DNA of 64,000 nucleotides from Sipunculus nudus (taxonomy: Eukaryota; Annelida; Sipuncula; Golfingiida; Sipunculidae). Shown piece after piece: positions 1 through 64,000 of the stretch. The stretch covers positions 71,123,916-71,187,915 of the forward strand of contig CM049315.1 of assembly GCA_026874595.1 (NCBI GenBank), written 5' to 3'. A model generated the notes under the pieces. That model searched no databases. It was not told the DNA's origin and saw only the letters and a list, made by a program, of their open reading frames with translations. The position numbers and the translations under genes are program-made. Each line of letters starts with the position of its first letter. Position 1 is the stretch's first letter.

Positions 1-785
1 GATCGCTGTCTAAAACATAGGAACCAACACCAGTTTTGACAATATTGGTTAACTACTGCCCTGGCAATGAAAATGTTGAGTTTCTATTGGGTCATGGAAG
101 CTGGAAATTGGTGGTGGGTCAGAAACGTATGTTCCACTCCCTCCACAGAATTACATTTTTAATATGTTGTTTAGATGCATAGACAAAGGCAATTAAAAGT
201 GGTTTCGTTTGTGTTGCAATTAGTGGTACCTGTTTCACTATTTTGACCAGCCTACAAGCCGTGAGGTTTGCGAGGCTTGTGTCACATGGTTTAGGCGAGC
301 CTGCCATGATTGACACAAGCCAAGCAAATCACACGGCTTGCTTTACATTTCTTTTGACTATAACTGATTTGTCCATTCTTATCTTCGCAGATTCTCAGAT
401 TTTAGATGGTCTTGATAAAGACAAGGGGACGTAATGTTCCACCTATACCATGGGCATGGCAAATGCTGTGACTTTAAAAATGACCAAATCAGCCGTGTAG
501 GTCGCATTTTGTACGACGGGTCTTAAAGTTAACATTTTTAGGGGAATAATATCACGACTCATGGACACATTATACAATGGCGGCAAAAATAACGACAGGG
601 ACACCGTTATATTTATATTCAAAATTGCCTCAACTTAGGGTCGGCGGGTCTGAGAAATGAACAATTAAATAAGGCTGGCCTAAAGAATTATTATGTAAAT
701 TATTATCAAATATTTTAGACACTCAGTTGTTTCATTACATTTCAGAAGTACGAAATTGTCCAACCATCCTAATATGACTATTCCA
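1..785. other. AT-rich spacer, no feature recognised
   Basis: I see only short open frames with no recognisable domain and no clear repeat. A 63-codon frame at 243-434 and its antisense shadow have no family resemblance I can support. Confidence 0.5.
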
Positions 786-1480
786 CTGATCCTGGTTGAG
801 ACATCAGGATATATATAATTCCACATTTTATCACAACAGACACACGAACAGACAGACTGATGGATTAATCCACATACCAGGTCGTCCCTACAACTCAGAT
901 AAAAAAATATTGGAGATTAGAACCCTAATGAACTATAGGCTACATTTAATAATATTCGTACGTACAAATATCCGATAAAATTCAATGAAAGCAAAATATA
1001 TGTTGTTAATAAAAACACTACGGAAAATGTACTTCTACTAATTATGTTGTTTTCTGTTTAACGAGCACGTCATATACAAGATTTTTACAGGAGTCGTATA
1101 TGAATACTGAAATCGTCATTTCGTAAGATTTCAACATTACATCCGTCAAATATTTTCAAGCTTTGTTTGATATAAGCCCCTTTGAGGCTCGTTTTTTAGT
1201 GACTCTTGTCATTTGAAATTTTCTCGAATGAAATAATTGTGAAACGTTTTAAATAAATTAGGGCCTTATAAATTGTACTCGGCACTCAACGGAAACGGAC
1301 CGACTGAACATTTTCTAGGTGCATGGGAGTTGTCAGTATCACGTGAACCATTGATCATCCAGGGCATTGAAATGTACCTATCCCAGCTAGTACGTTTCAG
1401 TGTTACAGCTGGTCTCGTTTTTAGTGTCAGTGGCCTTTTAATAACTTGTTTTCCATATATAATTGAGGTTCCAACCCAAT
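786..1480 (-). repeat. Dispersed repeat A, long copy
   Basis: This stretch is the reverse complement of 11205-11850 over about 650 bases. Shared landmarks include the block around 'atccatcagtctgt', the block 'caaatgacaagagtcacta' and the block around the CACGTG E-box near 1340. It ends in a hairpin-like core near 1365-1410, where an ATTGAAATGTAC arm faces a GTACGTTTCAGTG arm. The core and nearby arms recur at 17040, 24685, 28520, 40965, 43740 and 59968. No coding capacity is seen, so it is probably a non-autonomous element. The superfamily is unknown. Confidence 0.75.
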
Positions 1481-1819
1481 GGCATCTGCTAATTAATCAG
1501 TAAATTAACCTTTCCCTAATAGTCCATGAACCAGACCCTGAAAATTTGTTTACCGGTATCATCTGAGGGGAATAATTCTGATAGTGATTATCGGCAAGGT
1601 ATACAACCCTGGAATTAGAAAATGTGTGATTGCATTGTATCGGTGGTAGCTTTCTGTGTGTATCAGCCCGTTTTTATGCCTACCCTTAAACCTATTCATT
1701 GCACCACTTGAGTGAAACATGTAGGGCTAGGGGTTGAACATTTTGCATATAATATTTGTGATTCTGAGGGGAAAACTATAAAAGACATTTTAATATATTT
1801 AATTTGTTTTTTAAAGATA

Positions 1820-2235
1820 ATAAACATGATGACCTTGGCACTTTTTTTTCAAGGTCAGGAAAGGTCAACATGTGCAAATATTATAAAATAATAAAATATC
1901 TCGTTGCGAAAAGAATTTTTATTTGCAAAATGTTTTCATCTTTGCGCAGAATGAAAGAATGGGTTCTGCGAATAAAATCGGTGTGTCATACGCTCATGTA
2001 CAGCACATTTTATGTTACTCTTAAGGCGTATAGTAAAAACACAATTATCTTTCTTGTGCAGTGGCTATCTGTAGGGCAAAACGGAGTGTGATCACTTTTG
2101 TTTGCAACGTTTCTAATACTTAAATTAAACATACATATAAATTACCTTTGGAAAACATATTTGATTTCTGTCTTATTATATTAATATGATGACCTTGGCA
2201 AATTTGTCAAGGTCAGAAGGGGTCAATAAGTGTGA
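1820..2235 (+). repeat. Pair of short direct repeats with a GACCTTGGCA core
   Basis: The motif 'gatgaccttggca', a T-rich gap, 'caaggtcag' and 'ggtcaa' occurs at about 1828-1868 and again at 2187-2227. Inside each copy the GACCTTG and CAAGGTC arms can pair as a hairpin. This is a two-copy direct repeat of unknown origin. Confidence 0.5.
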
Positions 2236-2730
2236 TTATTTAGTCCAGCTGCCGAGCCCAATAACCTTGCACTAATGCAGAAAGGTTTTTTTATTGCTGA
2301 TTTGTATTCTCGAAAGTCTCATAATCTGAATCCACCGGGTGCCAGCTTGTAACCTTATGTTTTTTTTATAAATGCATAAATTATAAATGGCATCTGTAGC
2401 TCATTTTAAATTAAATTACATTTATGTGGTTACGATATAGTTTTAGAAAACTTGTCTTCTTGACATAAAATGTGGACAGAAACTTTCACAATAATAGTTG
2501 CATGCAACTATGCAACAATAATACAATAATAATCTAAAATGACAACCGAAAAGGCTGTCATTCCCCGAAATAAGGTGCAATTTGAAACATGTAATTTGGA
2601 AATACGCCGAATGTAAAACCATGGAGTGATAGTTTGTGATTGGTTGTTGGGCTCTTGTCGGTTGCCCTTTAGCATATGTATCAAAGTAATATATATCCAT
2701 GAACATTTAATATGACCTCTGTATATTGCA

Positions 2731-2731
2731 T

Positions 2732-2779
<48 letters not shown>
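2731..2779 (+). repeat. (AAT)n microsatellite
   Basis: An uninterrupted trinucleotide run of about 16 units. Confidence 0.95.
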
Positions 2780-2780
<1 letters not shown>

Positions 2781-5206
2781 TTCGGTTTATTTATAGCACC
2801 AAAATCTCTGGGTAGGTAGTAATAGCATATACCATATATTTTCGTGTATGTTTGTTTTAAAATTGCACATAAATAAGTTAAAACATCTTGAAATCAAGAA
2901 TATCTCTTGAAATCAACAAAATCTTAATATGGTTCACATAAGGGAGCAGCTAGAATACTATGGCTGAGTTATCCATTCTCATTATTTAAATTATCGTTTA
3001 TTTTGGAACTGGAAAATCTCACTCAGACAGAAGTGAAACAAGATCTTTTGGGCCAATATGGTGGTATTTTTTCACACGTAGACCCAAAGTCGTTTGGTTT
3101 GGGATTTTAATGATCAGAAATTGCATTGTGTGTGCAATACTCTGTGCTGCTTTTGTGTGACTATACCCTCGGACACAGGTGTTGAGACAATTTTCAACAA
3201 GATATGACGTATTCACAACAGCCTTTGAGTAAAAAAAATTCAAGTCATTGTAATCAAATTTTTTGGACAAACGAACGGCGGACAAGGAGTGATCCTCGGA
3301 TGACTTTCATTCAGCTAAGCTGAAATATACATGCTACGGATCAGGAAATTAGGTCTCGAATAGGTTGTCTATATGGACAATAAAAAATCTTATTATACAT
3401 ACATAGCTGAGATCAGTTGACAAATCGGTGAAAAGCATATATTCAGAAGAGTGGACGTAAGTAACAAAATGCCAAAATTTCTTTTAAAATTATTTTATGC
3501 TGGCTATATTATTGTACGTTGTTCCGTCATCGCTTGCCCAGCCAAAAATACAAAACAAATAGTTACGAAAATGATTCCCTTGTAAAAACATGTTTGCTGG
3601 GCACAAGGGCATCATTACCGATAGGTTATTTGTCAAACTTCTTTCCTCCTAACGTGTCAAAAAATCATTTGATGTATTCAAGATGTTTTAAGAAAACATT
3701 TAATATATTCAAGGAGTTGTGAAGAAATGTTAACATTATGTGCGTAAGGCGTTATAAAAGAAATCATTTATTTGTGATTATTTTAAGAGAGATTGTACTT
3801 AGTGTAAAAATGACCTTCAAGCGGGACCAGCCTGTTGAAGTTATCGAAGGGGCTTATAAATGCGACAAGTATGCTTACCAGCCAGCAAAGTTTGTTTTAA
3901 TGTATAGCGGGAAAACAGTGACAAAAGTAAACTCGTCCAGGAACAGTACTTTCTGTGCTGGTACAGACAGGTTAGACAATTGGTCAAGTGTGTAGCTATG
4001 AGACCTTTTCCATAACCAATGACAATTCCTTTGGAGTAATTCTTTATTGTCAAATCCACACTTCTCAAATTATTTGACTCAAACGGCTTAAAACCTCATA
4101 GAACTCAATTCAGACTACTCAAATTACTCTCAGAGGACTCTCAAACAATTGACTGCAAACAAAATAGAACAGTCTCATGAATATAGAACCAAAATACAAA
4201 ATACTGTAAAATACACAATTTATGATGAATTCAGTTGCATGTAATTACATAAATGTAATCTTCCATTTCATTTTTACATAATAATGTAAGGAGCATTGGA
4301 CATATCAAGTCCAAAGTTCTTTGTAGGAATCGATCTTTTTTTCGAGCGAGCCTACAGTCATCGATCCCCTCCTATACCAGTGGACGCGTTCTTTTTCCAT
4401 TATACCCACCTATTCTTCCTCCTCCATGCTCATGTCAGCTGTAAACTCAGCCTTCTTAGAAGCCTTTTTATTGCCTTAATCCAAAATTAATTAAAATTAA
4501 GCTTAAAGTATTAAGTACTTAATAATGCCGTGAAAGAGATATTTCTGTGGCAGTAATGTTGTGCCTGTTTTTATTCCTAAATTGAAATTTACTTTAAAAC
4601 AGCTCATTATTTCGTACCAATAGTGGAATAATGAATACTGGTGACAACAATAAAATAAAAAATGTTGGTTCTTTTTCGTGTTTAGTTCGCTCACTGCAGT
4701 ATGGTTTCGGTATCCCAATGAACAGGATGGTAGGGGCTGTAATGACTATACTGGTTCTCTTAGACAAACGCTAGTGACAGCTCATGACATAGCTCTGAAA
4801 GAATCATGAAAACCAGGAGAGAAACAGAGTATTTTGACAAGAAAGTGCGAGAGTCAGTACTAAAATAAGGGGGCAGAGTTTTTGTAAAGAATTTAGGTGT
4901 AAAAGGAAAACATAAACTGGCAGATCGCTAGAATAACACAGTGTATACCATTATGGATCAACCTAATACAGGTGTCCCAGTCTATATTGTTAAACCAGAA
5001 AACAAGAAGGGTATAATAGCAAGATATTGCATAGAAACATGCTCCTCTCGTTTATTTCACTGCCGATTTTGGAACCATCCTCACATGTCCGGCAGTCATG
5101 TCTTTTAACCTTTGTAAAACGTTTGTTTAATGGGCCGAAGAACTATATCTGGAATAATTCTGATTTGGTTCGGCTGATTACCATCGCACGGCAAAACCGC
5201 ATTTAT
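2780..5206. other. AT-rich spacer, no feature recognised
   Basis: Only short uninformative open frames were seen. The 85-codon frame at 3738-3995 overlaps an antisense frame of similar length, and neither shows a known motif. Confidence 0.4.
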
Positions 5207-5530
5207 GTCACACAATGGCGGTATCAGCATTTTGGGCATGTTCGTTAATAATCGTAACATCAAAGCTTGGTGCTTACTGTAACGGTTGTGAGCCGAAATG
5301 GGCAGAATTAGCTTGTTAGCTCATTATGTAGATGCCTGTTGCAGTTTGAAAATTATATTTTTTCAAGATATTCGCTGAGAATTTCTTTATTAGCCGTTTA
5401 AATCGGCTCTAAATTCCGCCGTATTCCGTGTATTTAATATAATTCCGTTTTTGAACCCTTATTCCTTTTTCGAACCCTAATTACGTTTTCAGGCATTTTT
5501 TCCCATGAAAACGGAAAAACGGGGCTCTAA
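5207..5530 (+). repeat. Dispersed repeat D, copy 1
   Basis: It matches 54990-55312 in the same orientation over about 320 bases. Shared blocks include 'cttggtgcttactgtaa', 'ggttgtgagccga', 'gtttaaatcggct' and 'gtatttaatataattcc', ending at an 'acggggc' block. No open frame runs through either copy. It is a non-coding element of unknown class. Confidence 0.75.
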
Positions 5531-6340
5531 GTATGAGATAGATAATGCCTCTGTGCCAGGAAGGTCCAGTAGAGTAAGATTAAATTCTCATTGGATGAGA
5601 GGGGGTGATTGGGTTGTCCAGTAACTCATTTACAATGATCAAGAAGTATTTGTACAATGTCATATTTGATTTGAATGTTCCATGCCGAAGGATACACATT
5701 AAGTGTAAATCTTTGTATTTAGAATGCACTGCACAAATTGGATTATTTAGTGAACAACTGAATTATTACCATATATGTGTACATGCACGTCATGTGGATT
5801 TGAATTGAGAACTGAGAGATCTGCATTAAATGAGAAAGCAACATGATCTGAACATCTAATGTTCTTACCTCTACTGAATGTGTAGAACTCATGAATATCT
5901 GATGTTCTTACCACTACTGTATACATACATCTGTTCGAATAGAATACACTGCTTTAAATGTTCCTATTATCTCTGTTGTGGAAATGAGTGGTGAGGACAC
6001 TGCTTTAACATGTATTCGTCTGTGTTAAATGTCATGGAGGACATTTGAGTGGGCAGGGGGACAGTGTCACAGGGTTGGTTTTTGTATTAATTATTTTTTA
6101 TGTGCTTCAACCTTTTTCATGTATTATATATTATATGGTGCACTTGTTTGTAGTGCACAGATAATACTAGAAAGCAAATAATCCATTCTAATTCATGTTG
6201 TTTTTTCGAAAGTCTGGAGTGTATCACGTCAGTTCAATTGGTCTGGTGACGTAGGTTGCTGTTTCGAATGCCTTGTAAAGATCTAAAGTTTCCCAACAGA
6301 GACCTGTGAAGTATACCGCTTTTATATATCTCATATCATG
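5531..6340. other. AT-rich spacer, no feature recognised
   Basis: A block 'ctgatgttcttacc' recurs loosely near 5850 and 5900, which suggests old local duplication. Nothing else was recognised. Confidence 0.4.
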
Positions 6341-6438
6341 TTTCATTTTTATCTCGCCTGACTGAGTCATTTGAGCTTGTAGCGATCACCCTTTGTCCTT
6401 CCGTAACCGTTTGATCTTGAAACTTCTAACTTAACATC

Positions 6439-6497
6439 CAGGGAGGTACCTCCCTGACATATCTCCCTGGAAACCAAAAATTAGGTCACTGTGACCT
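6439..6497. other. Perfect palindrome followed by a nuclear-receptor-like inverted repeat
   Basis: Positions 6439-6456 form a perfect 18-bp palindrome, CAGGGAGG TACCTCCCTG. Positions 6483-6497 read AGGTCA CTG TGACCT, a perfect IR3 match to the estrogen-response-element consensus. Surrounding sequence looks repeat-derived, so regulatory function is only a possibility. Confidence 0.5.
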
Positions 6498-6957
6498 ATT
6501 TCTTGCGATTTATGGGAGACAACATTACTTTTAAGTGAGTCAAATGTGGAAAAACGAGATTTCACAGAAATGCTGATAACTCAGCGACTTTTTAAGCCAG
6601 ACAGGCACTATTTATTGTTTATGCCTTCAAGTTGCAGATATGATATGTCAATCACATTGCAGAAGTGAGCAAAATATATCTGATACCACTGAAATACATG
6701 TTTTAGTAGAGGGGAAATGCATCAAAGCCATGTCCCTGACGATTGCAACATTGTAGCTGGATAGCAGCAGCTTGATGATACATGCACATGGCTGGACTCT
6801 AATGAACCAAATGATAGGCTGTTTCTCAATTCCATGAGCTCCATGTCATAATCGTCAGTGACAAATTCAAGAAGATAAATAGGAAGAGGAAAATTATTGC
6901 GCCGGATGTGTCTGAGGGAAAACCCTTAATAACATCAAGTCTGCGCATGCGCGACTT

Positions 6958-7284
6958 CTAGGACACGTCTTCACGAGCTCCAGCTTCATTAGAGAAAAAA
7001 GCAAGTGCCACCTCATATCTTTTAGAGGTACACAAAAATTGGGTAAAACAAGGAAAAATACGACAAGCCAAAAAGGTTTGGAAGAGTTCCTGCCGGGAAA
7101 AAAAGGAAACTAAAACACAGACAGAACAAGCAGACCCACGGTCAACAAGTACAACAGATTTGGCGGCCAACGGTGCAGAGCACATGGATACCCATACACA
7201 AGACGTGACGAGACGGTCGTCTTTGGAAATTCATTTTAAAGGACTTCTTCGAGGTGTCTTCGAGGCTCTCTGCAGAGTGTAGTG
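6958..7284 (+). other. Possible exon or orphan open frame (109 codons, no ATG)
   Basis: The plus frame is open from just after a TAG at about 6958 to a TAG near 7284 and encodes a charged, mostly hydrophilic peptide rich in Lys, Thr and Ser. It lacks an ATG near its start, so it would need to be a terminal exon. I do not recognise the protein. Codon use and local base composition are less AT-rich than the surroundings. No convincing splice acceptor was verified upstream. An antisense frame covers the same region, so coding status is uncertain. Confidence 0.3.
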
Positions 7285-7289
7285 GAGAT

Positions 7290-9069
7290 CAGGTATAATT
7301 AAAACTGGTTAAGTGTGATGGAAATTATGATAACCTTTTTTTTTGGGGGGGGGGGAGTGAAAATATGAATGAATTCAAAATTTAACAATTTGTTAAAAAG
7401 CAGACCCCTGAATTATAATTTTATTTGTAGCATGCGGGGCGGATGGTTATACAAAAGATTCCCATGAGAGACCAAACTTAATGAGAAGTTATATGTGGCC
7501 AAAGTGATGGCTCACTTTCTTGGATATAAGAGTACAAGTATGGCCAGGTCACGATTCACCTCCACCTGTGTATTGCTTGCAAAGGAATGTTGACAAAACA
7601 ACATGGTTGAGTATGAGCCGCAAAGGGTATAGGATCTCTAATTGCATATTTCAAATTATGCTGATCTGTTTCTACCAGGGCAGTGATAAAAGGCTTATTA
7701 ACCGCCAATTTCAATCCTATGGACAAAGTTTACGGGTAAGGTCCACCGTCGCAGATTGTGACAATCTTGTAACAGCTGCAGAAAAAATAATATATTAAAA
7801 CTCTACTAATACTGACCGAGTATGAAGTCAAAACTTTGAAGAAATAAATCTATTTATTACAGAAAATATTAATATATATTGTTATGACTTATTAAATTGA
7901 TAAGTCAAAGTGGTTTGAGGCCTAATCCTGTCGTGCATTAACAACAAACTAAAAACAAACCAGTCTTTTTAGCAACCACGCACTGCTATATAAAGCTGGT
8001 AATCTGTAAGTATTCTTTTTAGCTACGACACGCTACCTTGTAAAACTATAAACAACCCGTAGCATATACACTCGGAAATTGTAATTTACAGTAAAATGTA
8101 ATGGCAATCCTTCTGCCAGTACATTTTTTTCGTAATTTTTTAAGATGTTTTGAACATACTCTTCGCTGTTCATGTAACATTACGAAAATAATATGCCACC
8201 ATGTTTTACTTCACGTCAGTATGGTTGTGGCAACTTAGTGCATAAAACTTTTTTCAATTGAATGATAAGAACTTCTGGCTTTCTTTCTTTCTCAAGTATT
8301 TTCTTCTTCTCGTAAGGTTTATAGCTACAGTGTATTTAGGAGTATATTAAGTGATCATTATAAACTCTTAGTATGGGGGGGGGGGGTTGTTATGTTTTGT
8401 ACAAATCTATAATTTCACCACGGGTTAGGATAAAGGCGGACGAAAGAGAATGGTACAGGTTTGATATTGGGATGAGAAGAGAATTGGATCATTGGGACGA
8501 CGATTCTGAAGACGGAAGAAGGGTGGCAATGAGGATGCTATTCTATAAACATTCATGATTAGTGCTACTTTCTTTGATCAATGTATCCACGTTACAGATT
8601 TTGTGGCCCTAGCTATGTAGCATGTCAAAATATAGGGGTCATAAGACAAGACCTAGTAAATAACGTGGTCAACCAAAGTCTGGCCATACTTTGGCACCTC
8701 CGTAGCCCGAGCTCTTAAGAGAACTCACATGATGAAACATTCCATTCATGACATAGCACATGCCAATTTTGTTTCAGTGGATTCATATATTATAATTTAA
8801 AATGGGACCTCCTGTGTAATAAAAAGAACAAGTTAGCAGCTTTAATTGATTAAGTATTTTCATTAAATAGTTGAATAGTGTTGAAATATATTACGGTCCT
8901 CACATAAAGTATTACATGAATTTTACAAGATAACTGAGTTAGCAATTTTCTTCATTTGAAATCACATAAAATGTGTTAAATTTCCATAAATGATGTGCTT
9001 TTCCTGAAGTGATATTAATAATTTTGTTATACATATCATGACATTTGTTATTTAAATTGTGAAGTAATT
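7290..9069. other. AT-rich spacer with two poly(G) tracts
   Basis: It contains 11 consecutive G at 7345-7355 and 12 G at 8375-8386. A short hairpin (TGACTTAT facing ATAAGTCA) lies near 7890-7912. No gene was recognised. Confidence 0.5.
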
Positions 9070-9327
9070 TTGCACACTGATCACAAACCACCAGATATAA
9101 GCCAATCACAGCATAATTTCAAGAAAAAAGTGATTAGTTGGACCAAAGGTCAAAGCAGCAACCCACTGTGGCAGCAACTACGGAAGGACCGCCTTACCAG
9201 CTCCCTGTCTGAAGACATCATGAGATATTCAGACACAGGTGCAGAAATTGGTGGTGTTGGCATGGAGGTCGAAATAGACGAAATAAACCATTCGTTCTCC
9301 CAAACTTTCGCATTAGGCCCGTAGGCC
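9070..9327 (+). pseudogene. Possible YqaJ-type exonuclease-domain fragment
   Basis: The 84-codon open frame contains a segment like the start of YqaJ-type recombinase/nuclease domains: a 'Q-S/K-x-N/S-P-L-W-x-x-L-R-x-x-R-L-T-S-S' pattern at residues 28-46. In known proteins this pattern is followed by the catalytic core. Here the frame stops about 40 residues later and no core follows, so at best it is a truncated relic or one exon. The match rests on one motif. A MITE starts 35 bases downstream. Confidence 0.35.
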
Positions 9328-9361
9328 TTGTTTACTGTGTGATTGTATTGATTTGCTGTAA

Positions 9362-9650
9362 GGCCAAAAAAAAATTAAGGTATGGTTCTCAGGCACTTTT
9401 TTTCAGAAATCAGTGCGGGCGGGCGGTATTTTATTTTTGACCTTTTTTTGAGTGTCTCCATAAAAATATCATATGATCAGGGAAAAGTATGAAAATAACA
9501 ATTTTTTTTTTGCAAAACAGGGAAAAGCACTACATAAATTGTAATATTCATCTTCTTGAAAGATAAAAATAAAAATAAAAATTGTTGATGCGGGGGGTAA
9601 AAATTGACGCGGGCGGTGCCTGAGAACCATACCTTTTATTTTTTTTGGCC
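9362..9650. mobile_element. PIF/Harbinger-like MITE, 289 bp
   Basis: The element begins GGCCAAAAA and ends TTTTTGGCC. Its terminal inverted repeats extend about 35 bp and share the inner block GGTATGGTTCTCAGGCAC. It is flanked on both sides by TAA (9359-9361 and 9651-9653), which fits the TWA target-site duplication of PIF/Harbinger. It has no coding capacity, so it is a non-autonomous miniature element. Flanks on both sides also share an 'actgtgt-attgtattgatt' block. Confidence 0.85.
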
Positions 9651-9653
9651 TAA

Positions 9654-10181
9654 TACTGCTGTTTTACTGTGTCATTGTATTGATTATGTGTACTGTAATG
9701 TTAGAGTTATTTTAAGAATAAATTATAGTTATTTGATAACGAAAAACCACTGACATCTTTATTCATTCCCCTAAAAATTTCACGCTGTCTAGTGTTACAG
9801 AATCTGATTTTTTTCTCTTTTACAAAATTTATGTTCATCACGCATATTTGATCTGTTGATATTAGGTTCCGTAACAACAAGTCCTGGAGGAACTGGAGTG
9901 GTTGATTCTTTAGTTTCAATTGAGTGGCAGCTTTACAAAATATATTTTTAAGCAGACCTGAAAACCCTTGAAAAAGACACTATAGGGGAAATCTTATTCA
10001 ATACAAGAATTTCAAACGCACCCACGCACACCGTTCATGTATATCACCAATTTAAAAACCCCTGGAACAGAAAGGACTAATGTATTTCGGTTATTTACCT
10101 GTGAATATTACAACAGTGACCCTATACTTAGAAAGATTATTGTTTAAGTATATTATCATTAACATTATTGTTTTAATTGCA
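9654..10181. other. AT-rich spacer, no feature recognised
   Basis: Nothing beyond short open frames was seen. Confidence 0.4.
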
Positions 10182-10211
10182 GTTTTGAAGGATACCAATT
10201 CCATGATTAAC

Positions 10212-10429
10212 GTAAGTCAAGAGTTGGAATATCACCTAAATGCGGCCACAGCGAATGGACAAATAACAGGAAGCCCTTGATCTTTTTAAAAAAAAGCTGG
10301 AGGTTCAGTTGAAACCGCAAGTAAGTCAAGAGTTGGAATATCACCTAAATGCGGCCACAGCGAATGGACACAATAACAGGAAGCCCTTGATGTGTTTACC
10401 TGGAGGTTCAGTTGGAACCGCAAGTTTAT
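10212..10429 (+). repeat. 109-bp tandem duplication
   Basis: Two near-identical copies start at 10212 and 10321, each beginning GTAAGTCAAGAG. They differ by a few substitutions and short indels. The second copy runs directly into the open frame at 10412. Confidence 0.85.
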
Positions 10430-10783
10430 AACAACGACTGTCCTGAATGTTACCGGGTTTATTCAACCACTGTGCATGGTCATCGGCTTGATCCAAGCAA
10501 GAACCAAGATGGATTCATGATTCAAATTCCTGGTGTTCGCCCCATCCCCCTGGGAAAACATATGGAAACGATTAGGTGTCGAGGGCCCTGGCCTTATCCA
10601 GAACTGCACGAGTTGTTCATAACGTGTCGTCTGTTGGAGAGACGTCATAAAAGCAGGCGATCACTCGGGACCATGCCGGCGCTTGCAAATGATAAAAAAT
10701 CCGATTTTATCGCCACAGGAGCTAATCTGCCAGAAGTTAAATTTATTCCAAGTAAAGTAAGCTTTAATCTGATTTACATTTAA
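10412..10783 (+). CDS. Unrecognised open frame or exon (123 codons)
   Basis: This plus-strand frame is one of the longer ones in the region and less AT-rich than its surroundings. The peptide has a CPEC pair near residue 14, a proline-rich centre and a basic stretch (RRHKSRRS) near residue 76. A good donor, AAAGTAAGC, follows about 115 codons, so it may be an exon with splicing at about 10757 and not a complete gene. The ATG at 10412 lies inside the second copy of the 109-bp duplication. I do not recognise a family. Confidence 0.3.
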   Translation: MEPQVYNNDCPECYRVYSTTVHGHRLDPSKNQDGFMIQIPGVRPIPLGKHMETIRCRGPWPYPELHELFITCRLLERRHKSRRSLGTMPALANDKKSDFIATGANLPEVKFIPSKVSFNLIYI

Positions 10784-11043
10784 TCAACATTAAACTATAA
10801 AAGGAATAAAGTTCTTTTTGATCTCAATAAAATATATCTATCGTTTATCGAGACGTGGTTCTGTATTCATGAGAATGAACGAATCGTTAAATGTTAGGTA
10901 CAAGAAGCCTCTGGTGAGGAACAGATAAATCATGAAGCATATAAGATGGTGCAGGGGTCCATGGTGGTTTCGGCAACCGCTGCTATGGTGTCCTCTTTGG
11001 AACCAATGGAGAGGCTGCCATTCTGGAAATATTCGTAAAACTC

Positions 11044-11056
11044 GGGGGGGGGGGGG
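11044..11056 (+). repeat. Poly(G) tract, 13 G
   Basis: Uninterrupted run of 13 G. Confidence 0.95.
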
Positions 11057-11204
11057 ATGGAGAAGTCCTGCTGAAAGGAAGGCGCATGTTTTTATTGGGT
11101 GACTTATGCTGCCTATGTAATACTGTCTCCCGCTTGAACCCACCCTGAAGTATACATGGAAAACAATTCGTAAAAGCACTTTCAGGTAAACACGATTAGC
11201 TGTG

Positions 11205-11850
11205 ACCTTGGAAACTTACAAGTTGGGGTTGTACGTTTCAATGGCCTGGATGTTCCATGAACGACGTGATACTGATAAACCCACGCTGGAATATTTTAGA
11301 TTGACCTGTTTCACTGAGTGTCAAGTATAATTTCGTTCATTTATTAAAAAACGTTATACGTTATTACCAATATTTCATGAAAGAAAATTGCAAATGACAA
11401 GAGTCACTAAAACCAAGCTTCCTATTATTGCTGGTGCCACAGCCGTAAAAAGCCTAAGAAAGCTTTACGTAATGTTGATGTCTCACTAAATGGTATGATT
11501 CCAGTATTTGTATAGGACTCATGTGAAAAAAAATTACATCTGACGTGCCCATTAAAAATAATCAATATAATTAGTAGAAGTACATTTTCTCTTTTCTTTT
11601 CATTGCATTATATCTGACATTAGTACATACGGAATATTATTAAAGATATGTTTTATTTATAAAGATTCTTCATTATATATCCTTTATTCATAAAGATTCT
11701 TTTTCTCCAAAATTTAATTAGATCTGAGCTTCAATCAACCGTGCTATAGCGACTACCTTGGGATGTTGGTTTATCCATCAGTCTGTACATGTCTGTTATA
11801 ATATGTGGAATCTTATAATTTCCGAAATCTCAACCAGGGCGATTATCTGA
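11205..11850 (+). repeat. Dispersed repeat A, long copy in opposite orientation
   Basis: It is the inverted partner of 786-1480. It carries the core 'gttgtacgtttcaatggcc', the E-box-like arm 'ttccatgaacgacgtgatac', then 'caaatgacaagagtcacta' and 'atccatcagtctgt'. It is 10 kb from its partner. No open frame was seen. Confidence 0.75.
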
Positions 11851-12185
11851 AATAGAATTGAATTGTTATATTAGGCAAACACAATGATACTAATACGGAA
11901 ATAAATAAAAAATGAAGCCATTAGCCATATATTAGCATTTATATCATTTCAGAGGGAAACTTTTTATGTATTTCATAGGCATCTCAGTTCATGAATCCCA
12001 AAACTCAACTGTGGCACTCCAGTTGAGGTGCCAAATCCACCAAAACAATATCTTCTACACGCCCTCCGCCGTAAACCATGGTTTATCTTGCATCAAAGTC
12101 ACAAATGAAGGAAACAGCTAAATGTGGGTTATTGTTAAATAAGAGGATCATTAGAAAATGTGCAGTAGCTTAGTAAAAAAAGCAG

Positions 12186-14615
12186 AGCTAATAGAATAAA
12201 GACGATAAACTCAGAAAAAGAAGTTAAGCTTAGAAAAAGAAGTGGAGCAGCTAGAAAGTAATATTGGAGAGTGTAATGGTATTAGTATTATTGAAAAATA
12301 CAAAGATTTAAAGTAGAAACTTGAAGAATGTTATGATCTGATAACTGAGGGCATAATTATTAGATCCAGAGCTCAGTGGCATGAGCAGGGTGAGCACAGC
12401 ACAAAATATTTCTTAAATCTTGAAAAGGGAAATCATGAAATGACAGTTTAAAAAAAATTATAGTAGGGTCTGTAGAAACAATGGGTCACAACAAAATAAT
12501 GTCGCATATTCATGAATATTATATGCAAAGATTTTCAAGATCTTCAGATGTCACCTCGCAGGATTGTGATAAGTTCTTGAAAGGTATTTATGGATACCAA
12601 AACTGACTGAGGATGAGTCTTTGAAGTGTGAAGGTAACATCACTGTCACAGAGGTACTTGAATCCTTAAAAAGTATGCCAAATAATAAAACACCAGGGAA
12701 TGATGGAATAACAAAATAATTTTACTTGAGTTTATTAAATGAAGTAGGTTTTGAAATGACTGCTTGTTTAAATAAAGAGTATCACTCAGGAGAATTATCA
12801 GAGAGCCAAATCCAAAGAGTTATTAAGCTTTTAGACTAGATGTGTCGGAACGACACGAATGCCCCAGCCTGGGGCAAATTAGAAACATTTGTTAAATTTT
12901 GTAAAAAAAATTTGAAGTTCAGGAGGTGTAATATGCTCAAAAGTAGGTCAACAAGGGCAAAATGCAAACTCGATCTATAACGAGTCATTATCAAGCAACA
13001 CACCAAAAATCAGGCCAGTATCTGCAGGCATTGTGAAAAAAAGTCCATACGTGCATTTCATAAAAATTTCTGTCTTTCATGAAATTTTCTATGTTCAGGA
13101 TCTGTCATATGGTCAAAAATAAATCAACTGGGACAAAACGCGAACTTGATCTGTAAGTGGTCATTATGCGCCAACAGACCAAACATTAGGCTAGTATCTG
13201 TTAGCATTGCATTGCAAAAATAGAATATTGGCAAAAGCTGATAATCAGTAATAAATTTAAATTGGAGAGGTATGTACCATGTTTCATAACAATTCACCAA
13301 ATGCTTCCTGAGATATAAGCTCCTAAGTTTTTTTCTATACTAAGCTCTGTGACCTTGAAAAGTAGAAATTTTCTAAGTTAAGGAGCCGTTAAATGGTCAA
13401 AAGTAGGTCAACTGGGACAAAACACGAACTCGATCTATATCTGGTCATTATCTACCTACACACCGAAAATCAGGCCAATATCTACAGGCATTGGGAAAAA
13501 AAAAAGTTTAGGAGCCGTAAAAAGGTCAAAAGTAGGTCAACTGGGACAAAATGGTAACTCGATCTGTAACTGGTCATTATCTGCCCACACACCAAAAATC
13601 AGGCCAAAATCTGCAGGCATTGCAGAAAAAAATCCGTACATGTGTATTTGTCATGAAAATTTCTTTTTTATGAAATTTTCAAAGTTTAGGAGCCATAAAA
13701 AGGTCAAAAGTAGGTCAACTGGGACAAAACGGAAACTCGATCTGTAACTGGTCATTATCTGCCCACACACCAAAAATCAGGCCAAAATCTGCAGGCATTG
13801 CAGAAAAAAATCTGTACATGTGTATTTGTCATGAAAATTTCTATTTTTTATGAAATTTTCAAAGTTTAGGAGCCATAAAATGGTTAAAAGTAGGTCAACT
13901 GGGACAAAACGGAAACTCGATCTGTAACTGGTCATTATCTGCCCACACACTAAAAATCAGGCCAAAATCTGCAGGCATTGCGAAAAAAAGTCCGTACATG
14001 TGTATTTGTCATGAAAATTTTTATTTTTCATGAAATTTTCAAAGTTTAGGAGCCGTAAAACTGTCAAAATAAGGGCAACTGGGACGAAACGCAAACTCGA
14101 TCTGTAACTGGTCATTATCTGCCCACACACCAAAAATCAGGCCAAAATCTGCAGGCATTGCGAAAAAAAGTCCGTACAATGTTTGATTTCGGAATGACGG
14201 AAGGACGAAAGGACGGACATGGGTAAAACTATATGCCCCGGCAACTTTGTGGCGGGGGCATAAAAAAACCGGGTAAGGACAAAAGATATATAGAATCCTG
14301 TAAACCAATAATCTTAATTAATGTTGACTGTAAGATGTTGTGTAAAATGTTAGTTTCAACATTGCGAAAGGCATTGCAAAAATTGGTCCACTCAGATCAG
14401 AATGCTTTTGTTCTAGGCCGCTATATCTGAAATTCAGTTTGCTTAATCAGTGATATGACGGAATATAGTGAAACAGAACAGCAAAATTCTTTTTGGAGCT
14501 GACTTTAAAGCAGCTTTTGACTCATTAGATCAGGTCTTCATGTTAAGTTTTCTAAAAAAAAACAAGCCTTTGGTCCAGTGATCATTAACTGGATAAAAAC
14601 TTAGCATAATAAGAT
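12186..14615 (+). pseudogene. L1/Tx1-like LINE ORF2 relic, split by a Helitron-like insertion
   Basis: Two blocks, 12186-12835 and 14266-14615, are one non-LTR reverse transcriptase broken by the element at 12836-14265. Before the break, after in-frame stops, are the linker motif R-S-R-A-Q-W-H-E-Q-G-E near 12360-12390 and the RT motif N-K-T-P-G-N-D-G near 12680-12705. The K-P-G-K-D motif spans the insertion point. After it come I-L-I-N-V-D and D-Q-N-A-F-V, then A-A-F-D-S near 14510 with stops and frame changes. The order and motifs match the L1-like LINE at 49.2-52.6 kb, which supplies an uninterrupted comparison. It is plainly dead. A GC-rich island begins right after its end. Confidence 0.85.
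12836..14265 (+). mobile_element. Helitron/Helentron-like non-autonomous element with satellite core, copy 1
   Basis: It starts CTAGAT, followed by a 5' hairpin (GTGTCG gaa CGACAC) and a subterminal block. It ends with a 14-bp imperfect hairpin (arms at 14232-14245 and 14249-14262, loop TTT) followed by TAAAA. The core holds tandem units of 177-180 bp, with 'gtaggtcaactgggac' blocks at about 13402, 13531, 13709 and 13889 and a degraded one at 14069. Subterminal inverted repeats plus terminal hairpins, with no TIR-type TSD, match Helentrons and the bivalve 'pearl'/HINE elements. It interrupts a LINE, so the ends are fixed to a few bases. Confidence 0.8.
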
Positions 14616-15391
14616 CAGATGGTTTTACACGGCGCCCCGCTCTTGAAAGCCAGCATGGAGGGCGGTCTTTCTCAGCTCACACGCAACGCAAGGCCGGGGA
14701 CCCTGCGGTCCTACCTCTACACCATCAGACTGTACACCGATTTCAAACAGTGCCGAGACCAGTCCTTGGAAGGCGGCGCGCAGTAGGGCCGGGTGGCGGC
14801 GCTGGTCAGCAACTGGTCGCGGGCAGCGCCAGGCAGGCCGGCCTGCGCAGGAAAGAGCAAGGTCAGGCTTTATGGTGCTGTTTCGTCCCGTTAGAAGTTT
14901 CCTTTGTCTTTGTCCAGGTCAGTGTGAAATGCCAGGCCAGACTGTCAACACATCATTGTGCCCCTCTTGTGTGGTTGCGCTTGGACAAAGCTGCGTCTCC
15001 GTGGATACTGGTTGCCGAAGACGTTATGACGGAATACAATTCGGCACTCACGTTGCTCCTTCCGTGTTTGTCTTGTCCTATTTCACAACCACACTAGTAC
15101 ACGCTGTGGTACCATCTCTCTCTGGGCTGCTGCTGACGCTTTGCTGCTTTTACATTGAAGAGCTCATAGCGACGCCCGAGGACTTGCACCAATACCTATC
15201 AAGCGACTTCGCCCACCGCATATACGCGGCCTTCGAGGTCGGCGCCTGCCCGGCACGGGAAATGCGGGACCAGCTTATGCTTTGTTTGTTAATCCACAAC
15301 GCCCAGCGGGCTGGGCCGCTACTGCATATGGCCACCGAGGACCAGGCCAGGGCCAGAACTCAGTGATAATGGTGATTAGTCACTTCGCGCT

Positions 15392-15413
15392 GGGGGGGGG
15401 GGGGGGGGGGGGG
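15392..15413 (+). repeat. Poly(G) tract, 22 G
   Basis: An uninterrupted run of 22 G lies in the presumed intron between recombinase blocks B and C. Confidence 0.95.
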
Positions 15414-15678
15414 TGTTCTAGGGCGTTTTCATGGATGTGGAAATACAACGTCTCGTTTCTTTTGCAGGTGGACCGGCATAAGACCGCCAGCAGTTACGGG
15501 TGCGCGGTGCTCGTGCTTGACCTTGCCTGGCCTGCTAGGTGGAGATGTGGCGGCGGCGGGTGCGGCTCACGCTGTTTCTTCCAACCTGCCGACACATGTT
15601 CCCCAGCGACAGGGGGCAGGCGATGATTGACTGTGAACTGCCGCGCGCCGTGCAGGCGGCGTGGAGCAGGAGAAGCTT

Positions 15679-15697
15679 GGGGGGGGGGGGGGGGGGG
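15679..15697 (+). repeat. Poly(G) tract, 19 G
   Basis: The run of 19 G begins directly after recombinase block C, near where a splice donor would be expected. Confidence 0.95.
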
Positions 15698-16584
15698 ATG
15701 CTCGATTACCAACTGACTAACATGTCCACGAAAACTTTAATATAACTACGCGCACTGGCTATAACATAGACAAAAGGACATAATATTTAAGCCGTTATTA
15801 ACCCTGCTCTACCAGTTTCGATGAACACATTCCTACCACTACCCTGCTGGTAGATGTCGCCATCAGCACAACACGAAATAATTCACTGTTTTACATGGTA
15901 ATACTACTAGAGTCACTAAAGCGGGTCTTCAGGGGTGATTAATGGTCTCTATCCTGGTATTTTTTATGAGACATTTACGGTTAATTTTGTACATTTGACA
16001 TGTGACTCTCCGTATCTGGGTGCCGATTACTGGCGGCTGCATCGTTTAAGTGACTTTTCTGTTTCTCCCGTTTGCAGCTGCACCAGATGGACCGAACCAA
16101 GGTCGAGCGGCACTTGCTGTCGAGGCACATGGAGCACGCTACCAGCACGGCCGACCAATATTATGATGTGACATACCGAATACGAAGCAGCGTCCAAAAG
16201 GGTGCGTATGGTCATGGAGCTTTTCGTTGTTGTCTTATTATCGTTTTTGTTACGGCGTGTTGATTTACGAATTATTCACCCCCCGCGCTTCATTGCTTTC
16301 TTTTAGAATGTGCTGTTCACATTGTTGTAATAATAAATGAACAAACTGGTGATGGAGTTGCCTTAAGAGGGTTAACTTGGAACGACAGGAGTACATTTCA
16401 GTGATGTGAATGCGAGTGGATTTGTTTTATTATTATTATTATTTTTAAGCACCAGTATTAATGAAAAGTATATACTTGCCCGTTCCTACCAATGGAAAGG
16501 GTATTCATGGTGAACGATCTTATTGGTCTCGAAACTGTATTGCAAGAACTTCATGTGGTTTATCTTATTGTGATAACTTGGAAG

Positions 16585-16586
<2 letters not shown>

Positions 16587-16653
<67 letters not shown>
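16587..16653. repeat. (AT)n microsatellite
   Basis: About 33 uninterrupted AT units. Confidence 0.95.
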
Positions 16654-16656
<3 letters not shown>

Positions 16657-16744
16657 GGTCTAAAAATATAACTATATGACTTTATTAATAGTCATATATG
16701 TATCCTAATTTAAATGAAATATTAATCTTATTTTTTTTTACAAA

Positions 16745-16804
16745 ACTTCTAAATATATTATTATACGTTAAAAAAAAACTTCTAAATATATTATTATACG
16801 TTAT
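16745..16804 (+). repeat. 33-bp tandem duplication
   Basis: The block 'acttctaaatatattatta' is present twice with a period of 33 bp, almost identical. Confidence 0.85.
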
Positions 16805-17039
16805 ATATGCTATAATTATTCCGCTTAGTTGTAATCCAAACTTTTATTTGTTCAGCTCAGGTCTACATTCCATTTATACCTTCATCTATTGAATGATGAT
16901 TAAAGAAATCATTTTTTAATGAAATTATTTTTATGCAGAATCGTTATTTCTAAACTTCATTGGTTCTGAACAGGTTGGCAATAGGATTTAAAAAACAAGG
17001 TGTAAAACTCTACCTAAAACTCTCGGGATTATCTGTGTA

Positions 17040-17260
17040 CATGCACATGAATATAGGTACTTTTAAGGTAACCGATATCACCTTCAGTGCAGGCGTACTT
17101 TTAACATCGAGGGCACTCGGCTGAAATTAACAACAGCATCGGGAGTCAATTTGTATATTTCAGTGTCACAGCTGGCCCAGTTTACCTCATGGTGCTATTA
17201 TTAACGTACACTTGGTTCATGAGAAAGGAAAGCCGAAACAGGTAGATCTATCAGGCACTA
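17040..17260 (+). repeat. Dispersed repeat A, variant-arm copy
   Basis: It carries the core 'atttcagtgtcacagctgg' near 17158-17177, preceded by an arm with 'gatatcaccttcagtgcag'. The same arm occurs at 40965-41150 and, inverted, at 43740-43965. Confidence 0.7.
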
Positions 17261-18240
17261 AATATTAACATTATCACTGATTATATGTCTTTGTGCGAGT
17301 AATAATATTGATTTCTAAATTATAAAAGATTTTAACATACAACAAGTACATTATACATACATTATAAAGTGTTCGTGTTTGAGCATTTTCATATCATTTA
17401 TGATTTGTGTGCATTATACTGCACGACAAAACTATTGTGTACATCATTTTCATGGCATGATTTTGTTTTAATTCTAGTGCGTGGTTTTAGATTGTACAAA
17501 TGAAGACCGACTACATCATTTAATACTGACGAATTATAACTAGGTAATTATCAACTAGACTCCCGTATCAGCCTGCGAATTATTTGCCTGTGGACAGAAA
17601 TAACAGTTATGAAGGTATGGTTTGTCAAAATCATTTAAAGGGGGGGGGGGGGGGGGGGGTTGTAATTTTTTCAAGTTTCGTTGGATATTTGATAAGAAAG
17701 TTTTGTTATGTGATCAAATGCTATACATATATTGTAGGATATGTGAGGGTTGCGCCGCCTGATTTTTACATGCCATCAAATTAAGCAATCTGACGGTTAA
17801 TATGACTCAAAACGTTTCCGTTTGACCTAGCAAATGCACATCCATAGATGTCGCGTGCAAATCTCCTTGGAAACAAGAAGTACAAAGGAAATGATGGTAT
17901 AAAAAAGGCAGTGTTGAAAAATTGCTGTAACTGGTCAGATCAAAGCAATCATGTACTGAAATAATTATCCAGACACTAATTCGATATACTATGTACTTAA
18001 ATATCATAGGAAATATGCCTTGTTTGCTGATAATTTAACAGAAACTTGTGACTGAGATCAAGCAGTGATTGCGAAATGCTACTAAACCAGAAAACCATAA
18101 TGCAGATGTAGATATTTAGTTAAGCTTGCATTAAAACATACATGCAGGCAGCTACCTCCTACAACAAAAATTAAAATAAGTCTGCATAGAAGGTTTGCCT
18201 TCTGTCGAAATGATCAATTTTGGCCAGTATAAGGGATGCT
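17261..18240. other. AT-rich spacer with a 20-G tract
   Basis: A run of 20 G lies at 17640-17659. No gene or clear repeat was otherwise seen. Confidence 0.5.
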
Positions 18241-18244
18241 AAAT

Positions 18245-18367
18245 AAACCTTCAGTAAAAAACCCTGTTATCGTTGGAATGTATGATGGATTACACAAACC
18301 TGGTGTCAAAGACTTCCTTCCCAATATTGTTGATGAACTGAACCATAAACAATTAAACGACATTTGA
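18245..18367 (+). pseudogene. Possible transposase-like fragment
   Basis: About 35 codons starting near 18250 read as N-P-V-I-V-G-M-Y-D-G, then K-P-G-V-K-D-F-L and V-D-E-L. This resembles a motif seen in some invertebrate transposon-encoded proteins (V-G-L-x-x-G-x-x-K-P then F-L, V-x-E-L). The frame ends at a TGA at 18365. The fragment is too short to assign, and it may belong with the transposase relic that starts about 340 bases downstream. Confidence 0.3.
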
Positions 18368-18699
18368 CCGTATGGTTATGTCTCCAGAAATCACCAGATT
18401 CACCAGAAATGTCATGGAAATGCTAAAAATAAATGAAAAATCTAACTGTTGGAGATCAGTCACTAGATCACCTGAAGACTCGGGTAAGTCGTGCTATTTC
18501 CATATTTGCTCTTGGTATAGCAGTTCTAGCATTAAAGTAGCAGATAATAATAAACGAAGATTTTAACACTGGATGACTAGATTTACCGAAATATTATACA
18601 CATATTTTTGACTTTAGTGACTGTCTTACTGCCTTATTTTAAATGTAAAGTACCAAATCAGGCATTGATTTTTCAGAATCCAACGTCTTTATGTGTACC

Positions 18700-19030
18700 C
18701 AGCAAGCTCCTTATTTTGGGAAAGTATTCAGGAAGACTTGATATAAAAGAGAACAGGGCCCATTTGTGTAGCAGGGGAAGAAGCTGTGATAGTCCAGGTT
18801 TTCCCGCACAGTACTGCACCTACAGTCTTAGGGATTTGGACACCCAACTACATTTTGAACGTCAGTGTTGCCAATGTTACAGAGTTTCAAGGCGGGTCTA
18901 CCAACATGGAGAAGTTAACTATTGAACGTTCAATGGCTGAAATAACGACAGCATTTACTGTAAAGGAGCTTGTAACTGATGCCCATTGCCAAACACTGTT
19001 AGTGTTAAAACACTGTAAATGTATTAGGTA
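18700..19030 (+). pseudogene. DDE transposase relic, Kolobok-like
   Basis: Two frames together give a conserved segment. The first carries C-D-S-P-G-F-P-A-Q-Y-C-T-Y-S-L-R-D-L-D-T near 18783-18845. The second continues with V-A-N-V-T-E-F-Q-G-G-S, then N-M-E-K and E-L-V-T-D-A-H-C-Q near 18970-18995. This order (D-S-P-G-x-x-A-x-Y, then N-x-M-E, then V-T-D-x-H) matches a large family of metazoan transposases that I believe is Kolobok. A frameshift near 18845 separates the halves and the C-terminal catalytic region is missing. The superfamily name is from memory of the motif pattern. Confidence 0.55.
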
Positions 19031-19139
19031 AATTTTGACACAAGCAGTGGATTAAATGTAAATCATTATTGAGCCTAATAGTTTAATAAACATACATTTT
19101 TCGAGAAAATCAATGCATACTGTGATATTTCCTGTCATG

Positions 19140-19460
19140 TAGGTCCAATGTTTACCTAGAGGTGAAGTATATATAATGCGCTCAAATGGCGATCATCCAG
19201 TTGAGGGAAGCTATGAACAAGTCTTGAAATCAATATGTAAAGAGCTAAATGAAGCTGATCCAGATTTTGAAAGAACCATCTTTATCTTCCATTGGAATGG
19301 TGTGGCCATGCTCGCCATCTAGCATTTGTCACTCGGAAGTCAAGTCCTATATAGCAGAAGAGATAGGAAAGCTAGCAGGAAATGTACGACTTCTACTTGC
19401 CACACACGTCTATGATATGGGGGCAGATTCATACTGGCCCACCAAAAATCATAAAGAATA
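19140..19460 (+). other. Unrecognised open segment after the transposase relic
   Basis: Two overlapping frames look codon-like. One near 19165-19320 has a G-D-H-P-V-E-G-S-Y-E-Q-V-L-K pattern and ends at a TAG. The other, at 19249-19461, follows in a different frame. They could be one broken exon. I recognise no domain. Confidence 0.25.
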
Positions 19461-19499
19461 AATTTATAAATACCACATTATCGTGGTGGAGTAGCTTGA

Positions 19500-20990
19500 G
19501 TAATACCTGTTACCCTGCGAGCTCTTAGGGGCAGAGTACGAAGAGTTGTCAGAAAAAAAAAACTAGACGACCATAGGTCGAGCACTTGCCGGAAATGGTG
19601 TGGAAACAAAAAGTGAACGAGCAATGAAGACGTGGAAGAAAACAAGCTACAATTAAGCAGTCTGACCAACAATAGGCAAACATTGATATATTTTAGGGGT
19701 TCGACTGCAGCGCCCTCTAGCCACCATACAAAAAAAAAATGAAAAATAACTGTCTAGATATTATTGCAAGACATTAGAAGTACCAGTTTCAAAAGGATTC
19801 ATGCAAAAATGTAGCTTGTAGAATGCTATATGTAAGATGCAAGCACCAGGAAGCAGGTGAAACTGAAGACAACTGACAAACAGACAGACATACTGACAAG
19901 GTGCCACAAGGTTGAGACAAGATGACTTAACCCGAATATGGAGAAGACCCAGACGAAGTAAATATGCTACAATTTATGCAATAAAAATTTAGTTTTGGAG
20001 TTATGGCAAAAAATTATATGGTGAAATAGTGCCCCCTAGCAGACATTTCCAGAAATTAAAAAATCACATTCTAGATATTATAGCAAGACATAAGATGGAC
20101 CAGTTTCAGAAGGATTTCTGCAAAACTGAATCTTGTAGATTGCTATATGTAACATTCAAGCACCAGCAAGCAGGCAAACATCGAGGACAACTAACAAACA
20201 GACTGACATACTGACAAAGTGACACAAGGTTGAGACCAGATGACTTAACCAATTTATAAAAAAGTCCCAGGGGAAGAATGTTTGCTGTAATTTACATAAG
20301 AAAGATTTATAGTTTTGGAGATATGGCCGAAACATGATTTGTGAAAACTAGTTGACTGCAGCGCCCCCTAGCGGCCAGAACTAGAAAATGAAGAATCTTG
20401 TTCGAGATATTAGTGTAAGACATAACATTTACCAGTTTCAAAAGGATTCCTTCAAAACTGTGCCCGGAAGAATGGTATATGTAAGACACAAGAACCAGCA
20501 AGCAGGCGAATTCGAGGACAACTATACTAACAAAGTAACACAAGAATAAGACCACCTGACTTGCTCAGGTTATGGGATAAAATAAGCTATAGTTTCAGTA
20601 ATGGAGAATTATTGAGGACAACTGACAAACAGACAGTCATACTAACAAGGTGACAAAAGCTTGAGACAGGTTGACTATACCAATTGATGAAAAAGACCAA
20701 GAGAAAATAAGCCATAGTTTCTGTAATGGAGAATTAAAGTTATGGAGATATAAATAATTAACAAATAATATGTTAAGGAGGTTCATGTGCACCGCCCTTA
20801 GCGGCCATATTCGGATAAATGAAAAACTTATTTCGAGATATCAGTAAAAGACATTACATGTACAAGTTTCAAAAGGATTCCTTCCAAGCTTTGGCCTGTA
20901 GAATGCTATATAGGCGAAGAACCAGCAAGGAGGCGAATTTGATCACAACTAACGACAAACAGTCAGACATACTGAAAAAGTGACACAAAA
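19500..20990 (+). repeat. Tandem array, ~320-bp unit with a GCGCCCCCTAGCGGCC mark
   Basis: Four diverged units carry the mark near 19711, 20029, 20360 and 20793. Spacing is about 318, 331 and 433 bp, the last enlarged by an internal duplication. Each unit also has 'cagtttcaaaaggattc' and 'caccagcaagcaggc' blocks and a 'gacatactgacaa' block. No open frame continues across units. This is probably the satellite core of a non-autonomous element. Its ends were not found. Confidence 0.8.
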
Positions 20991-21269
20991 TTTAGATTTT
21001 ATATAATTTATATGCCGAAGTGTACTTACAAGCCTTTAAGCTAAAAGGATATGGATAACAGAGACCTAATTTCAGATTTCCGAGGAGATTGTCCATGGAT
21101 GATTGCATGTTTGAAGGTCTCAAAATGGAGAAAAAATGCATAAAAATACGAAAAAATCCAGCTTGCAACATCCGCAAACTTAAATTCAAATCTCTTATAG
21201 TAACCTCTACCTGCCATTCTGCTTCTACCAAAAGAACTCATCTTGTATTCTGTGCTTTCGTTATCCCAT

Positions 21270-21291
21270 TTTTTTTTTTTTTTTTTTTTTT
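21270..21291 (+). repeat. Poly(T) tract
   Basis: A run of about 21 T that could be the reverse poly(A) tail of a retrotransposed sequence. No matching element was found. Confidence 0.7.
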
Positions 21292-21589
21292 ACTGTGAAG
21301 TAATTTGCCAGAACCTTCGTTTCGATTTTTACCCGCGGCTGTAATCTCTTGCTTGAACCATAATTTAAGCATTTTCCCATATTGGGGATTAACTGAAGGG
21401 ATTATAAACAGCATAAAAGTATAAAATCGAAAGTGTTATCCATGGATGGACATAAGGAGTAATTCAGTCAGGAGTAATCAATTGCTCCTTGACTCTTGAC
21501 AGGTTAGAAATCAGGCCTTTTTTCATAATCAAATGATAAAAAAAAATTGCCCATTTGTGTGATGTTATATTGATCCTCCACAAAAATTG

Positions 21590-21720
21590 TTAGTTGACAG
21601 TATCGAATGCTTTAATGAGGTTAACTAATGCAAAGAATAGCTCCGCAAACGACCAACCTGGACCATTGGAACATTTTTCGACAATCACACTTCTGTAAAA
21701 GGCACCTGATTGGATAAGGT
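21590..21720 (-). pseudogene. Non-LTR reverse transcriptase scrap
   Basis: The minus strand reads L-F-F-A-L-V-N-L-I-K-A-F-D-T-V-N, matching the first catalytic Asp motif of LINE reverse transcriptases (D-L-x-K-A-F-D-T-V-N). A stop follows at once. The upstream half is unrecognised. A related scrap lies on the plus strand at 53870-53945. Confidence 0.6.
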
Positions 21721-21839
21721 CCAAATATCTGTAGGAATTATGTGGTACATGTATGTTGGTATATCGCATATTTATCGACATACTGTAAATAGTGCATTCA
21801 GCTTTGAACTGGTACAAACTTGAAAGGGTCAGATACATA

Positions 21840-23280
21840 AATGGTATCTTTTAAACGAACTTTAAGCAGCTTTGATTAATAATGTAGGAGCACAATACCT
21901 TTTCAGCAAAATTTGATTTAAATTTTAGATGTATTCTACAAATCTGACGTGGCCCAATTGTCAAATGAAGTCGCACAAGTTCGTGTTTGTCCTTGTTCAG
22001 GAGTTTTCTCCCAGCTGATTGGCTGCCAGTCAATCTGTTTTGTGGACACCAATCATAGAAAGTGAAACCCAGGGCGGCGGACACCCACAATTGTATCACC
22101 CATTTTAATAACTTCCACAAATTTTAATTTGCCTTTTACATATCTCATCAACTCCACTTTATGAGGTTCGTTATTGCATTGTACCAGAAGTAACTTTTTC
22201 ATCGCCCAAGGATTAATTTGCCCCATATAGGCAACATAGTCAGTAAATATTTTATAGACGACTACGGGAAAGGCAAATCGTCCTTGAGATGTTCTTCATT
22301 AATTTTTCATAGAAATGACCTATCAGTACATAGAGCGAAAAAAAAATAAAATTTCTGAATTATTTGTGACGACGGTAAATTGAAGATTTCATTATTTTTT
22401 AAATTGTTAGGCATATAAATGGCCACCAGGGACGCTGTGCGTAATTGGTTACCCCTCTCCGTTTTATTTTTCCCATCAAATGTTTATACACCAGCAAGTC
22501 TTCGTGGTCAAAAATATGAATGTGTATGCAATACAAATCAATTTTTTTGGTGGCATCTCCAGAGAGAACTGTGGATGAAACCTCTGCGCAGAAATAAAAT
22601 GTCAATAAACAGCTTAAGATGAACCTGTCACTCCCACATTTGCTTATTTGAGAACGGAAAACAAAAATGGAAAATAACAGATGGGTATAGATAAATCATA
22701 ATTAATACTTTAAAATGTCAAGTCATTTGGTATGTAGTTAAGAAAAGTATGTGCTATTTTGTCACAGTTGAAAACCAAGATCCGCGCAAGCAAAGGCTTC
22801 AGTCATTGTATTTGAGAATACAACCGATATCTTTGCATACATACTTAAATGGATCATGACATTACCCTAGATAGGTATCCGTTGATTTAAGTAACAAGAT
22901 AACCCCTCGCTAAAGATGCACCGATGATTGTGGGGACACCAAGCGTTGTCCGTTTATTAAGGAAATTCTTTCGCTGCCATAGTACAAAAACATGGCTAAC
23001 GTCTTAATGCCAGTACGGGGAAAGTGTTGATCACTGATGTATTGTTTTCGGAAAGGAGCACTTGTGTAAAGCAGCAGTGGTATGCGAGCGCTCGGCGTTT
23101 CAGGACTGCATACCAACCTGCATTGCGTGCTGCCGCAGTCTTAGAATTTTTGAGTGATAATAAGGATATTTCATGAAATTTTTGTGTGTAAAATTTCATT
23201 ATATATATCCACGTGTGTATAGGATTTTTTAGAAAAATTAAGCTTTTCAGTTGCGTTGACCGATAATTTCACACCAAATG
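21840..23280. other. AT-rich spacer, no feature recognised
   Basis: Overlapping short frames on both strands lack recognisable motifs. Confidence 0.4.
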
Positions 23281-23389
23281 TTTGTCCATTTTGTATTAAA
23301 CCTTGCTCGGATATACTGAGACTCACTGTGATTATGGATAAAATTCGTGTTTTTTTTAATTTTGAACAATTAAATCGATAGCTTTACGT

Positions 23390-24056
23390 TCCTGAGGGTA
23401 TGTTCATCAGACAAAAATCGTGTGCTTCGTGCACACTGAGCTGTTATCTTTTAAGCAGAAACAGAATTTGTGTTTTTGCAAAATCTTTGTGTATTGATGA
23501 AACATTGATATATTTGAACCTGAGGGAGTTGTTGCTTAATCACACGATCTCACGTATGTTTGAAGACCCAAAATGTCCTACAGATAACGTAGAAAATAAG
23601 TGTTCAAAAATAACATGGTGGGATGGGATTTTCTTTCTTCACACTATCAGAATTTGAAGATACCCACTATAAAATCGTGGGATGGGATTTCTTTATTACA
23701 TCAGAGTTTGAAGAGACCCAAAGTAATGTTCTCCATAGAACATACTGGGATGGGATTTTTTTAAAAATAAATATACCATCAGTTTGAAGAAACACAAGAT
23801 AATGTCCGGAAGAGACTGAAGTGGTATAGAATTTTGTTACATTTAAAACACCAGAGACAAACGCATGCGTGTTTGTGAGTATTTGCATTATAACCTTTTT
23901 TCACTGTGATCAATTCAACAATTGTCATTGTAAGCATTCGTATTATTGATATTTTTTACTTTAATTAAGAAAGGATTGTCAATGTAAGATTTGAAATATT
24001 GACATTTTTGGTAACTTCGATCACTTACGGATTGTCGATGTATCCGACAGAGGTGG
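23390..24056 (+). repeat. Dispersed repeat C, copy 1, with internal ~65-bp units
   Basis: The block 'gggatgggattt' recurs near 23620, 23682 and 23748, alternating with 'tttgaagagaccca'-like blocks. The copy ends with 'tacggattgtcgatgtatc'. Its reverse complement lies at 33415-33940, including the 'caaaatctttgtgtattg' block. No coding capacity was seen. Confidence 0.7.
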
Positions 24057-24084
24057 ACCCTTAAATCTATTGTATAGACATTTT

Positions 24085-24190
24085 TCTACACGCATCAAAG
24101 TTTATTGTGTCAAACGCTTTCGAATAATCAAGGATCACAATTAAGGCGCATCTTCCCACGATCCATTCGCCCATTTTTATCAGTGTTTCT
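24085..24190 (-). pseudogene. Non-LTR reverse transcriptase scrap
   Basis: The minus strand encodes C-A-L-I-V-I-L-D-Y-S-K-A-F-D-T-I-N-F-D, the first catalytic Asp block of Jockey/CR1-type reverse transcriptases. The neighbouring sequence is too decayed to extend it. Confidence 0.65.
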
Positions 24191-24684
24191 TCTGTCTGCA
24201 TGTTGGTTATTATAAAAAATTAATTCGAATATTTTGTTAAATTTTCTTTCCAATACTAGGAAGGACTATCCATTATTTCTGTTAGTTCAGATGTCAATTC
24301 AATTGATATTTGGAATCCATCATTTAGCGATTATTGTTTTATTATAGTTATAGCGTCAATCGAAATTTATATATTCGGTATCAGGATCGATAGAAATATG
24401 TAATTTTTTGCATTTATAGAAGAGTTAAATGACTTTAAGGGAGTTGTACGTCGATAGATTTTTGTTTCATCTAATTAGCTATTCTGAAATGGTGATAATA
24501 TAAGTGTAATGGGGAATACTGTCTTCGACAAGCTATTACTGTGGTTTCTTTGCTGTGCGGTCTTCAAATAAAATCAATAACAGCATTAGACCTCAAAAAT
24601 AACTTTCATAAATATCTCGGTGATAGCAACCATTATGTGTATTGGCGTTTTCCACTCTGAGACCGAACGTGCCCTCAAGTCATA

Positions 24685-24880
24685 ACAGGCCCCAAACACC
24701 AAAACAATACCAGCTCGTGACAGCTGGATTATACATTCCAATGCCCCGGATGTTCCATGAACCACGTGATACTGACAACTCTCATGCACTTCTCTTTTCT
24801 ATGAGTGTCAAGAACACTAGATCATTTATTTTAAATGTTTTCAAAAATACTTCATGGGAGAAAATTACTCTAAATATATC
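24685..24880 (+). repeat. Dispersed repeat A copy
   Basis: It contains 'tacattccaatgccccgg', the arm 'ttccatgaaccacgtgatac' and then 'cttcatgggagaaaatta'. It aligns with 11205-11400 and 59968-60175. Confidence 0.75.
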
Positions 24881-26003
24881 ATAAACGGTCAAAGCTGGCG
24901 GCGTGAAAATCAGTTGCTTCTTTAAAAGCGCAAGATTTCCGCTGCCTCGGGAGCGTATGATGACCTTAGCCGATGATTGGCTTCATTGGTAACTAAATTT
25001 ACAATGTGACTAATACGGATGACGTCACAAAACAATATTGTCAATTTGACTAATAGGGATGACGTCACAAAACATTTGATACGTTTCATGCGCATCTTCC
25101 ATGTGACAAATTGTCGCATGTAACGACGGTATAGTTTTCGTGATTGCGCATAATTTCTATAGCCTTTATTGGATATTTAGAACTGCCCCGGCATCGGGAG
25201 GTTATATTTTGTTATATTCATTTTATATTTATAGTATACTTACAATATTGTATGATATTATTGATCATAAAGCAGCTGTAATGTACTAGCATACGAAATA
25301 TATTTAAAAGGACAGGGATGTTTTAAAACTGGTTACTGCACAATTAACATTGAACAAGTGCTAGTAAGTACAACTTCCCTTAACAAGTGATGACAGTTAT
25401 TGACATTGACATTAAGGCATTTGGGATATGTCGAGTATGCCACCCTATAGCAGTAACGATTTTTATGACCTGTCCTCGTGCGAGGTTCCGGCCAATATCC
25501 GTGGCCTCTTTTCAGAGTGTGACGTATCTCCAAGTGTTAACTTTTTTTTTCACTTTGGACGAACTTTTCCCCTGCTTTTATTTCCATCTGCAAGTAATTT
25601 TTGTTTACTAAATTTGCTATACTGAATGCATATAGATATTTATTGCAGATGTATATTTATTGCATGCAGATATATACTGCGAATGGTTAGCACAAGTATC
25701 TAATAGTTTAGGTTAGAAACTTAGTACCGAAGACTTTCTAATAACTAACAGAAATAAAAACTGCGTTTTATTTATATAGAGGCACTACTGCTAAGGGATA
25801 TTGTAAATCAAATACGTTGGTTCAGTTAGCTGGAGCAGCTATCCATTTATGATATTATGGGAAAAGAAAGCTAGCAGAGTTGTTCTGAAGGTCAAGGGAG
25901 CTGTAAGTAAGCCAGTTAGTCGAAGAAAAGGACTATACAGAATTTATGTTATTACCAATTTCTAAAATTGTTGAAGGTTGAATTCTGTAAAGGAAAAATC
26001 AAG
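24881..26003. other. AT-rich spacer, no gene recognised
   Basis: A short direct repeat around 'gactaat-gggatgacgtcaca' occurs near 25009 and 25049. It contains the palindrome TGACGTCA, which is a consensus CRE half-pair, twice. Nothing else was seen. Confidence 0.4.
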
Positions 26004-26101
26004 TTTAATAACGGAAAAGTTAAAACTAATAACCGATTCCACCCTGTCCTATCTTAATAACGGAAAAGTTAAAACTAATAACCGATTCCACCCTGTCCTA
26101 T
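26004..26101. repeat. 49-bp tandem duplication
   Basis: Two nearly perfect copies, each ending CCACCCTGTCCTAT, overlap the end of the possible exon. Confidence 0.9.
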
Positions 26102-26216
26102 CTGCATAGTCACGTCCTTGCCAGCTTGGACGTCTTTGATCGGCACTTGGTTTGGGTAAACAAGTCCATCAGCGAACAACATCTGCTCAACTGTTGGGGT
26201 AACTGTGGTGGTCCTG
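26072..26216 (-). CDS. Possible terminal exon of an unrecognised gene
   Basis: On the minus strand a strong acceptor (TTTATATTACAG) ends at 26217. It is followed by an open frame of about 45 codons that runs to a TAG near 26075. The peptide is acidic to neutral and ends I-G-Q-G-G-I-G-Y. Its last 49 bases, stop codon included, are tandemly duplicated just downstream. No upstream exon was found and no family is recognised. Base composition is less AT-rich than the flanks. Confidence 0.35.
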
Positions 26217-28519
26217 TAATATAAAACAGTGAAAACCTCAAACAATGGATAAATGGGTAAATCACTCAATTATGAGGTTCAAATGGCTAAAATGATTAAT
26301 ATCATACAGTTTTAGTCTATTTGATGTACTGTCAATTAAGGGTGATTGTGCCTGCTAACGGACGGCAGGGCAGACAAAGGGACAGTTCCATACCCGTGAT
26401 TTTGTCAACTGGGCTTGGAAAGACTGTGTATGGGAAGTCAATACTTTTCTATCAAAAATATTGAATTTGTTCATGTAGAAATAGGAATATCGTTCAGAAC
26501 TCATTAACAGTTGTTTCATTGTTTAGTGACAGACTAATAAGAAATTACTGTGGGAATTTTTACCGTGCGGATTTTTAGTTAACTTATATTTCCATCGTTT
26601 TACATATCCATGTTTTATTTAAATAGATGTTATGTTCTAGTTACCTATATCCATTGTTTTAGATAAATCCATTGTTTTATTTAAATAGATGTTAAGTTCT
26701 AGTTACCTGTATATGTTACTTTGCTTGGTGCACAATAAATCTCTGTTGTCCTGTATAAAATTGAGAAGTTTAATGCAGTTTCCTATTTCAAGGTATTGTT
26801 GATGATTTTTGTGGAAAACCCAGAGGGTTATGGGCCGGTTTCTGGGTCAGTTACGACATATTTGATCCTTTCTCGCTGCTCTTGAGCTGCATTGGTGCAT
26901 CTTACCCATGTACAGTTTGCAACGATTCATAGTTTTAGATTGAGTGGATGTGGAAGCGGACGCAAAAGCCATTCTGTAATGAAACAAGGACTATATAATG
27001 AAACGAGGACTATTTAACTATTATATAAATACACAAGCCTTCAAAATAAATATACAGACTTTTCAAATTTTAACACAATCAGACAAATGGTTGATTCTTA
27101 GGATGTTTGTGCTCATGACTTAATTCATAACTTGCACTTATATTCTTGAGACAAGTTGATTAGATTTATCAGTTACCGTTATCGTGTTATTAATAAATTC
27201 CTGGAGCTTTATCAAAAGGAATTAAAAAACAACACCCGTTATAGTAATGTATGTGGAACGGTCTGATAACACTTGATTTTCTCAAGTAAATTTTAGGCCC
27301 TTAAATGATGCAGCGGCGACTGGTGGCCAAACCAAAAACAATCTGTTAATGAAACTGTTGGATCACTTTGCTTTATTATATCGCTGGCTTAGTTATCTAA
27401 TTAATAGTTATAAATTATAAAAACTAATTTTTATTTGTAAAGTCAATAATGGTTACACCAGTGCCCAGTCCCCTGTCAATGACTGGTCTCCAGGCATGTT
27501 GTGTTTCTGTGGAGGCAATCTTATTATTTTTAATCAACATTTTACATATTATTCATGAATGCATTCTTCAGTCAAAGATATAATCATAAAGCCAGGCAGA
27601 CTACACATAGGCAGTCACTGTGGGTGAGCTACACTAATTCATCACTGATTACAGCCATACAGACTGGCAAGCAGTGTGACCCCTTGGCAACACAAGAAGC
27701 CGTCCTCTCAGTGTTATATGCAATACAATTCAATATGGAATGGTCTTCTTGAGCCTTCAATAAAAGCTACCGTTTTTGAACAATTTTTAAATTTTATAAT
27801 TTGAAACACTGACAATTGAAAACGTTGTGATAATTTGATAACGGAAAAATCTATGCTTACAGGGGAAACATGTGCCACAGTCAAATAGAGCAAAATCTAT
27901 ATCGTAGATTTACATTTATGCTAATAACTTTTAATATTTTTTAAATCCTAATATAATTTTTTTATACTCTTTTATTATAATTAAATGTTGCTAAATTTCT
28001 ATAAAAAAAAATCCAGCTTCAACTTTTATCATATGAATTAACTAAATATCATCCCTGCTTTTTTTAGAAATTAAATTATGTTCACAAATCTCATTTCATG
28101 AGACAAAAGCACATTTTACTAATACATTTGCATTGACGAGTGTAAATAATACACTGAACTAACCATAAAAATGCATACCAATTTGAACCAAAAGATGAAA
28201 GATCACAGGTCTCCAACTTCGAACCTTAGCATTTTGCTATTTATATATGTCTAGACGCTGATACATCGTATCCTGCTGTTTGACCCTTACTGGGCATGTA
28301 GCTGAACTGACCTTACGACCCCTGGCAATCTCAGTGTTCACTGACTGAATTCTTAAACTGTTGTATAATCTTGTACAGTTGGCAGTCTGCCAAAGCTGTA
28401 AACAGATGCAAAATAATACTTCACCTTACTGTGACACTACCAAAAATTAACGAACCCATTCAATTCTTTAACAATCAAAACAACTCTACCCTAGGATAAT
28501 TCTTGTTAAAATTTATAAT
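26217..28519. other. AT-rich spacer with a ~62-bp direct repeat
   Basis: The block 'tgttttatttaaatagatgt' occurs near 26611 and 26673 with matching flanks. No gene was recognised. Confidence 0.5.
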
Positions 28520-28680
28520 GTAAGACAATATCTGGAGGCAATTTGTACATTTCAGTGTCACAGCTGGTCATGTTTTCCTGACGTTGCTTTCAGTAACGTT
28601 TACCAAGGGGTACCTGTTTCGGCTTATTTTTCTAATAAACTGTTACTCCATGCACAATTCCGCTTTCCTTGATTAGCGGT
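28520..28680 (+). repeat. Dispersed repeat A, variant-arm copy
   Basis: It carries the core 'tttgtacatttcagtgtcac' followed by 'agctggtcatgttttcctg' and a 'ggggtacctgtttcggct' arm. It is the inverse of 43740-43865. Confidence 0.75.
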
Positions 28681-29292
28681 GAAAATTAAATCAACAGTGC
28701 TTACAGGGAAAAAACGTGCCATTCCCAAAGATTGACATAATTTAATGTGTAAATCTTTTATATATGCAAATAACTTAAACAATTTGCAAAATTCAGATCC
28801 AATTTCGGGTATACAACTTAATCTTGATTAAATAAAGATATATCCCTGAAAAAGTCTCCAGCTATTTTCATGTTAAGTCGGCGAATATATTTCCTGATTA
28901 TTTAAACATTTCATAATGCTTGGGCCGAAACTTCAAAATAATACACAATACTGACCTATTTTTGGTATGTTCATAGAACATGTATGGAACAATATGTATA
29001 ATAAATATGATCAAAAACAGATCGGAGGTGAAGTGTAACAATGGCTTTTTAATGGAAAACTGAGGTGTTTTCCTTTATATCTCAAAGGAACAAAGTCCTA
29101 TTCAAAATTTTCGGTATGGTAGGAGATATTTTGGGACATCTAACTGTATGCAAAATTTGTTATTCGTAGGTCTAATGGTTTTAAAACGTGCTCCGTAAAG
29201 GGACGGCCTGAAGGACGACGACTAATGCTCAGATGACTTATAGTCAGCTGAGCTAAAAAACTTTGCAGCAATGAAAAATATCGATCTACTCA

Positions 29293-30867
29293 CGTGATAC
29301 TCTCTACTTCACCAGATCTTCTTTTGTTGTATGTAACCAATCGAGCCTGGACCAGCTGAACCCCTTTCTTGAAAACTCCCATATCAGGCAATGACAGATT
29401 AAATTGCAGAATTTGATGCGTAATGTATTCTGAAAGAAGCTTCAAGTCGTTTGGTGACGGCAGAAGTTTAACTTTCCTTTTTTTTTAGTAGAGCCGTTCT
29501 TGTAAATTTAGTGACTTTAAGGTTCTACTGGACTCTCAGTAACCGGAAAGTCAGAGGATTCATTCCTGGTGTTTTCAACTCTCGACTCAATTGCGAGACA
29601 CAATTTTCTTTGTAGATGCCACACGAGCCAAATCGAAACCAAGCTTCAAAGCTGTGCTTGGACTCTGCATTCCATCGCAGTCAATACCTTCCTCATCATT
29701 GCCATGAATGCAGCCTCGACAACTATACTAAAATGTTGAGGCCTGATGAATGCACTCAGGTCGGCATTTTGCAATTCTGTCTTTTCCTGCTGCACAGCCA
29801 GTTTACACATGTTAAGGAGCAATCTAGCCATTTGCCTCATGTGAAAGGAGGCATACTGTTTTCGTCTTAGGGTATTGTCATGCCCCTTTTCAAGCCATTC
29901 CTCTCCAAGGGCAAGTATTAAAACAGCAGACTGTACTACTTCACCTTTGCTGTCTCTTCCCATGATTAGAAAAACTTCCATCTGCATTTTCTTACTGCCC
30001 TTTTTAAATCTGCCAAGTATTACACCTGAATTAAACACATTTGACCCTTTGACACATTTCTGTGTTCCTGTTTTCTTTGCCATCAAACAAACTGATTGAT
30101 GCTTTACAATAGCTGTGTCCATTGATAACCACAGAAGACATCCAGGAAAGGACCACAGTCTTTGCTCCTGAACACCTTGCCCTTTGGTATTCTTGCTACA
30201 AGTAGCTCACCATGTTTCTTATCCAATACTGCTTTAATGTGTACGTGGTCCCCTACACTGCATAAATTAAGCCTAAAAGCAATATCAGCATATTTAGTAC
30301 CTTTAAAGGTACTCTTGAGTTTCAGTATTTCTTTTACTTCTTTTTCTGTCAGGTGCCTCCTCTCAAAATGCACTTGAATGTTGGTCATCAGTTATCCACA
30401 TAACTTACTTGCATGCTCAGTATCATAGGGTCTCCCGGTTTTTTTTAATGTTTCCTCTAGTCTTGGTAAAATCTGTGTAATGTATTTCTTTAGGTTTATC
30501 ATCTTATTGTCTGGGTCTCTCTCTATGTCTGTGTCTTTTACCTCTCTGATACACAAAGGAGGTTGTTCTTAGCCTGATAATTGCTTTGGGGAAACAGAAT
30601 GCTTTTCATGAGGTTGGCCAGTCTGATGAGCTTGAGCTTGTGATTCATTTCTTTTGGTCTTATGTTCATAAGAATTAGAGAGTTCATTATCTGCCACATA
30701 GTCTGGATCAGTTTCTTTATTATCATGTTCTTCTTCGCTATCCACGTTGGTATCCACACCAACCTGCGAAAGGTATTCTTTTATCCTAATCATGTCCTCG
30801 ATTATATCATGTAGGTTCAGTTTCATCCTCTTGTGATGGAACTGGCTGCTTTCATTTAATCCCATTT
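29293..30867 (-). pseudogene. Recombinase-like/zinc-finger family gene relic
   Basis: Read from high to low coordinates, this region encodes one decayed protein of about 500 residues. The order is: an acidic N-terminus with D-P-D-Y-V-A-D-N-E, a Cys/His-containing H-F-E-R-R-H segment with E-K-E-V-K-E-I-L, a region with R-Q-M-A-R-L-L-L-N-M, and finally L-V-Q-A-R-L-V-T-Y-N-K-R-R-S-G-E near 29310-29345. The last motif matches a broad metazoan family with tyrosine-recombinase-like character. A good donor (ATCACGTGAGT) follows at about 29293. Frameshifts or stops separate the blocks near 30538, 30390, 30110 and 29690, with further stops near 29500-29600. The family role is unknown, and any link to mobile elements is inferred. 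Confidence 0.55.
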
Positions 30868-31944
30868 AATGAAGGGCTTCATTTGACCTGTTAAAAACCT
30901 GTAGAAAACCACCAGCTAGAAAAGGCATAATTGGTGTATCTGTTTGATAATCCTGCAGAAGGCTCTCCGGATCGCTTTCATCACCAGTGGCCATCAGATC
31001 ACTGGACACGACTGATGGGTTAATCTTGAAGGTTAGCCGAGTTCTTTTCCCGTGTCAAGGGAGACACTCAATTTGCCTTGGGACAACGCCCCATCCACGG
31101 TCCCCGTGAAGGTTTCCTAGTTTGATCAACTTTATTTCCAGCTTTAAGATACAGCAACACTCCTATTTTCTTACTATATTTTCATACAGTTTTATCTTCT
31201 TTCTTCATGGAAGATCCTCATAACCGTAGTCATAAAGTATCCCCTTGTGGCAATCGGTGCTCAATCTGGAAGAGAGAGAGGAGCCCTTGATCTCAATTTT
31301 TCTTAATTTTTGGTGGTTCACTGTCATTTACCATTTTACCAACTCTTCCATAAACTCTTGAAATATTAATACTGTCAAAAAGATGGCAACAAATAAATTA
31401 TACCGCAAAACAGATTTTATAATTGTGCTCTTAAATAAAGCAATGTCAACATTGATGATGCACGTGCAAGAAAAATTATAATAACAACTGTAAGTACACT
31501 TTAATTTGCCATTATTATGTGGCATGAATGAGGTGAGTTTCCCTTGAAGCTGAAAGATTGTCACGAGCCTGTAAAAAATTTAATAACCCTTTTCAATATA
31601 TCACTGTCAGAAGCATAAGAAAACTGAAATGGGCTAGCTTTTCTCCCATGGTCCCAAGTTGAAGGAAATGGCAGATGGTCCGTAGACAGTAATGCTATTC
31701 CCAAGGTAATGATTCACCTGACATACAACTCTCATGATGGTCTGTATGCATGCATTTTTTATTACTCAGTGAACCTTTCAAATTGTTAACAGAAGACAAT
31801 AGGCTGACACCAATGAAAGCAGATGGGTAATGATCAAAGAAGAAGGTGGTGCTACAAATCTAGCTGATTTGCCTTATTTATCAGCCACACAATTTGTCCA
31901 ATATCAGCCACACAATATTTGATTTTAAGGATCCATGTGCACCT
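30868..31944. other. Spacer, no feature recognised
   Basis: No repeat or coding signal was recognised beyond short frames. Confidence 0.4.
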
Positions 31945-32400
31945 ACTGAAGCCTAAATATGCAAACCCGAGGACAGATGCAAGACATACAATGTGAATAC
32001 AGGGATCTGCGTGTACATATTTAAGCCTTAAACTGTGTAAACACAGAGGGCTTTGTACAGATTCAAGCCTGAACTTGTGTACATAAGGCTCTATGTTGTG
32101 TATAGCTAAGCCTCTACTTGTGTACATAAAGATATGTGTGTACAGATTCAAGCCTTAAATCATAAACATCGTAAGCCGAGTACATAATGATTTGTGTAGT
32201 ACAGGTTCAAGAGCTGAATTGTGAACAAGGGTTTGTACGTAGATCGACATTCAAGCAATACCTGTGAACATGAGGAATTGTGTGTACAGCTTCAAGTCTT
32301 AAATTGCATACTAAATTACCTGTGAGTCCCGATTCAAGCCTTAAATTATGAACATTAATGTCTTTCTTTAGAGAATAAATCCTCAAACTGCGTAAACAAG
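31945..32400. repeat. Degenerate ~50-bp minisatellite
   Basis: About nine diverged units share 'tgtgtacagattcaagcctt' or close variants and a following 'aaattgtgaacat'-like block. Unit length varies between about 45 and 65 bp. Confidence 0.7.
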
Positions 32401-33033
32401 GAGACTGAAGCGATGGTGGTAAGTGGATCAAATGGCCCTCCTCGATCCACACATAATAGCGCACCCCTAATAAAGGTGCAAGACAAAGATACGCAATGTA
32501 GTTTTTTTACAGCAACTAATTAAAAAATTGCCATGCAGGTAAACGGCATAGGAGTGTTTTGCTTTTCAAAAATAAGGTCTACTGACATCCATAAATTTCG
32601 TGCAAAGCTTCCAAACGATATAATTCATTATCATGATAGCAACAGATTCTTACCCTTTTTTGTGTATAAACTGCTTTTTTTTCCTGTGGAGAAGTGAAAT
32701 ATGGGCACCCACTTAGGCATATGCTAATATTACCCCGTGCCATCCATGCTCATATTCCCCAAAGCGACACGTTTCACGTTTATGTGGAGGCTGTATCCTG
32801 TGACCATACATACCTTCACTATAACCCTTTAAAACAGGCAATAAGACACTGTATGTGAGGGGTGATAATGTATAATTCAGTTGTAATGCGTCTTGTGTGC
32901 AAATTAAAGCTTTCAATAAAAATCAACAAATTGGCAAAATGTGCTTCAAATAGTTGTAAAAAGAAAATTTCATTCGCAAGTCTTAAAGCGTCTCAGCCTA
33001 CGCTGTCAACAACCTCGCCCGGGCGTTTGCCAC

Positions 33034-33060
<27 letters not shown>
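33034..33060 (+). repeat. Poly(A) tract, 27 A
   Basis: The tract follows a GC-richer stretch that includes the palindrome CGCCCGGGCG. It could be the tail of a retroposed sequence, but no source was identified. Confidence 0.8.
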
Positions 33061-33064
<4 letters not shown>

Positions 33065-33414
33065 GCAGCAGGTTTACGCTCTCAAAATATTTTTATCCCG
33101 GGGTGCTCATATATCCCATATGCTCATATTAACCCTATGTATATACCCTATAATATTATTTTGACATATGCAATTCTATAAAATCAGCTTAGTCTTGAAT
33201 TATGACATACTAAAAAAAAATATCCTTGCCACACTGAACTTACACACTTCTGAAGTAGATGTGACAGGAGTAGCAAAATAATTTACCTTCAAATTGAATA
33301 TCACTGAGGTGATGGCCCTTCTGTTTATTTGCTTCGCCTTTCTCTACTGCCACGCATAGATAAGAGACATAAGAAAACGTATATATATACAGTACTAATT
33401 ATTCTACGGGAACT

Positions 33415-33940
33415 GGGGTCCTCTATGTCGGATACATTGACAATCCGTAATTTATCGATGTAAACAAAGTATCAATATTTTGAAATCCGAAACTAACAAA
33501 CCTATATTGATTAGGATAAAACATTCATACGAAAGCCTACATGGATAATTCGTAATTGATAAAGTAAAATTCAAACAATAATAATTGTCACAAGTACGCA
33601 TGGGCTCGTCCTTGGTGTTTTAAATTGAAAAAAAATGCACCCCACTTCAGTCTTTGCAGGATATTATCATGGGTCTCTTCAGACTCTGATGGTATATATA
33701 TAAACAATCCAAACCAATGACGACACTTTATCGGAGGTATCAGCAAATTCTGATAGTATAAACAAGTAAACACAAATCCCATCCCACTACGTTCTTTTCA
33801 AACACTTTGTTTCGTTCTACGTTCTATGCAGGACATTCTAACGTTGGGTCTCTTCAAACATGCGTATTACTAAGCCGTAAAACGCCCTCCGGTTCGAATG
33901 TATCAATGCTCTAACAATACACAAAGATTTTGCAACAACA
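33415..33940 (-). repeat. Dispersed repeat C, copy 2 (inverted)
   Basis: It is the reverse complement of 23390-24056. Landmarks are 'gtcggatacattgacaatcc' at 33427, 'gggtctcttcaaac' near 33847 and 'caatacacaaagattttgca' near 33915. Confidence 0.7.
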
Positions 33941-34429
33941 TTTTCATATTCTGCAAAGTCTGCACTATTTTAACTCACGGTTCCTGGAGCAATCGATTTC
34001 TGAGTCTGATGATGATACCCTCTGAAACATAAAGTTATCGATTTATTTGTTCAACATTCAAAAATGAATTTTGATCCATGAGCATAGCGATTTTGTGTAT
34101 TCGAGCAAAGTTGATTACAGAAATGACATGCATAATGCATCAGCATAAACAATATATCAGCATATTTATTCTTATGTGGGCTTTTTACACAACTTGTTAC
34201 CTCTCTTCATTCAAGACTGAAAGTTAATGTTATTATTACCCTGATCCACATTATCACCGACTATTGAAGAAATACAGCAATGAACAAGGCTTCGCCAAAC
34301 AGACATGTAACATGCATTCTGGTTTAGTTTTACATGATATATTAACCGTTTAAGAGCAGTCATATTTTGAACATTCTCATATCATATTTAACATATCACA
34401 TATTCACTCTGAAATAATTGATCTGGGCT
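33941..34429. other. AT-rich spacer, no feature recognised
   Basis: Nothing recognised. Confidence 0.4.
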
Positions 34430-34770
34430 CCTTGAAAGGATTAGTGTGTTTTCCCTTTGTGCTCCTACTAGAACGTCTTACGGTTTGCTCATCTAATGCT
34501 GTAACATTGCTATGCAGCTCATCACCTGTTACTTGTGAGTCTACCTCCTCAAAATGAAACAGAAATCAGGTTCATTATTTACATGGTCATCATCTGACAT
34601 CTCAGTAACAAAATCATCCTCAATAATATCAAAATTTCTAGGAAGTTCCTGTAACAGTTCTACATTCCCTCGTGGATCAACTACAATCATCTTTCTGTTC
34701 ACCCAGCAACTGTTACCTCCCAAAGCTGGTCTTATCTCATACAAATTCTGTTCATCATTACAGGCTGTAG
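34430..34770 (-). pseudogene. Gypsy-type polyprotein C-terminal fragment
   Basis: The minus strand encodes L-Y-E-I-R-P-A-L-G-G, then W-V-N-R-K-M-I-V-V, an acidic stretch, and, after a frame change near 34555, R-R-S-S-R-S-T-K-G-K-H-T-N-P. This is the usual order after the integrase of Gypsy/Ty3 LTR retrotransposons: a chromodomain-free tail, then an R-R-S-x-R-x-x-x-G motif. No integrase core, reverse transcriptase or LTR is present next to it, so it is an isolated fragment. Confidence 0.55.
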
Positions 34771-35184
34771 CTGTATCTACATATATATCATTGTTTTTTG
34801 TCTGTCATCTTATTCCAATTAAATCAATAAACATCAAGCGTCATTATTATAACAACCGAACAGATTTTCCTTTGTTGGCATGTACCATATATGTCAATAA
34901 TGGGGTAATTTAACTTTGTTGATATTGCCTGTCGTGGTATTCATAATATTTATATACATATTAATATTAATTATATTAGCAATTAAATTATTTATAAAAT
35001 AACATTGTGTTCATTCATATATTTATTAAAAAAATAAAGAACACGTATTATTAACTAGCTCATGTGATTGGTGTTGCACCAAACACGACATGTTTATGGA
35101 TTATAATGTATAAATATAATATATTAGTATATACCTTTCTTTTGTTCGGATTTTTGACATTGAAATTGACAAAATAAGAAAAAT

Positions 35185-35665
35185 ACCTTCACTGTTTCCC
35201 TTCACTAAAGTTAAATTGTTTAATACTAATTTTGCTGCAATGTTTTTGCACACGTAGCTTTTTAACTGTTCTTTCAGGTAGACCAAATAAAATTCCATTG
35301 CAATAGTCAAGATGAGACTTGAATAGTCCACGAACTAATGTGTGAGTTGCTTCCATCGTGAGTATGGATCTGATCTGCTTAATTCTATGAATATTATGCA
35401 TTGCGGTTCAACATTTCAATGAAATGTGATGTTTGAAATTTAGCTGCTTGTCCAGCCAAGCTCCCAGGTATTTAATATTATCTGCAAGGTCAACGTGTTC
35501 TCCGTTAACATTTAACTGAGATGATGTGCATTTTGATAACTGTCCATTGTTACCAAACATAATGAATTCTGTCTTCGAATTATTCATTTTTAGTCTGTTT
35601 GAGTCCATCCACGTTTTAATGTCTTTTGCACAAGTTTCCAGTTTCGGATGGTGGCGTTCTCTGCT
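35185..35665 (-). pseudogene. CR1/L2-like LINE fragment (RT thumb and C-terminal region)
   Basis: The minus strand reads W-M-D-S-N-R-L-K-M-N-N-S-K-T-E-F, then D-N-I-K-Y-L-G-A-W-L-D, and, after a frameshift near 35400, S-H-L-D-Y-C-N-G-I-L-F-G-L. These are the standard thumb-region motifs of Jockey-superfamily (CR1/L2/Rex) reverse transcriptases. The catalytic palm is missing upstream. Fragment length is about 160 codons. Confidence 0.85.
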
Positions 35666-35744
35666 TGACAGTTGTTAGCACTAAAGCTTTCTCAAAATAA
35701 TAAAAATACCTTCATAGTTTCCTGCACTAAAGCCTCTCTTCTCT

Positions 35745-36014
35745 CTGTGTGACGGTATCATAACCAACTTCTGCTTCTTGTCCTCTCATAGACTGTAGTC
35801 TGTATCACTTGGATCATCACTCGGCCATCCTGAAGTAAATGACAGCTGCAGACCCGATGCCATGTCTCAGGCTTCCATTTTTCCTGTTGACGACCATGAT
35901 CCACGCTGCCCTCCAGTGTCTTTTTGTAGGAAACCTGTGGAAACTAACGCCTTGCGACCGAGAATTATCACTTCCCCGCTTGGCACAACCCTCAACACAA
36001 CTGCTGTCCGGCAT
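35745..36014 (-). pseudogene. THAP zinc-finger domain with a one-base frameshift
   Basis: Starting at an ATG at 36014, the minus strand encodes a THAP-type C2CH domain: M-P-D-S-S-C-V-E-G-C, S-F-H-R-F-P, then W-x-x-A-W and R-K-N. One base seems missing in the A/T run near 35867. The +1 frame then gives W-K-P-E-T-W-D-R-V-C-S-C-H-F, completing the C2CH ligands, followed by P-S-D-D-P-S-D-T-D-Y, also typical. THAP domains bind DNA and occur in P-element-type transposases and host factors. No transposase catalytic part is seen. The frameshift may be real decay or a sequence error. A stop follows the domain. Confidence 0.75.
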
Positions 36015-36910
36015 TTTCAAATACTGCACTATCGTCAACTCACAGATATCTGTATGTGCGACCTGTGTTTTCAAACACGGATTTTGCCCGCTGGAAGCAG
36101 TTCTGCGCATACGCATAAATTAGTGAATTAGTGGTTGTCTGGGTCGGCACAAGTGAAGCTTTGAAGACCTTCCAAACACACTCCGCTATGTCAACCGAAA
36201 AAGAACGTTGAATATCCTACACAAGTCGGGCTTCTCAGAGAAATTTGTCACCCGGGTTGCACCCTTTCACAATTTTTTAACAAAAGTTTATTAAAAACTT
36301 CGCAATTTTTTTTTGTTACCGCAAACACTCTAGACCACGAAAAAACTTCCAGTCTATATGGTATAAGGTTTATACTGAATGTAACAATGACATTTAGTTA
36401 TCACAGCAATACCATGATGTTCGCTGACTTTGTAAACTATGCGTTTTGCTTGTGAAACTGACCTAGGCGAGATGTTGTATTGCTTCGCCGATCAATAAAT
36501 TTAAGCAACATTAAGATAATGTTTCACATACACTGAAAGCAGAACAAAAAGACATGCAGGTGGGGCAACCTACAATACCAGTCCACTTATACAATTAATA
36601 TGTTGTGTACAACCATGCAAGTATTTAAGGGGTTACGTTAGTGAAATTTGTGCTTGAAATTACTTTTGTTCAGCACAAAACTGCTTGTTTTTTTCAAATA
36701 GAGCACAGTGACAATATATCGCTGTTCAATATGTCCTTGCATTTTTCCTAATTATAATTTGTTCGTGATCACAAGGCTGATGCCAACTTCCATTCCTCTT
36801 GTAACTAGTGTCAATATACCCCAAAAGTCGGGGTGCTATGAAGATGCACATTAGCACTAATCATAAAGTATGCATTACATTATCCAAAATCACATTTAAA
36901 CTTGCAACAG
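36015..36910. other. Spacer, no feature recognised
   Basis: Nothing recognised beyond short frames. Confidence 0.4.
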
Positions 36911-36912
36911 AG

Positions 36913-37017
36913 TAGGTAAGCAAACGGAAGTAGATGATCATGATGATGGGAACCTGGGAGATGTAAAAAACATTCTTGATTTGAACCCAATGGTTGATCC
37001 CACTTTCAAGACAAAGG
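36913..37017 (+). other. Possible internal exon 1 of an unknown gene
   Basis: An AACTTGCAACAG acceptor is followed by about 34 open codons with the pattern D-D-H-D-D-G-N then V-D-P-T-F-K-T-K, ending at an AAGGTTAGT donor. I recognise no domain. The pairing with the possible exon at 37496 is a guess from position. Confidence 0.3.
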
Positions 37018-37495
37018 TTAGTAATGCAAAATTTGCAGTATCTCTGGAAATCAAAGGGCAGGTTTCGCAGGCGTTTTTAAACAATGTGATCAGTAGCACT
37101 AACAAGTTTTGTTCATGATCTTTGTTACGGAACCTAATATCAACAGCTCATGTAGTCTTGACGAGCACAAATTTGTTACGGAGACAAAAAATAATCAGAT
37201 GCTGTAACACTAGGCAGCGTAAAAAGTGTCTACGGGAATGAATAAAGAAGTCCGTTATTTTTGTTAACAAATAATAATAATTTATTCTCATGTAAATTTA
37301 CAGCTGACTGAGTCGTCTGAGCTATAGGGATATCCATTTTATATCAGTTATGTTCTGTACAAGTCACATGTCCAACCAGCTCAACCAAGGACAGTACGAG
37401 CTACATTTATTGGAATAGAATAACCGTTTCATTCTAACCGATGAAAGATGACAACGGATACAGACTTTCTGTTATTATATATGGTGTATTCCAGT

Positions 37496-37602
37496 CAGTG
37501 CATGCAACTTTCCATGTCGTGGAAGAAGTCTTTGGTACAAGTGATGAACGGGATCTGGTTGAATTGATGGACAACACATCTGAAATTGCAATACAGAAAA
37601 GA
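37496..37602 (+). other. Possible internal exon 2 of an unknown gene
   Basis: A GTATTCCAG acceptor is followed by 107 bases of open frame with T-F-H-V-V-E-E-V-F-G, then D-L-V-E-L-M-D-N, ending at an AGAGGTAAAT donor. The splice signals are good for both ends. The family is not recognised. Confidence 0.35.
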
Positions 37603-37734
37603 GGTAAATGTATCTTTCCTTCCTAATTATGGTTCTAAAGAACCAGTGTGGTTGTGTCAAAAATACCTGTATAAGTAAGGGTGTAGAACTTATGTTCTTT
37701 CAGTCTTTGACTGTTGGCCATTCATCGGTTTGTC

Positions 37735-39395
37735 TGTTAACAGGATTTGGGATTTTGCTCAATTTATTTATTTATTATCTGCATTTACTTAGCTCTTTTA
37801 GGAAAAAAGCTTTAAAAACTTTTAAAATCCCAGGATCATCTTTCTCAAGTTTGTTTGAATGGTTCGTGTTTGGTGATTTTTGAACGAGTTAAGGAATTCT
37901 AGTTTAATCTGGCCAAAAAAAAAAAACATACAACTAGATGTGTCGGTACGACACGAGTGCCCCCGCCTGGGGAAAATTAGAAACATTTGTAAAATTTTTC
38001 AAGTTCAGGAGGTGTCGTATGGTCAAAAGTAGGTCAACAAGGGCAAAATGCAAACTTGATCTTTAATGGGTCATTATCAAGCAACACACCAAAAATCATG
38101 CCAGTATATGCAGGCATTGTGAAAAAAAGTCTTTCATGTTTAGGAGCCGTAAAACAATCAAAAGTAGGTCAAGCGGGACGAAACGCGAACTCGATCTGTA
38201 ACTGTCATTATCTGCCCACACATTAAAAAATCAGTGTGGTATCTGCAGGCATTGAGGAAAAAAAGTCAGTTCATATGCGTTTGTTATGAAAATTTCCATT
38301 TCTCATGAAACTTTCTATGTTCAGGAGCAGTCAAATGATCAAAAGTAGGTCAACTGGGACAAAACAAGAACTCGATCTGTAACTGGTCATTATCTGCCTA
38401 CACACCAAAAATCCGGCCCGTATCTGCAGGCACTGCGAAAAAAAAGTCAATACATGTGCATTTTTTAAAGAAATTTTCTATGTTAGAGCACCGTCAAACG
38501 GTCAAAAGTAGGTCAACTGGGACAAAACGTGAACTCGATCTGTAACTGGTCATTATCTGCCCACACACCAGAAATCAGGCCAATATCTGCAGGTATTGCT
38601 AAGAAAAGTCTGTACAAGTGTATTTGTCATGAAAATTTATATTTTACATGAAATTTTCTATGTTCAGGAGCCATAAAACAGTCGAAAGTAGGTCAACTTG
38701 GACGAAACACAAACTCGATCTGTAACTGGTCATTAGCTGCCAACACACCAAAAATCAGGCCAATATCTGCAGGCATTGCGAAAAAAAAGTCCGTACATGT
38801 GTATTTGTCATGAAATTTCATATTTTTCATGAAATTTTTTATGTTCAGGAGCCGTAAAACGGTCAAAAGTAGGTCAACTGGGACAAATTGCAAACTCGAT
38901 CTGTAACTGGTCATTATCTGCCTACACACCAAAAATCAGGCCAATATCTGCTGGCATTGCGAAAAAAAGTCCGTACATGTATATTTGTCATGAAAATTTC
39001 TATTTTTCATGAAATTTTCTAAGTTTAGGAGCCGTAAAAAGGTCAAAAGTAGGTCAACTGGGACGAAACGCCAACTTGATCTGTAACTGGTCTATATCTG
39101 CCCACACACCAAAAATCAGGCCAATATCTGCAGGCATTGCGAAAAAAAGTCCGTACAACTGTTTGATTTCGGAATGACGGACATGGGTAAAACTATATGC
39201 CCTGGCCACTTTGTGGCGGGGGCATAAAAATCACAAACTCAGGAACGGCGTGAGCTGTCATCACCAAATTTTATGCCAGTGTTGGTCACACGAGTCATTC
39301 CGCCACCTGCATTGGCCTTTTTTCGACAAGGTCCTTGGTTTTCAGTACTTTTAACCTATAATGCTATAATTTTTCTCAGGAACAGCAGGGGCTAG
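37735..39395 (+). repeat. Repeat family E copy, interrupted by a Helitron-like element
   Basis: The outer parts, 37735-37933 and 39231-39395, align with 55940-56300. Shared blocks include 'tctcaagtttgtttgaatgg', 'gatttttgaacgagtta'-like sequence, 'catcaccaaattttatgcca' and 'gccacctgcattggcc'. In the 56-kb copy the two parts are joined through a short A-rich stretch. Here they are separated by the 1.3-kb element at 37934-39230. Confidence 0.75.
37934..39230 (+). mobile_element. Helitron/Helentron-like non-autonomous element with satellite core, copy 2
   Basis: It starts CTAGAT, then a GTGTCG gta CGACAC hairpin and TGCCCCCGCC, the reverse complement of GGCGGGGGCA near its 3' end. The 3' hairpin pairs 13 of 14 positions around a TTT loop, then TAAAA. 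The core has tandem units of ~180 bp with the same 'gtaggtcaactgggac' block as copy 1. It sits in an A-rich site inside repeat family E. It has no open frame for a Rep/helicase, so it depends on a partner elsewhere. Confidence 0.8.
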
Positions 39396-39499
39396 CTTAT
39401 ATGATTTTACACATAACATCAGTCGTATATCAAATGTTGGGTACAGGTTTTTGTGCAACACTTGCATCATTATATTTTACGGGGGGAAAAAGCTTGAAA

Positions 39500-39800
39500 A
39501 CCTTTGAAGATCACTCTCAGCAACGAGCAGAGCCTGTGGTGAAACAAAAACGTCAGCAGCGGGAATATCAGCAACGAGCAAATGTGCGGTTAAAAATAAT
39601 CGTCAGCAGCGAGAATTAAGCAAGAAACATATTCTGTGGTGAGAGAAAAAACGTCTGCAACGAGCAAGCCTGTGGTAAAAAAAGTAAGCAGCGAGAATCT
39701 CAGCAGCGAAAACAGCCTGTTGTTAAACAAAAACGTTAGCAGAGGGTAGAGGCTGTGGTGAAAGAAAAACGGCAACAGAGGGAAGTTCAGCAAGGATTTG
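39500..39800 (+). pseudogene. Gln/Arg/Lys-rich repeat-coding relic
   Basis: Across broken frames the peptide repeats E-P-V-V-K-Q-K-R-Q-Q-R-E with variations at about 60-base intervals. Stops and frame changes occur near 39617 and beyond. The composition resembles the basic repeats near the start of some Helitron proteins, but I cannot support that assignment from this fragment alone. Confidence 0.35.
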
Positions 39801-40138
39801 ATACAAGGAAAAAATATTTTTGAATTTTTGCAAATGTGTCTGCAGTAGTTATGAGAAATGATGCTCATGATTATGATGCCTTAATGATATATGATCTTTC
39901 AAGTTGTGCTTAACATGTAAAAATGCTCATCTAGATATATTGTTAATTTGTGAACCCTGGTTTATAGGTTTGAAAACACATTATTAAAATGCATAAAAAT
40001 AAAGAAAATATAAATGGTGGGGATCATGCTGGCACAACTTTTGCACAACCGGAAAGGCTATCAATGATTAAAAATGTTTACCAAATTTCTAAAAGACCAT
40101 AACAATCAAAATGACTGTACTGTCCTGTAACTGAACCA

Positions 40139-40266
40139 AAGACACAGGCGGCAGACTTACTAGATCAGTTGAAGAACAACTTGGGTTATATTGGCAGTGA
40201 TTCTCAGATTTTGTCTCTATTGCCAGATGACAAAGAAAATTTATCAGCTTCTCCCACCAAATTTTG
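40139..40266 (+). other. Possible exon of unknown gene
   Basis: After an AAAGACACAG acceptor, about 40 codons read L-L-D-Q-L-K-N-N-L-G and L-L-P-D-D-K-E-N, ending near a TTTGTAAGT donor. No family is recognised and coding status is uncertain. Confidence 0.25.
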
Positions 40267-40964
40267 TAAGTTTCCACATGGCTCCTACGTTAGCCACCAT
40301 CAGAAAATTGCACAATTCACAAATGAGACCATTTACATTCCAACAGCTCAGGAATTTCCACCCTTTTCCCTTTCCTGAACAGCTAGCTACTTACAACTTT
40401 GTTTGACAAAACCTGAGCTTGATTCGTATGTTGGTCTGCAGGTTGATATGGAAATGGCAAACGCCATTGATTGTGAAACGAGAACACAAAGTTAAAGAAA
40501 ACTGTGGCATACTCTGAGGTCATGTCGTTTGACTGACAGTGATTTTAATATTTTATATGTAAAAGGCCAGCAGGCTAATGTAAGGTCGATGTCATGTGCT
40601 ACTTGACCCAGAGTACCACCACAAAAAGCGAAATTGTCTCATGGGCTGTATACTGATTCATCGGAGTTGGACCTTCATTTTGTTTCCTCGCAAGCAGAGA
40701 GGGCACAAGGTTTGTTATTTGAGATTAAATCCTAGAATATATACTTGCTCATATCTTGTTATAATAATGGGTGACACGATAATTAAAAAATAAGTATAAA
40801 ATGCACACGTTTACAGCTCTCATGGAAAACATGATTAAGCCTAGTGCAACTATTGTTCATTTTCCTTGATATTTCTAATTGAAAAAAAAACCCATATAAA
40901 ACACCAGTCTAAATGGTGATAGAGACACTGCTGACAGGACCAAAAAACGATGCATGGTTATACG

Positions 40965-41150
40965 GGTGCATGCATGACTATTTGGATTATTCATAGTTTC
41001 AAATGAACGATATCACCCTTCAGTGCAGATGTACTTTAACATCGAGTGTTCTGAAATGTAAAACGATTTCGGGAGAAAGCTTGTACATTTCAGGGTCACA
41101 GCTGGTCTTGTTTAACTGACGATGCTTCAATGACGTGTTTGCCAGACTTA
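40965..41150 (+). repeat. Dispersed repeat A, variant-arm copy
   Basis: Contains 'gatatcacccttcagtgcag' and the core 'tgtacatttcagggtcacag'. It aligns with 17040-17260. Confidence 0.7.
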
Positions 41151-41250
41151 CAGTTAAACTGCATTAAAAAGTTCTAAGGTAATTTGGACACTGACCGTCA
41201 ACTTTGTGGAGGTTGCATCACAGGCGAATGCAACAAAGTGATACGAGAGA

Positions 41251-41308
41251 TAAACAAGCTAATATATGATTCACTATCTTAAACAAGCTAATATATGATT
41301 CACAAAGA
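41251..41308 (+). repeat. 29-bp tandem duplication
   Basis: The block 'aaacaagctaatatatgatt' occurs twice at a period of 29 bp, identical. Confidence 0.9.
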
Positions 41309-41987
41309 TAATGAAACTTTTTAAAAAATATGAGAGGGACTGGGGCTCATCATAGGGAAATAAAGATGTAGGGGAAAGCTGACAAAAGAACCTCAGACAA
41401 AATCGAAAATAAAATGTTTTGTTTAAATATAACAAATTAGACCGTAACGAACCGTGTATTAGAAAATATGTTGAATGCTTTGGTCAGTGTAAATGTTTTT
41501 GTATATTGAGTAATACTATTGAATTATGAATTTTAAATTAGTTAAACATTCTAAAGGTATATCATACATGCATTAATCAAGCATTGTCACATTAGAACCG
41601 ATTCAAATGTATCGTGTTACTGTATATATTTTATTAAAATACATACATTTTCTGAATCATTTAAAGGATGTTTGTAAAAGCTCAACTTACATCTCGCATG
41701 ACTGCAAAATAAATTATTTTCCATTCCCTTTTAGCGCTAAGATGATTGTCGATTCCTGCTTCTATCCCATGACTACTCTCACGCATGATATCAATAATGT
41801 TCCTAGTCAGACCTCAACAGTTCCTTCGATGGTTTCCGTCTGTTTTGGGTAAAGCCTTCATGTACAACAAGAATTCTCAGTTAATATTATTTTCCAAAAC
41901 ATGCCTGTTTCCAAAACATGCCTGTAAATATGTATTTTTTTAATGATATTAAGATTGTCATTCCAGTACCTACCCCTAATATATGTT

Positions 41988-41989
<2 letters not shown>

Positions 41990-42034
<45 letters not shown>
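41990..42034. repeat. (TA)n microsatellite
   Basis: About 22 TA units, directly abutting the left LTR of the TRIM at 42035. Confidence 0.95.
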
Positions 42035-42038
<4 letters not shown>

Positions 42039-42862
42039 ACGGGGTGCACATAAAAGCGGACCGAACTGTCTCGCTAGTGAAGCTTGCTTTGCTAGCGAAG
42101 CGGTTGGTACGCCGGACTTGTGCGCCACCGTTAAGCTGTGTTTCCATTCATCCATAAATGTCGTACGTCTCGTACGCAAAAAATCGGATCCCTCTTTTTA
42201 AGATGAACTGTTTCTTTATGTACGTTTTAACGTGCTCCGCAAACGTTTCCGCAAAAACGGACAGCATCGAAACGGATCGGTGAGCGATTCATCCGTTTTA
42301 CGGATGGCAAAAATGCCTACATTTCCCAACAGTGCCCCGGCGCCGGGTGAGTTGAGACATATTGACCTTCTTCCTGCCTGTCGTCCTTGCAGTTTCAAAA
42401 GAGGCACGTGAAAGGGTATCCGCAGGAAAACGTTCGTACTTATGGAAACAGTTTTTGCGGACTGCGCGCTATGGAGCGTACTATGTGTTTTCGGATACGA
42501 TTTTTACCGATACATGGAAACGCAGCTTTATGGGTGCGAAACCGGGATCGGCCCAGGATTTTCCCCTCATTTATTCGTCTCCGTAACAAATGGGGGCTTG
42601 TCCCACATGACGGTAAAACTTAATGGTCCAGGGAATAAGCTCACCTAAGTGTGACTCCTTGGGATAAATTAGTCTTGTTCTGATAGCAGAATGTTCTTAA
42701 GAGGGGGTGTGTTACGGGATGCACATAAAAGCGGACCGAACTGTCTCACTAGTGAAGCTTGCTTTGCTAGCGAAACGGTTGGTACGCCGGATCTGCGCGT
42801 CACCGTTATTGGTTCGAAACCGGAATCGGCCCAATGTTTTCCCCTCAACAATTTGTCTTCGT

Positions 42863-42866
<4 letters not shown>
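42035..42866 (+). mobile_element. Miniature LTR retrotransposon (TRIM), non-coding
   Basis: Two direct repeats, 42035-42588 and 42710-42866, both start TGTTACGGG and end CGTAACA. Without a 397-bp insertion the left copy is exactly 157 bp, the same as the right. Two bases after the left LTR is TGGGGGCTTGTCC (from 42591), matching the start of the tRNA-Pro primer binding site. A purine tract, AAGAGGGGG (from 42699), precedes the right LTR. The internal part is only 121 bp, with no gag or pol. Both outer edges lie in (AT)n, consistent with a target-site duplication there. It must use proteins from an autonomous element elsewhere. Confidence 0.9.
42134..42527. mobile_element. PIF/Harbinger-like MITE inside the left LTR, 394 bp
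   Basis: The ends are AGCTGTGTTTCCAT and the inverse of AGCTGCGTTTCCAT, so 13 of 14 bases match. TTA flanks both sides (42131-42133 and 42528-42530). The right LTR has a single TTA at the matching place and so shows the empty site. The TWA duplication is the mark of PIF/Harbinger. The interior has inverted blocks around CGTTTCCGC but no open frame of note. Confidence 0.85.
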
Positions 42867-42895
<29 letters not shown>

Positions 42896-42910
42896 GATAT
42901 ATATATATAC
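42867..42910. repeat. (AT)n microsatellite abutting the TRIM
   Basis: An AT-repeat with one interruption, starting immediately after the right LTR. Confidence 0.9.
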
Positions 42911-42976
42911 ATATTATCCACACTTTCAGCATCATCATTTTCAACACCAACATCATTTAGCTTTGAACCCTTTCCT

Positions 42977-43288
42977 TCAAGTTAGTGAATGACGAAGCTT
43001 CCTCTGTTTTTGGCAAGCATGCTCAGCGCTGTACACAGTAAGTGCAACACTGTCAAGCTCTGCTAGAACGGAGGATGTCAACGTCTGAAGAATCATCATC
43101 TGCGTCATCTTCTTATGATACACTGATGACAGTTCTGTTAGGACTTTCTCCCTGAAACACCCCTTCTTTGATCTGTTAATTAAATCTCTAATGTCCTTCG
43201 AGCAGAGACGAGGGATCATGCTCAGTGGATGCGCCAGCATAGTGGCCATACTGGGTTTGTCATCGTGCTCTTTTCCCTTCCTTGGCAT
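42977..43288 (-). other. Open frame downstream of the RecQ-like fragment
   Basis: The 103-codon minus-strand frame has M-I-P-R-L-C-S-K-D-I-R-D-L-I and C-F-R-E-K-V-L-T-E-L segments. It lies in the same strand and order as the helicase fragment, so it may be its continuation after a frameshift. The C-terminal zinc-binding motif of RecQ proteins cannot be made out, so I leave it unassigned. Confidence 0.35.
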
Positions 43289-43312
43289 AAATTGTGATAT
43301 CGCCTTGTGCTA

Positions 43313-43445
43313 CAAATGAATATCAGAAATTAATACCCCCATGCCAAAGGCAATCGTGGAAACAAGAACTCTTATCTTTGAGTCTTGCATTCTTAAATTT
43401 TTCGGAATCTCATGCTGGGAACCCGCAAATCTAAATTCGTGAAGC
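43313..43445 (-). pseudogene. RecQ-like helicase fragment
   Basis: The minus strand encodes D-S-K-I-R-V-L-V-S-T-I-A-F-G-M-G-V then S-D-I-H-L and a stop. This matches helicase motif V of RecQ-type proteins (V-A-T-x-A-F-G-M-G-I-x-x-x-D-V). The Asp-Ile after the motif fits, while the helicase core upstream is absent. The long frame that contains it (to 43960) is otherwise repeat A sequence read antisense. RecQ-like fragments are common in transposon-rich invertebrate genomes. Confidence 0.6.
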
Positions 43446-43739
43446 TGGATGGAACAGCTGTTTGGTTGCGTGCATATTATGTTAATCTTTTGCGCCACTG
43501 TTCGCGGACGGGGCAAGCTTATTTTCACTTGTGTATAAACCCATGAGCAAACATTTAAAACGAAAGATGATACACACATCAGCTGGTCATGCAATATAGT
43601 GTATACCCAATACATATTAAATTGTCCAAACAGGACACTTGATAATGTATTTTGGTGTATTTTGGTGTACCTGTTTGATGTTGAACTCTTTGTAATTAAG
43701 AAATTAATATTGTTACTCTTAAAAAAAATATAAGTATAA

Positions 43740-43965
43740 TCGGGGATAATGGAAATGTGCAAGGAGTAACAGTTTACAAGAACAGAAAGCCGAAACAGGT
43801 ACCCCTTGGTATTCGTTACTAAAAGCACCGTCAGGAAAACAAGACCAGCTGTGACACTGAAATGTACAAATTGACTCCCGGTATTGTTGTACATTTCAGT
43901 GCACTGGTTGTTAAAAGTACAGCTGTACCGAAGGGTGGTATCGTGTATTTGAAACAACATATAGA
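43740..43965 (-). repeat. Dispersed repeat A, variant-arm copy with the clearest hairpin core
   Basis: CACTGAAATGTACAA near 43854-43869 faces TTGTACATTTCAGTG near 43885-43902, with a loop of about 17 bases. The flanks match 28520-28680 in inverse and 40965-41150 in inverse. Confidence 0.8.
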
Positions 43966-44930
43966 TGCATGTACCCAGAAAATCCCGGCAGTTTTAGTTT
44001 TTTTTTAATATGTCATGTCTGAATGTTGAAGTGAACAACTTGAATGGTTTTTCCTTCTTTTATTTTAACTTAAATCAAAGTTTAACATATAAAAATATAT
44101 TTATTTTTTGTGTTCCAATGCCACTAAAACATTAATAAATTTCAATTTTAGACTGTTGAAAACATCGGAAGCATTTACTCAGATGTAATACAAAGTATAA
44201 TTTTAACAATTAAAATTTCTTTAAATTTTTAGATGTTATATTTAAAATCCCCTAGGAACTGTCTGTTAAACCGAGCAAGTTATGTTCTACATATAATTTT
44301 AATATGCTTAATCCATTAAAATTTTACTACACTGTGTTTCTGATTTTTAAACAGAATTTTCATTCTTTTTTATATTTTTATATTTCAAGTTTATTCAATG
44401 TTTCATTATTTATATAATACAAGTATTTATTTTAAATAATTATTGCCTCTTTGGTATACCAATATTTTTTACATTGTTCACTCAGCTGAATTTCTTTGTT
44501 TTACCGTTACATTTCAAAATTTCAATGTAAAATTTTTATCATTTAAATTATTAATAAAGTATTCTTGTACAGTGTGTTTGCGTTTACGCCTGCATTACAC
44601 AAAATTCCCATATTTGTGATAAAAAGGCGTAATTTCTATATTTATATGTAAATGTTATGTGTCATAAACATTACAAACACAATTTCAGTCCCTAATACAT
44701 TTGAAAGTCTGAATTGAAATAAACTATACCAACATATGTGCATATTCTTTAAAAGCAGCATTTGTTAAACCCAGCGTATACTCTTTACTAATAATTTTTT
44801 TTTATGCAGCCAAAATGTATTTCTGTGATTTAAATTTTCAATTTATATATATTTACATAGGCTATGTGACTGTAAACACTGACTGTATAGACAGGGGCAA
44901 TCCTAAAAGCATTGATGATGGGGGTGTCAA
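43966..44930. other. Very AT-rich spacer
   Basis: No gene or repeat recognised. Confidence 0.5.
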
Positions 44931-44999
44931 AGGTCAGTTGGTTGGTACTTGTGCAATTTTTACCGTAAAATCCAACAAGCAATAGCGGTTATATTTCAG

Positions 45000-45850
45000 T
45001 ATCAAGCATAACGAAAATCTAAATAGGTAAAGAGACCCATAAGATACACCTTTCATTTTAATTAGCAGTTGATCACAGTAATGAAATCTGAGATATCGCT
45101 TCCCATATAAATATTTTAACATGAAATTCAACAAATTTTTAGTTATAAATTGAAGTAGATATAAAGTAGTTTTAGGCAAATGGCATCGATTATGTAATTG
45201 TTTGTTGGAAATTGAAGCAATATCACCGCAAGAGCGCATATTACGCCGCTCGTATTTCTTGTGACCACTGACCTTATTCAGTCATCACGTTTTGTCCAGG
45301 ATCGAACTCGGGTGAAAAACTTTATGTAACTATTCATATTGAGTTTGATTTATAGCCATTAAATTCCTTTTAATTGGTCACGTTAACACCAAAGTCTGGT
45401 GACCTCTGACCTCATTACATATGCACGGATTTTATGGAGAATCGAACCCAGGCGGGACACTTTATTGGTTAATACCAATATTTAATTGTGAGTGTCATCA
45501 AAATCCATCAAATTCCTGGTCAGTTATCACGGCGACACCACCGAGTAGTCTCGTGATGACATCTGATTAAATATGCTCGGATATCGCAGAGAATCGAACT
45601 CAAGCGAGATACTTTATTGGTCCATACTATTAATGAGTTTCCTGAAAATCAATCAAAATACTGGTAAGTTATTGTTGGTAACCAATGGTTATTGGACGGA
45701 CCGACATACATATGCTAGTACTATAATAGGATCCGTCAATAAGACGGGCGTTCAAAAATCTTAAAAAGTATAAAAATCAAGCAAGTGTGACCAAAACCTG
45801 ATCAAGTGAAGAGATCCATAAGATATACACCTGCCAAGTTTATTAAAATG
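45000..45850. repeat. Short tandem repeats with reverse B-box-like marks
   Basis: Three diverged units of about 140-153 bp carry 'atcgaac' blocks at 45299, 45438 and 45591, each followed by an 'actttat' block. On the minus strand these read GGTTCGATTC, like a pol III B box. Outer blocks near 45030 and 45810 share 'gagacccataagata'-like sequence. No A box or tRNA fold was found. Confidence 0.55.
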
Positions 45851-46042
45851 GGATGTGAGTAACTTTTTTGTTATGAAGAGGTTACGGACAGAGAGTCCCA
45901 TGTACGGCCCAACGGAGCTGACCACTGTATCACCAGCCAGCTGAGGATTTTGTAAATAAATATACCTGGAGTGGTGAGCTCCTACTTGCACAAAAAGTAA
46001 TCATATCAGCTTGATCAGTGAGGGGGGTAATCTAAAATGTAA

Positions 46043-46058
46043 GGGGGGGGGGGGGGGG
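46043..46058 (+). repeat. Poly(G) tract, 16 G
   Basis: It lies among further G-rich runs between 46020 and 46090. Confidence 0.95.
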
Positions 46059-46149
46059 TTATATGAAATCAATTTCAGGGGGGGAGGTAATCTGAAGTCT
46101 TTACACCGGGGAATCAGCTCTGAGGGAAGCCATATTGCAGGGGTTTCTC

Positions 46150-46600
46150 ATCAGACACACCAACATTTATTTGAACAGTTTGGTAGCGGCCAGTAAGGAA
46201 TACTTGAGCCTCTCAAGAGCTTCTGACTTGATGCCGCACACATGCTGTAACCTATCTAAGAAGATTCGGTTGTTCAAAGCTTCAAAGGCCGCAGAAAAGT
46301 CTAAAAGAACCAAAACTACTGGCAAACCCTCATCAAGCTTATTCATGATGTCCGTCTGGACCTTGAGAAGGGCTGTCTCTGTGGAATGAAAGACTCGGTA
46401 GGAAGACTGAAAGCGGTAGCACATCTCAGCTTCAGCAAGATGCTTTTGTAGTTGGTCTGAGAAAGCTTTCTCGATCAATTTGGCGATAAAACTGAAATTT
46501 GATACAGGCCTTTATCAAGACTCTGTTTCTCAATGAGAGGATAGTACCGCGCATGCTTGAAGGCCGTTGGAAAAGTTGATGTTGAGAACGAGGAATTGAC
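46150..46600 (-). pseudogene. CR1/L2-like LINE fragment (RT fingers and palm start)
   Basis: The minus strand gives Y-P-L-I-E-K-Q-S-L-D, then, in a new frame, I-E-K-A-F-S-D-Q-L, H-S-T-E-T-A-L-L-K-V and V-L-V-L-L-D-F-S-A-A-F-E. These are the ordered fingers and first-Asp palm motifs of Jockey-superfamily reverse transcriptases. The expected D-T-V-D-H after the palm motif has become A-L-N-N, and the frame ends soon after. It is an isolated dead fragment. Confidence 0.85.
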
Positions 46601-47950
46601 AATGGATGTAATAATTGGCAGTAAATCCTCCGTGCACTGCATCTCTAACAATGTTTGCTATGGATCAAAAGTTGACATTTTGATTTTTTGTATGAAGTTA
46701 GTGCTTACAGTTCTTAATTTGCGTAATTCTTTAATGCTTATTGACGGAAGAAAACTTTGAAAAGGTGATCTTTGCGTAGCAGGTGATGCAGCCAAGGTGA
46801 TCTTTGTGAAGCATCCGATTTGGCCAACGCTGATCTTTCGGTAGCATAACCTGCTTCATCTTGCAAGTAAATACTTTCCAAAAGAATAGCCCCGGGGTCA
46901 AAAACCACAAGAGATTTCTTTAATATCGGATCGGATAACCTACAGTTAGGGGGAAATGCATAGACGGATTGAACCGTATAAACAGTAACCAATCGTGAAC
47001 AAAAACTTTTTTGAATATATAAACATTTTTGAGGTTTGATGAACTGGTTGTGTGCATAATTTATTTTTTTTATATTTTCCTATTTATACATTTGCAAGTT
47101 TTTTTTTTATGCTGCGATTATTAATCTATGTGATTCGTACAAAGAAGACTTAACAAGATGAGAGCAAATTAGGACCTTGTTAACCTGTTAAATTACATTC
47201 TGTTTAAATATGATAAAACGTGTAGAATTTGCATATTTGTACAATTTTACTGTATAAATATATTTGCATATTTGTACAATTTTACTGTATAACTATTTTA
47301 GTGTATAAATATTTGGCTTTGTGTGACAAATCATGTATTTTGTAGATGATATTGGTGTTTTTCCGCCCGGGCTTACAGGAGAGGATTTCGAGAGGACCAC
47401 ATGCATGCAATATGGGATTCGTATTCTGAAGAATTGGTGCACAACTTGTTCTAAATGATCTGGTACTGTTTGTTTGATTCTGTTTGGTTGGTAATCTTAA
47501 GATTTTTATCTTACAGAAGTTTTAACTGATAACACGGTGTGCTTTTATTTAAAACTGATACATTGCAGAGTATCTTGTAAAAAAAGTTGGTTTTTTTTTA
47601 AACATTCCTCTTTATTTATTTACTTTTTTTTGGTTGAGATTGACGCATTTCTTTGATGCAAATTTGTCAGAGTGAAAAGAAATTTTGTCAATGTGTTTTC
47701 TACACACCTTTCCGCATACAAAATTGAGTTCAGTCACATTGACATCATTCCACGGTCGTTCCTATCATTTCCAAACAACTGGTCAGTGTTAAGTCCGGAT
47801 CTGGCAGATCCAAACACCCCGTGTTTGGTTTGCAGGTACTCATTTGTGCAATACAGTTTGGTTCCGTTCTAGGGCTATATTTTATGTGCTGCGTTTATTT
47901 AACATTCATCTGTCATGCACCACGAACACGAGAGAGCAGGGCTGCAACAT
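46601..47950. other. AT-rich spacer with a 35-bp tandem duplication
   Basis: The block 'gcatatttgtacaatttta' occurs at 47231 and 47266. A TTTTTTTT-rich stretch at 47585-47635 may hold the reverse poly(A) end of the LINE to the right, but I could not prove it. Confidence 0.5.
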
Positions 47951-49190
47951 GGTTGCTTGTTTGTCCAAGGCTGAAAATAATTGTTTACTATTAAATATGA
48001 GTACGGCTGATCATTGACTGGTAAATAATTATTTAAGATTTTATACTGGAATTCTCTGGTGTATCTGTCCAATTAAACATAATATAGAGCTGAGACACGT
48101 TGTTCTTTTTCTTAAATAGATACATCCATGTATTCATCCCATTTATTATTTCTGATACTAGTTATATCACATATGCATTTCGTATAGATTAATTTTGAAC
48201 ATAACTGTGTAAGATCATATGATACATTCTTGATAAAAACAGGATTACTGTAAATAATATTTTTGTCCAAATGTTCATAATCAAGCATGTCACACAAATT
48301 CCTGCGTATACAGCTGATGACTGAATGAAGTTGAAGTGTATGTAAAGATGTTAAGGTAACACCAAATCATTTTCCTATTTAAATTATCAGTCAGTGTTAA
48401 TCAAATCTCCTATAAAATTTATGCCTAAAGAAGAGAGTTTCTTATAAAATATAGATTTGTTACCAATTTTCAAAAATGTATTATTCCATATAGGCTGAGA
48501 TGAAACTTCGACTGTGTACACAGGTGTACAATTTATTACATCGGCCCATGAGATCAAGCACTTCTTATAAAACAACTTTGGAATTGTGTTTACATCAAAA
48601 TTTGTTCTTATGAAGGCAACACCTCAAATTTTTTCCAAATGTTTGGTTACCAACTTGGTCCAAGGATTTCCTTGTTCAAGAATAAGTCTTTTTATCCATA
48701 AAACTTGCTGAGCATTACTCATTAATCTAACATCTGGTAGATTCAGACCGCCTTTACTGTATGGACTGACTGCAGTGTTATACCTCACCTTTGGTTTTTA
48801 CCATTCCAAACAAATTTATTTACTGCACTTTGTATATATTCAATATAACCTTTCGGTGGTTCACACATGTTTGTCACATATGAAATATTTGATATAATGA
48901 GAGACCGAACCACTTCAATCTTACCATATATTGTCAATGAACGTTGTTGCCATAAGTTGAGTATTTGGATTATTTTTTCTTTAAGTCTGGTGAAATTTTT
49001 TTCCATAACCATATCAGAATCATAGGAAAAATATATACCTAAAATTCGTATAACATTTGAATATAAATTAACCCATTTACAATTTATTGACTTAGTTTGA
49101 TTATATTTATACCTGCCAAGCCATGCGGCCTCTGATTTTTCATAATTTACTTCAAGAGAAGTTGTCTTGAATAATATATTTACTTAGGGT
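47950..49190 (-). pseudogene. L1/Tx1-like LINE, 3' half of ORF2 (inverted segment)
   Basis: Read leftwards from about 49190, across several frame changes, this encodes L-E-V-N-Y-E-K-S-E-A-A-W-L-G, R-I-L-G-I-Y-F, L-N-L-W-Q-Q-R-S-L-T-I-Y-G-K-I, F-V-W-N-G-K, Y-S-K-G-G-L-N-L-P-D-V-R-L, Q-P-I-W-N-N, L-G-I-N-F-I-G-D-L and finally R-E-F-Q-Y-K-I-L-N-N-Y-L-P-V-N near 48005-48060. This is the standard order for the region after the RT palm in L1-type LINEs. It begins where the plus-strand half at 52560 stops. Confidence 0.8.
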
Positions 49191-49202
49191 TTTCAAACTG
49201 AT

Positions 49203-50075
49203 ATGTCTGGGGATGATGACAGAAAAAGATTAAGGTCGACTTTATCCAGCACTTCAAGTATCTCTAGTACATATACCCACAAGGTAAAAAAAAAACTAAA
49301 TACACTTTAAAAACTGTTTCTGGTGACAGTGGAAATAAAAACAAAGAAATGGCAGAAGGGATTGTAACACAGAAGGTCCTCAGTGACATGCTAGTCCAAC
49401 TGAAATTAGAGATAAGAAACGATTTCAAATCTGTCATAGATACATATATAGAGAAAATAGAATGCAGAGTATTTGAACTTGAAACAAAAATAGATGCTCT
49501 AGAGAGAAGGGTTGCCAGGGTAGAAAAAGAAAAGGGTTGCCATGTTAGAAAAAGAAAACTATGACTTAAAAATGAATCAGAGGAAAGTAAAGAGAAAGCA
49601 CACCAAGCGAAAATACTTGCCATTAAGAACGAGCAGTACTCTCGCAGGTTTTAATGTCAGAATCACAGGGGTTACAGAGAGGGCAACAGATGAAAACTGT
49701 AGAGAAACAGTTTATAGCCTACTAAATGCAAAAATGCACATGAACATGCCAACAAATGCCATAGTTACTGTACACAGGGTAGGTAAGAAAAGACAGGATA
49801 AACCAAGACCAATAATAGTAAGGTTTAAAAATATAGATGACAGAATAGCAGTACAAAAAGAGAGAAAACAACTTAAAAATACAGGGGTCATGATTGTTGA
49901 TGATTTGTGTCATGAAATGGTTCAATTGTTCAACAGGGTTAGAAAGGACCCTAAAGTATTAACTGCATGGACTTGGAATGGCAAAATATTTGCCAAAGAT
50001 AAAGACGATTCCAATCATATTGTAGAGGTGAAATATGGATATAACCTTGTTCCTACATTAGTCATTACATTATAA
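49203..50075 (+). pseudogene. L1-like LINE ORF1 (RNA-binding protein)
   Basis: ORF1 starts at ATG 49203 with a basic, Ser-rich N-terminus. A coiled-coil-like segment (about 49400-49560) follows, with E-L-E-T-K-I-D-A-L-E-R-R-V. Then come E-Q-Y-S-R-R-F, an RRM-like domain with I-T-G-V and R-P-I-I-V-R-F, and a C-terminal domain ending near 50075. This is the L1 ORF1p plan. Frame changes lie in the A-run near 49286, near 49533, near 49570 and near 49650, so it is not translatable as it stands. Confidence 0.85.
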
Positions 50076-50339
50076 AACAGTGAGGGGACAAACCACCCAG
50101 TTATGAATAAGTGATGTATGTTTTTCTTATATTCGTTGATTTATTTGAAAGTTCATGCTTGCTATTATATTCAGTGTAAGTGTTTGTTAAATGTTTGTCT
50201 GTGTTATCCTTGTAATTGATGCATACAGTAGAAATATTTATTTAATTGGAGGTATAATGAAAAATATATTCAAATATTTAAATCACTTCACACATACTTA
50301 TGTGTAACACAGCTAATTGTGTTAATATAGCAAATTGTG

Positions 50340-52560
50340 TTAATATAATCTCTTGAAACGTAAGAGGAATGAGGAAGTATGAAAAGAGAAAAAAGATTTT
50401 TAATTGGTTTCACAAACATGGATGTGTTCAAGGAGTTGGTTTCATTCAAGAGTCTCATAGTAAAATAGAAGATATAGATAGCTGGTCCCGCCAATGGAGA
50501 GGTGATGTGTACTTTTCACATGGAACAAATTCCAGTAAAGGAGTTTCAATTATTGTTGGTGAACACTTGGAATTTAAATATAAAGATGTGATTGTAGACA
50601 AAGAAGGAAGATATATATTATTGAAATGTTTTATTCAAGATTGTTCCTTCCTGTTATGTAATATATATGCTCCAAACACAGAGACAGAGCAACTGCAATT
50701 TTATGAAAATTTCAATACTGTAATAAGAGAAAATTGTCTCGATGATGACTTGAAAGTGGTCATAGGTGGAGATTTTAATGTTTGTTTAATTCAAATTGAT
50801 GCTGATTGAGGTCAAGCACTAATAAAAAAGAGAGTTGTATCTAAAATTAATTTAATTATCAATAAATTTGCTCTCATTGAGTTAGAAATCCAAATTAAAA
50901 AAAAATACATGGAGAACATTTAAACCTTTGACACAGAGGCGTTTAGATTATTTTCTTGTAACAAATAATATGCAGTCTTATGTAAAAAGTACAGATATTA
51001 TTGTTTCAGTGGATACTGATCATTCTGTTATTGTTATGAAGCTTTTATTTCAAGAAATAAGTTTTGCCAAGGCTACTGGAAATTTAACAATTCGTTATTG
51101 AAAGATAAACAGTATATAGAAGACTTAAAGAAATGTATAATAGAATGGAAAGCAGAGATAAAGAATAGTGATCAAGCAAAAAGATGGGAATATACAAAAT
51201 ACAAAATAAGAGGATTTACAATTAGATATTCAAAAATAAAATCAAGAAAAAGAAAGAAAGATCTTGAACAATTGGAAAGAAAATTAAAAGAATTAGAACA
51301 TAGATTGGGTCACCAGTCAAATGAATCAATTTTAAAGGATTATATAGAAACAAAACGTCTGGAAGAAAATTACAACTACATTACAGAAGGGATAATAATT
51401 CGCTCTAGGGCACAGTGGCGAGAGGAAGGGGAGAGAAATAGCACTTATACTCTCTCAATGTAGAAAAAAAGAAACAAAAGAAAATCACGTCAGAAAATTA
51501 ATAATTGATGAAGCAAAGTGATATACTTCATGAACTTCTATACTATGAAGTTCAAAAGGTCTATAAATGTTAGTCATCCTGAATGTGAAGAGTATTTAAA
51601 AGATCTTATTATCCAAAATCTATCAAATGAACAGTCTTCATTATGTGACGTCCCCTTATCCTTTCCAGAAGCTTATAAAATTGTAAAATTAATGCCATCA
51701 AATAAAACACCTGGTAATGATGGATTGACCAAAGAATTTTATGAATATTTTTTCCCAGTGATAGGAGCAGATTTAGTAGATTCTATAAATTACAGTTTTA
51801 TAGAAGGTCAATTGTCACCTAGTCAACGACAAGCAATAATTACTTTACTCGAGAAACCAGGAAAAGATACACATTACATTAAGTCATGGCGACCCATTAG
51901 CCTAATTAATGTTGATTTTAAAATACTAAGTAAAGCACTTGTTGAGAGAATGAAAAATATATTACCTAAGATTATACCTAAAGAACAAAGTGCTTTTATC
52001 AAAGGGAGATTTATTGGTGAACCAATAAGGCTAATTCAAGATGTCATGTATTATTGTAAACAAAAAGATGTATCTGGTATTGTAATTGCTGCAGACTTTG
52101 CCGCAGCCTTTGACTCAGTTGGTCACACATTTATGTACTGTGTATTAAGGAAAATTGGATTTGGTGATTGTGTTATTTCATGGATAAAGACTTTGTATAC
52201 TAATTTAGAGAGTGCAATTATCAATAAAGTAGTGACTAGTCATTATTTTTCAGTAGGCACTCGCACTCTCAATTATCAATAATGTAGTGACTAGTCATTA
52301 TTTTTCAGTAGGCACCCGCCAAGGTGATCCTATGGCATGTTATCTGTTTATGTTAGTATTGGAAGTTTTAGCACAACGAATTCGTACAAATAAAAATATT
52401 AGAGGCATTTATACTTTGTCATCCATAGAGCATAAAATGTGTATGTTTGCTGATGATTCGACTTTCTTTCTTCAAGATGTAAATTCTTTTAATGAGTTAG
52501 TGAAAGTTTTAAACTGTTTTTCACATTACCTGCAAGGGCCTTTGTTAAAAAGTAAAATCA
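50340..52560 (+). pseudogene. L1-like LINE ORF2, endonuclease and RT palm
   Basis: The endonuclease part has N-V-R-G, Q-E-S-H, N-I-Y-A-P-N and G-G-D-F-N, then R-R-L-D-Y-F and T-D-H-S. A TGA at 50354 replaces the Trp expected before N-V-R-G. After 51098 come the linker motif R-S-R-A-Q-W-R-E-E-G-E, then N-K-T-P-G-N-D-G, L-L-E-K-P-G-K-D, R-P-I-S-L-I-N-V-D, A-A-D-F-A-A-A-F-D and, after a 55-bp duplication, G-D-P-M-A and F-A-D-D near 52446. Several frameshifts exist. The ORF stops within the RT thumb at about 52560. The missing part lies inverted at 47950-49190. Confidence 0.9.
52214..52322 (+). repeat. 55-bp tandem duplication inside the LINE RT
   Basis: The block 'agtgactagtcattattttt' is present at 52231 and 52286. 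The second copy differs by few bases. The 55-bp length shifts the reading frame between catalytic motifs. Confidence 0.9.
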
Positions 52561-52561
52561 T

Positions 52562-53190
52562 ATAATGGTTATTATGGATGTGACAAATTTACATAGAAAG
52601 GGTCTTGATGGTCACAATTAAATATCGGACAGACCAAAGTTTTTCCGTAGAATAGATGGAGACGGTCACATTGGCGGCGCCCCCATTTGATCAGCTCTCA
52701 ATCGGAAGGGTTTCTCAGTTCCCTTAAGATTATATGCATCTTTGTTGTCCAGGTGTTATGAGAAAAGTTGTATTTTGTTTTTGAAGAAAGGCCCTAATGG
52801 TATTAGATTAGGAGCCACACGTATCAGGCAGATATCAGATGTATTATCTTCTTTTTAGAGCAAGATGCCATGGAATTCCTAAGAAACCACGTGGTCTGCA
52901 TGAAATAGACCGGTGGAAAGCGAATTTTGCCAGTTCATGCTTTATATCGGTCCTGTGGTGATGTACGGAAGGCTTCCGATGAAACATATATAAAAAATTC
53001 CTCTTATATGTTACATGCATGTTAATTCTTGTTTACCCGTATGGTTCTCTCACTGATGCAAATTTTGATTATGCTGGACGGGCTCGTCCAATTAGAAGAG
53101 TGGTACAGGGAATCTAGATTTATCTGCATTATCCATTTGAAAATCTTCTTGGGTCTTTGAAAATGGTCTGGTCTTGCATTGCAACAAGTG
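52562..53190. other. Spacer, no feature recognised
   Basis: No recognisable coding or repeat signal. Confidence 0.4.
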
Positions 53191-53194
53191 ATAC

Positions 53195-53404
53195 GCAGGC
53201 AGAGCGACGGCGCACTGAATGCCCTCCATATGACAGACTACGGAATGATTCTGAGAAATGAACATAACTTGGGTCCTGTACCAAAAACATTCAGGTTATG
53301 CAGGCAGCGCGACGGCGCACTGAATGCCCTCCATATGAGAGATTCTACGGAATGATTCTTAGAAATGACCATAACTTGGGTCCTGTACCATAAACATTCA
53401 GGTT
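53195..53404 (+). repeat. 105-bp tandem duplication
   Basis: Both copies contain 'cgcactgaatgccctccata' and 'aacttgggtcctgtacca', starting at about 53211 and 53316 for the first block, with few differences. Confidence 0.9.
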
Positions 53405-53581
53405 ATGCAATCAATTTTAAAAAATGAGCTTGGAGAGGTTTTGCATGACTATTAAGCGTGGGGCAAACTGTTGCCTAAGTGGGTCTAATTTTGCCATAAT
53501 ACATAATGTGATATGGCTTGATATAAAGACATACGTTGTAGCAGGATGTTTCTCCCAAATGCAGGATTTTTACTTATCCAG

Positions 53582-53642
53582 CGAAATCTTCAATGTCAGA
53601 AATAAACTCACCGAAATCTTCAATGTAAGAAATAAACTATCT
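53582..53642 (+). repeat. 30-bp tandem duplication
   Basis: The block around 'gaaatcttcaatgt' and 'agaaataaact' is present twice with a 30-bp period, inside an otherwise unrecognised open frame. Confidence 0.85.
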
Positions 53643-53799
53643 ATCGGGTTTGGATCGTTAAAATCAGGTTTATCCCTTGTCTGCAGTGACGCGCAAGTAT
53701 GTTTTATTACATCTTGACGTTGAATAATTTGTGATAATACCTTTAATAGATAGTTCTTATATTAAAAAAGGCAAGCTATAGGCCTTATGTACCAACACG

Positions 53800-53950
53800 G
53801 GTAGCTGGTTTCCACAGGTTTTTAGGCAGAGCAGTGATAACTGTAAAAGCGGTTTATGGCAGTGGTCTTTATTTGGAAACCCTAGAGCTTTTCAAGGCAT
53901 TCGATACTGTTAACCTGCGTCACCAGACCTTAGGGACATGAAACCCTTTA
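53800..53950 (+). pseudogene. Non-LTR reverse transcriptase scrap
   Basis: The plus strand reads L-E-L-F-K-A-F-D-T-V-N-L-R near 53885-53925, the first catalytic Asp motif of LINE reverse transcriptases, with a stop soon after. It is related to the minus-strand scrap at 21590-21720. Confidence 0.6.
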
Positions 53951-54736
53951 CACTTTAGATAAAAGATCACTTATACGAGGTGTTTATTGGTTCTCAGGTA
54001 ATATTGCATTATAACAGTAATATATATTCCTTTTTAAATATGCCTAAAGATGGTTTCAAATGTTGGACAGTTGGCAACAGGTAAAACTTTCTTCGCTGAT
54101 TCAATGTAGATTATATAATTATCTTCTGCATATTCACGGGCATGATTTGGAAATATAACATTTATTCAGAATTTTTGTTGTACATGAACACGAAACCCAA
54201 AACAGACGGGCACAATCGAAAGAGCTCTCGAGGCCTCACGTGATACAATATTGACATCATGGTTGATAGTAATCATGGGATAGAGGCATTCACTACACTT
54301 CGGCCTTTTGAAATCAGTTCTCCGAGGTAAAACAAAAGGCCTCACTCACAACTCCTGAGGGGTTTTCCGGACTACTTTTTTAGTCTCAGATATTCAAAAA
54401 CACTCTGTTATCTCTGTTAAATATATACAACATGGATAACACGTGCTCCAGCATGCATAAGGATAGCGTTCACGTTCAAGTCATGGAGCAGCTAACAGAT
54501 ATCCTTGTTATGATATGTGTGAATTGTAATGTAAACTAGATCCAGTTGATCTGTGTTTAACAAGAAAGCCACAACTTGTTCTAAATGTAAACTGGATAAA
54601 TGAAAACAATTATTGTTATATACGCCATAGCAAGGATATTACATATATTTTGCGTTGTAAACATTACCAGATTTTTTTTATACAGATCTTTATTAATGAT
54701 ATTACTATTAATCACACTAAATCTGCTTATTTAGAG

Positions 54737-54737
<1 letters not shown>

Positions 54738-54767
<30 letters not shown>

Positions 54768-54784
54768 TTGTATTGTATGTGCAC

Positions 54785-54818
<34 letters not shown>
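54738..54818. repeat. (TA)n microsatellites
   Basis: Two TA runs, about 54738-54766 and 54787-54818, separated by a short gap. Confidence 0.9.
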
Positions 54819-54822
<4 letters not shown>

Positions 54823-54989
54823 TTACATATATTATATGTCAGGCCTGTGACAAACTATCTTAATGGAGCGAGGGTAGGGGAAAATAAGGTTAGCACTGAA
54901 GTAATATATGTTTTACGGATGATATCCTGTTTACATAATTTATCACCAGTTTTAGGCACCTTCAATTCAACCTACTTTTATCATGTTTT

Positions 54990-55312
54990 TTTTTTAAATT
55001 TCAATTATGTTTTAGGCATATTCGTTTATAACCCTAACACCAAAACTTGGTGCTTACTGTAATGGTTGTGAGCCGAGATTGGCAGACCTTGCTTGTTATG
55101 TAGGATGCTGGCGCAGTTCGAAAGATTTTTTTTTTTACAAGCTATTGGCTGAGATTTTTTTTTTTTTTGCAGTTTAAATCGGCTTTAAATCCCGACTTTC
55201 TGTCTTATTCCATGTATTTAATATAATTCCTAACCTACTGAACCATAATTCCGTTTTTACGGTCGTTTTTTTTCGTGAATAACGAAAAAAAATAAAACGG
55301 GGCGCAAGATAT
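54990..55312 (+). repeat. Dispersed repeat D, copy 2
   Basis: It matches 5207-5530 in the same orientation. It has T-runs not present in copy 1. Confidence 0.75.
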
Positions 55313-55599
55313 AGCCTGAAGACTTTGATGGGTTATGTCCCTGGAAACAAAAATCTAAAGGATTCTTATATCAGTGGTGGTCGATTTATAAATTATGTTT
55401 GAAACCGTCAACCAAAAGTGGGCTTATCATTCATAAAGTACATTTTGAATGGATTGGCCTGTGACCTTGTCCACGAAACAAAAGGCTCTATCATTGTGAG
55501 TTTGGAATCAATTAGTCCATTTAAACTGGAGTTTTCATCCGCTAACGAATTTGTGTACATCTGGCCCTTGTTATCTCAAACTTTATCTGTGACCCCAAA

Positions 55600-57010
55600 A
55601 TCTATAGGTTTCTTCGCCTATTGGTAGGCGAGCTATATTGCAAGATTGGGTTCTGGAATGAAAATTTTGGCTTAAAGTGTATCCAGAATGTTTTTAATGA
55701 TATTGTTTCTGTGACTGTGACCTTTGACCTCATGCCCCAAAAATCAAAACATACTTGCTTTATTGATGTGTTATTAGCGAACCTGTGAGCTTATGCGATG
55801 GTGCGGCGTCGTGTGTCGTCTGTACGTTAACCATAGCTATCTGAAAACGGCAGGAGCTAGCATCACCAAATTTTTTGCAAATAATCAGTCATCCAAAAAA
55901 ACTATATCGGATTTTATTTTTTTTAACTGATTTTTCTTAGATTTTATAGGGAAAAAGCTGAAAAAGCTTTAAAAATCTTCTTCTCCGAAACTGTCCAGCG
56001 AATTTTTCCAATATTTCACAGAAATGATTCCTAAAACAATTTTTCTCAAATTTGTATGAATGGTTCCAGTTTGGAGATTTTTGGCCGAGTTACAGGAGGT
56101 TGAACTTTGTTAACTGTGCAAAAAAAGCATATTAAAATTTAAATCTCAGAAACGGCTGGAGCTATCATCACCAAATTTTATGCCAATGTTGGTCACATAG
56201 GTCATATCTGAAATCGAGGTATTGGTGGCGCCACCTGCATTGGCCGGTCACATAGGTCATATCTGAAATCGAGGTATTGGTGGCGCCACCTGCATTGGCC
56301 TTTTTTTTACAGGGGTCATCAGTGCCCATATCATACTGACGGCTACAAAAACTTCTTCTCTGAAACCGTATGGCCAAATTCTTTAATATCGCACAGGAAT
56401 GATCCTATGGTAGTGCGTTCTGAAGTTTGTTCAAATGGTCTCAGTTCAGTGATTTTTGGCTAAGTTATGGGAAGCTGAATTTAGTCATATGCCATTACAG
56501 CCCATTTTAGCTCAGTGGCTACAAAGAACGTCTTCTCAAAAACTACTGGGCCAAATTCTTAAATTTCACACATTGATTATCCTCAAATGTTGATAATTCA
56601 ATTTTGCTCAAAAAGTATTGGTTCAGTGCTTTTTGGCTGAGTTACGGGAAGCTGAACTGAGCCAGTTTGCTGTATCTTCCTATATGAGTTATAAACTTGC
56701 GAAACGTTTTTCGACTGATGCCACTGAAGCCAGTTTCTTAAATATTTTTCAAGAATAATTCCTACAATAATTCTTATAATAATTGTCATTAATGGTTCAA
56801 CATGAATGATTTTTGGCTGAATTATGGAGATTGAATTGAGTCATTTTACTATATATGGTAGTTGTGTTATGCAGTTACATCGAGCCTGGCACCAGTTTAT
56901 CAGCATCTATTTCATCATGCCACTAGACATTTAGATTTCAGGTTATATTTGGTTAATATTGACAAGAAAGGTTTTTAAAAGCTTTTAAAAAAATTCAGAT
57001 TTATGGTTTA
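55600..57010 (+). repeat. Repeat family E with ~180-bp tandem units
   Basis: The block around 'tttttggctgagttatggga' or close variants occurs near 56077, 56450, 56628 and 56808. Spacing is about 375 (two units), 178 and 180 bp. Each unit also has 'ccaaattctt'-like and 'caattttgctcaa'-like blocks. A hairpin with a TCGCCTA arm and a TAGGCGA arm lies at about 55611-55630. A 55-bp perfect tandem duplication spans 56191-56300. Non-coding throughout. Confidence 0.75.
56191..56300 (+). repeat. 55-bp perfect tandem duplication
   Basis: Copies at 56191-56245 and 56246-56300 are identical. Each contains the GGTGGCGCCACC palindrome, at 56224 and 56279. Confidence 0.95.
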
Positions 57011-57289
57011 AGTTATTCATCATACCAGGCAATGTTACAATCATGTAAATTCAGCTCTCTGTGGCTATATAAAGAAAGCTGTACAGGAATTATAAATTAT
57101 TGGTATCCCTACTCAACTTAATTTAAGAATTTGCCATCAATGATATATATCTGTATTTTAATTTTGCATTCAGTATGCATCCGTAATAGTTTTACATATA
57201 TTCCTGATTTCTTTTTTATATAAAGTCAGCTGAAAAGCATTTTGTATTGGGAAAACAAATTTCAAAGTTTTTTCAAGTAGGGTCCACTT

Positions 57290-57690
57290 CTGTGTACAGA
57301 TGGCAGCACTTGGTTTACCATTGGCAGATAGCCAGTGCCTTGATGTTGGCCATTAGCCAGTGCCTTGATGTTGGCCATTAGCCAAGATGATGTCAGCTCT
57401 ATAAATAGCTTTGGTAGAGTGCCAGGATTGGAAGAAGTGGAGCCAGGTATAGATCAAGAGTTCACTCAGTGCTGTAGCTGCATTCTATTTATAGCTTTGG
57501 CAGACTGCTCACTGCACCATATTTGGCACCAAAGTTCAGCCTGAATCTATTTATAGCTTTGGCAGAGTGCCAACTGTGTCAGATTATGCAACAGGTCAAG
57601 AGTTCACTCAGTACTGCCAGGTACAGGTCAAAAGTTCACCCAGTCTAGCCAGGTGCAGGTCAAGAGTTCACTCAGTGCAGTAGCTTGAGG
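57290..57690 (+). repeat. Interspersed short repeat blocks
   Basis: 'ctatttatagctttggcaga'-like blocks recur at about 57400, 57487 and 57547. 'aggtcaagagttcactcagt' blocks recur at about 57450, 57593, 57655 and (with variation) 57625. A 25-bp perfect tandem copy lies at 57331-57380. Confidence 0.8.
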
Positions 57691-57829
57691 CAGCAATTTG
57701 TCACAGGTCACTCAGGGGCAACTGCCTTACTCAACTTAGCCTTGTCAGCCCAGTGCATCAAACTCTGGGGAAGTTTGATGTATTGGACTGATACCTGTCT
57801 ATGCGTCTTTGATGGTATTCTCATTTACA

Positions 57830-59440
57830 ATACAGGTGGCGCCACATACATTGACTTTTGCAGTGTATGCGCCTGCTTATTTCTACAGAGTTATTTGATA
57901 CATCAGCCTAAAATTGGGTATGTTTATACTTATTGGTTAGCTTTATAGTGTACAAGACTGGTGGCGCCACCTACAATAATTTTTGCACAGTGCATGTCCC
58001 TGCTTATTTCACAGGAGGGGTTTGACATATCAGTCTAACATTGGGCATATGTATATATCTCTTTGTTGTATATGGGACTGGTGGTGCCAGCTACAATCAT
58101 TGTATCCGCCAAAACAGAGTTTTGAGGATACTATGTTTTCAGTCGGACACAGACGCTGTCGCCATCGCCGCATAGGTTTTCGGAGAACTTGTCCATAACC
58201 ACTAGGCAGAATTTTTTAAAAAATAGGAATTATGATCGGTAAAATGTGAACTGCTGCGCCTCATTTTTGGTTGACCTCTGACCTTTCCTCTCTGCCCAGC
58301 GTCCATTTGAGCATCTGTTTCCACACATAAACCCACATATCTCGGGAACCGTTTGACCGATAAGGCTAAGGTTTTTATCACAAATGTAGCCCTTGGAAAG
58401 ATTTATAACATACACTAAAATGGTGGCGCCACCTGAAAACATTTTTGCACATCATCTGCCTTGGGATAAAAACAATGATATCTCTGCATTGGTTGGACTT
58501 ATCCACCTGAAATTTTGCATGTGTATTCATCCTGAACAGTTTCTTGATTTTGTAACAGGTGGCGCCACCTACATTCACGTTTAAGCTGCAGACATCCAAG
58601 CTCATATCTCGGGAACCGTTTAACCAGTTGGGGCAAAATTCTGCATGTGTATAGATCTCCCATAGCTCTTTATCATACGCAAAACTGGTGATGCCACCTG
58701 CAACCATTTTTGCACAGCGTCCGTCTGTTTGTCTGCTTGGGCTAAAATCACTCATATCTCAGTAGGAGTTTGACTTATCTGCCTAAAATTTTGCATGTTT
58801 ATACATCCTGGATAGCTTTCTGGATATTTTGGTAGGTGGCGCCACCTACATTTATGTATATGCTGCAGATATTCAGGCTTATATCTCAGGACTGGTTTGA
58901 TATATCCCCCTAATTTTGCATGTGTATAGGTCTCGCATATCTCTTAATCATAAACAAAACTGGTGGTGCCACCTGCAATCATTTTTGCACAGTATCCGTC
59001 TGTTTGTTTGCCGTAGCATAAAATCACTCATGTCTCAGCAGTGGTTTGACATATCTGCCTAAAATTTTGAAGGTTTATACATCTTGGATAACTTTCTGGA
59101 TTTTGTGGCAGGTGGCGCCACCTAAATTATGTATAATGCTGCAGACATTTAAGCTTATATTTCAGAACTGGTAAGACATATCCCCCTGAAATTTTGCATG
59201 TGTATAGATTTCACATAGATCTTAATCATACACAAAATTGGTGGCGCCACCTGTCACCATTTTTGCACAGCGTCCGTCTGTTTTTCTGCCGTAGGCTAAA
59301 ATCTCAGTAGTGGTTTGACTTATCTGCCTAAAACTTTGCATGTTTATACATCTTGAACAGCTTTCTGGATTTTGTGGTAGGTGGCGCAACCTACATAGAC
59401 ATTTCGGCTGCAGACATCCAGGCTATTATGCAACACACCT
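57830..59440 (+). repeat. ~275-bp higher-order tandem array built from two ~138-bp halves
   Basis: Exact GGTGGCGCCACC palindromes lie at 57960, 58422, 58558, 58835, 59111 and 59240, with one-base variants at 57835, 58080, 58685, 58962 and 59381. From 58558 on, spacing alternates between about 128 and 148 bp. The odd and even half-units have different flanks but both carry 'cctaaaattttgcatgt' and 'tatctc-ggaac'-like blocks. So the repeat period is about 275 bp, made of two related halves. Confidence 0.85.
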
Positions 59441-59967
59441 CACTCTATTTACCCTTGCCACTCAATCCATGCCTCACTTCACCTTTCCTCCTTTGATTTT
59501 GGCGGATACACAGTCGCTTGTTGACAACCCATATTCTAATGTTTGTGTTGTGTGCACCCATGCCAGAGTTGCAGCAGTGATGTTTGTTTGTTTCTTGTTC
59601 TAAGTGTTTAGTACTTGCATTGTTAATATACATGTTACACATGTTCTTCAAAAGTAATGGTCCAGCATTGAAGCATTCCTAGGCTTCTCATGAGAGGTTT
59701 ATCTGTCGTCATCACCTTACCAACAGCGTCATACTGTTGGTTTGTCCATCATAAATATGGTCAAACACTTGTCGAAAAGGGAGACAAACATCGTTAGCCT
59801 CACACACGTCGTTACTACAATAACTGCTGGTTCTAAATGTTTCCAACTTCCCATTGGGTCTGTGTATGACCCAGTTAAATGATTAGTCATGCTCCTCTTG
59901 TGATCTGAATCATCTCTCAAAGAAATCATCCTAAAGAAAACTTTAAAAACAGGTCATCAGAGGCCAC
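59441..59967. other. Spacer, no feature recognised
   Basis: Short frames on both strands only. Confidence 0.4.
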
Positions 59968-60175
59968 GGACACTAAAACAAGACCATCTGTGACACTGAA
60001 ACTTACAAGGTATGATTGTACATTTCAGTGCCCTGGATGCTCTATGAGCCACGTGACACTGATGACTCCCATGCAACCCGGAATATTTTCAATCGTTTTG
60101 TTTCCTTTTTGTCAAGTACACCTTATTTAAAAATGTTTTAAATATGTTTTCGCAAAAACGTCATGGGAGAAAATT
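59968..60175 (+). repeat. Dispersed repeat A copy
   Basis: It has 'acaagaccatctgtgacact' and then the core 'attgtacatttcagtgcc'. The arm 'gccacgtgacactgatgac' and the block 'cgtcatgggagaaaatta' follow. It aligns with 24685-24880 and, in inverse, with 1090-1410. Confidence 0.8.
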
Positions 60176-60871
60176 AATAATGACACAGTTTTGAAAGCTT
60201 GAATTGTCAGCGTCTTAAAAGTAGAAAAAGGACTTAATTTTATAAATCATCATGTGCGGTAAAGATGGATGGAATAAAAGTGTAAATACAGGAGGAAAGT
60301 TAAAGCATAAACAGTTTACTTTCTGAATGAGTCCACACAGTTCCACCAAAATATGCAAAAAGCTTCGGACATCGGTGGATAAGTATGGCGTAATGCAAAG
60401 ATTTATAGGATATATACAGATCAACGGTTTTCCTCACCTGGTTTGTTAATATGGTTTGTTAATATGTCTGAAGAGACATTTAAGCAAAACATACTAGTAT
60501 GATTCATTTGTTACTGTGTTCACTCCTGCCTTTGTTCAATGAAAACACTACTGTTGCTTCCAATTTTTATACATGGATTATAACCGGGTTGTTGCCAAAA
60601 CTAGGAAGCTACTCTTTTTTTATTTCCATAAAAACCCAAAAAGTCGGGCACATTTTTTTATTATTTCTAGATAACACCGTCTGCTGCGAGGGGTGTTACG
60701 ACCCATAATGTAATAACCGGCCCATAATGTAATAACGGCTCATATTGTAATAAAAACGACCCATAATGTAATAATAGCCCATAATGTAATAAAAACGGCC
60801 CATATTGTAATAACCATACCCTGCCCATATTGTTATAAAATCGCAAGTGGGTAAAACGGCCCATATTGTAA

Positions 60872-62165
60872 CTAGATATTTCTTGGCACCGCAGGTGCCA
60901 TAGTATCGCCAGACAATTATTCCCCCCCCCCCCCCCCCTTTAAGAATAGGCCCCCCATCTTCAGCAACAATTAATATCAGACCACACTCATAGAAAAGGT
61001 CATTCTCATAGAAAAGGTCATGATCCAAATTTCAATATACATCATCCCCTAACCCATGTCTATGTATATGCAAGAAATCTGTCCATTAGTTTTTAACTTA
61101 TAATGCTCACAGTACTGTTAAGTGGCAATGATGGGGTATTAAACGGCACGAAAACAAGTAAAAGAATAACAGGTGGCACCACCTGTTTCCCGTACATGAC
61201 AACACTATCCAAGATCTTCGTTCAAGTTGATTTTTGGACCAATCAATGCATCCCTTATTGAGAAATTAATGATTTTGTGTGATTTTCACCATATATGGCA
61301 ATATTCAAGGTCAAGGCCACTCATTGGAAAGGTCATGACCCCTATTCAAATAAACATTATCCTATAACCCATATCCATGTATATGCATAATATGAAAGAA
61401 ATTTGTCCATTAGTTTTTGACTTGTAATGCTCACAGTACTGATAAATGGCAAAGATGGGGTATTAAACGGCACAAAACAAGTAAAAGAATAACAGGTGGC
61501 GCCACCTGTTTCCGGTACATAACAATACTTTCCAAGATCTTCGAACATGTTGATTTTGGACCAATGCATGCATCCCTTATTGAGATATTAATGATTTTGT
61601 GTAATTTTCACCATATATGGCAATATTCAAGGTCAAGGCCACTCTAATAGGAAAAGTCATGACCCCAATTTATATATACATTATCCCATAACCCATGTCT
61701 ATGTATATGCATAATATGAAAGAAATCTGTCCATTAGTTTTTGACTTATAATGCTCACAGTACTGTCAAGTAGCAATTTTGGGGATATTAAACGGCATGA
61801 AAACAAGTTAAGAATAATAGGTGGCGCCACCAGTTTCTGGAACATGACAACCCTATCCATGATCTTCGATCAACTTGATTTTGGGATCAATCCATGCAAG
61901 TTTTCTTGAGATATTTAAGAATTTGTGTGATTTTCCCCAAAATTGAACCTATTCAAGGTCAAGGTCACTCTCCTAGTGGAGGTCATGACCTCATTTTAAA
62001 TAGGCGTCGTCCTGTCACCCATATCTATACATATACCAAGTTTGGTAAAGATCCGTGAAATATTTTTTGAGTTATTGTGTCCAAAAGAAATCTCTGCGGC
62101 GGCGGCGGCGGCGCGACCCTGCCTAAACCATAGTATCTCCAGACTATGTCTGGCGATACAATAAA
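60872..62165 (+). mobile_element. Second Helitron/Helentron-like family, nested, satellite core of ~320 bp
   Basis: It starts CTAGAT followed by a hairpin (TGGCACC gca GGTGCCA) and the subterminal block TATCGCCAGACA. It ends with a hairpin (TATCTCCAGAC tat GTCTGGCGATA) and then AATAAAA. The TATCGCCAGAC block near the 5' end is the inverse of GTCTGGCGATA near the 3' end. The core has about 3.5 tandem units of 316-325 bp, with GGTGGCGCCACC at 61495 and 61820 and a one-base variant at 61172. A 17-C tract lies at 60922-60938. It has the same architecture as 12836-14265 with a different sequence. Confidence 0.75.
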
Positions 62166-62536
62166 ATCGCAGGTGGGTAAAACGGCCAATAATTTTATAA
62201 ATCAAATTTCATGCAAATTAACTTAGACAATTCGAATATTGACTTTTCGTGACACGAATGTGTAGGTGAACATACAAGTATGAAAAAAAACTGGATTACA
62301 TAACTCTGGAGAAAAACAACACTTTTAATTCACAACAGTCTGTTTCACGTGGTGCGACCCGATCATCAGGTGAATGTATATACGGCTGTAGTATTTTTGG
62401 CTTCTGAAAAAAAGCCCAACAAAAACACGTATTTAATGAATAATTTTGGTTTGCTGAAAAAACCTTAATATTTCTTTTTGCTATATTTCTGGGATTTATT
62501 TAAGCGCCTGGGTCCATTAAACCTAATACACTTGTG

Positions 62537-62589
<53 letters not shown>

Positions 62590-63290
62590 CCAAAATGTAA
62601 ATATTTTGTCAATTTTAACAGATAAAATATACAAAACTCATTATCGATACATTTTAATGTATTTTAATTCTTTTTAAAATATAAATGAAACTTTAAATTT
62701 AAAAGCGTTTAGCTCAATGTATCATAGAGAATATTTTACACGATCTCTCGAAACCTCCCGAGATTTAGAATTATAAATGTAGGTACTGCTGCAATTTTTT
62801 GGTGCTCATATATGCATTGGTTAAGATGTCTTAGGTCAATATGTATAACACATCGCATAGATTAAGAGCTTTCAACACATGTTTTTGAAGTTAAAACCTG
62901 GATGTGTCATTCGTGCGATTTAAGAGTTTACAATTTAATTTTATTTAAAAATTAGCCCAAACAACATAACAACAGTTTGAAAATGCCGGTTTCTGTGTTC
63001 TAGAGGTAGAGCATAGGGCTCAGAGCGGGGAGATTCAGGGGCGTAGCCAGGTTTGAGGGAGGCAGGGGGCCATGTTAGTGGCGGATCCAGAAATTCGAAA
63101 GGGATGGGGGCAGGCGCTAATATGCATATAAAACTGTTAAATATACGTGTGTATATATATATATATATAATTATTATTATTAAAATAATAATATTATTAT
63201 TATATTTTTATTATACGTTATATTTGAGTGTATGAAAATATGATTTTTTTTTATTCAGTTGTGAACCATGGTTTCATTAAGGTTAGTAAC
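62166..63290. other. Interior of the TIR element right of the nested insertion
   Basis: AT-rich. An (AT)n run lies at about 62534-62587. The stretch 62995-63120 has 'ggggcgtagccag' and 'gtggcggatccag' blocks, typical of short invertebrate repeats, and a weak tRNA-like stretch near 63002. No open frame of interest. Confidence 0.5.
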
Positions 63291-63796
63291 AGGTTCATAT
63301 ATAAATATGTTATTACAATATGGGCCGATTTGCCCACTTCCAGTTTTAATACAATATGGGTAGGGTATGATTATTACAATAACGGTCGTTTTTATTACAA
63401 TATGGGCCGTTATTACAATATGGGCCGTTTTTTATTACATTATGGGCCTATATTACAGTATGGGCCAGTTTTATTACAATATGGGCAGGGTATGATTTTT
63501 ACATTATGTGTCGTTTTTATTACAATATGGGCCGTTATTACATTATGGGCCGGTTATTACATTATGGGTCGTAACAAGGGGTTTTACCTTTGATATTATT
63601 ATAGTAGCCAGCTTTCGGTTGGTGACTACAGTCGTATCTGTATGAAAAGCCATTTAAGTTCAACATTTTAGATATCGTAAACAATATGGCAAAATAAAAA
63701 CCCAAAGATTTCCTTTGAATTTCTGATTCGCGGCCTCTCTATTTCGTAATGCTATGGCCCCACAAATCTTTGGAACAGAGCGCTACATAATTTTAA

Positions 63797-63809
63797 GGGG
63801 GGGGGGGGG
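63797..63809 (+). repeat. Poly(G) tract, 13 G
   Basis: Uninterrupted run near the right edge of the window. The rest of 63582-64000 holds nothing I recognise. Confidence 0.95.
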
Positions 63810-64000
63810 TATTGTTGTGATAGACCGGATTAGACTTCGATATTTAATGACTTCGATATTTTATATACAACTCTGAACAGTCAAACACTTCTCTACCAAA
63901 AATGTCTACATTATAAAAATGAAAGTGAAGCCGTTTTTTAAAGCTTTACCACCATGTTAAGCACGGTTTAGTGTAAGATTGCATGGTTTATTGTTTCCAA

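Follow-up and report, generated by a model that had tools for sequence, protein, structure and literature searches.

The window analysed here is a stretch of 64,000 nucleotides from Sipunculus nudus, in which the 12-bp palindrome GGTGGCGCCACC occurs exactly at ten positions and with one mismatch at four more (Table 1). All 14 of these sites lie within the repeats described below, and 100 dinucleotide shuffles of the sequence gave a mean of 0.02 matches with a largest count of one. All ten exact coordinates listed in a first-pass annotation of this DNA were right, and the single-base variants that it had placed between the exact sites were confirmed as the four one-mismatch sites. Two further sites, at 58080 and 58687, carry two mismatches and keep the same register.

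Table 1. Positions of palindromes, modules and carrier elements in the 64-kb window.
Feature	Position	Strand	Details
Related module start without palindrome	55839..55882	+	blastn against the E module, 39/45 identical columns, E 2e-9
Family E module copy with palindrome	56129..56235	+	palindrome 56224-56235
Perfect 55-bp tandem duplication	56191..56300	+	TRF 2.0 copies, 100%; doubles the E palindrome (56224, 56279)
Three half-units	57753..58100	+	palindromes 57835 (1 change), 57960, 58080 (2 changes)
el58, HINE-type, eight half-units	58101..59510	+	inverted ends TGTATCCGCCAAAA, 58101-58114 / 59497-59510
Palindromes of el58	58422..59391	+	58422, 58558, 58687 (2 changes), 58835, 58962 (1), 59111, 59240, 59380 (1)
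el61, HINE-type, inverted, 324-bp core array	60880..62163 (outer limits approximate)	-	inverted ends GTATCGCCAGACA, 60903-60915 / 62147-62159
Palindromes of el61	61172..61831	-	61172-61183 (1 change), 61495-61506, 61820-61831

Arrays and carrier elements

The array sizes reported before hold, TRF giving 3.4 copies of 276 bp over 58455-59396 and 3.2 copies of 324 bp over 60996-62028, but the array described as a 275-bp repeat is not built of a single unit: it consists of two half-units (A and B), about 121-149 bp long, and both halves hold a palindrome of their own with 0-2 changes. The palindrome is present in all eight consecutive half-units of 58.4-59.4 kb and in all three of 57.8-58.1 kb, the latter matched by nhmmer at 57753-57881, 57867-58004 and 57993-58116 with a profile that the same units helped to build. 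Since 14 of 14 successive units in the contiguous arrays keep the palindrome with 0-2 changes, its retention there is not an effect of ascertainment.

Two of the carriers, el58 and el61, are related elements with the anatomy of a HINE (non-autonomous Helentron). The subterminal inverted repeats, expected at about 11-12 bp, are perfect in both elements, with lengths of 14 bp (el58) and 13 bp (el61), and the complementary inverted repeat expected 1-12 bp away forms a 5' hairpin with a 3-nt loop in both elements (-8 kcal/mol, z -5.98 in el58; -9.1 kcal/mol, z -7.13 on the minus strand in el61). Both have the central tandem array, with a 276-bp period in el58 and a 324-bp period in el61. After the hairpin, in the left flank where a HINE is expected to have a microsatellite, a GC-rich stretch (GTCGCCATCGCC / CGCCGCCGCC) aligns between el58 and el61, with no TRF array at score 50, and the left ends of the two align with a score of 40 against a shuffle maximum of 24. 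A 3' palindrome, GGCACCTGCGGTGCC, was found beside the 3' subterminal repeat of el61 (z -3.13); in el58 this feature failed as tested (z 0.44). The module shared by the repeats has the orientation of its element in both cases, and in el61 it is read on the minus strand and lies to the right of the palindromes in forward coordinates.

Family E was counted once, because the sites at 56224 and 56279 are the halves of one 55-bp duplication; the copies spaced at 180 bp, to which the palindrome had been ascribed, do not as such carry it. Upstream lies a related module start that lacks the palindrome, a counter-example to its retention, and after this start no site within three mismatches was detected until 56224. 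For the hairpin near 55610, taken as a lead to the element that carries family E, no convincing 3' partner was found, only three 12-letter matches with two mismatches each.

Homology of the three repeat families

With the palindrome excluded, all three families aligned over about 90 bp to one side of it, the 61-kb core being inverted. The anchored scores of four segments without the palindrome were 17.0-28.9 (24.7, 28.9 and 17.0 for the core units of el61; 17.2 for the E module, reached by none of 2000 random anchors and none of 400 shuffles), and the maximum over the 2000 random anchors was 15.3, in a null taken half from 62200-63800 and half from 200-55800 and so not uniform over the window; a separate shuffle control (400 per segment) agrees, as none reached the score of its segment. 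Unanchored search with the masked nhmmer profile recovered two core units on the minus strand (61590-61499, E 0.0055; 61267-61176, E 0.037) and missed the third, with only E 47. For family E the homology was seen in the anchored test only: the profile match to 56129-56241 has E 1e-6 when the palindrome is included, and only E 3.6 without palindrome and anchor.

The surrounding sequence had been described as different in the three families, and indeed there is no good end-to-end identity, but the 90 bp or so beside the palindrome are homologous in all three. Sequence comparison shows that the modules of the three families are homologous, and the palindrome is therefore inherited from one old repeat unit; three independent acquisitions were rejected on the ground of this shared module. 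A possible relic at 36559, with two mismatches, was excluded from every count; the score of its downstream side was equalled or exceeded by 128 of 2000 anchors (+) and 12 of 2000 (-), and that of its upstream side by 1314 (+) and 900 (-) of 2000.

The limits of the homology bear on the main rival to protein binding, in which the palindrome would be the break-and-join point of the units, different sequences being spliced there and short conversion tracts keeping it uniform. Homology of the 61-kb core to the other arrays ends at the downstream edge of the palindrome, where scores fall from 17.0-28.9 upstream to 0.0-0.8 downstream, a level that 909 or more of 2000 random anchors attain; el58 starts 9 bp past the palindrome at 58080-58091, the 55-bp duplication of family E ends 10 bp past its palindrome, and a 12-bp palindrome holds 13 of 16 junctions in the clam satellite phBglII400 (PMC5139131). 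The end of the el58 array, however, is not at a palindrome, since its last unit continues 38 bp beyond (59429), and the E homology seems to extend past the duplication (beyond the second copy the score is 11.7, which 3 of 2000 anchors attain). Conversion should co-transfer flanking bases, yet A and B units are unlike in the sequence bordering the palindrome, and the parts of PMC5139131 available to us report that junctions are scattered in DTHS3 and do not cluster significantly in BIV160/Cg170. A recombination role is possible but unlikely.

Conservation of the palindrome

The letter counts, rate fit and neighbouring letters were analysed in 15 units, with the relic at 36559 and the second, identical E copy at 56279 set aside. 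Only 8 of 180 palindrome letters were changed, half of these being C to T transitions at the central CpG, whereas 571 of 1700 flank letters had changed, and a two-rate JC model on a flank-only tree gained 23.8 log units for one added parameter, with fitted rates of 0.169 for the palindrome and 1.087 for the flanks, about six times slower. The alignments behind these values (restricted to the 127 columns with at least 9 of 15 letters) fix the palindrome columns and may exaggerate the divergence of the flanks, but a free alignment of 11 half-units agrees, with identities of 0.90 for the palindrome and 0.45 for the flanks and 0 of 136 flank windows equally conserved. Among 29 stepped windows the palindrome was best, jointly with its own one-base shift, and under a gamma model it was the slowest of 116 12-column windows. 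The contrast is weaker within a subfamily: five of 129 flank windows were as conserved as the palindrome in the four B half-units, and the gap in the A half-units is only 0.96 versus 0.72.

The much stronger conservation of the 12-mer relative to its flanks makes selection on it the better reading. Selection had been suggested in the first-pass annotation from the retention of one word in three families; the palindrome is inherited, but the slow rate bears this out, and the weaker contrast within B units tempers it. It would be quite unlikely, in our judgement, that shared descent in a small sample of non-independent units merely makes a GC-rich word seem conserved without any selection. The sample does consist of 15 mutually related units from a single 64-kb stretch, with a tree weakly supported by bootstrap, and the weak contrast within the B subfamily is in line with such an effect, but the gain of 23.8 log units was obtained with a tree from the flanks only. 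Moreover, CpG is depleted in the repeats (observed/expected 0.53 and 0.40), so that rapid decay of the word would be expected without constraint, but its central CpG survives in 11 of 15 units.

The letters next to the palindrome are constrained asymmetrically, which is the expectation for a bound duplex: on the 3' side T is followed by a purine in 15 of 15 units, while the 5' neighbour is A or T (7:8). Complementarity of the letters flanking the 12-mer is no better than chance, and inspection of the 8 changes, which are spread over 6 units, shows no compensating change at any mirror position; both observations argue against a selected hairpin. Such a hairpin would form in single-stranded DNA, as an internal Helentron-type 3' palindrome read by Rep/helicase in rolling-circle replication to produce tandem units. 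In its favour, the 3' palindrome of el61 adjoins the 3' subterminal repeat, folding gives a stem of 8 bp in one core unit (-6.8 kcal/mol, z -3.71) and of 7 bp in one A unit (-5.5 kcal/mol, z -2.95), and five of the 8 changes fall in the four central letters of the would-be loop, although four of these are CpG transitions. The B unit and the E copy tested, however, show no folding beyond expectation (z -1.16 and 0.66), the would-be loop is, CpG decay aside, conserved like the arms, and the flanking arms pair no better than dealt-out letters, so that we hold the hairpin to be distinctly improbable. A structured RNA or ribozyme was rejected, as all 11 Rfam matches (E up to 1), all of them microRNA models on AT repeats, are below gathering scores and none lies at a palindrome.

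A putative protein-binding site and its parallels

The palindrome is probably a protein-binding site carried by these mobile elements. We give an even chance to the full account, in which tandem arrays in HINE-type Helentron-like elements took as their monomer an ancestral module about 90 bp long, with GGTGGCGCCACC at its end, whose palindrome was kept by selection as a predicted duplex protein-binding site. The arrays would have diverged, split into A and B half-units and moved in either orientation with their elements, and the palindrome, extended to WGGTGGCGCCACCTR in module orientation, would have been held by purifying selection on element lineages, for which we propose that copies with several intact sites spread better. 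A protein would bind WGGTGGCGCCACCTR as double-stranded DNA at sites clustered about 121-149 bp (or about 324 bp) apart, and this binder would most likely be a host DNA-binding protein rather than an element protein; we infer both selection and binding from the conservation of the letters. In a wider and doubtful version, Helentron-type elements of this genome may spread clusters of a palindromic site for a host chromatin or transcription factor, the arrays serving as ready-made regulatory or boundary elements and the lineages surviving by the number of sites that they keep. A direct binding test would be easy, given a short and sharply bounded box of perfect palindromic symmetry that occurs in related elements of both orientations; if a host factor binds, rolling-circle elements would disperse regulatory sites as tandem clusters.

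Other candidate readings of the palindrome word would be E-box (Snail/ZEB), E2F, SMAD and T-box. A special case of the protein-binding account, with CTCF as the binder and the elements dispersing clustered candidate CTCF sites, appears very improbable. The word AGGTGGCGC occurs 16 times in these repeats (7 + 9 by strand), nowhere else in the window and in none of 20 shuffles; on the minus strand of the module YA precedes the palindrome in 15 of 15 units, and the core YAGRKGGC, as in CCASYAGRKGGCRS, is intact in 12 of 15, being broken at 57835, 58080 and 59380. The likeness to CTCF sites lies in the core AGGTGGC(GC), and CTCF orthologues exist in molluscs according to the available text of PMC10658182. 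Scored with the consensus in the available part of PMC6746451, the sites match 9-12 of 15 positions, 12/15 at best, against 14/15 at 20360, outside these repeats. The upstream CCA box (CCASYAGRKGGC) is present at 0 of 16 sites on either strand, and the word is fully palindromic, the second half being superfluous for CTCF. The CTCF core thus fits and its CCA box does not. CTCF is also treated in PMC12407938, PMC9023564 and PMC7854359, whose accessible parts give no motif letters.

Copies elsewhere were sought in two collections not meant for animals: the tandem palindrome pattern had no match in viral_contigs and one in genome_contigs, on an actinobacterial contig of 71% GC, where the word lies within a short GC-rich repeat, putatively protein-coding as judged by eye, and two single-copy patterns had no match in viral_contigs. 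In the literature text searched, GGTGGCGCCACC matched only a bacterial chitinase paper, and AGGTGGCGC is also found in an unrelated rice target (PMC7883824, available part).

Conserved segments in diverging satellites of Helitron-type elements have been described in bivalves (PMC7492417, PMC5139131), and oyster satellites are treated in PMC8268682 and PMC11136912; the portions of the bivalve literature examined contain no settled account of what keeps such segments. According to the main text of PMC7492417, Cg_HINE of Crassostrea gigas resembles the present elements in its 5' subterminal repeat with a nearby complementary inverted repeat, GC-rich simple stretch, central tandem array, matching 3' subterminal repeat and 3' palindrome (here in el61, el58 being without), and in diverged monomers with two common conserved segments (clusters CL1/2/10/13 and CL4). 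These segments are likened by description; GGCGCC is absent from that main text, and the present monomers differ in being two half-units of 121-149 bp, or 324 bp, with a perfect 12-bp palindrome as the conserved box. Also by description, in text of PMC5139131 that does not print the palindrome letters, phBglII400 of Ruditapes philippinarum shares the two-half monomer, the 12-bp palindrome and palindrome-linked junctions, although no HINE frame is reported for it there, and DTC84 and other pearl elements of bivalves share short tandem arrays with a conserved palindrome near the repeat junction. The ISX helitron of Drosophila miranda is alike in dispersing a short motif bound by a host protein; ChIP demonstrated the binding there (PMC4384637, available text), whereas here it is deduced from conservation only.

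Palindrome sites and array structure

All ten exact sites of the 12-bp palindrome listed in the first-pass annotation were found in the window, as were its single-base variants (four one-mismatch sites); when the window was shuffled with dinucleotides preserved, matches averaged 0.02. Across the 64 kb, exact and one-mismatch sites are confined to repeats at 56.2-61.8 kb, and the two-mismatch sites at 58080 and 58687 are both in register. The array sizes were likewise recovered by Tandem Repeats Finder (see Table). The 276-bp unit is made up of two half-units, A and B, each carrying its own palindrome; with 0-2 changes, the palindrome is present in 8/8 successive half-units at 58.4-59.4 kb, in 3/3 at 57.8-58.1 kb, and it also occurs in all three units of the 61-kb array (the core). 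For the ~180-bp family E, the two exact sites stand, but both are copies of one perfect 55-bp duplication, and family E therefore supplies one independent palindrome; in the other E copies (spacing ~177-180 bp) no palindrome was found within three mismatches.

Table. Coordinates of repeats, element ends and other features of the window.
Feature	Position	Strand	Description
276-bp array	58455-59396		half-units A and B
324-bp array	60996-62028		core
Family E duplication	56191-56300		perfect, 55 bp (Tandem Repeats Finder)
el58 subterminal inverted repeats	58101-58114 / 59497-59510		perfect
el61 subterminal inverted repeats	60903-60915 / 62147-62159		perfect
el58 end hairpin			subterminal repeat and complementary repeat three bases on; -8.0 kcal/mol, z -5.98
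el61 end hairpin		minus	subterminal repeat and complementary repeat three bases on; -9.1 kcal/mol, z -7.13
Minisatellite arms	60694-60881 / 63303-63576		inverted, short minisatellite (CCCATAATGTAATAA and complement); 82-130 nt, 85-96% complementary
Direct repeat AAAATCGCARGTGGGTAAAACGGCC	60836-60868 / 62160-62190		either side of el61; approximate coordinates, by eye
Palindrome copy	36559-36570		two mismatches; the TACAAT that follows is shared with some half-units; a possible relic
Another 180-bp tandem family	13503-14178 / 38307-39157		two distant places; consensus likeness judged by eye
GC-rich island	14501-15750		54-62% GC (250-bp steps, 14751 to 15750), window mostly ~36%; long overlapping open frames; one frame scanned against Pfam, no match
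CTCF consensus match	20360-20374	minus	CCGCTAGGGGGCGCT, near-canonical, 14/15
Reverse transcriptase fragment	51512-52279		RVT_1, E 5.6e-16; non-LTR type in our reading
Second reverse transcriptase fragment	46170-46511	minus	weak, under family cut-off

Descent of the families and conservation of the palindrome

The earlier proposal was selection on one palindrome kept in three families whose surrounding sequence differs. A profile was built from the 11 half-units, its palindrome columns masked, and run over both the window and a reversed copy of it. It matched the core in register on the minus strand at 61590-61499 (E 0.0055) and 61267-61176 (E 0.037); the best reversed-copy match had E 0.17, and one window match outside the families had E 0.066. 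This unanchored search missed family E (E 3.6) and the third unit of the core (E 47). When the 90 bp upstream of the palindrome were scored from an anchor, the core units reached 24.7, 28.9 and 17.0 on the minus strand and E reached 17.2 on the plus strand; the highest score among 2000 random anchors, half of them drawn from 62.2-63.8 kb, was 15.3, and shuffles preserving dinucleotides reached the observed score in 0/400 cases for each of these four segments. The upstream homology shows that all three families go back to one ancestral module of ~90 bp, starting near ATATCTC and ending with the palindrome; the module is inverted in the core, and the palindrome was inherited with it. The anchored test is the one line of evidence that places family E among the probable descendants. 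The claim that the surrounding sequence differs thus holds only in part: upstream the families are homologous, while the downstream side is not shared by the core (scores 0.0-0.8); downstream of the second E palindrome copy the score of 11.7 was equalled by 3/2000 anchors, indicating only partial sharing, and that of 4.6 at the first copy by 148/2000.

The higher per-base conservation of the palindrome over its flanks was borne out. With the 11 half-units aligned freely, mean pairwise identity was 0.90 for the palindrome and 0.45 for the flanks, with 0/136 flank windows of 12 columns as conserved; the values were 0.92 and 0.39 (0/130) between A and B, 0.96 and 0.72 (0/81) within A, and 0.90 and 0.60 within B, where 5/129 windows were equally conserved. 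Among 15 units, which leave out the duplicate palindrome at 56279 and are mutually related and all from one locus, changed letters numbered 8/180 in the palindrome and 571/1700 in the flanks, the palindrome columns being fixed in this alignment as in those for the models below. Letting the palindrome have its own rate in a JC model, on a weakly supported tree of the flank sequences, gained 23.8 log units (rates 0.169 and 1.087), the palindrome window being the best of 29 stepped windows, tied with the window one base over; separate HKY models, in which composition and transition rate were also freed, gained 30.6. Four of the eight changes are C-to-T transitions of the central CpG, which is retained in 11/15 units despite CpG depletion across the arrays (observed/expected 0.53 and 0.40, window 0.67).

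Possible roles of the palindrome

The letter upstream of the 12-mer is A or T (7:8), so that constraint ends at its edge, whereas downstream T is followed by a purine in 15/15 units; over six flanking positions complementarity is no commoner than when the letters are dealt out anew. A single-strand hairpin role fits less well: among four copies folded, one core unit (z -3.71) and one A unit (z -2.95) fold better than shuffles, but one B unit (z -1.16) and E (z 0.66) do not, although the four central letters hold five of the eight changes, four of them being the CpG transitions. Asymmetric flank constraint, non-complementary flanks and mixed folding together favor a duplex that would be bound by protein. 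A precedent comes from Drosophila miranda (PMC4384637), where a helitron motif was tested for binding by a complex of host proteins and was bound; here the proposed binding is read from conservation. As to the binder, CTCF may be considered as a lead, not a result. In 12/15 units the module's minus strand contains YAGRKGGC, which is the CTCF core given by PMC6746451; however, the CCA box is absent in 16/16 sites, only 9-12 of 15 consensus positions agree, and the site at 20360, outside the palindrome repeats, matches better.

The main rival to a bound duplex is a role in recombination. Homology with the core ceases at the palindrome, the start of el58 (the element carrying the 58-kb array) lies 9 bp downstream of a palindrome and the end of the E duplication 10 bp downstream of one, and in a clam satellite 13/16 junctions are described at a 12-bp palindrome (PMC5139131).

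Carrier elements and published counterparts

The palindrome arrays at 58 and 61 kb are carried by el58 and el61, elements with the anatomy of HINEs (non-autonomous Helentrons), whose left ends align over ~80 bp (score 40, maximum 24 in 1000 shuffles). The module runs from left end to right end in both, so that the inversion of the core is simply that of el61. Immediately outside el58 are the three half-units of 57.8-58.1 kb; a carrier element of the E copy was searched for and not found. The minisatellite arms bracket a region containing el61, a nested insertion. The character of the repeats would suggest a marine invertebrate host, perhaps a mollusc.

The layout broadly matches that of oyster HINEs as outlined in PMC7492417, namely a subterminal repeat, its complementary repeat and a microsatellite on the left, then tandem repeats, and on the right a subterminal repeat with a palindrome. 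The counterpart of the microsatellite would be a GC-rich stretch after the hairpin, aligned between both elements, which Tandem Repeats Finder did not list as an array at score 50. The right-hand palindrome follows the 3' repeat in el61 (z -3.13), but was sought after that of el58 and not found (z 0.44). A literature search for GGTGGCGCCACC, covering main texts, returned one paper, on an unrelated subject. Published cases include oyster HINE monomers that have diverged around conserved segments (PMC7492417) and a pearl-type element whose palindrome is conserved (PMC5139131); the array units described here would be a further member of this known kind, with an unusually clean conserved box.
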